Assembly (NCBI RefSeq): GCF_000516985.1
Contig: NW_006917092.1
Location: 5,396,021 to 5,460,020, forward strand
Reading direction: 5' to 3'
DNA: 64,000 nt
Origin: Pestalotiopsis fici W106-1
Lineage: Eukaryota > Ascomycota > Sordariomycetes > Amphisphaeriales > Sporocadaceae
Shown piece by piece: positions 1 through 64,000 of this stretch. Both the position numbers and the translations under genes were made by a program. Below the pieces are notes generated by a model. That model was not told the origin of the DNA. It saw only the letters and a program-made list of their open reading frames with translations, and did not search any database. Every line of letters begins with the position of its first letter. Within the stretch, counting starts at the first letter, position 1.

Positions 1-85
1 GGCTAAGTGTTCTTCGCACTATCCCCCATCTCACTCTCCACGGTTATATGCTTATGTAGGAACAACCCCCCACCCCCGCGGGAAA
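1..85. repeat. Dispersed repeat, copy 1 (C-rich end)
   Basis: The first 85 bases match 15557-15645 closely. Both copies share the cores TTCGCACTATCCC and CCACGGTTATATGCTTATGTA and both run into a C homopolymer. The differences are mostly C/T transitions, plus a short ATGCTTAT duplication in the other copy. The left part is cut by the window edge. No coding capacity is seen, so it is probably the end of a degraded transposable element. Confidence 0.7.
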
Positions 86-994
86 ATATGTTACTAATAC
101 GAATATGATTTACATCTGATGTTAACATCGACCAAGGCTGTGATGGTTGATTCCGTTGGAACCCTGCTAACTGCATCAAACACCATGCATTATCCCTTGT
201 CATCCCATGCTGTCGCTATTCTCGGCTAGAAATTCGTCTGTATTACAGCGGGCAGCAAGTCATGGCTTCATCTTGACTGGTGCCGACTACCTCTGACCGA
301 AGATGATCGCTTAGCCTTGCCAGCCATTTCCATGACAAGCAGTATAGCACAAGGAAATGGAGGGCCTGGAGAACATTTCTCCAAAGCAAAACTTCATGGT
401 ATGCAAGCTAGATAGTTGCAAGAAGCGAAACATGCCGCGATTCTCAACTCGATAGCATGATGGTGCAACGGCTTGAAGACCACACGGTCACATAGAATAT
501 GGCGAAAAGTAGGCTCCCAGAAGCAGGCAGAATTCAGCAACAGGAATTTCATCCAGTTGAGTCGGGGTTCAACCTTCTGGTCCCAGCATAGCCCCACTCT
601 GCATGTCAGCGTAACGTAGAGTAAAACGCATTAGACTATCGAATGATTAAGTGAATCATCTCACTTGCATATTTACAGCCTGCTTCGAGTGACACACATA
701 GGCTTAAACGAGTTACTCAGCCTCATGCCAGCTAGTCAGTGTCGTGAGACATCTGGCGAATTCCATTGAATTGCTCGTGCGGGGACAAAGATTGTCTCAT
801 CTACATGTCATGTATTCATTCCGTGATGGTTATTTGTGTAAAAAAGGTACATTTGCCGACATTGAGCCATTTGAATATATATATATATATAGCCTGTGGA
901 ATATTATCCTTAGCATACTACCGACCGTATTCCTTCATTATACTTTTCAACATACACTGGACTCTGCTACGAGACCACTGCCCCTTCGCAATAA
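86..994. other. Intergenic region, no gene supported
   Basis: Only short open frames without recognisable sequence occur here. An (AT)n microsatellite lies at about 876-890. The last few hundred bases are presumably the promoter and leader of the HET gene that follows. Confidence 0.5.
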
Positions 995-3130
995 TTGCAA
1001 ACTGCAGTGAAGATGCTGCCAAATAGTCGAGGATGCGTATCTGGACATGCTGATGGCAGTGCTGGTCCTCATCCTCGTGCTGGTTTCATGATATCGACTT
1101 TGAAGCTGAGCCAGTCAGCCAGAAACGGATGCCTTTGGTGTACCATCTATTGGGAGGCCTTCAAACGTATTCAAGGCAATCGCAGACCAGAAGATCAGGA
1201 ATTCATCTACTGGAGATACAATGATGAAAGCTTTTTTGAGCCATGGTATCAACCTGGCGACGTCAAGATACAAATCTACATCCAAGGTAAGTTGCATTTT
1301 CAGCTCGGGAACAGAATACCATTTACATGATGAGTGGCATCTAAACTAATGTGTACCACTATAGACTCTCGGGAAGATTTGAATGAAGATTTAGTATGTC
1401 AATTTCCTGTCAAGAATGTCCTTAGTGACAAGACAGACTCCGACGCCACTTTGACGCAGATTAAAAAGTGGCAGGCCGATTGTTTCACCAGTCATGGGAC
1501 GTGCCACCCTGCAAACTCAAATACCTTGCTCCCCAAGCGCTGCATCGATGTCAGCAATGAGAGCACCATCCAGATTGTTGAGCGTGGTGACAATGCTCGG
1601 GCACAGTACATGTGCCTCTCGCACCAGTGGGGCAAAGAAGAAATGCCCCTCAAATTGACAAAGGATACCAAGGATTCCCTTTTCTCCGGTATCAATGCAA
1701 ACGAGCTCCCCAAAACCTTCCGAGATGCTGTGAGTGTCACCAGACGACTAGGATGCCGTTATCTCTGGATTGATTCTCTCTGTATTGTGCAAGACGACAA
1801 AGATGACTGGGAAGAAGAAGCTGCGAAGATGGCATCGGTATATTTCAACAGTCTTCTGACGATCGCCGCTGCTGCCTCATCAGGCCCAACAGATGGTCTT
1901 TTTGAGTCCCCAGATGTACGACTCATGGACAACTTACCCCTCGAGTTAGACCAGTCGGTTCTCCCATTCCCCGTGTACGTTAGATGTGAGCCGCGATTTG
2001 AGGTCGGTCATTTGGCTGGAAATGAGGAGTGCGGCCTATTGGATCGCGGCTGGGTGCTCCAAGAACGACTTCTCTCTCCGCGAATCGTCTTTTTCGGGGC
2101 GAACGAGGTTTCTTGGGAATGCATGTCCTGCAAGGCATGTTCTTGCGAGCCGATATTCGCCCCATACAGACTCCAACAATATTCACCGCGAGAGCCGATG
2201 AACCCTAAAGCTGCATTCTGCCAAGCCTCCAGCAACGAAGGTCAGGCGCAAGGTATGGACGACGGACGACTCCTGGAGGCCTGGCACAATGTCGTCAATT
2301 CATACACCGGACTTCGCTTGACCAAAGCCACAGACATATTTCCTGCTCTAGCTGGCTTGGCTAAGCAAGTTAAGACAACACGGGGTAATGACCAGTACAT
2401 GGCCGGCTTGTGGAAAGACACAATTATGCATGACCTTCTGTGGAGGAGGCGTGTATTCGGTGACTGGAACCAGTCTATCTGGACCGACCATTATGACCTA
2501 CACAACTGTCTCGATGGCGGGGATCGGGGCAAGAGAAAGTTTCATGCAAGAGTGTGGGACCAGGACATGTCTGAGATCCGAACCCAAAAAACACTCAAAC
2601 ACAGAATCGCACCTTCTTGGTCTTGGGCATCGCTTTATAACCAGGTTGAGTACGACAGAGAGACGAACTTGCGCGACTTCAACTTGATTGATCTTGAGCT
2701 TGCGAAATTGGTCGGGGTCGACTGTGAGCACAAATATGAGACCGGCGCTCTGGAAAGCGCGGAGAACTCGTTCATTCGCATCAAAGGGAAGACAGCCGAG
2801 GTGGAGCTGCGGCATGTAATGGTTGGCAACGATTTTGAGTCTCGTCTCATGTCGAATGGCTGTGTCATGCCTTTCTCAGGAATAGATTTAACATTCCCGA
2901 GAAGACCTCCGCAGGACGGCACGGCATTGACTTGTCTACTCATTGCCACAGGCAAGATCAAGGAAAGAGTTCATATGAGAAGAGAACTTGGCCTCGTGTT
3001 GCTTGCCCAGGACGACAACTCGAAGCCTTGCCATTACCGAGTCGGCATGTTTTCCCACTCGTACCAGATTGGGAAGGAATCTTCTGTATTCGACGCTGTG
3101 CAAAGTACTAGTCTAGTCCAGATATTCTGA
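995..3130 (+). CDS. HET-domain protein (heterokaryon incompatibility type)
   Basis: Two exons (995-1286 and 1365-3130) give 685 residues. The 78-bp intron 1287-1364 has a GTAAGT donor and ATAG acceptor and keeps phase 1. Exon 1 carries the usual pre-HET signature (SARNGCLWC). The HET domain lies at about residues 178-260, with LSHQWG, YLWIDSLCIVQDD and MASVYFNSLLTIAAAAS. The tail has the common late motif APSWSWAS. HET proteins act in non-self recognition and trigger cell death in Pezizomycotina; that is family knowledge and the specificity here is unknown. The start is uncertain: the ATG at 995 is the first in frame, and one at 1013 is also possible. It is convergent with the kinase-ankyrin gene downstream. 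Confidence 0.88.
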
Positions 3131-3586
3131 TGTGCCGGATTAGTGGTAATACATCAGTAAGCTTGCATCCACTGTTCCAGATTAGGGAATACCAGTTGGG
3201 GAAAATCTCAAATAAATTATGGAGTGCCGATTCTCCTCCTCCTATATATCGAGCCCCTCTTGAAGCTGGGCTCCTGCCGACCTGGACACAAGCGCTGGCG
3301 GTTCGGTTACGTGGAAGACATAGCTATACTATCAAGCTCTAGTTCCCTAACCTAGAGTCTGGAGAGGGAGGTACCTGACGTTGGGTGCATTGAATTTGTG
3401 TGGGCTTTTTCAGACCCGCCAAAACCAAGTCCATCGGGTGCATTCACTGAAGACTTACGGTGCATTTAGAAAAAATCCACGAAGTCGAACTAGATTGATA
3501 AGAAACTTTGACACTTTGGATTCTGATCTCGTAAGATTACACTGATAATTATGAACGTCATTATCTCCCTGAAAATCAAAGCCCCC
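3131..3586. other. Convergent intergenic spacer
   Basis: This is the 3' spacer between the HET gene (plus) and the kinase-ankyrin gene (minus). No open frame, repeat or RNA gene is recognised. It should contain both polyadenylation regions. Confidence 0.5.
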
Positions 3587-6500
3587 CTAAATAGCAGTGT
3601 CAAGAGTCGAATGTGGTATGTCCAGCCCACCTATATCATTAGCATCATTCTCCTGCAACCCTGTCGTGTAATGAAAGTCATCATCGTAGTTTCGCAGTGT
3701 GAAAGGATAAACGTCGGGCCCGAATTTGGTCGCTTTGTAGCGGAGCATTAATGTGCCCAAGGCTTCTGTCATCTTCGCATCGATATCTCTAAGCTTCAGT
3801 ATCAGAGCCTGCTTGTCGAGAGAATCCAAGCCTTCCATGCTTCTGCTTCTCTTCAATATACAAAATACGACATCTTTGGACCTGGCCGCAAAACTGTACT
3901 GAAGAGGCGTTGCTATAGACTGTGGCATACCTTGCGGATCTGCGCCCGCTTTCAGAAGAGCTTCTGTCATAGGTACGGAGTGGAAGGCGACGGCCAGATG
4001 CAACGGCACCAAGTCTAATGGGAGAGGGTGATTGGGATCCGCTTTTTCTTCCAAGAGCAAGTCCACAATCTCTGGTTTACTCTCCATGATTGCGACGTGT
4101 AATGGTGTCAAGCCAAGGGAATCCTCTGTTTCAACCGAAACCCCTTGCTTGAGAATACTCTTGACATCCACAAGGTCCCCGCTCAGAATTGTATCTCTCA
4201 GCTTCCTGGCGAGAGAGTCAGTGTGGGGGATGTCTTCGGCAACCTCTTTCTCTTTTCCCTTTCTCTTGCGCTCATGTGCACGCTGAAGGCGAGATCTCTT
4301 CGTATACTCGACAAAATTTCGTAATATACGACGGCTTTCTTCCTCCCACCATCGAACTTGTGGCCTGTCTTGTCCTAGTGTACCGCGACCTGCTGGGTTG
4401 AAGGCATCTCTTTCGGTTTCGGCCGCTGCATTACCAGGCCAAGGCTCTTCCTCTGTAGAGGTCCAGGTTCTGAGTGTCTCCATGATCTCCATGACTGCTT
4501 GGCTCACTCTGGGGAGCTCTGTGTCTCCGCCTCCCGCTGTCTGCGGAAAAGAAGGGCCTTCTTTCACTAGCCCGATTTCCGACAATCGCTTCGGCCATTT
4601 GCCTACCAATTCGAAGGGTCCAATTGAGATCGGACTCCGAGGATGTGAATTCTTACGGTTCTCTTCATCAGGCGCTTCTGTCTTTAAATAAGACATGAAG
4701 GCCATGAGCTGGAAGATTTGTTTTGAAGCTTCCGGGTCACCGAACACCCTTCTGGCGCCTTTCGCCTTGAACAACTGAAGGATCGTATGAAGGTCATTAT
4801 ACCAGTTACACACCGCGATGGAGCCGCCTGAAGAGATCTCTGGAGGCTCTGGTGCAGTGGCTTTTAGCGTCGCAAAGTCAACGGCTGTCATATGAGATAC
4901 AAACTCGCTGTAGTCTGGGAAGGAAGAAGATTCAACGGGGGCGTTGACATCCACATTCAGTTCTCTGCGGTGAAGCAGCATCTGAACAATTTGTACATGT
5001 CCAAAGCAAGCTGCAATATGCAGAGGGAGCATGCCGTGCAATCGGCAGATGTTGATTTGTGACGAGAAATCTTCCAGGCTCAGAAGAAACTCCATCATCT
5101 CGAGGTCGCATCGCTGATCGAACTCTTGCATTGGTCGAGGGCGATAGAGTAAAAAGCTCCAGACAGGCATAACCGCCTCACGGCCAGGTACGATGGAAGG
5201 TGCTTTTATGAAGAAGTGTAAATTAGAATGGCGAACAATCCATCGAAAACTCTCGATGAATCTCAAGTCCCGTCGGCTGATCCAGTCAAACCAAATGGGA
5301 GACTGCCAATAGCCGACGCATCCTGTGAATGCGTCTTGGTTGTCCCTTTGAGCGTACGAATTGATCAGATCCGCCGCTGCGATGTTTTTCCGGGCCAGGG
5401 CGTGCACCAGGGGTGTGAAACCCCGTTCGTCCAAGCCCTTCCAGTCCGAACCCGACTCCAGTAATGAGCGGACATAGAGAATGTTCGGAGAAGAGCAGGC
5501 GAAATGGAGGGGACCGCCTTGCCAGCAAGATATATTGTCTGAGAAGCACCCAGGAAAACTATGGAGCAGGAAACTGAAACAGTTTTGGGCATCATTAGAA
5601 ATCGTGACCGACCAGATCGGCAACAATCGTAGAGATATTGTTATATCGCCAACGACCATTGTTGGGTTCTCATTCTCGAATAACCAGTGATCAAAAAATG
5701 CGACTGTCCACGAGAATTCTTCGTCTTCGCGCATGCTCCTCTGCTTATCCTCAATGATCAATTGTAAGGCATCGACATCGTCGCGCCGAATTGCAAGGTA
5801 TATAGACATTCGACCGCCCCACGTCAGGAGTGTTTCCAAAGTTGCTTTGCGTGCTGTCCTCCAATCTGGTCCATGCCTGATCTTCTGTTGGAATACTTGA
5901 TCGATTGAGCTAGATGACGTTTCTGTGGAACCGGCGGAAGCGATCAGTGTGGTGAGAAATGGCTGAATATCTGTCGGGATGGGTCGGTCAGGATCGGCTT
6001 CCCACATGCTGTGATTGTCCTGCTTGAGTAGTAGCAGAGCCTCCATTAGTTCGTGGTATAGGAAGATGGCACTCAGTACCAAGGCCCCTGGGAAGTCGGG
6101 AACAGGAGTATCATGCTCAATATGCAGGCAGAAAATCTCCAGTGCTAATCTCTTCTTCCCACGAAGTATGGACCATGAGAGAGCAGAGCCGTGGAAATTG
6201 GTTGAAATTGCGTAAAGTTCGACAGGCGCATCCGGAATCAGGCATTTGGTGAGGAGTTGAAGGCGAGCGCCCTGCGAGACTGAAAGCCTGGCGAGGCTAG
6301 TGGCTTCAGCGTCTGACAGTCGTGATTGAGCAAGTTTGAACAGGAGAGTTTTGCAGTCCTCTTTCGCCATCGTCTGTATGTGTTGTTCGATCTCTTCGAT
6401 GGCGCCAATTTTAAAGGCGTCCTCAAGGCTGAGAGGGAATCCACCATTATACTCCTCGCAATGTTCAATGTCGTGTAATTCTTGAGCATATGGAGGACAT

Positions 6501-8621
6501 GTGTTCCTGAACAAAACCCCTGGACTCGAGGTTGAAGCATGAAGAAATGCACGCGACAATTTGCGCATGATTTCTCGAATTGTCTTGAAGACATCGGGCC
6601 AGCGGTCGGCAAGACATTGCAGCGCCATATGGGAGCCCGAAAGCGTGAGAAGACAGAGGTTGAGGCGTAGTGGGAATTGCGATTCAAGTTTGCTTCCCAT
6701 GAGGAGAAACGGTGCCATGTATACACACTCTTGTATGCCCTGAGATGCCGCAATATGCATCCACTTATGACTTCGAAGACCATCGTCATCGTTGGCGCTG
6801 ATGGATTCGAATTCCAAAGCTGCCACGTACTTGGCAAGTTGTGTTTGCACCCGGAAATCCCCGTGGCCACGAGCGGCATTTGAGATTGGCTGCGTCCAGG
6901 GGCTAATACCCTGAAGTGCCGCACATAATAGTACGGAGATAATCAAGTCTAGTGACCCTTGAGCAGCATTTTCTGCAATGTCCAAAACTTGTTTTGCAAT
7001 AGCGTGAAGATGCTCAACTGTATCAGATGACTCGGAAATGCCGATGGCTTGGCCTTGCGAGTAGATGCTCCTGATATCTTCTTCACATCGTTGGGCGATG
7101 ATCTTCTTGATCAACATACCATCGCCCTCGACGACAAAATTTGGCCATAGACGCTGCCAGAAGTGCTCGTTAGCTGGGGTCAGATTAGGCGAAGTGATGC
7201 TACGTACCGATCCTGGTCTTGAAGTCCTAGCATGGTCCGGAGACTCCGGCGAATTCTGAGAGTCCAATGTTTCCTGTCTGCATGGAAAATCAATATCCAA
7301 GAAGCCTGATAGTTCAAGAAAATATAGTGCACCGACATTAGATTGCGTCCAGTAATGCTTGCCAGGTCATCCAGAAGATCAATCAACTGTTCAGGCCTTT
7401 TGCTGGGGTCAACTTGAAGAATAGGCGTGAGTATGTTCATGATCATAGACTTGTCGTCTGGTGCAATAGTGTCAAGCCTCTGATCTAGTGCAGATAATAC
7501 TCTGTTAGATTCTGTATCGCATTTCATTAATGTGATGATATCCTCGCCCATCCCTTCAGTATCAGGGTGAGGTATGAATGCCGACAGGAAACATGATGAC
7601 GGGTTTATGAGTCTGCCTCCACCATAGCTTCCGCGATCGGGGTATTTAGCCCAGAGGCTTGCCACAACGAGGCCATAGGTGTAGATATCAGCTTTCCGCC
7701 AATCCGAGGTAGTATCCGAGAATGGTATGATGAGTTCTGGGGCACACCAAATACGCGTAAAGTGAACTGGATTCGTGTGATCCTGGACTTCTACACTCCC
7801 GCCAAAATCTGCAATCTTGGCAATTAAATCTCGCCGAGGATCCGAATAGGCAGACACAATATTGTTTGCTGGCTTGATATCGCCGTGAACGAAGCCAGCT
7901 TGATGAATAGCTTGCAGACCGGAGGCAATATCAAGCGTTATATACTGTTTCTGTAATCTGGTCGGCGTAGATCCTGGCGTCCTGATGATGTGATCAAGAG
8001 AACCATGTGTTCCTAGTTCTGTAGCAATCATGGGATAAGGACTGTCCGCACTCCAGCCTATGAACAGGAGCGCGACCAGGTTGGGATGGCCTGAAAGACA
8101 AGGATGGCTAAGCACTTTCAGCTCACGGATTATGTGGCCATACACAGATTCGCGATCCTCACGGGAAGGTGTAAACAATCTACTCGAACCCGGATTAAGA
8201 TCAATGTTCGTTGTTCTCGGAAAATGTGTAGTTGCAGTATGAAGCCTTACTTGAATACTTTGAGCGCTACGATAGTCCGATCCGACGCAGTCTCAACATT
8301 GAAACCGATGTGGCCATTGATAGCGTGCATCCCCACTTCGGAGGTAAGTCCCCCCCCAAGTGAATATACATTTCTGCTAGATGTCGGAGTGAAACGGAAT
8401 CCCACTTCGGGAATTACTCTGGAAGGGGTCCCAGAGTCTTTTATCGTGGACAGAAGATCGTGGAGGTTCGAGTTCTGGTATCTCTGATGCCGGCTTGAGT
8501 GACTGCTCCGTTCTGAGCCAAGTTCGAAACTTCCTTGATTGCCATCGGGCGTAGATGATTGGAGAGATATGGATGAAAGGAGTGTCGCCACTTCCGACTC
8601 AACTCGACTAGATTGTTCCAT
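3587..8621 (-). CDS. Serine/threonine protein kinase with ankyrin repeats
   Basis: Three exons (8621-8251, 8179-7333, 7273-3587) join in frame to 1634 residues. Intron 8180-8250 is phase 2. Intron 7274-7332 (phase 0, GTGCAC donor) is less certain. The N-terminal kinase looks active: VALK lysine near residue 121, helix-C Glu near 143 (HIIREL), catalytic loop HGDIKPAN with Asp near 224, DFG near 248, and CAPE near 272. A long helical region of about 1,200 residues follows, with ankyrin units such as GGPLHFACSSPN, GMLPLHIAACFGHVQIV and, near the C-terminus, GLTPLHVAIMESKPEIVDLLL. No membrane segment is seen. It diverges from the HeLo/pseudokinase gene across 656 bp, so a shared promoter and pathway are plausible but inferred. 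The overall plan recalls animal RIPK4/ANKK1 (kinase plus ankyrin), though a shared origin is not implied. Confidence 0.88.
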
Positions 8622-9277
8622 AGTCAGAATGGCAATGAATGTTACTGAATTATAGCTGTCAAAGTCGTCCTTTTGCTAGCTCCATTATGTCAAGCTTATT
8701 AGGGCCAGAGGATCAAAGGATGGGGAGCAGGAGGAGACGAGAGGCGTTGAGTAGAGGAGAGAGGGGTAGGCGCCACTGGGATGGAATTACGAAGAAGGCC
8801 GCCGCACATGCTCCTTTCCTGCCTTGCAATCTATGTTTCCGATTGGAGTTCCATCCCGTCCTTCACTGCACTTCCAAGTTTTCTACTTAATACATGTATG
8901 TCTAGATACATGACCTGCGTGTCGATATGACTCTACGCCCGGCGTCTGAGGCGGGAGTAAATTAAGGTTTTGCGGCATGGGCGATATTGAAGTTTAATAC
9001 CGCCCGATGCCACGGAGAGGAAGTACTTGGGCACAATTGCCATGAGATTATGTAGACGAGAATTGCCAACCACATATTACCTGCTCAGACATCTACAGGT
9101 ACCTGCTTAAACTAGTACAATATGCATAGCTGATCATACCTTGGGACTCTTAAAGTTGCAAGGAGTGGTTTCGGGACGCCACTACATAATGCGCATCGGG
9201 CGGGCACCTCCTGTTGTTGAGCGAGCACCCAATCCATCTATGACAACTCTTCAGCCACTGCTCTCCCACAAGACAAT
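8622..9277. promoter_or_regulatory. Shared divergent promoter region, kinase-ankyrin / HeLo-pseudokinase
   Basis: These 656 bp separate the two start codons of the divergently transcribed pair. No open frame with recognisable sequence is present. Both promoters and 5' leaders must lie here, so co-regulation is possible. That is inferred from the arrangement; no specific operator was identified. Confidence 0.5.
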
Positions 9278-10924
9278 ATGTCCGTCGACCCGATTTCGCT
9301 TGCATTAAGTACTGGTGCTATTGCACTTGCTCTGAAAGGCGCTATTGACACGGCCCTGTTCGTTGAGTCGTTCTTCGATAGAGATATGATAAGTTACGGC
9401 TATCTAGAAACTTGTTACAGCACTGAAAGAGTCTGGCTACAGATTTGGCGGGAGACTTGCAACGTCTGCGAAAATAATGATGGCATCTTGCAGGAGAAAC
9501 CAGAGTACCTGAAAAAACAGGTGATTCACATTCTCAATACTGTCCATGATTTGAGCCAGGACGCCAAAAAGATGATCGACAGATATCAGATTGTCGCTCC
9601 GGAAACTTCAGTCAAAGATTTGAACAAGGTCGTCAAGTCCGGACATCCATCACAGACCAAGAATGTCGCCGATTTGAGACCAAACTCGAGGGTAAGATGG
9701 ATCATCAAGGGCAGGGCCGAGTTCGAGCAGATTATACGCCGATTTCGTGAGCAGAATCGTGACCTAGAAAGACTGACCCTCGGGCCTGGAGCGCGGGATG
9801 GATTAGCCTCGCGTGTCGTTTCCGGGATCCCAGAGTCTAGTCTCGCAGGGTTTGCTCAAGGATTGCATATCGTGCCCAAAACCAATATTGCGCTTGCAGC
9901 TTCAGTGAAGGCTCTTCAGCCATCATTAGAAAATCAGACCCTTACTTCAACTCAGTTGATGGGAGAACGACTCAAAATGGTTGGCCCGCAAAGCACTCGA
10001 GACTCGGCAACAGGAATGTTATCATTGGCGGACGGAAGCCAGGCACCCGTTTGGATCGAGTGGATCATACTGGAGGATGGACAAAACAGCAACACCAACG
10101 CCTACATCAGCAGGATCAATTCTCTGGGAGGACTATTGGAGCGGGTCGGTGATCCTATGCTACATCTCCTCCCATGCCATGGCGTCTTTCGCGATACAAA
10201 CTATCAACAAAAATATGGAATCCTTAGGCTAGGCTACGTCTTTGGTGTGCCGCAAGGAAACGACTACGAAAGCGATCTTGTTGAGAGCCCGCCAATATCA
10301 CTGAGACAGCTCATTGACGGATCAAATGATACCGATAATCGCGGTCGACTGCCGAGACCTTTCCTTGGCGATCGATTTCTACTCGCCTACGATTTAGCGG
10401 CATCTTTCGGTCTTTTCCATGCCGCTGGATGGCTACACAAGGGTCTTCATGCCGGAAGTGTGACCTTCCTCCAGAGGTCTACGCAGCGCTCCTCAGCCAT
10501 AGAGTTGCGGGATCCCTTTGTGACAGGCTTCCAGTATTCCCGTCCACAATCAAGTGAGTCTCTCTCTCGTGGACCACTTGAAAACAAGGACCTCGACTAT
10601 TATTATCACCCGGACGTTGGAAGAGGCTTTACCAAGCGCAGAGATCTGTATGGTTTAGGTGTTATCCTGCTGGAGATAGGTCGCTGGGGTCTTATAGCCG
10701 ACGCTGTCAGCGAAAGGAACCGGCCTCAAGATCGCCAAGCTTGGCACACTTTCCTAATGAAAAAGGCCGTTCCAGATGTAGGATGGAGGATGGGAGAAAG
10801 ATACGAGAAGGTGGTTCGCGTGCTATTGGAGTGCAAACTGCCAGGAGACGAGCACGATAAGGATTTCTATTTCCAACAATTCCAGGAAAGGGTACTCGAG
10901 CCCTTGAGCTCATGTAGTGCTTGA
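9278..10924 (+). CDS. HeLo-domain protein with C-terminal pseudokinase
   Basis: A single intron-less frame gives 548 residues. Residues 1 to about 205 resemble the HeLo (HET-s N-terminal, prion-inhibition) helical domain: a short hydrophobic start (ISLALSTGAIALALKG), then FFDRD, then Tyr/Leu/Cys-rich amphipathic helices. HeLo domains permeabilise membranes and execute fungal cell death (family knowledge). Residues about 250-548 follow a kinase fold but are catalytically degenerate. The VAIK position reads VWIEW, HRD is replaced by HKG (387-389), DFG by RDPF (411-414), and only the later Y-HPD and LYGLGVILLEIGRW helices are well kept. Domain order equals that of MLKL. It diverges from an apparently active kinase-ankyrin gene. 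The ATG is taken as the first in frame. Confidence 0.82.
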   Translation: MSVDPISLALSTGAIALALKGAIDTALFVESFFDRDMISYGYLETCYSTERVWLQIWRETCNVCENNDGILQEKPEYLKKQVIHILNTVHDLSQDAKKMIDRYQIVAPETSVKDLNKVVKSGHPSQTKNVADLRPNSRVRWIIKGRAEFEQIIRRFREQNRDLERLTLGPGARDGLASRVVSGIPESSLAGFAQGLHIVPKTNIALAASVKALQPSLENQTLTSTQLMGERLKMVGPQSTRDSATGMLSLADGSQAPVWIEWIILEDGQNSNTNAYISRINSLGGLLERVGDPMLHLLPCHGVFRDTNYQQKYGILRLGYVFGVPQGNDYESDLVESPPISLRQLIDGSNDTDNRGRLPRPFLGDRFLLAYDLAASFGLFHAAGWLHKGLHAGSVTFLQRSTQRSSAIELRDPFVTGFQYSRPQSSESLSRGPLENKDLDYYYHPDVGRGFTKRRDLYGLGVILLEIGRWGLIADAVSERNRPQDRQAWHTFLMKKAVPDVGWRMGERYEKVVRVLLECKLPGDEHDKDFYFQQFQERVLEPLSSCSA

Positions 10925-11292
10925 AGGCTGGATCGGAGGTGATCTCTTATAAAGCCGGCCACAGGAGGGTGCTGAGCCTACGAGTATTCCATGGCCACCT
11001 CCGTTAGTTGCTCTATTGGCATATCGCGGAGGCATAATAGCTGCCCCACGCCATCCTTGTCCCCGCAATCAACCTTTTTAGCTACGGCGCGGGTGTGAAT
11101 CTCGGTTGTGTTACTCGTGATATTCAACTATCGTACTAACGTAATCAGTATCTACCGCAGATCACCTGCGTCGGTATATAGTCCCTCTTTAGCACCTCTA
11201 TTTTGTAGATCAGAGATCAACTCAGACAACTTTTAATACTTCCTCGATCATCTCGTCTTCAATTCCCCTTCACATATCGGCTCAGGTGAGAT
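10925..11292. other. Intergenic, 3' side of the HeLo gene
   Basis: No supportable coding sequence. The stretch is moderately AT-rich and leads into a dispersed repeat. Confidence 0.4.
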
Positions 11293-11547
11293 ATTTTCAC
11301 GCGGAACTTGACCTTTCTTATGCGTTCCCAGACTTCTTATTAGTTGCAGAACTTCGTTTAAGAAATAATTTGGATTCCACCGGTGGTATAAATCAATTTG
11401 AGCAATATTAACCGCAATCAAGGGATCGCTATTAATGGCACCGATTACTTAGGTATCTATCGCTATGATATAATATGGATAAGGGATAGACAGATTTAAT
11501 GCCTAGAAGTAATCACGATGATTTAAGGTGGCTTATCTCGAGGACCG
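11293..11547. repeat. Dispersed repeat B, copy 1 (AT-shifted)
   Basis: About 255 bp align in the same orientation with 24032-24284. Shared blocks include TTTTCACGCGGAACTTGACC, TTAGTTGCAGAA, TAATGGCACCGATTAC and CTCGAGGACCG. Where the copies differ, this copy more often carries A or T where the other has G or C, as expected from repeat-induced point mutation. No open frame spans it. It may be a solo LTR or a miniature element, but no terminal repeats were proven. Confidence 0.8.
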
Positions 11548-11578
11548 AAAGGAGCGGTCTCGACGGTTGAATCCATTG

Positions 11579-11715
11579 GTTGCTGCAAATATATTGTTGG
11601 TGACAATTTGCGACCCCACAATCTCCAATAAGTATTTGATAGGTGTGATTTACCTAGGCTCTGCGGTGATAACATGCGTCCGTTGCTGCACGTTTGCTGT
11701 TGGTGACAATATGCA
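11579..11715. repeat. Imperfect direct repeat, about 34 bp, two units 103 bp apart
   Basis: GTTGCTGCA...TGTTGGTGACAAT..GC occurs at 11579-11612 and again at 11682-11715, directly after dispersed repeat B copy 1. It could be the remnant of a local duplication or a target-site structure. No function is evident. Confidence 0.6.
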
Positions 11716-12520
11716 TAGTCCTGTTGGATGCACCAGGTGAGTTACAGATACCGGTGCTTCCTAGGCATGGAACACTCTGCATGTCTGGATTACTACCTCA
11801 GAAAACGAGGTACATGCACGATACTAGGTTACTAAATACATTAACACATCTACTTCACTGCCACACCATGCTGTCTAACAAGTCTCCAGCGTATAAATAA
11901 AATATTCATTATTAGCCATCGTACAAGAATCCATCCATTCATGCAACTAAAGTGTTGGTCAGGATGCCTACCTATTTACGACCCCGCTAATAGCCATGGC
12001 AGTAATATCCACCACTTTGCTGCGGGCATATGTAGGGACTTCTAGTGCATACCTAGCCAAGCGTAAGTCACTTAGCTGAACGGCGTCTACCCAGTACAAC
12101 ACCATTCTCAAAATTGTCTATTTGTTTTCCCTGGATTTTTTAATGGCCACCAATTGCCTGATGAAGTATCGGAAGAATAAAAGGATACCTAGGCATGTAT
12201 TTACTATTATAAGATTGAGTAAATTTGAGGGACAACGGGGAGTGGTTCTATCCGGACTGCCAATTCAGTATACCGCACAATTTTGTGGATTCTGGGGAAG
12301 GCATCAGGGTCACAAAGAAGTTATTTGACGATTTAGTGGAGATCTTAGAGGATGTTGAGCCAGGAATATCCGAAAACATTATATCCCAAAGATAAACATA
12401 GTTTCATCGATATACCCCTCCTTGTTGCATTATAACAACATAAGTCAACATGATATGTCTGTTATTGTATCGAAACAAAGGGGGCATGGCTATCACCAGT
12501 TCCACAGAATCTAATTATGG

Positions 12521-12790
12521 TCAAGCCACGTGAGTCTGACTCCATGTGTCCTTCACGAAGTCAGCGCATCGCTCCGCTACCATGTACACAGTGGCCATGG
12601 GCTGTGCAGGGGCCGCAGATGGGAGAACGCTTGCATCGGCGATTCTCAAGTTCTTGAAGCCATGCACCAGCAATTGGCTGTTGACAACTCCGCCCTCATC
12701 TTCGGCGGCCATACGGCAAGAGCTCGTCAGATGGAAACTAGGACTGATGTACTTTTCGATATACATGTCGAGGTCATGATCTGATACCGA
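12521..12790 (-). pseudogene. GMC oxidoreductase C-terminal fragment
   Basis: About 85 residues match the substrate-binding and C-terminal part of GMC flavoenzymes (aryl-alcohol oxidase/choline dehydrogenase-like). The catalytic-His block reads SFHLTSSCRM, followed by GGVVNSQLLVHG and NLRIADASVLP. The FAD-binding N-terminus with the GxGxxG motif is absent from the 1.5 kb upstream on this strand. I therefore read it as a truncated relic and not a gene. It is distinct from the complete GMC gene at 24413-26395. Confidence 0.72.
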
Positions 12791-13022
12791 TCGCCAATCG
12801 CCTTCTCTCCAAGCAGATTTATTGTTGCCACCCGGTGCACCAAATACGTTCGATTCATTAAAACATACTTTTCGCCTGCGCTCGTCCGCAGCTTAGTAAT
12901 ATCCTCAGAACGACAACCGTGTGGGTGCATAGCCTTATAATAACATGCTTGTAATACCTCCACCTTGAGGTGCCAACTTCTGTCCCGGCGGCTCATCAGT
13001 GCGTCCCGATGCGACTAAGCGT

Positions 13023-13707
13023 TTAACCTTGTGTCAGACCGAAATAGCCGGTAAAGGCGAAAGCAAATGAAACTAACAGCCTAGACCAAGCCCACCACAG
13101 GTTATCGCCATAGTTCAGCACGACAAAAAGGTCGACGATGCCGAGCCAGGCCACACCCATCAGAAGGATATCGAATTCAGCGAACTATCGACGCCAATAA
13201 AAATAATGCATCAGGAAACCGAGAAGGACGATGCGGCCCTGGCCAGCCTGCCAAACGGGCCAGGTCTCTGGAATATTTGCAATGTGAGGAGGCAAGCCAT
13301 AAAGACTAATAACGCTGCTGGTACCTCCTAAGGGGGTCATGACAAGACCAACACAATTCGCAAAAGCGAAATAAAGTGCGGGAATATGGCCAAGGCGAAA
13401 ATTCCAGACCATCTTGTGACCTCGTGGTGTTGTATTGCTTTGGTTTGCGTATTGGACTGGATGAAGGGCACAGGCCAAGGAGTGGATGGGGGCAAAGTCA
13501 GAGATGGATATAATGACAAAACTTGTCTGCCTGCCTTGCGTTTACTGCGAAGTATAGGGGCCTTAAGTACTCGGCAAATGCGGAAAAAAGGACAAAACCG
13601 GTCAAGGCAGGCTGGTGGGAGTCTGAAAATGCCGACGATTGCAGACAGACACAAAATCCCTCTATGCCAACAGCCAAAGAACTATAAGGCTCCAGGGGTG
13701 TCATCAC
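13023..13707 (-). pseudogene. DUF4267-like small membrane protein, interrupted
   Basis: The frame from about 13478 gives the pattern PHIANIPETWPVWQAGQGR, followed by hydrophobic helices that continue past an in-frame TAG (13185-13187). The reading resumes with FAEFDILLMGVAWLGIVDLF and ends GYFGLTQG with a stop at 13023-13025. The Arg spacing, the Asp in the last helices and the terminal G-T-x-G fit DUF4267. The TAG sits where a CAG or CGG codon would continue the protein. A 5' part may lie up to 13707 behind an intron whose borders I could not settle. The family call is tentative. Confidence 0.5.
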
Positions 13708-14143
13708 CCATGTAGCCTGCGTGCAGCCCCCACCTTGACTATCATGAGATTTGTACCGAGTACCCGCAAGGAGCCATAGTTATTCCCAGGCATAGAAAAG
13801 ATCCAACCATGCCAGAATGCCGTCAATACTCCAAGTGTTATCCTATGTATGTTGGGAGCCGGTCATATTAGCTAGCTTATTAGCGTTGCATCGCACGATG
13901 TCAGCACATTCGCTTAACGACCTTGATTTATACTTAGCAAATTGTGGATAGTGCACGCTGTTCTGTTTTTCCCTTTTTTTTTCATTTTTCTACGGGCCGC
14001 CTAATGCCTTAACTATTCGACTTTGCTTTGTCCCCTCCATTCGCGGCTGCTATTCCCAACGGTGGTCATGGTAACAAGGCCTCGCCAAGGGCCTCCATCG
14101 CCCGGCAGCATGAAACAGTCATCACCATTACAGCACAGTACCA

Positions 14144-15510
14144 GTGAAGTCCAACACAATGTTCGATCATTCAGTTCTGACTGAGAAGGTCCAGCAAAAA
14201 TGGCGATTTATGCTCATCCTTGTTACTCTCTCGGTCTTGACTTTCATCTCGGGCATCGATGCAACCATCATTACAAGTTCACTTCCGACTATTACGCAAG
14301 AAATTGGGGCTGCTGGCGACTATACGTGGGTCGCTCAGTCATACCTGTTCGCCTGCACGATTCCTCAGCCACTCTATGGTCAGCTCGCCAACATCTTCGG
14401 GCGGTCCATACCTCTTCTCATCTTTATTAGGCTCTTTGCTCTTGGCAGTGGCATCGCAGGCGGTGCACACAACCTGGCTACACTCGATCGGGGGGGGGGG
14501 GGGGGGGGGGGGGGGGCCGATAATCCAAGGTTTAGGGACCAGTGGAATCAACGTCCTCCCAGAAATCATCATTTGCGACCTAATACCGCCCAACGATCGT
14601 GGGGAAATACTTGAGTATTATGCTGTCAAGAGACGCGGTAGGGAGTACTATTGGTCCTATTGTGGGTGGTGCTCTGGCAGAGACCAACTGGCGTCGGATC
14701 TTCTGGCTCAACCTCCCGGTATCAGCAATTTGTGCTCTGTCAATCTTATTCCTTCTGGGAATACGACACCAGCGTGGCCAGCCGTGGCAACGCATGCTTC
14801 TCCGGGTCGATTTCTTGGGCAACGCTATTTTTATCCCATCCATGGTCGCGCTCTTTTACGGCCTTATCATGGGCGGTAAACATGGCTATCCTTGGGATTC
14901 ATAGCGCGTTATTATGCCAATTATCTTAGGACTCACCGGCTTGCTACTGTTTCACGCTCAGCAAAGCTCCAATTTCTGCAGGGAGCCGAGCACACCTTCG
15001 CGTCTCTTCAGGCATCGCACGTCAGCCATGGCTTTTGTCATCATCTTTCCTATCTCTATTGCGATTCAAGCCACCACCTATTTCTTGCCTATATACTTCC
15101 AGGCTGTAAAGAATGTCTCGCCTACAATGTCTGGTGTCTACTTTTTGACGTTCGCCTTGGCTCTTTTCCCATTTAGTGGTATATCGGCTGCAATTCTGGC
15201 CAAAACAGGCCAATACAAAGCTCTAACTTTGGCCGGTTTCGCCTTAAGTGCCATAGGAATCGGTCTGTTCTCTACCCTCGATGCTCGCTCTAGTCACGGT
15301 GAATGGATTGGCTTCCAGATCATCGCTGCCGCAGGAACAGGTTTTGTCTTTGTCGTTTCGCTACCATCTGCACTTGCTGCACTGCCCGAAAAGGACGTTG
15401 CGACTGCCACCAGCGCTTTCGCCTTCATCCGCGCTCTAGGGTTGGTTTGGGGGGCCACCATGTCCTCCATAGTTTTCAACGCCCAGGTCAAGGGTTTTAA
15501 AATATACTAA
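14144..15510 (+). pseudogene. MFS drug/toxin-efflux transporter (DHA14 type), broken
   Basis: The sequence reads through the usual 14-helix transporter order: SGIDATIITSSLPTI (helix 1, motif D1-like), QPLYGQLANIFGR (motif A), QGLGTSGINVLPEI, then TIGPIVGGALAETNWR (motif C region), and later helices to SSIVFNAQVKG. Three lesions are visible. A run of 27 G at 14490-14516 falls where about GRxIQG should be. An extra G near 14595 shifts DRGKYLSIML out of frame. A TAG at 14902-14904 replaces the Trp usual in PW-S-W-RV. The C-terminus also ends early for the family (about 455 versus 530-580 residues). The poly-G could partly be a sequencing or assembly artefact. Confidence 0.85.
14490..14516 (+). 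repeat. Poly-G tract (27 G)
   Basis: An uninterrupted run of 27 G lies inside the MFS coding sequence and breaks the frame between motif A and the QGLGTSGIN segment. A run of this length in coding DNA is unusual and is also hard to sequence, so its true length is uncertain. Confidence 0.9.
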
Positions 15511-15556
15511 GGCTTTATAATATTACTATACGATATTATAGCACTTAAGGTTAATT

Positions 15557-15645
15557 AAGTGCTTTTCGCACTATCCCTCGGCTCACTTTCCACGGTTATA
15601 TGCTTATATGCTTATGTACGTAAATAACCCCCCCCCCCCCCCCCG
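15557..15645. repeat. Dispersed repeat, copy 2 (C-rich end)
   Basis: This matches window positions 1-85, including CCACGGTTATATGCTTATG, and ends in a run of 17 C (15628-15644). It lies just downstream of the decayed MFS gene and is probably a relic of a mobile element. Confidence 0.72.
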
Positions 15646-17153
15646 ATATAGACAATGAAGCTGATACAAGGGCCCTATTATAGTAACAAGGCTTGCCTCG
15701 GCGACTCTGACGAGCTGTGTGGTGGCTTGGCCCGTCTCGACATGTTCATGATCTCGACCGCCGTGAGCGCCTGCGATTTTGCACTTTCACTCAACCTGCT
15801 CTATTTAATTCAGAAGAGAGAGCACGAATAATTCTTCAATTCCACTTGATAAATTGATGACACTCAACTATGCAAATAAAATTTCTTGTAATTTTGGCCT
15901 ACTCTCACGTTTGAGAGCCTTCTAAAGCAGGCCCAGGTCGTATACAAGTGTTTCGATGACACCACTTCCCTTTCTGCTTATTCGAGTCCATTCATAGCCC
16001 CATCCTATCGCGCCAAAACCTGGAGTGACTGCCTCAACCGCCTTCGTATATGTCGGGTTTGCCGTCGCCTGAAATACAACCGTTGGAAATCCGATCCGGG
16101 TGTTCATGTCGAAGAAGATTAAATATTACTACCTATATATCAACTGGGAAACAAAATGAATAACCGCACATGACGATGCATGCCGCTAGCGCCACTGCAA
16201 GACTGTCAACACCAGCGCCAGCACTGAATAGAAAGCTGTGCGGCGACGGGGTACGGTAATTCCCCGATCGTTCTCCATCTGCGAGGAAGACAAGCCGTAT
16301 CCATTTGCCGCGTCTTTGCCGTTGAAAGCAGCGCATTCTTGGCTGCGACCAAAACGTCGCATTCTGCATATCCAGGATGTTGCGGCCTGCGGTAATGTAA
16401 CATTGTGAGGCTGAGTTTATAAAGGCTGGCATTTTCCCCGGACGCTTGCCGAACAGCCACTATGCACATATGTGCATGATAGCGGTGCCTAACGTACCCC
16501 GCAAAACTTAAATCGATATAAAAGTTACTGCTGTCACATGCTAGTACCCTGGCCACGGTAATACTACTATAAGCACCCCCAGCCAATACGCTATTTCCGC
16601 CATCTTCTTCTTTTTAATCTAGGTAGGTACTTTACCATAACTATTTATGCCCACGTAGATTAATCAGTTTCCCGAATACACTCTTTAATGGCTTAGCCAA
16701 CTAGTAAATTCAATCGTTTATTGATACCATTTGTCTTCTTCAATATATTCGTATGTATACTCGTATCTCCGCCCCCGCCATACAGTTACATAGGGTGCGT
16801 TGTATGAATACGGCTTGGCAGTTTGGGGTCACTTTCCTGTTGTGGGATGGGCCGGCTGGCCAATGCTTGTTTCTACGAGCTGCTGCCAGTTTCTGGAAAT
16901 TGATAGCCGCATATCACCGTTGTCCTCGTGTTGGCAATAACACCCAGAAGTATACGCCGTCCGAAATGGAGTCAAAGTCAACCAGCAACGATCTTCAGAG
17001 TCCCAGGCGAAACCTCATTGAAAAATAACAATGTCTATAAGAACGAGTTATATCCCACCGTAATAACAAGCAGAACTAGGTCAACACCTTCGACGATCCT
17101 CAGTGAAGCCATTGTCTCCATCGGGATACGCTTAAACACAGCCCATCACAGCC
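15646..17153. other. Intergenic region, no confident gene
   Basis: A 61-residue minus frame at 15922-16107 (TPGFGAIGWGYEWTRISRK) has a protein-like composition but I do not recognise it. It may be a relic. The remaining frames look like noise. The last 200 bp are the promoter and leader of the CE5 esterase. Confidence 0.4.
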
Positions 17154-18067
17154 ATGCTTCACTCTCTGGTTGCCTTCGTTCTGCTTGCGAGCAGCGGCTT
17201 CGCCTCACCTGTGGAGATGGACGGACGGCAGACAGCATGCCAGTCTGTGCATGTCTTCGTTGCCCGTGGCTCCGATGAGCCGTACCCGGGCCGCCAGGGC
17301 GCCCTCGCCACTGCCATCTGCGACGACATATCCAGCTGCGGCTATGAAGATATCCAATACCCGGCGACCTTTGACGACTATTGCACATCGTCCCAGACCG
17401 GTGTCACCAATGGCAAAAGTGCCATCACGGCCTACGCTGCCCAATGCCCCGACGCCAAGATTGTGCTAACGGGATACTCCCAGGTGAGTTTCGCTAACCA
17501 CGAAATGGACACTTCTTCTGTTGGAGGGAAAGAAACAAGAGGAACAGAGAATCAAGTGCTGATCACACTACTCAGGGGGCTCAAGTCATTGGCGACATCC
17601 TCGGTGGTGGAGGAGGCAGCCTCGGAACTTGTACGCAACCAGCGTCGACCGGGTTGAGTCGCACTACGTCGCCCGGCAACAAGAGTAAGCTCATCAGCAC
17701 ACAGATCCCTTGCATTTAGTGTGGTCCGCATATAATTGACTCCCTGATACAGTTGCCGCCGCTCTTCTCTTTGGCGACGTCCGCCATGTCGCCAGCCAAG
17801 CTTACAACACTGGCACAGGTGCCAGCAAAAATGGGGTGAGTCGAAGAATAAATTGTAGCTTTTTTTGGTCGACTAATCCATACTTGCCAGATCTACCCTC
17901 GCTCAACGACTCAGATTTCCGGTCTCAATGCCTATTCGTCAGTGCTCCGCTCGTGGTGTCTCTCTGGCGACCCCGTGTGCGCCCAGGGCACTGACTTCAA
18001 TGCCCACACCACCTACTTTGACGTTTTCACGAGCGAGGCTGCTGCTTGGGCCAAGACCAAGTTGTGA
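17154..18067 (+). CDS. Secreted CE5 esterase (acetylxylan esterase/cutinase family)
   Basis: Four exons (17154-17483, 17576-17684, 17753-17835, 17891-18067) give 232 residues, the normal CE5 length. The three introns (92, 68, 55 bp) have GTGAGT, GTAAGC and GTGAGT donors and keep phase. A signal peptide is evident (LVAFVLLASSGFASP). The mature protein starts CQSVHVFVARGSDEPYPG. The nucleophile motif is GYSQGAQ (split by intron 1), the acid is in SGDPVCAQG, and the His is in NAHTTYF. The Cys pairs typical of CE5 are present. It hydrolyses acetyl groups on xylan or related esters outside the cell. Acetylxylan esterase is favoured over cutinase by the G-YSQGAQV/ GGGG loop, but substrate cannot be fixed from sequence. 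Confidence 0.93.
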
Positions 18068-18596
18068 GATACGTCGGGTCTGTCAGAGTTGGGCTCCTTC
18101 ATTTTAAACAAGTACATCGACGGCACAGGATTGCGCGGCGGGTATTTCGCCAGGCCGGGATGAGTCAGCCTGCATATACGATGCCTGTTGTCCACCGCAG
18201 ATCAGCCGCTCAAGTTTATCAGATAGCTCCTGAGCACCTCTCTTTTATATATTAGCTTAGGGTTGCCACTTAATTCATCGATTAATCTATTTAAAGTTGC
18301 TGGCAAGTGTAAATAAACACCCCCAGTCGAGTACGGATCTAATGGGGCCGCGCACTCGATAGCTGCAAAAGCGTGCACAAGGTCTGCATACGTGTATGTG
18401 TCATCTGCTAGATTCTTAGAATAGAAGCGATAGCAACAATAGTACACAAAAAGCAAACTTGACAATGCTATCTTTTATTGGCGTTGTGCTCGGGATCCCT
18501 CGCTTGCTGACTACCGCCCCAGTATGCGAATCAATATTCGGCCCACTTTATATGCAGCAAATATAAAAATAGACTTTGCAAGTGGCTCGTCAATGA
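18068..18596. other. AT-rich intergenic spacer
   Basis: This is AT-rich non-coding sequence between the CE5 gene and the membrane-protein relic. No repeat or RNA gene was recognised. Confidence 0.4.
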
Positions 18597-19440
18597 TTAT
18601 GAGCCTTGCACTTTGGTATATAGTCTCGCTTCTTTTCCTCTTGCGTTATATCTCTCTATATTAATATTTTTGTCCCCTTTTAATCCAATCAAAACAGCTT
18701 TCGCCAGTTTACTTGTTAAGCGTTTATACCGTAAATATGAAATTTCCCACGGGGACCTAGCAGGCGTCGCGAATCCAAAGCTTAATCCGCCATAAACCAG
18801 GCCTTTCACCTGGCCGTAAGCTAGCTTGACGTAGGTAATGAAGATGGGGGCCATGGCGGGTAAGCAGGCCACAATGATGCCAATCCAGATCTCGAAAAAG
18901 CTCAATATCCCGGTATCAGCGAGCCCAATCATCGGGTCCAGATCTGGGTGAATGGAGAGGTAGACGCTGTAACACATGATAATAGTCGTTCTGGTTGCAT
19001 GTAAATTCTCCCATGGCAAGCAAACGTTTGGGAGGCCGTGTCCCGATGCGAAGAAAACTTACGCGAGCCCGAGGTCGAACATGACCATCACAACAATCCC
19101 GTTATGTAGAGGCATTCGCAAGTTCCACACCCAAAACATAGGCAAGACAACGATGGCGGCATCAAGGAACGCATTGGTTACGTTTGAGCTCAGTTGAGTC
19201 TTGCTTAGGTCTTCGCACGACGCCCAGGGAGATGGGTTCCTAGCATCGCACTGGGCAATAAAGGTAACAAGGAATGTGATGCCACAGCTTATGTTAAGCA
19301 GCATGGGGGCTCGTGCCCACATTTTGAAGCACTTTGAGGGAAATATCCTCAAGTATAACCAGATCATTGCGAGCTTGACAAATACTGTGGACACGATCCA
19401 GATAACCAGGAATGCGAGCAGAGCCTTTGGTGTGCCAGAG
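18597..19440 (-). pseudogene. Pth11/SAT4-like seven-helix membrane protein, 5' truncated
   Basis: Two exons remain (about 19435-19063 and 18990-18597), joined by a 72-bp phase-2 intron (18991-19062, GTAAGT). The readable helices correspond to TM3 onward: VKLAMIWLYLRIFPS, then VLPMFWVWNLRMPL, then the family signature FEIWIGIIVACLPAMAP near the end. These proteins are fungal rhodopsin-like receptors (DUF/SAT4 type). A stop lies just upstream of residue 1 of the readable frame and helices 1-2 with their CFEM or N-terminal part are missing. The gene therefore looks truncated. I cannot exclude a very distant first exon. Confidence 0.68.
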
Positions 19441-19631
19441 GTTTAGTTCAGTACCCTAGACTGTCATAAAGTATACAGACACATAGTCTTGCAATACGTC
19501 CGCTGCGGTACGACAGGGATATGCTTATTCATCCAGGCGCTCTAAAAGAGAAAAAAAAAACAAGGCCCACCTTTTATGGCCGTTAGCGCCGAGCAGAAGT
19601 CCCGTATTGTTAGATATAAGGTATAATATAA

Positions 19632-19735
19632 TTGTTAGATGGTGGATCATAGTTCTTATATACTGGGGTGTGCTATAGCATACTTGTTAGATGGTGGATT
19701 GTGGTTCCCAGACACTAGGGTGTGCTTAATATAAT
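19632..19735. repeat. Tandem repeat, two 52-bp units
   Basis: TTGTTAGATGGTGGAT starts at 19632 and again at 19684. Both units end in GGGTGTGCT. A third partial TTGTTAGAT start precedes them at about 19608. The differences are chiefly transitions. No function is seen. Confidence 0.75.
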
Positions 19736-20243
19736 CGATACGCACCGTAGTGTGGTATGACATATATAATGGGATACGCAGGCGTATCGGCATGGATCCC
19801 AGGCTTTGGATGAGGATATATATAGAGAGATCGACGATAGAAATCCTAATTGCGTGTGGTTGGTTACAATTTAGGACGTTGCATCCAAACAAAATACTAT
19901 TTGGGATTAATGAAGTAGTGTCAGACGTATCTGAATTTGACTGTAAATTAATAAGATAAAACAAAAGAGGGAATATGTCAAGGTGGAAAAGTTGTTGACT
20001 ACTCTAAGTACTGCCAAACCTCGGAGAACTGGGAAGCCGCAAAAACATCAAGTCAAGTCATGTCCAAAAGCCAAACACACGTCGAAAACCTCCCCAATGT
20101 CGACAGTGAGGCTATGGACTGAGCTCCTACCTTGCATTTAAATTTATTGCATCATAATCATTCCAATGCTCCTCTGTAGTGATATGTAACGGTATGCTGA
20201 TGCTACTCAAGCTGACAGATGAATCTCCTAGAAGAATAATCCC
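19736..20243. other. Intergenic region
   Basis: AT-rich and non-coding. It holds the 3' end of the lipase gene on the minus strand. Nothing else is recognised. Confidence 0.4.
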
Positions 20244-21341
20244 TTAATAGCCGCCCGCGGCGGCCGGACAAGGACCGTAAACAGTGCCCATAGAGTTGTG
20301 CATATAAATTCCTTGGTGATCACCGAAATATAAAGTCGCTGTTCCGGGGTAGAAATATTCCGGAGTGCCCGCAGCCTGCGGCCCACTGGGGTTCTCCTGA
20401 CCCGGGTAGAATGTCCAGGATGTTGTGTTCGCCGGGTTGATCCATACCATGCCCGAGAGATGGCGATACCCCATCCACTGATAGGGCACGGATGGAACCC
20501 AGTCGTTCCCGTTGGTTACACCAGTGTATTTTCCAAGGAACACCTGGTCAAAGCTGTTTGCAAAGGCCGGATCGCCGACCCGCGGTACGCCGTAGGCAAT
20601 GACTTTGTCAACGATACCGAATTCCTTTTGAATGGCAAGAGCAGCGAACAAAGCAGCGGCGGCCCCTAGGCTATGACCTGTCACGACGATATTGCTGGAG
20701 TTGTATTGCGCCGTGACCTCGTACAGACCTTGCTTGACATCAGCCCAGGTAGCATACCACTATAAATTTTGAAGTCAGTGAGCTCTCTGTCAGATGCCTA
20801 TCGTCGATCTTGAAATCCATAGAAGCTATAGTATCATGTCTTTAGGCATATTGACCTTGAAAGAAACAGCAATATTCGTTTCCTAAGAGGTTGAACAGGG
20901 TGAGGAGCAATTATGAAAATCTCTTACAGCACTTTGAAAACCAGCATCGACCAGATTGCTCGCGGGGATGCCAAGATCGAGCGCGGGAACCGTCTGGACA
21001 GCTGCAACGTCGTGAACAATGGATGTGAGGCTCGAGAGATTGGTGCCTTCGTAAGCGACGATGATGCCTAAGCTGTTGGAGTAATAGATATTGGCACGCT
21101 GGGTGCTATCTCCGTTACCGTAAGCCTTAAGCAACGTCTGGTCGCCAATTTTCTGTCCTGGCTGGTTCGCTGCTGATCCGCAATAGGTATTCTGGACAGA
21201 TCCCACAGTTGTGGTAAAGTCGGAAACAGGGAATGGCAGATCACCCCGTATTTCCAAGTTGGTTCCCGGCAATGCCTGAGCTGGACTGGCGAGCCCAAGA
21301 AGCAGGCTACTAGCTATGATAGAGAACTGTCGAGATAGCAT
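20244..21341 (-). CDS. Secreted class 3 lipase (fungal triacylglycerol lipase / feruloyl esterase-like)
   Basis: Two exons (21341-20928 and 20759-20244) give 309 residues. The 168-bp intron (20760-20927) is long for this window and might hide a second intron. Residues 1-20 form a signal peptide (LSRQFSIIASSLLLGLASPAQA). The lid/N-terminal part carries YCGSAANQPG and GIIVAYEGTN. The catalytic triad is visible: Ser in VTGHSLGAAAA, Asp in NGNDWVPSVP, His in GDHQGIYMHN. It fits the Thermomyces/Rhizomucor-type lipase fold acting outside the cell on acylglycerols or aryl esters. An upstream in-frame ATG at 21386 would add 15 residues before the hydrophobic core; the ATG at 21341 gives a normal signal peptide and is preferred. 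Confidence 0.9.
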
Positions 21342-24031
21342 GTTGAATATGGAGGTGATGAGCGGAATGAGTGTGTACTGCTTCACTTGGTTGATATCGT
21401 GTGTATTCGCCAGTATTTATGTTTGTGTACCAAGAGATACTATTCATGTGAGCCTCGGCATCAGGTCTGATCTTCTCGAGCCTCTAGGCTCCTGCTAGAT
21501 ACGAATATAGAAGTTATCCGCAAGCAATCAGGGTTGATCTTCAGCATTACGATGTAACTATTGTAGCTACCCTGTCCTGCATATTGATGGGGGCGGCAAG
21601 TCTATGATCCATTTTCACGATCCTTCCAATTGTTTCGTCGATGCATATTTGGTTCTTTTTTTTTNTTTTTTTTTTTTTTTTCCCCTTTTCTTTTATCTCA
21701 CAGATTCAACGTCATAAAAGAGATGCACAGATATCAATACATGCAGATTTAACCAATGTACACAATCAGGTTAGTTTTGCAAATGGGTATCTATTTCTGA
21801 GCAATTGGTGCCTGAATCCATCTTGGGGGTTCTGCCGACATTCTTCCTACGTGTTTAGCACGTTTAAACGAGTCGTGCTCATGTAGTGACTCGTATTCAT
21901 CCTGTCACGTCTCCACCGCTTCGGACGCTGACTTGAGTGGATTTGGTAACGATGGTCGATTTCGACCAACGACTTCGATGCATCTGAGCTTTCAAGCGTC
22001 GGTTGTATTGCAGATTGCTGCCGCTAGTGATTGAACAAACCTAACCTTTTCCAGATCAAGTTGCGAACTGTTTGGCAGCTCACCAAGCTTGTCGTGAGAT
22101 CCTAGGACGATCTATGGGAGCGGACCGCTGGGGGTGGTCTCCACATCGGCAGTTGGTAAAATAATGATATGTCGGTCTAGTCCAAGAATGGATTACGGTG
22201 CCAAGCGAGCTGAAAACTGTTGCATTTCTCCATGTGGCAGTCAAGGGTCGCAAGACGATATGGCTTGATTTATCAACCATTGTCGCTCGAAAATTTCGAG
22301 AACAATATAGCCTTGTTGCAAGAAGGAAAGCACATGCTATACCTCGGCTCGGCGACCCTTCCAGGCCGGTGATCTTGTCAGTTCGTGTTTTATCTGAGTC
22401 AGTTTGACCAAGCAGGCGATTTCTGTGAGTATATTCTCTTTTGGATATTCCATTGTCAAGAAGCCGGATGACGTTCATGCCTTGTGGATCCCTCGTTATA
22501 GTGGAGGTCAAAGCCGATATTAAAGCTTAAGACAATTGTTTCATGCAGCAATGTCACGGGATGAGTATCAGCGATAATCTTTGCTAACATGAATCAATTG
22601 ATTTGCCAAATTTGCTGATCAATGTCAAAACGCACAACAATCACTCGAATGCATTACTGGAGACCTGCTGCAACTGAGAAGCTCCTTGGGTCTCTGACCT
22701 GAGCTGTGTCAATCCGTCATGTAGACTTCTGAGACTCCACCATGCTGCTCAGCCAATCTCGTACTTACATCAAAAGGCTTGTGGCGGCGAAAATCAACGT
22801 AGCCACGTAGTCGATGCTCTGAAAAGATAATAATGCGTATGATCTATCCTAATCAATGTTCAATTTGATTTGAACATCTAGGTCAGCTCCGAATTAAATC
22901 AGTGGGATAACTCGTGTAAGACAGAGAGTTGACCGAAATATCACCACTTGATGGTACAGGCAGTGGCTGGCTCATCTGTTGTGGTAGAAGATAACATGGA
23001 GCTTTCGCTTAAAGAGAACCAGTAGTTAGATAGCTTCCCAGTTATGACACAATAGATCTAGTTCTACGGGAATTATCTATCCCTTCTGCGAAATATTTCA
23101 CGTCGCAATACACTCTAGCAATGCGTTGTAGAGGCATGGTTTCCTCTGAATCTTGATGTTCGCAGAATAGAGCTCAAAGGAAGATCACTCAAGAAGTCAA
23201 GTGTTTAAAGAAAACATTTTATTCTGATGAAACTCTGTGAAGTACATCGCTCATTTTTCTTGATGGCTTTTTTACTATCAAGACTACTCATGGCCTCAAG
23301 TATTGTAATTTCGAGATATGTTCGCGCGCACCCCGGCATATATGCATCCTTGATCCGCCTAGCGCTGTCACGATGCCATTGGACCGAGTTCCCACTCTTT
23401 GCCGTTGTGGTTCCTCCACCAGTATACAAAGATTCGTCCAGGTTGTGTTCAAGGCACGGTTTCCAAAGATGCTTCCTTATGTTTGTCTCATCACTCAAAC
23501 AGGATGTACTTTTGAATTCCTTCGCTGCCAGCTCAACTACCACGGTCTATCATGACAACACACGCCTTTAGTCGAATGAAACCGATATAGATTTGAAATA
23601 CTGTAAAGACGCGTCCAAAACTGTAAAATGTTATTTTCCGCACGTGCTTTGGTGGGGTTGTTGGCAAGTGCACTAAGCCATCTCCGGTGCCGCTATCAGT
23701 ATAAGGTCGACCATCTTTTGATCCTAAAGCCAACAGTCTTGGACATCACCATGCCGTAAACCATCATACACTTGCAAGACTAGTCAACCAACCTTTGGAG
23801 TGCGCGCATCGCGGCCCAATCTGAGCCTGCCGGGCGGGCCGGGCGACGGCTATTGTCTGCGAGTCACTTTGCAGAACGGGATGCTGCTTTTCTTACTTCA
23901 CTTCTCATAGAGTCAACATCAGTACGTGCTAAACTCCCCACCATCCCCTCCCTTTTGTACCTTGACCGGGCGATCCAACCCCACCTAACCAGATTTCACA
24001 GCCTTGTACACCTCCTGGACAAACCGTCACC
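21342..24031. other. Gene-poor stretch with poly-T and an undetermined base
   Basis: No supportable gene lies in these 2.7 kb. A poly-T run at about 21655-21681 contains an N at 21665, so the assembly is uncertain there. Short frames (for example 22080-22511 and 23205-23571) show no family features. Confidence 0.5.
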
Positions 24032-24284
24032 TATTTTCACGCGGAACTTGACCTTTCCCAGGCGTACCCAGACTTCTTGTTAGTTGCAGAAATCCGTTTG
24101 AGAAATAATTTGGGTTCCACCGGTGTGAATCAACCTGAGCAAAATTGACCGCAATCGAAGGATCGCTGTTAATGGCACCGATTACCTAGGTATTTATCGC
24201 TAATATACAACATCGATGAGGGGTAGACAGATTCACTGCCTGGAAGTAGTCACAATGATTTGAAGTGGCTTGTCTCGAGGACCG
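24032..24284. repeat. Dispersed repeat B, copy 2 (GC-retaining)
   Basis: This aligns with 11293-11547 in the same orientation. It keeps G/C at many positions where the other copy has A/T, so it is likely the less mutated copy. It ends about 130 bp downstream of the GMC stop codon. Confidence 0.8.
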
Positions 24285-24412
24285 GGAATACTTGGGCCTA
24301 CCAGATCTGCGTATGCTGTTTCATTTTTCATATAACTATTTTGCAATCCTCCAACCTGGACTCGTGGTGATGAAAGAAATAAGTACAGTAAAGACCAAAC
24401 TTCGACTCCTCT

Positions 24413-26395
24413 CTACATGAGTTTAAGCTCCTCTATGAAGATTTCCGCCGCCTTCTCACCAATGACCAACGCCGTAGCATTTGTGTGGGCTGCTACGTTG
24501 AATGGGGGGATGCTTAGATCGGCAATCTTTAGTCCTTGAACGCCGTAGACGGCCAGTTTGTCGTCAACAACGCCTTTCTTGTCCAAGGGCGCCATCTTGC
24601 AAGTGCCGATAGAGTGCCACGGTGTTGAGACGTGCTCGCGTACAAACTGATCAATGGCGGCATCGTCTTCTTCCGAGTACGTAATCTCAGGGATGTCCAA
24701 GCTTTGGGCGTTGTCGCATTTCGTGGGCTTGGCTTCCGATTCTGCCGCAAAGGCAGGGTGGCTACTCGCCACTTCTCCACGGTATGTCTTCATCCGGCGA
24801 GCGATCTCGCGTTGCTTTTTATAGCCCCATCGACAGGCAAGGAGATCGGCACCCTCCGGATCCGAGAGGAGGCCGAAGTCGAAGTTGACCGGGTCGTCCA
24901 TGTTTGGACCGGTAATGTGGATTTGGCCCCGGGAGTAGGGGTATGCCGTGAACACAGACATGGTGAAATATTGCCCGGGTTCTCCGACAGGTTCAGCACC
25001 GCTAGATGGTTGTAAATCGTCAGATAAACTATTGCATATTACCCAGGAGGTGCCGTTTTCGATCTTACACATTGGCAAGGACCATCAAGCTCAACGGTCT
25101 ACTTGGATTTTCTTTGAAATCCCTTTCCCATAGCCTTTGGAACTTGGATCCAAGAGCAGCGGCTTCTTGGTCGGTCGGCCGAATCTTTCCGGTGATGTCG
25201 AGGCAGTTCCATCCGAGTAGCGGATCATTTCTCATCATCATGCTAGGAACGTCAAAGGTCCCCGTAATGATACCATCGAGTGTCTCGTTGGGACCAAGGT
25301 CGGACCTGTAGATATATGTCATGGTGTGGTGATCCTCGTAACCATCACCAACACCTGGCAGGTCGACAATAGGCTGAACGTTGGCGCGTTCAAGGACAGC
25401 CTTATCACCAAGTCCGGATCTCTCCAGAATTGATGGCGTACCACAGGCACCACAAGACAGGACAGCCATCTTTCTGGCTTTGACTGTTCGGGTCACGGCT
25501 CCGCTGGACTGGTACGTCACTCCAGAGACTCTCTTGCCGTCAAAGGTGAGACGGACGACCGAGGTATCAACAAGAACATGAAGATTTGGGTAATTCTTAT
25601 CTTGCAGCTTGGGATGGAGGTACCTGTGAGCTGAGTCCTGACGCTTGCCTTCGTCGGGAGATATGTAGCGCTTTGCACGTTGGACCCCATTGACTGATTC
25701 CAAGTCGCTAATATCTGCCAGCTCCTTCAATCCTTGGCGCTTCGCTGCTTCCAAAAAGGCATCTTGCGATCTCTTGGAAGAATATGTGCCATATGATATG
25801 TGAATAGGGCCGTTTACGCCGTGGTTTCCTTTAAGGTCCTCTCCGTGATATGTTTCAACCTAGAATAAAATTATTAAACATTAGAAAATGAAAGATGACG
25901 TCCTTTTTCATTTAGTAATTACCACTTACACGCTTCATGTAAGGTATCAGATCCTCGGCGGACCATCCGGGCATTCCCCAGGAGTCAAAGTCCACGCCTT
26001 GAGCCCGACTGTACATGAGCATATTCACGGATGAACCACCCCCAAGAACGCGCGCGGTGGGAACGACTGGCTCTCTATCGCCCAGGAACTGCGACTTTTT
26101 TCCTACGTGAAAAGACATTGTTTTGGATCCTGGAGCGAGGTGGGATACAAACAAAATTGGAGTTACGATGGTGGGGTCTTCAAAATTGTTCGGTCCGGCC
26201 TCAATCACAAGGATGGATAAGGACGAGTCGGCCTCGGAGAGTCTTGAGGCAACGACGCATCCCGTCGTGCCACCTGAAAACACGCGATACAGTCAATTTT
26301 GGCTCTGGTCAAGGACAATACCAGTAACACTTACCGCCCGCGATAATCACATCGACGGCATCGATCTCGACGGGGAGCTCGTTGTAAATTGGCAT
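24413..26395 (-). CDS. GMC-family FAD oxidoreductase (alcohol oxidase-like)
   Basis: Four exons (26395-26335, 26273-25930, 25859-25069, 25001-24413) give 594 residues with all phases kept. The FAD Rossmann motif is split by intron 1 and reads VIIAGGGTTGCVVASRL, with the acidic strand end LVIEAG. GMC signature 1 is ARVLGGGSSVNMLMYSRA and signature 2 lies in SCGACGTPSILERSGLG. The catalytic His is in STPWHSIGTCKM and the second polar residue in FNVAAHTNATALVIGEKAA. The PGQYFTMSVFTAYPYSRG block resembles fungal alcohol/methanol oxidases. It oxidises an alcohol with O2, giving H2O2. No clear peroxisomal tripeptide is present (the end is ELKLM) and no signal peptide, so the location is open. It lies near a P450 on the same strand, but a metabolic link is not shown. 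Confidence 0.9.
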
Positions 26396-26746
26396 GGTGC
26401 TAGAAGGCTTTCCCAAAGAGTATCGAGTAGGATAGGCAGAGCCTGTTTGTTCCAAATGAGTATAAGATTGGCTGAGAACGAGGTTGGGAAGATTTTTATT
26501 TTTCTGTGTACTGCGCCGCACAGCCCGTACATTTGTTACATGGGCTAAGCCAGTTGCATTGCCTATTTACATGATTACATGAGATTCACTGTCCATTTCG
26601 TGTATAAATACCGAGACAAGAATCTTGTCTCACAGTAGCGATATTTTGAGAGCCACGCGCAGTGCAGCTCTGTTTCGTTCACTTTCCAAGTACCTACCTA
26701 TTCTCCTGTCTTGGCCGTTATTTTGGGCTTCTCCGCCGGCTCGCTC

Positions 26747-27217
26747 CTAGTTGCCATGTACATACTGAGCCGAAAAGAACAGCTGACGTCTTTCAGCTGC
26801 GCCGTCTTCGTGAGTACTGCCGCACGAATTGGAGAAGCCGCCAAGACCATGGGGCAGGACATGGCGAGGATATCCGCGCGCGAATAGCTGTGCCAGTTCT
26901 AAGCCACCGGTTACCTCCATCATGGTGCCCTCGCACCAGCATAAAGGCCCACCCAACGTCGTCGGCGTTGACTACCAAGACTTCTTGACCCTGTATGTCT
27001 TCCCATTCCCACATAGTGCTTACCCAAACCCTCTCTAAGGACTCAAGGGTTCGGCAATTCCAACGCCATCTACCCCGCCCTGAATAAGTGCAAGCAAGCC
27101 ATAAATTCGGTCCTCCGCCAAAGTGGCGTTCCTTCCCCGAGTCTTGCGAAACACCGCATGAAGAGACATTTTGGGTCTTGCCGTAACCGGGCTGCTGCAT
27201 CTCATCCATCTATCCAT
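26747..27217 (-). pseudogene. HET-protein relic (C-terminal part)
   Basis: A 60-residue frame (27217-27035) contains FRKTRGRNATLAEDRIYGLLAL, which matches the post-HET block usually seen as R-Ra-tDPrDriYaLLGL. A second frame after it carries DDVGWAFMLVRGHHDGGNRWLR, like the late GNRW segment. No HET core (SYxWG or WIDAxCINQ) is found upstream. I read it as a decayed fragment; the assignment rests on short motifs. Confidence 0.4.
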
Positions 27218-27732
27218 CCAGTTCCGGCAAAAGGTACCTATCGTCCACCGGTACCCTACCCCTAGCGCGGTGAACTGGCGACACGGTACCGTGTCAACAG
27301 GCTATGGAGAAAACGGGCCACTTTCGCCAGGTAGACATGTCACAGGCCTATAACCGCCGGATTAGTTAGTACTCAGATCTGTTACGGCTGGAGAATCTCC
27401 GGTGTTCTTTTTTTTTTTTTTGGTTCCTACTAGCTGCGATATCAGCTGTGTATAGCCCATACTGGTAAGTTTGGCTGGCATGTTGATTACTGACATCATA
27501 TCACAGCAGTCAACTTTTGGGGTTGTTGTTGCTAATACAATATAATATGAGTGAATGTGATTTTGTTTTCCCCCGAATATGACAAACATGAACTTGCGAA
27601 AAAAGGACACCCGTAGGCGATTGAACTAAAGACATGAGTTCTATACCCAAGGCGAGGAAATACTTGGTTGAGTAACAGATGAAAGTTTAGATTCCTCGGC
27701 CGGACTACCCTACAGCCCATGATTACAGGTGC

Positions 27733-29666
27733 TCAGGCTTCTCTAGACACGGGGTGGAATCGAACCCAGAAGTTGGGCTTTTTCCACATTCCGTACATTC
27801 TGAAGCCATTTTCCATTGTGACGTTCTGATTCGACAACATCTCAATGTCGAATGACCACAGTACCTTGGCCACAAATAGCCTCGTCTGACGCCAAGCCAA
27901 AGGCATTCCAACGCACGATCTTGGTCCCAGACTGAACGGATGGAAGTGTTCTGTTGCATCGTTTTTGAATTTGGGGTCCCAGTTTGGATGGTCACGTGGC
28001 AACCAGCGCTGCGGCCTGTAGCTTTTTCCATCGTGAAAGTAACGTGCATCTCGGGTAAATGCGAGAAACCCATACTGAACTTCAACCTGATAGCAAAAGG
28101 CTGATTAGCAGGAAAATAACGGTGGGGCGGGTAATGATGCTACGTACACCACGAGCGATGTAATTCCCATCGACTTCTGCTCCCGGACTCATTCGCGGCT
28201 GTCCACTGCTTTGCAAAACTGTCATACGCAATGTTTCCATCAGCGAGGCATGCAAGAATTTGAGCGAGCCGAGAGACTCTGCGTTGATGTCGTCGTATCT
28301 CTCAAGATTGCTTCTGATTTCTCCGACGAGCAGCTTGAGCGCATCTGGTTCGAATAGGGAGAACATTATGGTGCATAGTATCTGACTCGCAATCGGTTCG
28401 TATCCAGCAACCACCAAGTGCCCTACCGTGACTTCCAAATTCTTCTTCTCTTCCTTGGTAGGTTCAGGTGCAAAAGCAGGCAGCAATTGTTCAAAGTGGT
28501 CCAAATGTCCAACAGCACCACGGCGTTCGATGCGCGAGTCGAGAGCCTTCTGGTTCATTTCCACAACCTTTCCATGGCTTGTGATGATGGAAGGTGGGAC
28601 AAAAAGCAGCTTGAAAGGACTGAGAAGTGGGAACTATTTGAAAACCTGGTTTGCAGTAATAAAAAAGTTCACCAGCCACAATTCATCCAGGAAACTTGTG
28701 CTTTTCACTAGAATTCAGATTGTTAGTAGCATTATCTAAGTTCGAGGCTCAAATAAATTGCCTACTATCCTGCAAGTGGTGTAGTTCTCGACTGTAGGCC
28801 AAATCGGCTGAGGCATCCATCGCAATCCAGTCTGTCCACTACGTATTTGTCAGCCTATGTTCTTCGTGCAGTGGTCACACTTTGTGATATCATTTACGGT
28901 GCTTACAGTCTTGAGGTCAATGCCTTCGTCCCTGCTTCCGAGATCTTTCATTCTCTCCACAAAAGCATCAGTATACTTGTTCATCGTCGGTTCTTTGGCT
29001 CTCAATGCCTTGACACTGAAAGCTGGCGCAACCTTTTTGGCCTTTTCACGATGCTTCTCTGGATTCTTCTCCCATGAGAGACCGCTATCACCTAGTCCAA
29101 GATCCATGAAATTAGTTTTTGGAAAGTGCTCGAGTCCGGCTGTGTGCGAGTCGTATATATCTGCGCTTTCAGTGTCAGACTTGATAGTTGGGGCACGAAA
29201 TTACAAAAGACCTCTGCACAAAATTATACCAGTAAACGCCTTGGGTGTGATGAAAACGAGCTCATTCAGAGCTACACGAACAACGTCCCCTGGAATGGTT
29301 TTAGTCATTGTTAATCCTTTTAATCCTCAAAATGAAAAGAGACTAACCGTATTTCTTCAAAGCTTCTGCGACAGCCCATGGATACTTCCCCGTAGACCTA
29401 TGCCTGTCAGTGACTGCAGCTGGTGTTATTTTTGACGTGGTTTCGTATTACTTACCATTGGTAAGCATACCATAAGTTGGAGAATGAAGCAAATCTCGGG
29501 CCTGGGAACTTGGCTGCGGGGTGGAAATAAACGTTGTAGACATAGCGGTATGATGCATACAGGACGATCTGGACATTTCAGAGTCAGACGCGAAGAGTTT
29601 ACCAGAGATATGAGTACTTACTGCTCCCAGGCTGTAGCCGATGAGGTTGTTCGTGTCGATGTCCAT
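27733..29666 (-). pseudogene. Cytochrome P450 monooxygenase with one in-frame stop
   Basis: Eight exons join with correct phases: 29666-29622, 29568-29456, 29403-29348, 29289-29230, 29160-28907, 28838-28766, 28707-28148, 28086-27733 (504 codons). N-terminal anchor and proline hinge: SLGAIVLYASYRYVYNVYF then FPGPRF. Helix I region: HLVVAGYEPIASQ, atypical for AGxDT. K-helix METLR, PERF-type RPQRW, and heme loop FSLGPRSCVG with the Cys ligand are all present. A TAG at 28634-28636 interrupts helix F/G (ANQVFK-stop-FPLLSPFK), where CAG (Gln) by one C-to-T change would restore continuity. All splice sites are good, so the loss looks recent. A 39-bp intron removing the TAG (GTGAAC donor) is possible but unusually short. 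ER membrane enzyme; substrate unknown. Confidence 0.82.
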
Positions 29667-30483
29667 AGCCTGCTGGTAGAGCCAATTCGAGATCATTATG
29701 AAGGAGGCAGCTGTGGAAAGGTGTGGAGAAGGCAATGTGCAAATGGTTCAAGCCAATCTGACTGATCGTGGTCGTCGGAGCAGAACAATCAATGAATCTG
29801 CCTATTCTCGAGAAAGATAGTGGTGCGTTTCTCAACGGAAGTTGATTCCATATGATGTGGTGGGGTTTTGTGTGATGCCGCGGTGCAACGCGCTACTGAT
29901 CAATGAAATGCAATCAGTTGGACAAGCCGAGCCTCATATGAACCTTGATGATATCTCAGAAACCACACCAGTGGGCTTGGAGCATACCCTGTAGGTATCT
30001 GCCTTCCTAGCTCACCTAGGTATGTACGTAGGTAACCAACAATGCAAGTATTCCTTACTGCGGACCTGTGAACGAGGTACTCCGTTCGGTACGTCGCAAT
30101 ACTCCGTACAGAAGGAAGAACGAAACCGGTTACAAAGTACTGCAGAGTATCTCCATACTGCTATTGTGCTGATCTAGCCTTGTTTGTTCTTATGCAGGGT
30201 GAAAGAAAATGTTGTATTGTACTGGTTCGACCAACTGGTAATGATGCTTAGGAACATGCCCCACAATCAACGTGCATGTACCACCTTACAAGGGGCTTTT
30301 TGTTTGACTCTGCGCAGCCAACGGATTTGTTGCATCACTAGCGCTTGATTGCAGTCGTCTTTTCTTTTTTTTTTTCTTTTTTTTTCCTTTTTGGAAAAAA
30401 GGATCGTCACATTTCACAAGAAGCTCAGCGACGAATACCGCCATCCAAGATGCACGTCTAATCATTCATCTATAAAATTACGT
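29667..30483. other. Intergenic region with T-rich tract
   Basis: This is the upstream region of the P450 and the 3' region of the HET gene. It contains several CCTAGGTA/TACGTAGGTA-like words near 30000-30035 and a T-rich tract at 30360-30395. No gene is supported. Confidence 0.45.
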
Positions 30484-32421
30484 CTATACAAGTTCCAGCC
30501 ATTTCACCTCTGAATTGAATTTGTGCAGTGTATCGAAAGAGACTTCGAATCCATAATCACTTGATGAATTATGGAGACGCTCTCTTTCCTCTTCAGTCAG
30601 CGGCAACGTGGACAGACGCGGATCATCCATTGTGATCTCTTTCGTCTGACGGTCTCTGAACCCCAATTGGTAGCCTTTTGCTTGATCTCTCACATAGATT
30701 GCTTCAACTTGCGTGGGCAGAGGACCCAAGATTGCTTGCTTTTCCATGGCGCCGGTTAGAAAACACTGGCCAACCACTTGCATCCCCTCACCTGCGTTTC
30801 GCAAGACTAGAGGGCAATCGCAGCCTACGACGCTGTACACATGATCTCCTACACGTGCCGCTGGAGGCGCCATTCCAACGTAGCCATTGCTGCCCTTCAG
30901 TAGTTGTCGATTAACACAAAACATCCGTACGTCAAGTACCGATCCTTTCTCAAGTGATGAATCCTTCTGAGGAGGGAATGCCGAATAGGCCAACCGTATG
31001 AACCTTGACATATCGTCAAGTGAAGAACACTCGAAGCTTTCCGGTTTGGTAGTTGTTTCAAACTTTCCACGAGCGATAGTCGTCGCATAAGCTTCGATTA
31101 AAGTCCCTCCCGCAATGTAATCACCTTCGAGTTGAAGTCCGTCCAGTAGGTCATGGAGTTTACTCATCAAATTGGTCGTATCTGAGTATATTTCCGAGGG
31201 ACGTAGATCTTTAATCGTGGTAATTTTGGTTCCAGCAACCCTCAAAGCTCCTCTGGTAGCCTGACTTATGTCCAGGACTGCTGCCAACTGCGAGGTCTTT
31301 GATGTCATAATCATCATCGGCATAAGTTGGGAATCTGTGCCCCAGTTCGGTACCCAGGTAGGAAACCACCGGTTCTGAAGCTCGCATTCTTGTAAAATGG
31401 ATAAGTCACGGTAGGCTTGAATCCATGCGAGTGTAGCATCTTTGTATAATTCCTCCGGCTGCTTCTCGTAGTCGACGCCGATCAGCCTCTTCTCAGCTTT
31501 GGGCAGTAATTCCAGAACTGCAAATAAGCGATCGCGGGGATCTAAACATTGCAGCCCTGCAAATGAATCTCTTAGGTTCCGGAGTGATGGATCACGATTC
31601 TCATCAAGCCACCATGAGGCGCGCCATAGGTCCGGTAGGTACTGAGGCTGTAGACTGTTGGTTTGCGAAAAGTGAAGGTACAGAGAAGTCCAAGCGCAAA
31701 GGAAATCTTGAGAGGACACTCCACAACGGCCGCACATGATCGTAGCCTTATTTCTGCTTAGCACAATCTCTTGCCTGATCCATAATCTTTTAAACCAGGG
31801 CCGAGTAAAAAGTTGGTACGTTTTATCCTGGAGAGGGATGTCTATCAAGAGATCGCCATTATCATCAACCAAGCGCATTCCACGCCACTTGTGCCGCCGT
31901 ATGGCCTCGGTATTAACTCTCCGTATGTCCCAGTCGATCACCACATTCTTCCCAATGAACTCCAGGTATTCCATCATTTCGGTGCTTCCGTCTGTTTCCG
32001 GACCGATGTAAGCGACGACATGAGCTGCGCGTTTGAAAATATCGCCAATTTTAGAAACCTGGACAGCCTTTTCCTCGTGACTCATTTGGTTGATACATAC
32101 AGCATCAATCCACATTGTCCGTGGATTATCATTTCGACGAAGATCGTACAAGGCTATGGCGAGATTTTTGCTTAATCTTATTCTTCGTCCAGTATGCCCA
32201 AGAGCCGGGATACTGTCATTTATTTGTCGAATCTCGGCATCAACACATGGTTCGGGCGAGCCCCACGCATAAGATAAAGCCTCGTAATTTACTGGTTCAG
32301 AATCGGCAAAAGGCACGATTGCAAGGTCGATAACAAGACCATCATCTGCTTCCCCGGGCAGAATCGTCGCCGTTCTGATGTAATTTCCGCCCGGGAGAGG
32401 GTCGTATTGGTAATCGTCCAT
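30484..32421 (-). CDS. HET-domain protein
   Basis: An intron-less frame gives 645 residues. The HET domain occupies about residues 45-190: YEALSYAWGSPEP, then TMWIDAVCINQMSHEEKAVQVSKIGDIFKRAAHVVAYIG, and later RPWFKRLWIRQEIVLS. The post-HET block is present as LDPRDRLFAVLELLP. The C-terminus has the usual VGCDCPLVLRNAGEG and VGQCFLTGAM segments found in full-length members. It looks intact, unlike the relic at 26747-27217. Its role in non-self recognition is a family inference. The ATG at 32421 gives the common MDDYQYDPLP start, so it is preferred. Confidence 0.92.
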   Translation of the reverse strand: MDDYQYDPLPGGNYIRTATILPGEADDGLVIDLAIVPFADSEPVNYEALSYAWGSPEPCVDAEIRQINDSIPALGHTGRRIRLSKNLAIALYDLRRNDNPRTMWIDAVCINQMSHEEKAVQVSKIGDIFKRAAHVVAYIGPETDGSTEMMEYLEFIGKNVVIDWDIRRVNTEAIRRHKWRGMRLVDDNGDLLIDIPLQDKTYQLFTRPWFKRLWIRQEIVLSRNKATIMCGRCGVSSQDFLCAWTSLYLHFSQTNSLQPQYLPDLWRASWWLDENRDPSLRNLRDSFAGLQCLDPRDRLFAVLELLPKAEKRLIGVDYEKQPEELYKDATLAWIQAYRDLSILQECELQNRWFPTWVPNWGTDSQLMPMMIMTSKTSQLAAVLDISQATRGALRVAGTKITTIKDLRPSEIYSDTTNLMSKLHDLLDGLQLEGDYIAGGTLIEAYATTIARGKFETTTKPESFECSSLDDMSRFIRLAYSAFPPQKDSSLEKGSVLDVRMFCVNRQLLKGSNGYVGMAPPAARVGDHVYSVVGCDCPLVLRNAGEGMQVVGQCFLTGAMEKQAILGPLPTQVEAIYVRDQAKGYQLGFRDRQTKEITMDDPRLSTLPLTEEERERLHNSSSDYGFEVSFDTLHKFNSEVKWLELV

Positions 32422-34625
32422 ATGGGGATCCGAGAAGGTAATGGCTGAGATTACAATTTGTCATTTTGCGGTGCTTTCGAGCATGGCGACTCGACGGGAA
32501 CAAAGATTTATAATATAGGCCAAGCCCACCTTCATATTTGAATGAAGGATCAGCCTTACGAACGCTGCATCGGATTCTGGTCATGTTCCGGATCTTTGCT
32601 TCTAATTTCGTCACACCGCCCTGTTCGCCTTCTTCCCTATGCATGACTGCTACGCTTTGAGTGCCTGCAAGGATGATAAGATCTCACCAAGCGAGTGTGC
32701 ATGAGCGGCACGCACCGCTAATAATAAACCACACAAGTCAAGTGGCACAGCAGAGATCCCTGTGCAGCCAATAGTCAGCCGCCATTGACCTTGATTTTTT
32801 GTCAATGATTTATTGGGTCAGGTGTCTTGGCACCTTGGCTCTTGGGTCAATTTGGCTTGGCAATCTCGCCCATGTCAAAGAGCAATTCTCTTAGCTCGCA
32901 AGGCATCAATCGTCTTGTCTACCATCTGCGTACCATTGTATAAGGCCATAAATCATCAAATAAGAGTTTTGTTCCAAAAAGGCATATCTTGTAGTTCATT
33001 TCCCATCAAGAGTAACCTCTGTACACTGGATCTCTTGTGTGTTCAAGTAGTCGATATAATTTATTCAAGTCTGGACGTTATCCATCGTGCGGATTAAGGG
33101 CGGTAGTAAGTTAATACGATCAAGCCTGCATACTTCCACGATTTCAAACTAGTTTAGTCTCAACCCAACCCTTTTGTTCGACAGATGTTCAAATGATCAT
33201 ATGTGAATATCTCTGTCAATTTTTTATAATAACCTACACAAGGCTTGATTGTATAAATAAGACAGCGCTATATAAGAGAGGTTTGTGAAAAGATATGATA
33301 GGTATGGGTAATAGTTGATGTATTAGTTGAGTTGTTCACATCCAACAGAGGTTGGATGGTCAAAGATATATACACGTGTGGAGAAGCGCTCCACTTATTC
33401 CTACATTTTGACAAGGTTGACATCTCTTGCCACGTACAATACACATCGGCGAGAATCGAGTCGACAAAGAGTGTTAAAGTGGTGTTTCTGCGGGAAATGA
33501 GTTTTGATTACATCAAAGTGAATGTATGGCCAGGGTTGCATGTGATTGTGTTAATATTGATGTGACATTCATAGTGGCTAATGGATAAAAAGACTATGTA
33601 GTGTGGTGAGCGGGCTACACGTTACTATAACTATCACAGGCTTTTACGAAAGCGGCCCCTTTTCGCCAGGTACCTAACCTTAGGTATGTCCTTCAGCCGC
33701 CAGAGCAGTACCTAGGTAAATTGCGGGCGACGTGAGCATTTTGACCGCTACCGAGACAATTAAACGGCAGAACTCAGTACCTACTTACCTAGTCTTCGTG
33801 GCGCTGAGTCAATCCTATTTCTTATAATCCATCGGTTTCTCTAATTTATAGCCAGATTTGCCAAGCTATCGCATTCAGTGAATCAGCATCGAAAGTATGG
33901 CTGATGCGCCACAAGTGGCTGGAGCCTGTGGCGATCCGTATGCAGCCTTATAGCTGTTGGTTGCACGGGAAGGGCTTTAACTTCCCGTTGTGTGCACAAA
34001 TTTGTTTCTACTGAAAGGAGCATCATGAATTTCATCTGTATTTCTTCGGTACGGTCGTATCAATGGCTTGAGCAGAATTTGTCTGATTTGACGCTGAAAG
34101 CTGGCAATAATGAGGAGAGTATGAACTTGGAAATTGAATTATTCAATATTCAGAGGAATGCATCACGATATTTATTCAAGTGCTCTGAACAATTTCATCG
34201 TGTCGGTCGCTCGGAATGAAATTGAAAAGAAAACTGTTGAGATGTTAAAGTGCAACAGTATACCTGTCGACCCACCATACGGCTTCTTAGGCAACGTTTG
34301 TAAATATGGACGTCGTGATGCACGTCAGGAATCGGGGCGGGGTGGTAGGCGCAATGTGACGTGCAGTCTCGCAAAGTCCTGCCCAAACTCGACAAATTTG
34401 GGGGCGGAGCCTGAATCTGTAAGTACAAATGAGTAATCGATTGATTTGAACGCATGGGCCCAAGCCACTTCATGTCCAATCGTTTCTGCATGATGCATGG
34501 CCCCATGCCAACCACAGCCTCGTCATTTAGAATCAGGCTTTAAAATTCATCACTTTTCCGCAAAGGTAGAAGAATCTATCCCCGCTCGCACTTGTAATCC
34601 ATCAACTTCGTGGATCTACATCACC
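32422..34625. other. 2.2-kb divergent intergenic region between two HET genes
   Basis: No gene is supported. It contains a copy of a polyketide-synthase 3'-end repeat at 33723-33814. The long GC-poor stretch may hold both HET promoters. Confidence 0.5.
33723..33814 (+). repeat. Detached copy of a polyketide-synthase gene tail
   Basis: This matches the end of the PKS relic at 41392-41519: GCGGGCGACGT, AGCATTTTGACC, CTACCGAGAC, ATTAAACGGCAGA and TAGTCTTCGTGGCGCT occur in the same order. This copy lacks about 45 bases between the first two blocks. No upstream PKS sequence is attached. Confidence 0.72.
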
Positions 34626-36719
34626 ATGGCGTCCATCTATACAGCCCTCGATATCTCGAACTACGAAATTCGTATAATCACGATCCATCCTGGCGACGAT
34701 GACACAATAATAAGTTGCACACTGCACAAACAAAGTCTCCTCGCCGAACAAGAATACACGGCGTTATCATATTGTTGGGGCGACCCCACAGTCACTGACC
34801 ATATCATTGTCAACGGCGAGCGCGCGGCGGTGACCATCAATCTACGAGACGCGCTACTACAGCTCCGGAACATTGGGGTAGAGCGAGTATGGGCTGACGC
34901 CTTGTGTATCAACCAGGAGGATATTCAGGAAAGGAGTCTGCAGGTTCGCCATATGGCCCAGGTATATGCCCGCGCAGTTCGAACGTATGCATGGCTTGGA
35001 AAAGAAGGATCTGATCACGCCATGGCCAGTCTAATATTTCTCCGTCAAATAATGTCGGCCGGCATAGAAATCGATGGCATCGAGCACATGCATATGAGCG
35101 AGGTCGATACCGGCATCGATCTCGACGTGGCCTCCGCGTGTCCGTCTTGCTTAGCTAAAGCATCCTTTCAAGATCTAAAGGATCTATTTTGTCGCGAGTA
35201 CTGGAGGCGCCGCTGGGTCATCCAAGAAATTGTTGCTGCCAGGCGGGTACAAGTTATCTGCAGCAGGGAATCCATTGATCTAGGAGATCTGATGGATGCT
35301 CTTGAGTCATGTAAGAAGTCAAAACAATGGTCACCAGACTTGATCAGCTGCTGCAAATATCTGCAACAGATAATCGATATACGCTTACAATACCAATCTG
35401 GGCGACCGCAAACTCTGTGCGAAAGCATGGCCATCACGCAGCACTTTTTGTCTAGCGACTCTCGAGACAAAGTTTTTGCTCTGATTGGTATCACCTCCGA
35501 CGGCGGACGTCTGGTGCCAACCCCAAGCTATTACCAGGATTTCGAAACGATGCTGACGGACCTGGCCGCAGCCGTTTTTCGGGAACATCGTAACTTCAAC
35601 ATGATGGTACTGGACCGTCGCAATAGGGCAGCTACCCCAGGACTACCCACTTGGGTACCGGATCTTCCAGTGGAAGATCCAAAAGATCTTTCGAGTATCC
35701 TCCATACCGAGTTACTTGACTCCCGTCTTCTTGAACGAAGTCTGTCAGGCCCTCCGGGCACACTCAGGGTGCAAGGAGTCATTGTCGGAGTCATAGTCGC
35801 GACTTCATCTGTGCTGAAGAATGTCCCGCTAGGGATATCCACGGCGGAAGTGAGCTCGAACGATACTATCAGTACAGCAACACCTCTAACGCAGCCACAA
35901 GAATACTACGGATCATCGAGCAAAACATTAAGAGTCATACTTGCCATGCTCTCGTTACCCATCGAAGACGCCTACATGAATAATGAACGATCCCAACTAA
36001 TGACGCAATCTGTAATGCCATGGAATGAACATGATAGACTGCACCGCCTGCGAATGGTCTTACGTCATACCAACAGGCCATCTCTAGCCAGCCTGCAAGA
36101 GTGGATTGACACCAACAAGGCTTTCTTTTTGGGCAAAAAGTCTTTATCGGAGTGGCTGGCTGAAGGCAAAATCAGCTACTATTATTGCTGGTTGAAGAGC
36201 ATTCCGATACGTTTATGGATGATTTTCTTTCCACTTTCTGTTGCTTCCATGCCAGCAATTGTGGCCACGTCCTGTTTCTTTTTAACCCCGCGGTTCTTTA
36301 TACCTATTATACTATGTTCTTTTGTCTCATTCATTTGGGTGATTGCGTCGGCTTTCATGTTCGTTGGAAACTTCCCATACTTTCAATTAGCCAAGATATT
36401 GGAGTCTAACGCAAAGAACCGAATGCGGATGATATTGTGCAGCAAAGGGTTGATCGGTATGAGTACTGCTGATGCTCAATGTGACGACCGAGTATGCCTA
36501 CTTGTAGGTTGCTCAACCGCGGTGGTGCTTCGCAAGAATATCACGCAGCCAGGAGACAGTTATGCAGTGATCGGGCTAGCCAGCATCGCTTTAGTTCGAA
36601 AGGATTATTCCAGGTACCGACCACTTATTGGAGCGATTCGTTATGGCCATGACCAAGATGATCGGCATATTAATAAGCTCCAGAAACTCCCAGAATGGCG
36701 GGAATTCACTCTAGTATAG
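34626..36719 (+). CDS. HET-domain protein with two C-terminal membrane helices
   Basis: An intron-less frame of 697 residues starts at an ATG in a good context (TCACCATGG). An in-frame ATG at 34497 would add 43 residues of poor composition. The HET domain spans about residues 45-190: YTALSYCWGDPT, then RVWADALCINQED, VYARAVRTYAWLG and YWRRRWVIQEIVAAR. The post-HET SSDSRDKVFALIGI follows. At about residues 525-590 two long hydrophobic segments occur (RLWMIFFPLSVASMPAIVATS and FFIPIILCSFVSFIWVIASAF), and the protein then returns to a soluble C-terminal region with LVGCSTAVVLRK. Most HET proteins are soluble, so a membrane-tethered form is notable. No decay is seen. Confidence 0.9.
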   Translation: MASIYTALDISNYEIRIITIHPGDDDTIISCTLHKQSLLAEQEYTALSYCWGDPTVTDHIIVNGERAAVTINLRDALLQLRNIGVERVWADALCINQEDIQERSLQVRHMAQVYARAVRTYAWLGKEGSDHAMASLIFLRQIMSAGIEIDGIEHMHMSEVDTGIDLDVASACPSCLAKASFQDLKDLFCREYWRRRWVIQEIVAARRVQVICSRESIDLGDLMDALESCKKSKQWSPDLISCCKYLQQIIDIRLQYQSGRPQTLCESMAITQHFLSSDSRDKVFALIGITSDGGRLVPTPSYYQDFETMLTDLAAAVFREHRNFNMMVLDRRNRAATPGLPTWVPDLPVEDPKDLSSILHTELLDSRLLERSLSGPPGTLRVQGVIVGVIVATSSVLKNVPLGISTAEVSSNDTISTATPLTQPQEYYGSSSKTLRVILAMLSLPIEDAYMNNERSQLMTQSVMPWNEHDRLHRLRMVLRHTNRPSLASLQEWIDTNKAFFLGKKSLSEWLAEGKISYYYCWLKSIPIRLWMIFFPLSVASMPAIVATSCFFLTPRFFIPIILCSFVSFIWVIASAFMFVGNFPYFQLAKILESNAKNRMRMILCSKGLIGMSTADAQCDDRVCLLVGCSTAVVLRKNITQPGDSYAVIGLASIALVRKDYSRYRPLIGAIRYGHDQDDRHINKLQKLPEWREFTLV

Positions 36720-36769
36720 GCTTCTTATTTTATTTTGGGTACCCTTTGAATTCTCAACTTTTAAATGAA

Positions 36770-37272
36770 ACATTCTGTTAAAAAGCACAATCGCAAGTAT
36801 ACTTACCCACATTATCGTAGCATCTGGCGTTGCAGTTGGCGAGGCCAAAGGATTGTAGGTAAATCGCGTGGAGCGGGCGATTGATTGGCAATGGTGCTGC
36901 AGCAGGGCCAGAGACAGGGGCGCCGAGAAGGAATCAAAGGTATCCCAGACGCCACCGTTGAGCAGCACTGCCGAGATGCGTGGTTCGAAAGCGGCGGCAG
37001 GGGCTGCCAGGTAGTCGCCGAAGGAGTAGCTGAACAGTGCCAGGCGCTCGGAGTCAACTTCGCAACGCTTCTCCTCAAGCAAGTAGTCGAATGGCGGGAT
37101 AACGACACGCTCCCATTCCGGAATGAAGTCCAGGTTTTGTTGGCGATGCACCAGAGGCTGACCTGGACCGTCATAAGTGAGCGTGTTTCAGCCACGAGCC
37201 GGAGCGGGCACAACAATGATGTTATAGAGTTCCTCCTGCAAACCATTGTAGCCATAGCCGAGGATCAGCATT
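36770..37272 (-). pseudogene. AYG1-like alpha/beta hydrolase relic
   Basis: The fragment starts LILGYGYNGLQEELYN and continues through TLTYDGPGQPLVHRQQN and EWERVVIPPFDYLLEEK to FEPRISAVLLNGGVWDTFDSF. That is the central part of AYG1-type polyketide-shortening or dienelactone-like hydrolases. A TGA at 37188-37190 stands where these proteins have Trp (RGWNTL). The nucleophile elbow GYSFGG reads SYSFGD, which needs two G-to-A changes. Both ends are missing, so it cannot be functional. It lies 2.5 kb from a polyketide-synthase relic, which may point to an old pigment-type cluster. Confidence 0.78.
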
Positions 37273-37387
37273 AATCCCAGTCAATTGATTCTATTGCTCC
37301 ACAATTTCTTTCTTCACTCGCACTCATATCATATTTAAATCGAGAAATCTTCTTGCCACTTGAGAAATTTGCCCCCTTTAAAAAGAC

Positions 37388-39167
37388 TTATTCCAACTTT
37401 ACCAAAGAATTCTTCGCTGTCCGTTCAAGATCCCTCATGTTTGTGCTACCATTTCGTAGTAACGCAAGCTCCTTGTCGTGATGGTAATCGAGCACCGCTG
37501 TTATTGAAGATTTCCACAGAGGTACTTGTTGGTATTTCTTGCTCCGGAAAATTGTTAAAAGTGCAAACACTGCAGCGGCCAACTCAACACAGGCGGGGCC
37601 GATCATCCAAGGCCATCGAATCGAGACAAAAACGACGGACTCGATGCTGGTTCCATTTGCAAGCTGGTGGTTAGGACCAGAACGCAGGTAATCCGTCATG
37701 CTCTCGGCCATCTTTTCAAAAAGTCCCGGAAGATTGACATCACCGATAAGTGCAGGACTAATACCATAGTTGGTATTCGGCCATCCGCCTCCGTCTCTCC
37801 ATTCTGTCAAGATCATATCAGATTGAAAATATGCCCGTAGAGACGTGAAGTCTCCATAACCCAACACCAATCGTGGAACGCCCGCTTCTGAACCGTTTGT
37901 CCAAATTTGGCCAATTTCTAAATCGTTGTCTGCGACGTCGTGCCACTCGTTGAATTGCCAATTCCAGAGATCACTTGCTATCTTGACCTCGTCAATGCTT
38001 GCAAATGAAAAAGTGTTTCCTTGAGCGTACGCTCCGGAATAATTGTAAGCCGCCATGGATAATGTACATTCCGTAATATTTTCATTCCAACCTTGTGTTA
38101 TATTCCCGTTGGGTTTGATGGATGACCGATAAACAGCGATGTTGACTATATCTGGTATCATATCCATGGGTGGCAAGGTGTCATTGAGCTGCAAAATAGT
38201 TGCATAGTTTGTATCTTGACTTGTCAGAGAGAGCCCGATGCCTTTTGGTGTCGTCATATTACATATTGTGACAGACCCATCATTGTCAAAGACACAAGTC
38301 TTGGTCTTCAAGGTAGTAGTTGTAACATTTTCACAAACGCTTTTGAATCCTATTGAAATATAAGATGAGTTCCAGGAACAAGTGCCCGGGCAGCTGAATA
38401 CAGAAGGCGTGGTGATGTTGTAGACACCTTGAAGGATAGCGGCTTCCATTGATGGATCTTGTTTCAGGTTATCTAAATATCAATGGTCAGAATAATTATT
38501 TTCCCACTCCATCTCATGTGGCACACTCACCGGTACCAGTGTTTGCCAAATCTCTATGTGTAAAGTGTCTATCGTATTCATGAGAGAACCCAAAGGTAGC
38601 GCTGGGGTCCTCTATGGTAACATTCCGCGGCTGAAGATCGATTACTTGCTGAGTAAAGGGCGCGAAACCGAGTCGACTTATGGTAATCAATGCTCCAAGT
38701 GTTGCTAGATTCCATCGAACTCTGGAGATTAGGACGATGGACCCATACGGACCACGACTAGCACCGTCAAAATATTCGAGGTTATATAGCCTATCCTGCT
38801 TCCCTTTGAAGTGAAGCCATTTCAATTGACTGATGAAAGAGCTCACGTTGTGCATCATTGCTGCAGTGCACATGGTCGTCAAGATGGAGATAATTGCATT
38901 GATAGAGATTGAGAACGTCCAATATGTGAGTGGTCTGTTGTCCATGCGTATGAAGATGACGATGATGACGCAGAAGATAAGAAGACTGGCGATAGAAGTC
39001 AACACCTCCAGACCCCATGCGTTGTGGGACAATGAGTTGCTATGCTCCTCCACCATGGATGTATTTTCTGGGTGGTCATGACTTGGATCTGACAATTCAA
39101 CCTCTGCGTCAATCGAGTGTGTTCGTTCATAGACCCATGGGACCTTGATCCGATAATTTGGAGCCAT
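37388..39167 (-). CDS. DUF3176 membrane protein
   Basis: Two exons (39167-38531, 38472-37388) with a 58-bp phase-1 intron give 573 residues. The N-terminal half shows the DUF3176 pattern: two hydrophobic helices (SIASLLIFCVIIVIFIRMDNRPL and SISINAIISILTTMCTAAMMHNV), then SQLKWLHF, LEYFDGASRGPYGSI, and LGALITISRLGFAPFTQQVI. A long extracellular-type domain with several Cys and N-glycosylation sites follows (NGNITQGWNENIT). A last helix (PWMIGPACVELAAAVFALLTIF) precedes a short cytoplasmic tail with WKSSITAVL. The function of this common fungal family is not known to me. The gene looks intact. The start gives a normal soluble N-terminus of about 45 residues. Confidence 0.88.
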
Positions 39168-39818
39168 CGTGGAATGACTGTTGTTGCACAGGTCGAGGTC
39201 GAAACTTGAGAATTGCTGTCTCGGTTGATGCGACGTTTCGTACCAAACATTGTGCTTCTTCTCATGGTCATATAGGCAAAGACGTGCCTAAACCGGTACA
39301 TTACCTTGTGGTGGCTAGACGCTACAAGCTCGACTTGTACGCTAATGTGATTGTGGCGTCGCTGTTGGGATCCGAATTTCAGCTGCCGATGCCAGCGCAC
39401 GGAGCAGTGCTCTCCAAATTGCGTATAGGTATGGCTAATAGGCAGCGTGATCAAGCTGGCGCATTGGTGGCTCACCGCTGGGCAGCTGGCCTAGTAGTTT
39501 TGCCCTTGCTCGGCTTTGAGAGTCTCTAACATGATGTGGGTGATTGGGTTTGATGATTGGATTGGATTACGATTATGCGTGAGCTGAAAAGTGAAAGCGC
39601 GTGTGGCTTCGTTTGCGGGTTCACAATTGGATGGGTGTCCTGCATGGTGGCGCTGGTATCTAGCACTAGCATACTATAATAGATTGGCAATAGATAGGAA
39701 TACCATGTTTATACCACACTCCTGATTGACTCCCAAGGTGGCTTTACAATTATTCAAGTTGGCATGCCTCAATCAATATAGAGATTAGTAGTCTTCAGCT
39801 CTCAATACTATCCGCGTT
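39168..39818. other. Intergenic region
   Basis: Upstream of the DUF3176 gene. A frame at 39158-39529 overlaps its start and looks like a shadow. No other gene is supported. Confidence 0.4.
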
Positions 39819-41482
39819 TGATCGAAGTCTTTGATGCAAACAGGTGGAAAGAATCATTGGGCAACTATCGATATGCCTCGGGTATAGAGATCATCAGCCA
39901 GATGTTGACCATGTACGTAAAAGAACGTTTGCAGCCCGTGGGAAACCTTCAAGTCTTGCCAATCTCGCAAACCAAAGAAGGGATGAGAGCCCTTCAGTCT
40001 GGACAGAGTATGGGCAAGATTGTGTCTGACATGGCAGATGACGCACTTGTGCCGTTCGGTATACCCTTTTTTTAATTGTCTCTTTGGCAAATGTAGCTTC
40101 GCATTCCGACATTGACTTTGAACAGGTAAGGACACGATCACAGTCAACTTGGCGATTGGATGCAACAAAGACATGTATCATTGCCGGAAGGACTAGTTTG
40201 CTCGGTTTGATGATTGTGGAATGGATGGTCAAGCAAAAAGGGGCTCGATGCTTACTTCTATTGTCGCGGTCTGGCATCAAGCACGATGCCGTTGAGACTG
40301 CAGCCACGATCAACAGCATGCGTGGGCTTGGAGCCGTCATAGAGGCGCCAAAATGCGACATCGGCGACATCAATGTGCTGCGCGACGTCGTTGAAGCATA
40401 CCGAGGCTCTATGCCTCAGGTTGCTGGTTGTAACCAATCCTCAATGGTGTTGAAGGTTTGAGGTTTGTCCATCCAACTCTCCCACTGCAGCGCTTGAACA
40501 TGCTGTCGAGCTGAAGACAAGGAGATACTAATACAACCCCCTAGGACTCGGTTCTTGCAAACATGTCTCATGAGGACTGGACAGCAAGTACAAAGCCAAA
40601 AAGTGCGGTGCCTGGAAATCTCCACACGGTCCTCCCGAAAGGTCTTGATTTCTCCGTCCTACTTTCGTCCATATCTGGCATCGTGGGCTGGGTTGGCCAG
40701 GCCAACTACGCGGCAGCCAACACATACATGGACGCCCTGGCCCATTACCGCCATGCTCTAGGCGAGCGTGCAGTGGCTCTGGATCTCGGGGCCATATTGG
40801 ACCACGGCGTCCTCGCCACCAACGAAGCACTGCGCGATCGCATCTTGAGGGCTGGGATCCTCCGTGGTGTCAGCTCCTCGGAGCTGCTTGCCTTGCTCGA
40901 TGACTTTTGCGGCCCCTCTACAGGTGGTGCCGTTGCCGGCCCGCACACGGCGGCGGCACAAGTCGCCATTGGGCTGGCCCCTGCCTCTGAGCTAAAGGCC
41001 GCAAGCCCGCAGACGCCCAGCTCGCTCCTCTCACTGCCCTTCTATCGACACGTCTTTGCCAGTACCGCCGCAGCCTCTCCTGAACAGACCAGCGGCGAGG
41101 AAAGCATCCAAGCCCCGGCGGCGACAAGACTTTGTGTCCACGGGCAACACTGGCGTCATCGTCTCCAAGGCGCTGTTTCAATGCTTGGTCACCATGACGC
41201 CCGGACGGCGGGATCGCCTGGATGCCAATCAATTGGATGAGGCGATGCAGACCTTTCGGTTGACTCTCTGCAAGCCATTGAGCTGCGCAGCTGGTTTATG
41301 CAGGAGTTTGCGGCTGATGTACCCATCTTTGTTATCCTGGGCGACAAGACTTTGGCTTCTATAGGGCTTTTGGTGGCTGGAAAGAGTGAACTGCGGGCGA
41401 CGTCAAAGGCTAAAGCTAGCGTGTGCAGGACCACCCCAGCCAGCATTTTGACCACTACCGAGACGATTAAACGGCAGAGCTA
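39819..41482 (+). pseudogene. Reducing polyketide synthase 3'-end relic (ER tail, KR, ACP)
   Basis: The order matches the end of a type I reducing PKS. There is an ER tail (QVLPISQTKEGMRALQSGQSMGKIV), then a KR domain (ARCLLLLSRSGIKHDA, CDIGDINVL, DFSVLLSSISGIVGWVGQANYAAANTYMDALAHYR) and an ACP (DSLQAIELRSWF with the phosphopantetheine Ser). The KR keeps Ser, Tyr and Asn, and an intron at about 40456-40544 with a TACTAAT branch still joins DSVLANMS in frame. The NADP loop is degenerate (AGRTSLLG for GGxGGLG), and the ACP is out of frame with the KR by a short deletion next to its GVDSL motif. KS, AT, DH and MT are absent. This is a decayed piece of a once complete HR-PKS. Confidence 0.8.
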
Positions 41483-41519
41483 GGTACCGGTTAGGTAGTC
41501 TTCGTGGCGCTTAGTCGAT
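41392..41519 (+). repeat. PKS-tail repeat, second copy
   Basis: This is the in-place 3' end and downstream sequence of the PKS relic. It is shared with 33723-33814. It shows that a piece of the PKS end was duplicated or left behind 7.6 kb to the left. Confidence 0.7.
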
Positions 41520-41859
41520 CGCGTCTGTAAAGGTATTACCCATGGACCGACCCCCACTGATTCAAAATGATTTCTTAGGTAAAATCATGGTATCAAACAT
41601 CCTTGCCTTGACATTAGGAATTCTCCGATTTCTGGCGCGCAACAAATGAAGCATGATCCAGCCTGCAACCAAGCAATCAATTATCAATATCGTTTTATGT
41701 ATCCTCACTCGACCAAAATCTGGTACCTACTTAACATAATTGGGATCATTGTAAGAAACACAAAACCCTATATACGCTCCGTACGTTTAGATAAGAACAC
41801 GCTCCAGGTGCTGTCTTGCGCTCGATCCGAGACTATGGAAAAAGTATGCCATCTCAGAT

Positions 41860-43682
41860 TTAGGGAGCAAAATACTTGTAGGTGGCTTGGACTGGGGCCA
41901 CAACCTCATTGAAGAAATCGAGCCGGAAAGACTGCAAATTGAAGTCGTGCATGTCACGTCGGCCCGGAAAATCCCCATGGATACATCGCTGCGCAGCGTA
42001 GCCGTAGCCACGGCCGACTGAATCATAAACCCTTTGAACCAATTCATCCGCTATTTCAATGTCATCAGGTACAGCACTGTTCGCTGCCCTCTGCGACAAA
42101 CTTGTGCTTCTGAGAGACTGAAAGGAAGTATCAAGGCATAGCTCGATTAGCAATACTCCCAAAGCGAAGAGAGTCTTGTTGATGCCCCTCTGGATGTGAA
42201 ATGTCTGAATTCCACCATCTGCCGCCGATCGATCATTGTTTCCAAGCCAGCCTATAGCAGGCAACTGTGATACATAGTTATCAATGGACGGCTTTTTAAA
42301 GATGGAAATGTCATCGATCCATTCCCAGTCGGGAGCCAGCCAGGGAGTTTCAGCCAGATAGAGCACACCCCAGCACAAGCCAGCAGACACAGCCAGTCTC
42401 TCTGACAACGAGGCACGCGGAATATGGCCCCTTGACGAGCGTAGCCGTTTGCTGCTAGAAAGTAGACTTTTGAGTTCCATCGGGACTTCCTGCGGTGAAT
42501 CCAATCGATCGTGTTTGATGATTATACGGCTTTTGTTCTCTGCCATCCCCAACACGAATCGGCTGTCCGAAGCGGTTTCATCAATCAGGGAGCACAGGCT
42601 CCCGATTTCCCGATACGCGGATAGAGGCCTCTCCAAGCCAGCAACTGTCAATGCGTTAGTTTTTTCCTCTGCGCATAATCATATCAGAAGGTCTATGTTT
42701 TCCTTACCCGCAAGGGTTGCACTCGGCGTTGAAGGCACTTTCCTTCTAAACACAGACTGCAAGCGACGTGAGATACTGTGAGACTTCTTGGTGCTGACTG
42801 GAGTTTCGGTATTCACGTGTTGGCTTGAAGTAGAGGTAGTAGCTGAAGAGCTTGCAATCACCTCGCCATCATGGACTTCGACAACAAAGCTGTGCCAGAC
42901 AAGCGGGCTCTTAGGCTGGCTCTGTCCCGGGGTTATTGCAATGGGCAGTATATCGATCTGCGGCTGATCATGCTCATGCCATGAAAGTTTCAGATTTCCC
43001 TGATGACAATGAGCCACATCTTTGCACTTCCACGCACCCTGTACTGCACGGAAAACGGATCGAGCGTTCTGCCTTGTCTTGTCGCATCGGTCGATGTCGA
43101 ACCCATTCTTGACTGTGGAAAGGGTAGGTGTCTCTTTCGTTGAGGTGATTCCCACTTCTGGCGTTTGAAAACAATTCGTCAATACGTTGTTCCAATATTG
43201 GAGCTGCTCGGCGAAAGTCCACGTCTTCATGTGGCTGATGCTCCTTTTGACTCGTCGCCATTCGTAACGGGCTCGATCTGATGTGTCGTTGAACCATGCA
43301 GGCTTCGATGATCAGCGAACTTGACAATAAAAGGCTCCATGCAAAGAATACTCACCTTTCCCCGGGAATCAAGTTCCATCTTCTTCATCATCTGCGCCGC
43401 TATTTTGTCCATCTGGCGGATAATATCCAGGTAGTTTTCATGCTTTTCTGGAAATCGTCTTCGCAACTGCATTTCCAGATTTTGTTGTGTGGGGTCCACG
43501 AGATTGATTAATTTGAGTGTCCTCCTCAGTTGTTCGTCCTGGGCGAAGACCTGCAAGCGGATGTCGTGCAGGATGCTTTCGTAATGCCAGTAGTTCTTGG
43601 ACAACTGTGCTACCGTGTCATAACTCTCAATTGCAGAAAGAATGAGGGGCAGAGCCCCCAGTACCAGGCCCGCGACCTCCAT
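41860..43682 (-). CDS. DUF7580-type protein (fungal incompatibility-associated)
   Basis: Three exons (43682-43356, 43302-42708, 42644-41860) give 568 residues. The introns (53 and 63 bp) have GTGAGT/GTAAGG donors and matched phases. The N-terminus reads MEVAGLVLGALPLILSAIESYDTV, the usual start of this family, followed by YHESILHDIRLQ-type helices. Mid-protein motifs are YEWRRVKRSI and NARSVFRAVQGAW with CHQGNLKLSW. The C-terminal block is LAVSAGLCWGVLYLAETPWL and LFALGVLLIELCLD, a kinase-fold-like piece without catalytic residues. Family members are widespread in Pezizomycotina and often sit near incompatibility genes; no molecular role is established that I know of. It diverges from the AAA ATPase over 322 bp. 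An in-frame ATG at 43934 would extend it without family support. Confidence 0.85.
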
Positions 43683-44004
43683 GGTCCAAGAGCGCTGGAA
43701 GTAGATAATAGCGACGCAGCTCTCGTGCCCGAATGTAAATCTCTCTCTATTCTTTTGCGATGGAATGCCTTTACTCGAAGATGATGGTCCAAGGATGCTC
43801 GAGGCTTTACGCGTAATGCATGTAAGCGACTGGTGTGAGGCTGAGAGATCTGTGGCCTCCAAATTGGGCCTGTATGCATATTGCATTCGTGATTCGGCAG
43901 GGACATTGGGAGTTTCCCCGCTCGCAACGTACATAAGGCTCTACCTCTCTACGATCTACGCGCAATTACACACCAGCAAAACATCTTCAAACAATTGAAT
44001 CATC
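43683..44004. promoter_or_regulatory. Shared divergent promoter, DUF7580 / AAA-ATPase pair
   Basis: These 322 bp separate the two start codons. The minus-strand frame of the DUF7580 gene stays open across most of it, probably by chance. Both promoters must overlap this interval. No specific site was identified. Confidence 0.5.
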
Positions 44005-47000
44005 ATGGATGTCATGGAGAATGTGACCAGCGGGCCACCGCCCACACTTCATGGATCTGTTTTGGCCTCTCTGAGTAAATTCAAAAGCCTACTTGCCGCA
44101 CTCGACAAGACTGCAGAGGGCGTATTAAGACCTCAAAACATTGAAAAAACGCAGATATGGGAAGGATACGGCCGACTGAAGCTTTGGGCGGAGGAGTCCA
44201 ACGCAATCAGTCCTCCAGAAGAGCTAGGATCCCTTGACCAGCTCCTCGACTCGAACGATAAGATCCACGAAGCTATTCTCGACATCTTCACCCAATTGCA
44301 AAATATGCTTCAAATGGGTGCGTCCTCTGCCGATGCAGGCTTCATCAAGAGTTCTACTGATTTTGCGCCGTAGCTACGGATATTGCCGAAAGCCAGAGAT
44401 GGAGGTCGATCTGGAAAGCTCCATCGCGGGCATGAGTAATTCAGAGGGCACGTGGTCACAATCTCCTTCCAATCTCGAGCCATCGACAGAACAGCTTGGT
44501 ACTCGTGTGTCAAAGCTTGCCATTGTCGTCTCACACGTGACGTCCAAAGTTGGGCTATTATTCCAAATGTCGAATGTGATTAGAAAATTGCAGCCCAGCC
44601 ACACTAGTCTCAAGAGTTTAGAGGACGCAGATGTGCATCAACAACTACAAAGTGATCTGCGAAGGCTGGGAAAGGGAGTCGAGGACAGCTCGATTCCAGG
44701 CAAAGACCGATCAGCGTCTTCAACATCAAGAGCCGAGGCGGCGACAACAGCTCATGCTCCAAGACTTCAGAGAGAGTCTGCCTCAGCTTTGCCGCATAAC
44801 GAATCATATCCCAAGAAAATATCCAGGGCAATAGAGAAGCGTCAGCACGCTCTCCTTTGGTAGGCATCTGATGCCGCGTCGCATTAGCTTTGCGGTTCTG
44901 TTGATTGACTTGTTTTCTGCAGGGCTGATAGTAGCTTGATCCGCACCACCGAGTATTTATCCATGGAAGACTGGCCACGGAATGTAATGGCAGAGATAGA
45001 CATGTCTCATGCTGCGAGACGGGAAACGCCCGTTCTACAGGCATACAACAGACAGTTGTTGCCGTTGCCCGTCAGCGATCCGACAGGCCGCTGGACAAAC
45101 CCGGTTGGCATGTTCAATGAGGTACCCGAGCGATTGCAGATCAACTCCCTGTTACTCCATCAGGAACTCGAGCAGATCACTTCTATACAGTTTAACTTCA
45201 TGCCTCTACGGTCAGTCTATGAAACGTCCGTCGGAATATTGCTCGCTAACGACTAAATAGCATGGGATCGCCGTACAAAGTAGGGAATTCCAGAGTTGCT
45301 ACGACATTTTCCACACTAATCAATTTAAATAGCTTTTGATCCAATACTTGCCGGATATCGAGCTTCGATTGAAAGCTCTACAGCGATCGCAGGAAATGTC
45401 TTTAATGCGGGAAAACAAGACAAACACCAACACTGAGAAAGGTACCCCAGCAAATCCGGCTCCAGGACGAAGGTGGCCGAAGGGCGAAGTCGGCGACGAA
45501 GACGTACGAACAGAGACGATCGCTACAACTGTCGCTCATTTGGAATGCCTTTTGCAGTTCATCAACTTTGACCTTGCACCTCTTGTCGAGTTGCGTGAAG
45601 AGATAAAGAATCAGACATTGACGCACATCACCTTTGATAACATCTGGCACTTGATCAAGCCAGGCGACCTGCTCCTGTCAAATGACGGCGAAAAATTCCA
45701 GCTCGTACGCGCATACTCGGTCACCGGCGGGCAGCGGCGGACGCGAAACCGCTCGATGGAGGAGTCGCTCTCCAGACAAGTACGTGGCATGAAAACAGCA
45801 ACGTGGAACCCCTTTCAACAAAACGAAGATTCCGAAGATGAATATGTCGAGTCACGGATTGATGCCACAAGTGGTGTCGGCACATGGGCACCATTGAGAG
45901 TTGACTCATTCAGCATGTGCGCGAATGGATTCAGAGTTGGCCCAATCGAAGTGCCCCGGAAGATCAAGCACTTCGCCGGGAAGAAGAAAATAACTGATCT
46001 TGAAATTTACCCACTCGTCTTCCATGAGCATTGCGAAGTGCTGCTGGAGCAGATGCGACACCGGGGGATGAAGTATATTGAAGCTTTTGGACACAAAGGC
46101 TACCAAGGCATCGGGCAGTTGCTTTCAGGGGAGAACAGGTTGGAAGAGATTGATGGAGACGTATTTGTCGACCCAGAATCATTTTACCAAGCCTACCCGT
46201 CCCAGCAACCACGCCTTGGCCGGCTTCGAAAGAGCCAGCCCGACGCAAGCGAGACGACTGAAAGTTTCTTCAACCACGTAAGTACTTTAGTAGGTAACGA
46301 AGTGGACAGCAAACTTTCTGAAGAGTATATGGCATCAATTCAGAGCGTGCTGATGCCAGTCAAAATCGGCGATTTCGACTCTGCTGACGTGGAAAATGTT
46401 GCTTTGCTGCCGCGGCTCGTGATTGGTTTCAGCTTCCACGCACACAGTTGGTGTAAGTTTCTTTTCAAACTCTTCACACCCATCAGGCCTTGAAGACACG
46501 TTATGCCACGTACATCAATTGAACTCACTCCTATCCAGTTCTTCTTGACATCGACGACATAATCAGCATAGAAGCCCAGTCAAACCACGCATTTGATCAA
46601 CTTGTTTTGCCGCCGGGCCACAAGAAACTCATCCTCTCCCAGGTCAAGAACCACATGTCTCAGCGATCCTTGCGATACTCACAGAAACAAGTAGTTGGCT
46701 CAAAAGGTCATGCCCAGACCCCCCAAGATATTGTACGGGGAAAGGGTCTGGGCCTGATATTCCTACTGCATGGCCCACCTGGAACAGGAAAAACCAGCAC
46801 CGCGGAAGCTGTAGCAGCCTATGTCGGCCGACCTCTATACACTATCACGAGTCGTGACATAGGCGCTGACTCGGAGTCAATGGACAAACGACTCAGAGAG
46901 CATACTGCCAGGGCAGAGAAATGGGGTTGCATTATGGTCCTTGATGAAGCCGATGTGCTGACAACGCGTCGATCGTTGACCGATATAAGGCGCAACACTA

Positions 47001-47821
47001 TTGTCAATGGTAAGATAAAAGATATTTTCGATCTTGCGTTTTCCACCTGGTTCGTTGTGCTAAATGCATCAGTCTTTTTACGTGAATTGGAATACTATTC
47101 TGGAATCATGTTTATGACTACGAACCGTGTCGGAGTCATTGATGAAGCAATTGTTTCCAGAATACATTTCAGCATTCATTACCCTCCATTGAGCCGGAAG
47201 GCATCAAGAGAGATTTGGTGGGCCTTACTCAGCCGCATAAAAAATGCACATGAGAATCCTGGACCAAAGATTGTTTTCAACAAGACCAAGATACTCGCCT
47301 ACATCGACCGGAACCAGGGTCAAATGAATGGTCGTCAAATCCGCAATGCTGCTCAAACTGCAGTCGCTTTAGCGAAAGAAGGAGCGGCTTCAGCAGATTC
47401 ACCGGATTGGGCGCACTCGTATGATTCGTCTGGTTTGGCTGATTTGTCTGACGCGTCTGGTTCGACTGATTCGTTTTATTCGTCTGGTTTGGCTGATTTG
47501 TCTGACGCGTCTGGTTCGACTGATTCGTTTTATTCGTCTGATTTGACTGATTTCTCTGATTCATCCGACTCAACAGATTCACCTCAGGAAATTCCAGGAA
47601 TTGTGCGGCTGAGATGTAGGCATTTCAAGGTCATCTTCGCACTAAGCGCTCAATTTGATGAGTATTTTAAATCTGTAAGCGGGTTCGATAGGAGTACACA
47701 TGCGGAACGGAATCAATTGCGTAACGACAACTTCGAGTTGGCAAGAAATGAAAAAGTCAAAAAAGTCAGAAAAGTCAAAAAAGTCAAAAAAGTCAAAAAG
47801 ACTGCTCAGGCTGCTCCTTAG
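44005..47821 (+). CDS. DUF7025-AAA ATPase with incompatibility-type N-terminus and Ser/Asp repeats
   Basis: Eight exons give 1118 residues: 44005-44317, 44397-44859, 44923-45210, 45261-45279, 45333-46277, 46344-46452, 46539-47009, 47073-47821. The exon 1/2 junction and intron 46278-46343 are less sure. The N-terminal 104 residues (YGRLKLWAEESN, SLDQLLDSNDKI) resemble the helical module placed before NACHT or C2H2 regions in fungal incompatibility-type proteins. A DUF7025 middle (IWHLIKPGDLLLS, YPLVFHEH, IDGDVFVDPESFY) leads into the AAA domain: Walker A GPPGTGKTS, Walker B IMVLDEADV, sensor-1 MTTNR, arginine region SRIHF. An in-lid 18-residue Ser/Asp repeat (three units) and a KVKKVKK tail end the protein. 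It likely remodels or disassembles protein assemblies using ATP; targets are unknown. It diverges from the DUF7580 gene. Confidence 0.87.
47426..47587 (+). repeat. In-frame 54-bp tandem repeat (three units)
   Basis: Two identical 54-bp units (47426-47479 and 47480-47533) encode SSGLADLSDASGSTDSFY. A third diverged unit (SSDLTDFSDSSDSTDSPQ) follows to 47587. The repeat lies inside the AAA lid region, is acidic and Ser-rich, and keeps frame. Confidence 0.92.
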
Positions 47822-47851
47822 ACTACTCAGGCTGTTACTTAGACTGCCCAG
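47752..47851 (+). repeat. 9-bp Lys repeat followed by 21-bp repeat spanning the stop codon
   Basis: AAAGTCAAA-type units encode KVKKVRKVKKVKKVKK. Then ACTGCTCAGGCTGCTCCTTAG (47801-47821) recurs as a near copy at 47822-47842 and partly at 47843-47851. The annotated stop TAG is the last codon of the first 21-bp unit, and the second unit ends in TAG as well. Confidence 0.85.
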
Positions 47852-50800
47852 ATTTGAGCATCGACTTACAGCGTGTCATTCACCATTCACCGACGGGTTT
47901 TATGGAAAATATAGCATTTAAATTGCTATTCATTTTTTTCTTTTTTTTCTTTTTTGCAGTTTTACCATGGCCTTTAATATTATGATATTTATTTGTATCG
48001 CTCTAAGTACGCCATATACAACTAAGAGGATAAATGAATTATAAAGTGAATAAACTCGTTAATCGGAATATAAATTAAAGCAGCGATGCGTGTTTATATA
48101 CATTAATCAAGAACTCCAATGGGTCATTCTTGGAATACTTAATAGTCTTCTCATGACAAAGCTTTGTCACATCAAACTTGGCTAATGCAGCAACTTTGGT
48201 ATAACCATTGATGACAGTTCCACTGGTTTTCCATGAGTCACACCGAGCACACTATCAAAGTCGCCATGCTACAATACTGCCTTGGTTGGGTGTCAATACA
48301 AAGTCGGTCACTTCGGATGCTGATGCCATCTGCAGCTGCGAAACAGCAGGTCAATGGCTGCGGCTTACACCCACGCCTGCTGACCGACCAAGGCTCTCTC
48401 TTCCGCGCCACACCATATGCTTGGGAAAATGAATAAAAAGGGTGGCGATTCCCATTATGGCACAAAGGCGCTCATCCGAATGATACGTACGGTCTTGTCG
48501 GGTAGTGGCTGTCATGTGTTTTCGCCCCAATCGTGCCGCCCAATTGCCCAGAACGCCGTGCCTTTCAATGGTACAAGACTTTTACCCCGGAGACGACAAT
48601 CTTCATTGGCATTCCGCCGGGGTTTTCCTCGCGGTTACCTGCAGGCATCGCTTACCTCCGCAGGTCTCCGGGGCGGGACGGACGGAAGGCCTAGGCTTTG
48701 TCTTTGCTCGTGTCACCCAAACACGAAGGCCAAGTCTCGGTTGTAACCAATCACTCCAGCTGAAGACGGGCGGAGGGAGGGAAGCCTCGGGCCAGAACCG
48801 GCGACCCGGTCAGCTTCTTTTATTGCCAGACTCCAGAGCTCGGTTACCAGTTCCCGGTCACCGATCCAAGTTCCACACATGGTCAATACGTCTCGGTCTG
48901 GTGCTAGTTACCATATATTGGACACGTGCGCTGACACATTTGGCAGGAAATATCGGGGTATTCGTGTCGTGCAGCGCTAGGCATTGTGCCCAAACGACTT
49001 TCTCCAACGGGAAACGGAAATGACGCCGATTTGACGCAATCCTGTTTTAATGGTTGGACAAGAAGCTCTTTGAATTGGGCGATTTGTGGCCGCTGAAACA
49101 CTTTGGCGGTTGTTTCTATATTTGACAGGAGAAAAGGAAGTACGTCGAGCAACGCAACTTCTCTCGAGCCAAGTCGTCGCCACGTTGGAAAAAGCCAAAT
49201 AGCCCATGCAGTCCAGAAGTGCAGCATATAGCGTTCACAGGTGGTAAGCAACAACCTCTTCTTAAGATCAGGCACCTACACATTGATACGTTGGGCAAGG
49301 CTAGACTTTTGGGCCACAATTGACTTGATTAAACGTCTTCGGCACCCCGATGCTTCGGTCGTCACAAGATCGATCGGCAAAGGACGGGTGGCACAAAGTC
49401 GGAGTCGAGTACAATGAAAATACGTTGTGAGTGCGAGAAGCTATCAAGCCACATGAGAACCACGCGGGTAAATGCACGGGTACCAGCGCTGCGGAAGTTC
49501 CATGCTTTTATCAATTCTTCCACTCTTTTCCAATCAATCTCCCTTTGGACCCGACTGGAGGGTTCTGGAACTTAACGAGTACCTTAGGGCAAGCTACGAA
49601 AGGCTCTGGCCTCATCTCCCAGTGTGCTGCACAACGCGGGTTAGTATATGCTCTATGCAGAGCGCAGATGGGATGCGGATTCGGATCTAAGAGTCTGCGT
49701 CTCTTGGAATTGCTGCACCGGTGTAAATAAAAGACACAGGCTGGGACGATGGTGACAGACAGACGAGCAGAGCTGCAAGGGGCCAACACTCGCGAGCCAT
49801 GACGTTTCCGGTGTGGGCGGGAAAGCGGGATGCTGTCGTAAATCGCATTGTCAAGATGGCGGGCAATGCACAACATCATGCATTCGAGACCGCGGTCCGG
49901 ATATCAATGTTTTGACGCAGGGGAAAGGCCGATTTCAGAACCTTTGGCGGGAGAGAGCAAGAGAGGAAGATGCACTGATGCATTCCATGGCGCTGGGACA
50001 GTGGAGGTGCCACCCCCCCGGCAGATGGGACTCTTGAAAAGCCAGATCGAACCACCTGCATCTGCAATCGGCCAGATGAGGAAACCCTTGATCTCGGATC
50101 CTTGGGGATTTTGCAGAGGAATCCACACCTGATTGTCCATTCAAAGACTTCGTGTTTCTCTTTACCGCGTACCGAAAACGAGATGACAGGGAGACACTTG
50201 GGGCAAATATTGCTAGAAGCGAATCGCATCCCTACCAGATATATACGTTTTCATAGTGGTTCAGAGTGTAGAGTGTATACAGCGCTGCGTAGGATCATTT
50301 GATGGCCAGATAATGCAGGCCCAAAGTAGAGGCGCTCTCTGCCAAGATGTTATCCGGCTGCATGAAGGACGCACTGTATCGACGCATCCAGCTTTTCGTA
50401 TCTGCTGGATTGATCATAGATCAGATATGATAAGATTTTGATGATCAACACCAATGGTTACTGCGCCTTGGTTTGTCTTTGAAAACTTTGGAATAACAAT
50501 ACTTGTCCATGATGATCCAATTGCGCTAGAAATATGCCAAAGTGTTGAAAACCAGAACAATCTTAGCAATGTCAAGTCTTAATGTAAGGTCACACGAAGT
50601 AATTGTAGCAATATCGATTTCCCATGCGTTGGCTACTTCATGGGTAACGTAAACTTGGCCTAGCTGAGAAAATACCAGAAGGAATAAGATTGGACAATGA
50701 TGACTCCAGCCCCCAGTAGGTATACTGTCCTGGAAGACAACCATCCTCTGGACGCTTTGCGGCTTGAAATTATGATGAGTATGCATAGTAGATTGTCCCT

Positions 50801-53800
50801 TTGTCAATTGAAGGCCGTTTTGGATAACTGGTCTCTCAGATCATCAGGCCACGGGTAGTGTTGACCAGGCATGATATTGGCTGCCGGAGAGATAGACGAA
50901 GCGACGCAATTCCAGCTTTGGAGTCTCGTTCCCGTCTGCCGAATACATGGAAGCAAGGTGTCTGGATGGGCGATAAGCCTGCATATCTCCAAATCTCGTA
51001 TAGACGTGATGGCGGGTCAATTTCGCAAACCCCGTGGCAAACACTTTCCCTGTCCGGGGTCGAGAAGCTGGTGAAGTTTTACTTTTTCTTTGCCTTGCAG
51101 ACGGCGGTTGGGGAGATTCCGCATAGACTGTGACAGCGGCTACCCCATGTGGTATGCGTTGTCCAGCCTTCTGCAGCAAGATGTTTTGAGAACATCAAAA
51201 GCAATTTTCTTGCATCAGGCATCTACCACGAGGCGCTGCACAAGCGAAAAGCATGACTCGACGCGCAAGTTCGATTCCAACTCTGTTCGGTATCTCCTTC
51301 CTGTTCGCGCTGGCCTATAAGTATAAACACCAATCGCTATCGTTAATCAGGTCATGAGATACGCCACGGAAACCTTACCAGACATGCTGCCCAGCATGGA
51401 GAGGGCTCGATGCTTTTTCAACGGGACGCATGGAGGGGAAAAGCTCTTTGCAATGTCGGAGGAGGTTCAGCCGTCCCCTATGAGCGGGATACAACTTGGC
51501 TACTTCTCCATCCTTGTGACTATGCACGCACATTTGATGTATCAGATGGAAACTTCGGACCTGGAGACGGTTGGCTGGAGAAGGTCATAAGTGCCCTGCC
51601 TCATTGAGGCTCGAGGAACAAGCAGGCTCACTTTGCAGCTATCATAACCGAACACGTCAATCAAAGACAGCCTGAGTCGAGGAGAGATTGGCATCTTACC
51701 TCAAAGTCGGGTAACACTTGTACGTCGGTAAGCTCAGAGCTCTCACCGATACCCTACTCGCCAACGCCAAGGCTAGTCCATTTGCTGTCCTTGCTCATTA
51801 CAGCAGAACTTGAAGGGGGGAATATTTGTGTTTCTTCGACAGCAGCGCAGATGAGGCTTATAGCGGCTCTGACACGAATATGATCCGAGGGTGCCTCTGT
51901 GCTTGCTATGATTGAGGGGACCAAGCGTCGTTGGTGCGGCACAGCCAGCCAGCTCCTTTGCTCGTCAACGGTGGTAGTTTTCAATATCCCTTCTCCAAGC
52001 CTGCGCCCAGGCATTGTGTTCCCCATGCCAATATCAATCACTTGTCATGCATGTGCGTCATTTACGACATTCAGCCTTGTGAGACATTTCTTCTTTCTGC
52101 TGGCGTGCGTTACGGGTTTGTGAGCCGGACCCATGGGGATGTGTTTCCCCTGTCACTTGACTGCGTGCCGTGTGCTTAACGTAGCAGTCTGTTCGTTCCG
52201 TACTCAGACAGACAGACGGGTGTCGCTCAATGTTCGGAGTGTTGCTCCTTGTGTAATGCAATGCTCAACGGATCGTGCCAATGATCCCTCGCCGGCTGGA
52301 GGGATGCCCGGCTCCAAGGTGATTGGCAGGTCGTGGTGATGTCGTCCAAAGTTGCATAAGCGACAAAGTCTTCGCACAAATATCATATTCTTTCTGCATC
52401 AGTACCCGACGCCATGACCTTTTGGAGTCATCCCAAGTGTTTGAAATTTTTCGAGTCGGTCAAAGACGGCAGTAGTATGTACTTTTCTTGAATCGTTGAA
52501 GAATCCCAGTACTCCCCAATTGCCCCCTGTACTAGTATGCATTTGTGGTGCGGTGTGTCCGTATGCCACGTTGTTCAAGAGGATATGCATTGGCGCGGGC
52601 GCGGGGATAGGATAGAAGCGGCGGGTGGAGACGATGCCGTTTCGTTCCTCTCGCCAAAGGGCCAGGTAATTGGCAGCGGATCGCCTAAACCCTTGTCAGA
52701 GGTGTTGATCCTATCTAGACCGGTTGGCGTCTTCTTCTGGCATTATCAAGAAAGGGCTTATCGCGATATGCAGGCTTGAGGTGGAAACCATGTCCGAAGA
52801 CAAAGCGAGACGGCAGCCAAGAGTCCATTGGACAAGGCACGTTATGATGAGTAGTGAATAAGTAGGTAGAAAGAAGATAGGTAAAGAGGTACATGGTACT
52901 GTTGCTGTACAGGGGATCCGGAGTTCCATCATGTATGTGGTGCTGCTCCGTACATAGGCTGGCGGCATTCGGGACGCGAATGCGCAAACATTCCAGTGCG
53001 AGAGTGAAGCGCATGCCGTCTACCCCAGAATAGATTTGTCTGAGCACTGCTACCTAGCTATTTCCGACTCGGTTTGAAGCTGAAGGTAGGCAGGCAGACG
53101 AGCTTCGGCAAAATGCCAACCGTCCGTGACTTTAGGGATTGATCAGTTTGTAAGCACGGGAGGCAGCGAGAGGATGAGTATGCTGGCTCAGTTCGGTACG
53201 GATCTTGGCCCCGGCCGCGCCGAGCAAGGCAGAGCGAACCATTTGCGCGGGCTCAACTCGCCTGTACCTATGTATACGTGTATGTGTAGGCTGTCGGCAT
53301 GACGAACAGTGGTTGACGTTGACTGAGAAGGGGGAGGGGGAGAAACAAAAAAGCAAGAGTCCTTAGGATGGTGGGAATACTGTACGTGGTGATGCCCACT
53401 GCAGTGGCGGCCCGCCCGAGAGCACGCTGGCATTATTGGGTGAGCTGAGCTCTTTTGGGGGTGTCCAGACTTGCCAGATGTCCAGGTGTCCACAGATGTC
53501 TATCTTGTCTTCGCGAATTACGCGGCTGGTCATGTCAGCTCAAACAACACGAGCTTTGCCTCTCCGTATTTCTGGAGGGCCTATTATGGAGCAAAGGGGC
53601 GTAGCAGTGGTTGTTGACTTGTCAAGCTTGTTTACAACGAGGACGAGCCCGGCTGAATTCTTGGTGATGAGTGGGAATGCAATTGGGAAGCCCCGGTCTC
53701 CAGCGTCGGGTCCAGTGGGTGGCCCCCCATTCATAGCCACCCGTCGACGAGTCTAGAGTCTCCCCCAAAACCGGGCCGTTGATTTTATCTGGGGCTGAGA

Positions 53801-55634
53801 AGGGGGGTCGGGTCGCTTGAGTAGAAGACGGAACATTTCAAAGTAGCCGCCAGGTAGGTAAGTACATATGGTCTGATCACGTCTATTGCAGGATATGTAG
53901 TATGCAGCATAATGTTCTACTATTAGGTACTATTACTACCAATATGATGAGAGGCCTGGGTGGCTAGACTCGAAGTCTCGATTGAGGTTGCCAAAACTTA
54001 CCATGTAACCCAAGGTAGGGTCCAAGGTCTGTAGAAGGTGCGTCCGCAATATAGGCTGATCTTGGCAGGTACTTGGGTACTGTACGTAATGCGTACCTTG
54101 CCATTCATTCTGGAGGCAAAACGGGGGTGGGCAAGAAAATCAACTTTTTTTTTCTGGTTTCTTTTCCCCCCTCCACTCCCATGAACACGTTGAAATCTTT
54201 TGGTCGAATGAAAATGAACAGAGTGCACATGATAGGTATCTATTCAGCAGACAGGTAGGTATTATGCGCAACTGCATGGCCGAGGCTCTCCATTCGGACG
54301 TTGGTTGTGTGCGTTGTTCCTGTGCTGTGATTGTGATATAAGCCAAACCGCACCCATTTCACTGTTGATTTCTCATCTACCTGTATGAACAAGAAAGAGC
54401 AATAGTCACTCAATTCTAAACGTCTGGAAGCGAGCCAAGTGTCCCCTCGTCTAGCCCTCGACCAGACTCTATGGAGTGCAGTGTCGCACAACATGTTCCA
54501 TGCCGGTAACGACACGGCAGCCGCCTCGCCTGAACAGCCAGATTGGCTGGGCCAGATCCAGAAGGCGACGCCCAGTACGTCAGAAAATGACCATGCGATC
54601 TAATATTTGTGTCTATGGGCGCATGAATGTGCGTCTGGTTCTACATGTCAGCATATGCCGTTGATAAAGTATGTACACATCAAATTCCTTTCCACACAAT
54701 TGGATCAAGTCCCATCATGATCATGGATACGTGTCTTGTATACCTGGTGTTGACATTTGAATGCTGAGACAGCGAGTATTCGTGTACACCACATATACCT
54801 TTCTTGTGTATAAATCCTGGACTGGCGAACCCAATATTGGCGAGTAGTGAGCCTAGTAGCAATCTTTGATCTTTGTACAGTTTTGTAGATGTTGAGTTGC
54901 ATATTCTATCCTGTATCCTGAAATCATCCGACGGTGCCTGTCTCTCCCCATATCAAATACGGACAGGTATTTATACCATGAAGCGGCGTCACCTAGCACG
55001 ATCCATGGCGACATAGATTCTCTCCTGAGCTGAGCGATAGAGTTTGTGAGGCTTGAACACGAACAAGCTGCTCAGTTTCTCACCCATTCTGCTTGTTGGA
55101 AACGTCCCATAATCAAATGAGCGGTGCCTGCTCCATTATAGTTTTTATTTTTGCCCAAATCCGATCTGATTCTCCTTTCACTTATTATTAACCTAACCTA
55201 CGAAGCTCTGGAAACTTTGAGCCGGCCCCCACTCCCCTGTTTGAGAAAGCCACCCAGTGCTGGCCGGTATTCACGTACCGAAAGCCCCTGGTCGGTCGAG
55301 GGCCAGCGAAGGAATACATTGGACCCCTGTGCATGAGGGTCCGGGAGACTGATCCCTACGATATACTACTCACGGTGAATGCCACTACAAAAACGCATAT
55401 TCTGTCGATTGCTAGGTGTTATACTCGACGCATGGTGATGCGTCTACGGTCTAACCTAGGTATGTGAGACACAGTCTATTACTATTTCTTTTCCCGCTGT
55501 GTCTTTGATTATTTGCTTTCTCCTCTTTCCATCTTTGGTCATCTACCTGTTCAGTCTATGTTTGCTCCCGGATTCTATTGAAAAAGCCAAGGAGAAAAAA
55601 AGAAAGGAAGAAGAAGAAAAAGAAGCAGATCAAA

Positions 55635-55692
55635 AGTGCAACTGCAGTGTAGTGTCGTGCAGTTGCAGTGCACTGCAGCGCAGTACAGCGCA
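55635..55692. repeat. CAG-rich imperfect palindrome
   Basis: TGCAACTGCA and its reverse complement TGCAGTTGCA occur about 20 bp apart, followed by further TGCACTGCAG-type words. It could form a hairpin in single-stranded DNA or RNA. No role is known. Confidence 0.6.
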
Positions 55693-55779
55693 TCCACAGG
55701 CGGCGCGAGAGAGAGAGAAAAAAAAAACCGGGGGCTTCTGGTCCCACGATACACGACCCGCGACGCCGCAACATAGTAC

Positions 55780-55825
55780 CAGGCAAGCAAGCAGGCAGGC
55801 AGGCAGGCAAGCAAGCAAGCACGCA
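55780..55825. repeat. (CAGG/CAAG)n microsatellite
   Basis: A tetranucleotide run of GCAAGCAGGCAGGCAGGCAG-type sequence upstream of the ABC transporter gene. Any protein frame through it is low-complexity and not credible. Confidence 0.85.
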
Positions 55826-58082
55826 CGAACCCATCCACGATACTCCCGCTGCACACTTGAAATCTTACGCAGCCGCTGTTGCTGCAGGTGGCTGCAACTA
55901 CCACACCAGATTTTACCCACTTCAGTCATAAACTCCTGGGTCAACGGCATGGCGGTGAACAGGCATTGAGCCGTTTGGCTGCTGCTGCCGACCTAGGTAA
56001 GCGACATGTTGAGCCTCTGACAGACCACAAGCCGCTATTCGACCGCTAAACCGCAAACTCTCCTTCTGGGAGGGGAGGGACATCAAATTGAGAGAGAAAA
56101 GCCCTTTGGTTCTTTTTCCGCACCTCTCGATGTACCGACAACCTACCCTACCTTTTCATGTTTACGCTCCGAAGAGGTTCCATGTATGTCCTGTTACCTA
56201 CGACGTACCTACTCTGGCTGCATGTTGCAACGAGCCCGCCATCACTTTGTTCTTTTTCCAAACTTGAATCCCCTCCATCTTTATAGTTCCGTCATCTTGA
56301 CTTGACAGACTTGGCAGCGCTGTGTCATTTTATGTCATTTGTGTCATTGCCGTGCCTATTTCCATTGCCTACTATCTCCAGGAGGTACATACAAACATTG
56401 CACTGGCACTACACTACACTACACTACCTTACACTACCCTACATTACGCTTGCGCTACATAGTACGGCGAATATACCACATTACCCCCCCTGCCCGCTTA
56501 TATGCGGCGGTCTGTGTTCATGTTCCCATCCCAACCGAGAAGTGCAGAGGCATGAATCGACAAGCATACCGCACAAGAAAAAGCATCATTTCATTGCGCA
56601 GGCACTTTCCTTATTGTGCTGTAGGTATTGAGTAGCTGACAAGACAAGTTTTTGGAGAAAAGCAGTCAACGTATACACCGCGTGATCACTTCTGGCTTTT
56701 CTTTCCCTTTCCATCCCGATCGGTGCACACTCTCGGACTCTCTCATACGCGTGCAAAAAAACATACAATAAGTCAGTCAAGTGCCTCCTGCTCCCAGCCC
56801 ACTGTGGTGCACATCAAAAGATCCAGGCCTCGCCGATCTCTGCACTCGAGGACAGGACACAAGACCCGAGATCCAGAGCCCAGGACCCCAAAGCTGGACT
56901 CGACTTCTTTTTTGTGTTTGAGATCATCGCTCTCTAGTCACACCAAAAAGTCCTGCTGAAGTCGGAAACAAGAATCCCATCCTCTCAAGAAAACACCCCC
57001 TCCACATAATTAATCCCAGTACATTATAAACAATCAGCGTACACATCACCAACTGTGCACGCACACACAAACAATCGAGCCGGATACATTGACACATTGC
57101 ATCGGCAAAAATAGATTATTATCGGCAGCCGCTCCTACCTACATACCTACCTATCTCCCTATCTACAATCAATTCAATCAATCATATCCCCAAGCCTCTC
57201 TACTGTTTACTGCGCAGGGCAGACCGGAGCACAACTAAAGGGAAAGAAAAAACGAGACGACCAGGCCTTGACCCAATTACCGATCTAGCTCACCTTTTTC
57301 ACTGCATCACCCGCAAGAAAGCTTGCCAGGACGCGGCTGCACGTCGTTGTCCCGCGCTCACCCCAATAGCCTGCCATTCACCACCCGCCATCTCCTGTGC
57401 GCCGCCAGTGAGCCCGTCGTTGGGAGCGTTTCTCGCATCACATTGGCTAACCCGTCCATCAGCCTGCGAACGCGGGTTACTCTTTCTGGTTGGTCAGTCC
57501 GGGGGCACGCACTTGGATTAACTTACGAACCAGAACCCCAGCAAGTCCCAGTACAGTAGTACAGCTCAAAGCATCAAGCTCTCTCCAGTCTCCTCTACCT
57601 TACCATAAAGGAACGTACATCAAAGGACCCCTCCGCCTTTTCGAGAGCAGAGTAGAGCAGCGACACGAGACAAGATCCGGACCCAGGGGAGAGAGAACTT
57701 CGTCCAGCTACTTTTCATTTTTCTGTCATTGGTGGTTTTTTGTCCTTTTTTTTCCTCTTTTCATTATTTACATACTACATAACTTATCGGGGTTCCCCCC
57801 CTCCCAATTCTGCTCACTGCTACCTACATTTTACCTACTTAACTCACAATTCATTCACTCCCTCTCCCTTGACATACCTACCGTACCTAGAAGGGGTAAA
57901 AAATCGCCCCCCCTTTGTGCACACGCTAGATTTGTGTGTCCACCGCATGACACAGGTTCCGGCGTGCTCCTGACGCGCTTTTACTCCTCCGACCTGCTTG
58001 GGTCACCGGCCGTCTCACCTACGCCAGAGTCCGTCCCGTCGCCCGCCGTGACGCTCGATAATCCCTGCTTGGGGTCCCCCAG

Positions 58083-58809
58083 GTAAGTGAGGCACTGCCC
58101 TTTGTTTAGACCCGAGTCAGTTCAGGTCGTTCTCCAGCGCTGTGGCTTTCGCCACTAACACCGTCTGGTGACCAGCCCCACCAGACCTGACCCTCCTTGC
58201 CGGGATTTCTTCTGGTTCTGAGCCGAGAATAGCAGAGTTGACCTTTCTGATCTTGTTTTGTTTTAGTAGATTATCGAGTCCCCGATCTTGATCTGGGAAC
58301 CTATTTTTCTTTCTTGTGTGTGGAGGGTAGAGCTGTGGCAGAAGACAAACAGACAGACTCTGACGATTCACAGCAGCTGTCTGTGTGTGATTGAGAGTGA
58401 GTGTGTGTTTGTTTGTTTGTTTGCCAGTGCAAGAAAAAGAGGAGAAGAGAAGGAAACCGCAAGAAGGGAAAAAGAGGGTTTGTTGGCCGCTGCAGGAACA
58501 GAGGTTTTCCACCATTTCCTTTCCCCAGTGACCCTGCGATGGAAATGTGCAGGCACGCGAACAGCATTATATAACAGGTCAGTTCGTCAAAAGTCTCACC
58601 TTACAATTAACCCCCCGTCTCCCCCGGCCGGCTGTTCATGACCTGTAGCAATTTCCCTTTGGTCTCCCTGTCCTGTCTGCTCTTGTCTTATCCATTTTTG
58701 TCTTGTCTGTCTTACGGCTAGCTGGCTGGGCTTTTTTTTTTTTTCCCCTTAGCAATTGCCCGCGCGCCCGCCATAATTCATGATGTTTCTGACCCCCCGC
58801 CTAGCTTAG
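58083..58809 (+). other. Candidate 5'UTR intron of the ABC transporter
   Basis: A strong donor (CCCAG|GTAAGTGAG) at 58083 and an acceptor (GCTTAG) ending at 58809 would remove 727 bp and leave the ATG 9 bases into the next exon. Another donor-like GTCAGT lies near 58578. Inference only; transcript data would decide. Confidence 0.35.
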
Positions 58810-58818
58810 CACAACGCC

Positions 58819-61800
58819 ATGGAGGAACCTCCCATTGTCGTGTTGAACCCGGAGCAGGAGCCAGTAGAAACACTGCGCGATGTCTTGCAGTATGCTTACC
58901 CAGCCGTCCTCCTTTTCACCTTTGTTATCGTAGGCGCTACCGACAGCATCATTGCCGCCTCTCGCAGGGACGATGTCGTGGTTCCCACAATTACAGGGCC
59001 TGGGGGGAAGCCCCTGCCCGTCACGAAGCGCAAGCGAGAGAGCCAGGATAACGACGAGCAAGAGGAGCACTACAGCCCGACGACCAAGTCCTTCTTTCGG
59101 TGCTGCATGATGTTGGCAACCTTCACCTTTTTCTGCGCCGGCGCCGTCATCGCCGCCCGAGCCTTGTACAACCGCACCGCGTCCGGGGGACATGGGTGGT
59201 GGTGCGGGGAGCCCAAGACAGTAAGTCACATCCATCCATTTCATGCCTCTGTCCAATACCATCCCGGAATGTCCTCCTATGGTCGTTTCGGAAGCCTATA
59301 CCAAGGTGGAAAAAGCAAAGAAAATCATACACAAACAATTGGCTAAGATTTTTACTTTTTCTTCCTCTTCCACAGGTCTTTGTCCTGGGGTCCGCATTTC
59401 TATACCTCTATGTGACTGTCACACTTTTCGATTGGGTAGCGAGTCCATTCCTTGTTCACCTGGTTTTCTGGTGCATCGCATTCATTGGCGACCTGATGAT
59501 CCTGGTCTCGGATGTTGTAGTCCTCACCAGGCCGCACAATGTCATGGTCAACTTGAAGCATAGCAAGTACATTGTCATCAGCGGCACCAATGCATGGGAC
59601 CAAGCCGACTTGAGCCTGGCAGGGCTGCGCCTTGGCCTGTTGGCCGGTGTGCTCATTGTCTACAGTGCCATGGCATGGCAGCGAAGGCAAAATGAGCGTG
59701 CGCGACTGGCAGAGCTATATGCTCCCGATGTCGACGAGACCACGCCTCTGATCAATGGAAATGGAAACGGCCATCACGCGAATGGACATGCTCGAATGGG
59801 AGTCAACCAGGGTGCTAATGGCACAGCCGAGGGAATTTCCGCCCCTACAGTTGATGAGGAAGCAACCTTTTACCGACCTGAAAAGCTACCGCATACCACC
59901 TGGTATGAATACCTCAGAGGCTATTCGGTTTTCTTCCCCTACATGTGGCCCTCGAAGCACTTCCGACTCCAGGCAATTGTGATTATTTGCTTCATTCTCA
60001 TGATACTGCAGCGAATTGTCAATGTCATGGTCCCGAATCAGATTGCAGAAGTCACCAATGAGCTGTCTGGGGATGATCTCAAGCCTGGAGAACAGATGAC
60101 GATGCCTTGGGTATCCCTGGGGCTTCTCATCCTGTACAAGCTGCTCCAAGGTCCTTCGGGTCTTCTCGGATCGGTGAGATCGCTGATCTGGATTCCAGTG
60201 TCACAGCACTCGTATCAGGCGCTTACCACGTCGGCCTTTGAGCACGTCCACTCGCTCAGCTTGGACTTTCATCTCGGGAAGAGGACTGGAGAGGTCTTGT
60301 CGGCTTTGAACAAGGGCTCATCAGTCAACTCTTTTCTCGAGCAAGTGACGTTCCAGGTCTTCCCCATGCTTATCGACCTCTTCCTGGCCATCAGCTATTT
60401 CTTCTGGAAATTCGACGTCATCTATGCTGTCTTTGTCTGCATCATTACGTTCTACTATCTGTTCCTGACAATCAGAATGGCGCAGAGCACGGTCGACCAG
60501 AGAAGGCTCATGTCCAATGCCGATCGTGAAGAGGAGGCAGTCAAGAACGATTCCATCATCTCCTATGAGACGGTCAAATACTTCAATGCGGAAGAGTTTG
60601 AGTTCAAGCGCTACCGACAGGCCATCAAAACCTTTCAGGCCGCCGAGGCAAAAGTTACTTGGAGCGTGTCATCCATGAATATCTGTCAGTCATTGGTGTT
60701 CATGACGGGAATGCTGATAGCAATGATGCTTTCAGCATACCAGGTCAGCACTGGACAGAGAAGAGTTGGCGACTTTGTGGCTCTCATGACCTACCTTAAT
60801 CAGCTACAGGGACCCCTCAACTTTTTTGGTACGTTTTACCGAACCGTGCAGCAGGCAATGATATCTGGCGAGCGCCTCCTGGAGCTTTTCAAGCAACGGC
60901 CCACCGTTGTGGACCGACCCGGCGCCAAGCCCATTCCTCCGTGTGATGGGCTCATTGAGTTCTCCAAAGTACAGTTTGCCTATGATCCTCGACGACCGGC
61001 ACTGCGAGATCTGAGCTTCAAATGCCAGCCAGGTACCACGACAGCTTTGGTGGGAGAATCGGGAGGCGGCAAGTCGACATTGTTTCGACTGCTATACCGC
61101 TACTTTAACAGCACGGGCGGTGTGATTAGAATTGACGGTCATGATATCAAGGATGTCACGATTGATTCTGTTCGACGCCACATAGGTGTGGTGCCGCAGG
61201 ATACCGTCTTGTTCAACGACACTCTGATGTACAATCTGCGCTACGCCAATCAGAGCGCCACCGAGGAGGACATCATTGCTGCTTGCCAGGCTGCGAGCAT
61301 ACACGAGCGAATCATGTCGTTCCCCGACGGCTACTACACCAAGGTTGGCGAACGCGGTCTGCGGCTAAGCGGCGGTGAAAAGCAGCGGGTAGCAATTGCC
61401 CGAACGTTACTCAAGAACCCCAAGATCATCATGCTGGATGAGGCGACGTCGGCACTCGATACCCAGACGGAACAGGAGATCCAATCCCGGCTTGCTAAGA
61501 TTGGCCAGGGCCGTACACTCCTGATCATTGCGTAAGTACAGCCCCGAAGCTTGCTTCAATTGATAATTGCTTGCTACTTTGGATCGTGCACTAACACTCT
61601 GCCACCAGCCACCGCCTGTCTACCATTACCCACGCAGACCAGATTTTAGTCCTTAAGAATGGCTCAATCATCGAAAGTGGTACTCATGAGCATCTACTAG
61701 AGCAGGGCAACGTCTACGCCAAAATGTGGAGTAAACAAGCCAAGGCTCAAAAGGCTGCTCAGGATGCCTTTGCGGCTCAGAACAGGGCCGAGAAATATTT

Positions 61801-61909
61801 GCGCAAAGCCTCGCTCAACGACAACGGGCAGGATGACGACTCGAGCAGCTCTTCTGATGAGTCTACGCGCAACAACCAACGTTGTGGACATGACGGCGCA
61901 AAAACTTGA
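58819..61909 (+). CDS. hmt1: HMT1-like ABC half-transporter (heavy-metal tolerance type)
   Basis: Three exons (58819-59220, 59376-61531, 61609-61909) give 952 residues, phases 0 and 2 kept. An N-terminal extension with several helices (LQYAYPAVLLFTFVIVGATDSI, then FVLGSAFLYLYVTVTLF) precedes the six-helix ABC domain, as in HMT1 and unlike the shorter mitochondrial ATM1. The ABC nucleotide-binding domain is complete: Walker A GESGGGKST, signature LSGGEKQ, Walker B IIMLDEAT, H-loop AHRLST. The dimer-type helix SNADREEEAVKNDSIISYETVKYFNAE is strongly conserved in the ATM1/HMT1 group. It sits in the vacuolar membrane in known members and exports thiol-metal or phytochelatin-like conjugates into the vacuole. 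The tail is Ser/Asp-rich. The ATG has a good context (ACGCCATGG). The symbol follows family resemblance. Confidence 0.93.
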
Positions 61910-63115
61910 CGTCCGCCACGCAATTTCTTGTTGAACAGCGCTTCATGATTGCAGACGCAGGACAAGACACGGAAACAAAGACACAACCCTCCACATTCAA
62001 CGCAGCGAACGAAGTCTCTAATCGTAATTATCAACTCGAAATAACTCGTATCGACTTCATCCCAATCATTGTTACATATATATTGCTTTCTCCAGGTTTG
62101 GAGCCCTTACAGAAGGGGCTCTGTACGTCCAGATAGACGTCTTTCTCCCATTCATCAGCATCAGTGTGGCGTTTCGAGGCTGGCATATACAAAACGGAAT
62201 CCAAGGAGGGGAGGTTTATGGGTTCCGGATGACGGTTGTTGCATTACATATTTATTCAAGGTGCGCGCACGATACCAAAGAGGTCGGTCCGTTCATGCTT
62301 CAGAAAGACTTTCTTCGCGTTTGGTTTCATTTTTGGTAAAAGGCGGTCCTGGAAGGGATCGATTGGCTTCTTACTGCTCTCTTTTCCTCATTATTAAAAC
62401 CAAAAAAAGGCCACCCTGACTTTCTTTGCCTCTGGCGTTTTCTGTAGTCAGTCAGTTAGTTTTCTCTTCTGTCTGGCATGGATTTGGGAGGGGCAATTGT
62501 GTCCATCGTCGAGGCTCATAGTCCGCTGGAAATGCGATATGCGACGATTGGTAATGGTCAAATAGTATGAACTGACTGCATAATGAGAGACGAAAGGGGG
62601 AGGGTTTATTTAGAGACATGAAGTGTATGTTGGCATGATAGAACACCACATAAGTCGTGGTGACGGATATGAACACAAAATGACAACCGGACACAATTGG
62701 CACAGGAACCAAAAAATAAAACATGCGCTTCACTTCTTAGTTATTCGTACGATACTATGGCGAAAGCCGCTGTGACCATGTAAGCATCACCATTGAGGAC
62801 ATATCTCGAACCTAACCGGTCTTGCTCTTTCCTCATAGCGAGCAAGATTCCAACTAACACCTTCCCTCGGGATAATTGCCTTCCTTGAAGCTAGATTCAA
62901 GCCCAAACGCCTTGCCTAGACCAAATCTCCTTTTGCTCCCTCTACTCCTCTAAGGTGCCAAACATGATACGCAGTTACCCAACATTCCCCTCTGACATTT
63001 TGCTCCACCTCCACTATACTCTAGAGCCATTATCGCTTACATTGGTTTGATCATTCATTATACAAATCAAGTCTCTTGGCCCACTGCTCGATTACCTCTT
63101 TCACCCGACTTGACC
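61910..63115. other. Intergenic spacer
   Basis: Holds the 3' UTR of the ABC transporter and the promoter of the next gene. No coding frame with recognisable sequence is present. Confidence 0.5.
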
Positions 63116-64000
63116 ATGGACAGCGACACCTTAATCACAGATGGAAGTGGCTCATCGTTTAGTAATGAATCGAACACCAGTGGTACTTGGGAGAATCTCT
63201 CAAGTACTTGGAAGAATCTCGAAGCAACCGGCAAAAGGCCATCGCAAGACCGGGCCCAGGCCGCCGTGGGAAAGCATGGGTCAGGCAATGATGACGGCGG
63301 CAAAGGGACACAACAGTCGCGTCTCGGCCAACGTCCTCTTCACTGCACGAGTCGGCAAATGATGCGGCCCATGCTTGAAACAACCGAGGTACACTCCTGT
63401 TTTATTGCTTCCTTCCTGACAACGTCTTGTCTTTTTTCTCTTCCTTCTCTTCTCGTGTCCTGTTTTTACTCGTATCTTCTTTGCACCAGCACATGCTCAC
63501 ACAAATCATATTCACGCACAGACAAAGAACTTCACAGAAGTGGATTCAACCTGGGATGCTGTATGCCTCATGAGACTTTCTAGTCCACTAGGCTATTTTA
63601 TAGATATACGACTTCCAGAGAGTGAGATCGTGGATCGCCAGCTCAAGAGGCGGGATGAGCTCTTAGCAGAGCCCATGGTGACACCCAATGGCCCACCAAC
63701 AGAAAAACGTCCAACGAGGGGTGAGCACTTTGCTTATTTGTGGGCTTTTGCTGGTTTCAAGACGCACATACTTGACGACTTTGACATGATTGAGCAAGAG
63801 GGTCACCACAAATGGGGTATTGAACAAATGAAGAGCTTCCTGTGGGACAAGAATCTCCACATCATCATGAGAGGTAACGAGTACAAGCCAGTGGAGGGGA
63901 CCTGGGACGGAGATGCGAGAACGTCGGACATGGTCAATATGAGTGATCACGGTGGATTTACTGCCGTATACCTCTCAAGTGGAGTGGAGAAGGATCTCGG
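63116..64000 (+). CDS. Unrecognised protein, 3' end beyond window
   Basis: Exon 1 (63116-63388) starts at an ATG in good context (TGACCATGG) and encodes a Ser/Thr/Gly-rich, probably disordered N-terminus (DSDTLITDGSGSSFSNES). A 133-bp intron (63389-63521, phase 0, acceptor CACAG) leads to exon 2, which stays open from 63522 to the window end. The exon 2 protein reads TKNFTEVDSTWDAVCLMRL, PTRGEHFAYLWAFAGFKTHI and FLWDKNLHIIMRGNEYKPVE. I do not recognise the family. The donor (GAG|GTACAC) is weak, so the intron start may shift. Its placement next to the HMT1-like gene suggests normal conserved genome. Confidence 0.6.

What the first reader, a model, noticed from the sequence alone, without database searches (positions are those of the whole stretch)
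3587..10924. Divergent pair: active kinase-ankyrin plus HeLo-pseudokinase, a possible fungal RIPK/MLKL-like cell-death module
The sequence shows one gene with complete kinase motifs (VALK, HGDIKPAN, DFG, APE) and ankyrin repeats facing, across 656 bp, a gene with a HeLo-type N-terminus and a kinase fold that has lost VAIK-Lys, HRD and DFG. In animals MLKL has this same order (helical killer domain plus pseudokinase) and is triggered by the active kinase RIPK3. Fungal HeLo proteins are known to be triggered by NLR amyloid signalling. A kinase-triggered version encoded side by side would be a different activation route. The link between the two genes is inferred from architecture and head-to-head placement only.
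Basis: partly seen in the sequence, partly recalled or inferred. Interest (0 to 1): 0.88.

Follow-up and report, generated by a model that had tools for sequence, protein, structure and literature searches.

The report
Fungal kinase and killer-pseudokinase gene pair
A fungus carries, back to back, a gene for an active signalling enzyme and a gene for a probable cell-killing protein with a dead copy of such an enzyme, an arrangement repeated elsewhere in its genome and probably kept in other fungi, which suggests fungi may trigger cell death in a way similar to animal necroptosis.

Summary
In Pestalotiopsis fici, gene A (minus strand, 1634 aa in my model) is a catalytically complete kinase with ankyrin repeats. 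Across 656 bp it faces gene B (548 aa): a HeLo domain followed by a kinase fold without catalytic residues. A profile of 55 B-type sequences matches HET-s HeLo structures at E 1.7e-12. Of five full-length A orthologues in other fungi, three lie on a contig of exactly the length of one carrying a B relative; adjacency there is inferred. Limits: only pairs 1-3 have a recognisable HeLo domain, four B-like loci have no kinase found beside them, the kinase resembles LRRK2/Roco4 and has no RHIM core, and no killing or phosphorylation has been shown. HeLo-(pseudo)kinase architecture is in print; I found no report of its pairing with an active kinase gene. Most likely a two-gene, kinase-triggered cell-death module.

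The parts
3587..8621 (-). Gene A: kinase-ankyrin protein, 1634 aa in my model; exons 8621-8251, 8179-7337, 7277-3587 (PFICI_03815 in public records, which also removes 54 in-frame nt at 7207-7154)
   Evidence: Splice model; public protein; Pfam
7735..8261 (-). Kinase catalytic motifs of gene A, from VALK Lys (8261-8259) to APE Glu (7737-7735); HGD at 7887-7879, DFG at 7809-7801
   Evidence: invariant in A and 5 orthologues
3587..7277 (-). Exon 3 of gene A: long linker and ankyrin repeats (putative sensor half, inferred)
   Evidence: Pfam Ank_2 E 6.4e-26; collinear with the Penicillium concentricum orthologue
8622..9277 (.). 656-bp shared intergenic region, possible bidirectional promoter (inferred)
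   Evidence: start codons of A and B
9278..10924 (+). Gene B: HeLo-pseudokinase, 548 aa, single exon
9278..9925 (+). HeLo domain of B (profile match over residues 1-215/216) with hydrophobic N-terminal helix (about residues 5-30)
   Evidence: profile match to HET-s 2wvn E 1.7e-12; N-domain alone 1.2e-12; helix in the model at low confidence; most hydrophobic 17-mer of B starts at residue 3
9935..10921 (+). Pseudokinase domain of B (residues 220-548): E at the VAIK Lys position 10058-10060, HKG for HRD at 10436-10444, TGF for DFG at 10523-10531, invariant Ser428 at 10559-10561

Best explanation
A and B are a two-gene cell-death module of a necroptosis-like kind. A is the switch: its linker and ankyrin half senses something (a non-self protein, or damage) and so turns on its kinase domain (inferred). 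B is the executioner: its pseudokinase domain holds the HeLo domain in check, and when A binds or phosphorylates it, possibly on the activation segment around invariant Ser428, the HeLo N-terminal helix is released, B assembles in the plasma membrane and the hyphal compartment dies (inferred, by analogy with RIPK3-MLKL and HET-S). Shown here: domain content, intact catalytic motifs in A, lost catalytic motifs in B, sequence relation of the N-terminus to HET-s, and repeated non-random linkage of B-type genes to kinases. Not shown: the trigger, the phosphorylation, the killing.
Against: No functional data. Four of 13 B-like loci have no kinase hit within 6 kb, and tblastn with kinase queries from A and pairs 2-6 found none in the 8.5-9.5 kb fetched around them. 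The N-termini of pairs 4-7 are not recognisably HeLo. B proteins of pairs 1-3 and the fusions do not mirror their kinases: B of pair 1 scores best with the C1 fusion, B of pair 2 with B of pair 3. A is nearest LRRK2/Roco4 and has no RHIM core. The isolated N-domain model was of low confidence and its fold search listed neither HET-s nor MLKL. Co-location in other species rests on contig length only; the P. concentricum contig is 10.9 Mb, so weak evidence. Related pairs may descend from few ancestral pairs, so the binomial P (4e-14) overstates independence.
Confidence: 0.5

Rival explanations
1. Guard or inhibitor model: the kinase holds the HeLo-pseudokinase off, and loss or mismatch of the kinase (as in heterokaryon incompatibility or by a parasite) lets it kill. 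The pair is then closer to a poison-antidote or allorecognition locus.
For: Divergent adjacent pairs fit; three HET genes lie in the same window; relatives are scattered over distant genera.
Against: Intact catalytic motifs in A and 5 of 5 orthologues and a long sensor-like half fit a switch at least as well; no polymorphism data.
Confidence: 0.17
2. Reverse direction: the pseudokinase is an allosteric partner that activates the kinase (as STRAD does for LKB1, recalled), and HeLo only brings the complex to the membrane; output is phosphorylation of other targets, not a pore.
For: Some pseudokinases act as activators (recalled); the C1 and C7 fusions put a kinase and a pseudokinase in one chain.
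Against: The HeLo domain of HET-S attacks membranes, and the same is hypothesised for its relatives (PMC12881547 section 18).
Confidence: 0.15
3. Shared ancestry only: a block with both genes was copied repeatedly and the two proteins do not work together.
For: Pairs 4-7 are clearly one family.
Against: Three kinase groups keep the association although the B proteins compared share only 20-37% identity; fusions exist; co-location on contigs of equal length also in Penicillium and Trichoderma.
Confidence: 0.08
4. B works with a different activator (an NLR or HET protein) and the kinase is a bystander or a modifier; HeLo may not kill at all.
For: Known HeLo effectors are switched by NLR amyloids (PMC9815663 passages); four B-like loci have no kinase found beside them.
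Against: No room for a C-terminal amyloid domain: the kinase fold runs to the last residue; no RHIM or PP core pattern in A or B.
Confidence: 0.1

Closest known systems
MLKL with RIPK3 (animal necroptosis)
   Same: Helical membrane-attacking domain followed by a pseudokinase, paired with a separate active kinase.
   Different: Not shown to be orthologous (MLKL at E 0.014 or worse); genes adjacent; kinase carries ankyrin repeats, no RHIM core, best solved relatives LRRK2/Roco4; activation untested.
HET-S / NWD2 of Podospora anserina
   Same: HeLo domain related by sequence to HET-s (E 1.7e-12); two neighbouring genes, putative sensor and effector.
   Different: Pseudokinase instead of a C-terminal amyloid domain; partner is a kinase-ankyrin protein without a NACHT hit in Pfam.
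Fungal HELL-kinase/pseudokinase proteins
   Same: HeLo-type domain in one protein with a (pseudo)kinase domain, mentioned in a figure legend of PMC12881547 (passages).
   Different: The passages I saw do not describe a neighbouring active kinase gene, nor head-to-head pairs.
Fungal gasdermin-protease two-gene clusters
   Same: Executioner beside the gene of its activating enzyme (PMC12881547 passages).
   Different: Protease there; kinase and pseudokinase here.
Plant MLKL-like proteins
   Same: Four-helix bundle plus kinase-like domain in plant immunity (PMC12881547 section 18; PMC10951266 seen as listing and start of abstract only).
   Different: No paired adjacent kinase gene known to me (recalled, not searched).

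Membership tests
HeLo domain (PF14479, HET-s type) | Sequence match over family cut-off | tested here: met
   42.2 bits against cut-off 23.2; profiles to HET-s structures E 1.7e-12 and 1.2e-12
HeLo domain (PF14479, HET-s type) | Hydrophobic N-terminal helix | tested here: met
   Helix 5-30 in the model at low confidence (block pLDDT 51-68); most hydrophobic 17-mer of B starts at residue 3
HeLo domain (PF14479, HET-s type) | HET-s fold by structure comparison | tested here: inconclusive
   Isolated model pLDDT 70.5; no Foldseek match at E 0.001; HET-s not listed
HeLo domain (PF14479, HET-s type) | Kills cells or permeabilises membranes | not testable with these tools
   needs expression
HET-S protein | C-terminal prion-forming domain | tested here: not met
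   Kinase fold runs from about residue 220 to 548, the last residue
MLKL | Killer-type helical domain followed by pseudokinase, in this order | tested here: met
MLKL | Sequence kinship with MLKL above other kinases | tested here: inconclusive
   MLKL chains E 0.014-0.041 in the 60 of 111 matches shown, among IRAK4 and LIMK1 at like values
MLKL | Activated by phosphorylation by a partner kinase | not testable with these tools
   needs biochemistry; only gene linkage is shown
RIPK3 | Catalytically complete kinase | tested here: met
   K, E, HGD, DFG, APE in A and 5 of 5 orthologues
RIPK3 | RHIM motif | tested here: not met
   Core pattern absent from A and 5 orthologues (pattern recalled, a divergent motif could escape)
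NLR-HeLo two-gene cluster (het-S/nwd2) | Neighbour encodes a NACHT/NB-ARC receptor | tested here: not met
   Pfam of gene A (exon-2 and exon-3 frames): kinase and ankyrin families, no NACHT or NB-ARC; none in the 5 orthologues either (4 scanned, P0063 by its listed families)

The most novel reading that the evidence does not exclude
Filamentous fungi possess a whole class of two-gene immune modules in which an active kinase with an exchangeable sensor half (ankyrin, ankyrin/Sel1, perhaps GTPase-like or BAG-bearing parts) is wired to a helical-domain pseudokinase that executes the response: a phosphorylation-triggered counterpart, in one divergent gene unit, to the amyloid-triggered NLR/HeLo route, and possibly an ancient form of necroptosis-like signalling.
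Probability: 0.35. Interest if true: 0.93.

Novelty: new variant of a known kind. Interest (0 to 1): 0.8.

Why it matters
The well-studied fungal HeLo killers are switched by NLR-borne amyloids. A kinase-switched version would bring fungal cell death much closer to RIPK3-MLKL necroptosis and bears on a stated open question, how far necroptosis is conserved in fungi (PMC12881547 section 18). Because both halves sit in one segment of about 8 kb, the idea can be tested by moving it into a laboratory fungus.

Tried and rejected
Splice variants of gene A with a single second intron ending at 7174 or 7154 broke the frame; the 7336-7278 intron keeps it and the public protein has it too. The public model in addition removes 54 in-frame nt (7207-7154); I could not decide this. 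Idea that the linkage is chance: rejected. Idea that the four unpaired B-like loci merely had kinases missed by the capped Pfam search: tblastn with my kinase queries found none in the 8.5-9.5 kb fetched at each, mostly on the 5' side. Idea that pairs 4-7 also carry HeLo: short first exons with a hydrophobic start were seen by eye, but Pfam and profile-profile comparison did not support HeLo, so they are counted only as pseudokinase pairs. Idea that all partners diverge in step: only the 4-7 group bears it out. Fold search with the isolated N-domain gave nothing useful. One search wrote its file but printed no alignment; one search repeated it.

Literature: DUF7580 is in no paper of the library. 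Searches for a printed report of a kinase/HeLo-pseudokinase pair; none recognised, but lists were capped (one search found 1,452 papers and listed 15), I saw listings and passages only, and most subscription papers and all preprints are missing, among them the Daskalov 2016 paper. Eukaryote genomes other than the own one are not on hand, so gene order in other species could not be read.

Rows dropped: alignment A2 used 54 of 58 B relatives (left out P0045 fused to an amidase, P0046 without HeLo, P0060 and P0061 distant); A3 used 21 of the 25 relatives picked (four with odd N-termini left out); of 22 hits, P0062 is gene A itself, five are full-length A orthologues at E below 1e-150, and the other 16 are weaker kinase, kinase-ankyrin or ankyrin proteins. 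In one search, 120 of 177 hits were listed, nearly all animal ankyrins. The kinase list scored 122 of 206 candidates, so it is a lower bound, as are the counts of B-like loci.

Full report
What is there. The window belongs to a 51.7-Mb fungal genome; the public protein that matches gene A is PFICI_03815 of Pestalotiopsis fici W106-1. Gene A runs on the minus strand from 8621 to 3587, in three exons in my model, and gives 1634 aa; the public model differs at the start and by one further in-frame 54-nt intron. It has a protein kinase domain and ankyrin repeats. Gene B starts at 9278 on the plus strand, has no intron and gives 548 aa, with Pfam HeLo and DUF7580 both above their cut-offs. The start codons lie 656 bp apart.

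The HeLo fold by structure. Modelled alone, the N-terminal 205 residues came out at pLDDT 70.5 and found no solved structure at E 0.001; neither HET-s nor MLKL was listed. This test is inconclusive; the HeLo claim rests on sequence profiles.

Gene A in detail. Five full-length orthologues were found at E below 1e-150. A and all five keep the catalytic Lys, alpha-C Glu, HGD, DFG and APE. The best solved matches of the kinase part are LRRK2 and Roco4; RIPK3 is not among the 60 best of 2080 shown. The RHIM core and the fungal PP core patterns (recalled) are absent from A, B and eight relatives.

Is the pairing more than chance. With B as query the genome shows 13 B-like loci (a lower bound). The Pfam kinase search gave 133 matches, merged to 109 genes. 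Seven of 13 B-like loci, the window included, have a kinase head-to-head within 4 kb; two more (C1 near 2.669 Mb, C7 near 3.526 Mb) carry kinase and pseudokinase in one open frame; four have none within 6 kb, and tblastn with kinase queries found none in 8.5-9.5 kb fetched at each of these four. Controls: 0 of 21 other DUF7580 loci and 0 of 3 HeLo loci without a B-like hit have a head-to-head kinase within 4 kb; one of the 21 has a kinase within 4 kb in another orientation. The chance per locus is about 0.004 and the binomial P 4e-14, an overstatement since pairs are related. The best paralogue of A's kinase part in the genome is the kinase of pair 2.

The other pairs. Three pairs (window, C9 near 88 kb, C3 near 581 kb) have Pfam HeLo; pairs 4-7 (C9 near 475 kb, C6 near 974 kb, C10 near 149 kb, C3 near 3.136 Mb) have a pseudokinase-like C-terminal half and an unassigned N-terminus. 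Partner kinases vary: in pair 2 a kinase frame is followed on the same strand by an ankyrin and Sel1 frame, in pair 5 by a weak GTPase-like part below cut-off, and in pair 4 an open frame with a BAG domain lies next to the kinase; whether these frames belong to one gene each is not settled. Kinases fall into three groups (1-2, 4-7, and 3 with the two fusions). Pseudokinases 4-7 likewise form a group, but the B proteins of pairs 1-3 and the fusions do not mirror their kinases closely.

Other species. A orthologues of P. concentricum, P. robsamsonii and T. ceciliae lie on contigs of 10949136, 3799710 and 481453 bases; B relatives of the same three species lie on contigs of exactly these lengths. 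The first of these is so long that sharing it means little by itself; the last is the strongest. For Xylaria flabelliformis the contig lengths of A and B differ (416053 and 110824; the names suggest different assemblies), and for Annulohypoxylon truncatum no B relative was listed. So co-location on one contig is supported for 3 of 5; direct adjacency was not visible.

Surroundings. A HET-domain (PF06985) frame ends 456 bp from the 3' end of gene A, and two further HET genes and another DUF7580 gene lie in the window (10 frames scanned), so the region looks like an incompatibility or immunity neighbourhood.

How it probably works. The sensor half of A detects, the kinase of A acts on the pseudokinase of B, HeLo is released and attacks the membrane. 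The link of the genes is well supported; direction, phosphorylation and death are inferred. The guard model and the reverse-activation model remain open.

What is new. That HELL domains occur with kinase or pseudokinase domains is in print, and fungal death pathways are often two- or three-gene clusters (PMC12881547, passages; section 18 read whole). The passages I saw of PMC10197012, PMC5485727, PMC9815663 and PMC12258605 do not mention an active-kinase/HeLo-pseudokinase gene pair, and I recognised no such report in the listings of seven searches. I therefore rate it a new variant of a known kind, with a fair chance of being a class of its own.

Noticed in passing
window 1334-3130 (+), 30484-32460 (-), 34494-36719 (+): Three heterokaryon-incompatibility HET-domain (PF06985) genes in one 64-kb window, the first tail-to-tail with gene A.
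   Followed up: no
window 41860-42678 (-), possibly with 42679-43311: Another DUF7580 protein (E 1.6e-11) without a kinase hit within 6 kb; the genome search reads through one TGA there, which may be an intron or a broken gene.
   Followed up: no
L002 and L053 (G000 C1, about 2667-2673 kb): A kinase-pseudokinase fusion gene lies tail-to-tail with a second kinase whose following frame looks like TPR repeats (by eye), so fusion and a separate kinase sit together.
   Followed up: partly
L060 and L061: Pseudokinase partners next to unusual kinase neighbours: an open frame with a BAG domain (E 1.6e-9) and a weak AIG1/GTPase-like part (E 0.0078, below cut-off).
   Followed up: no
L066 (G000 C9, about 2567 kb): A HeLo plus B-like pseudokinase continues in a frame of more than 980 aa with a further C-terminal part of unknown kind.
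   Followed up: no
public protein P0062 (PFICI_03815): The deposited model of gene A starts at a later Met and so lacks the kinase N-lobe with the ATP-binding lysine.
   Followed up: yes
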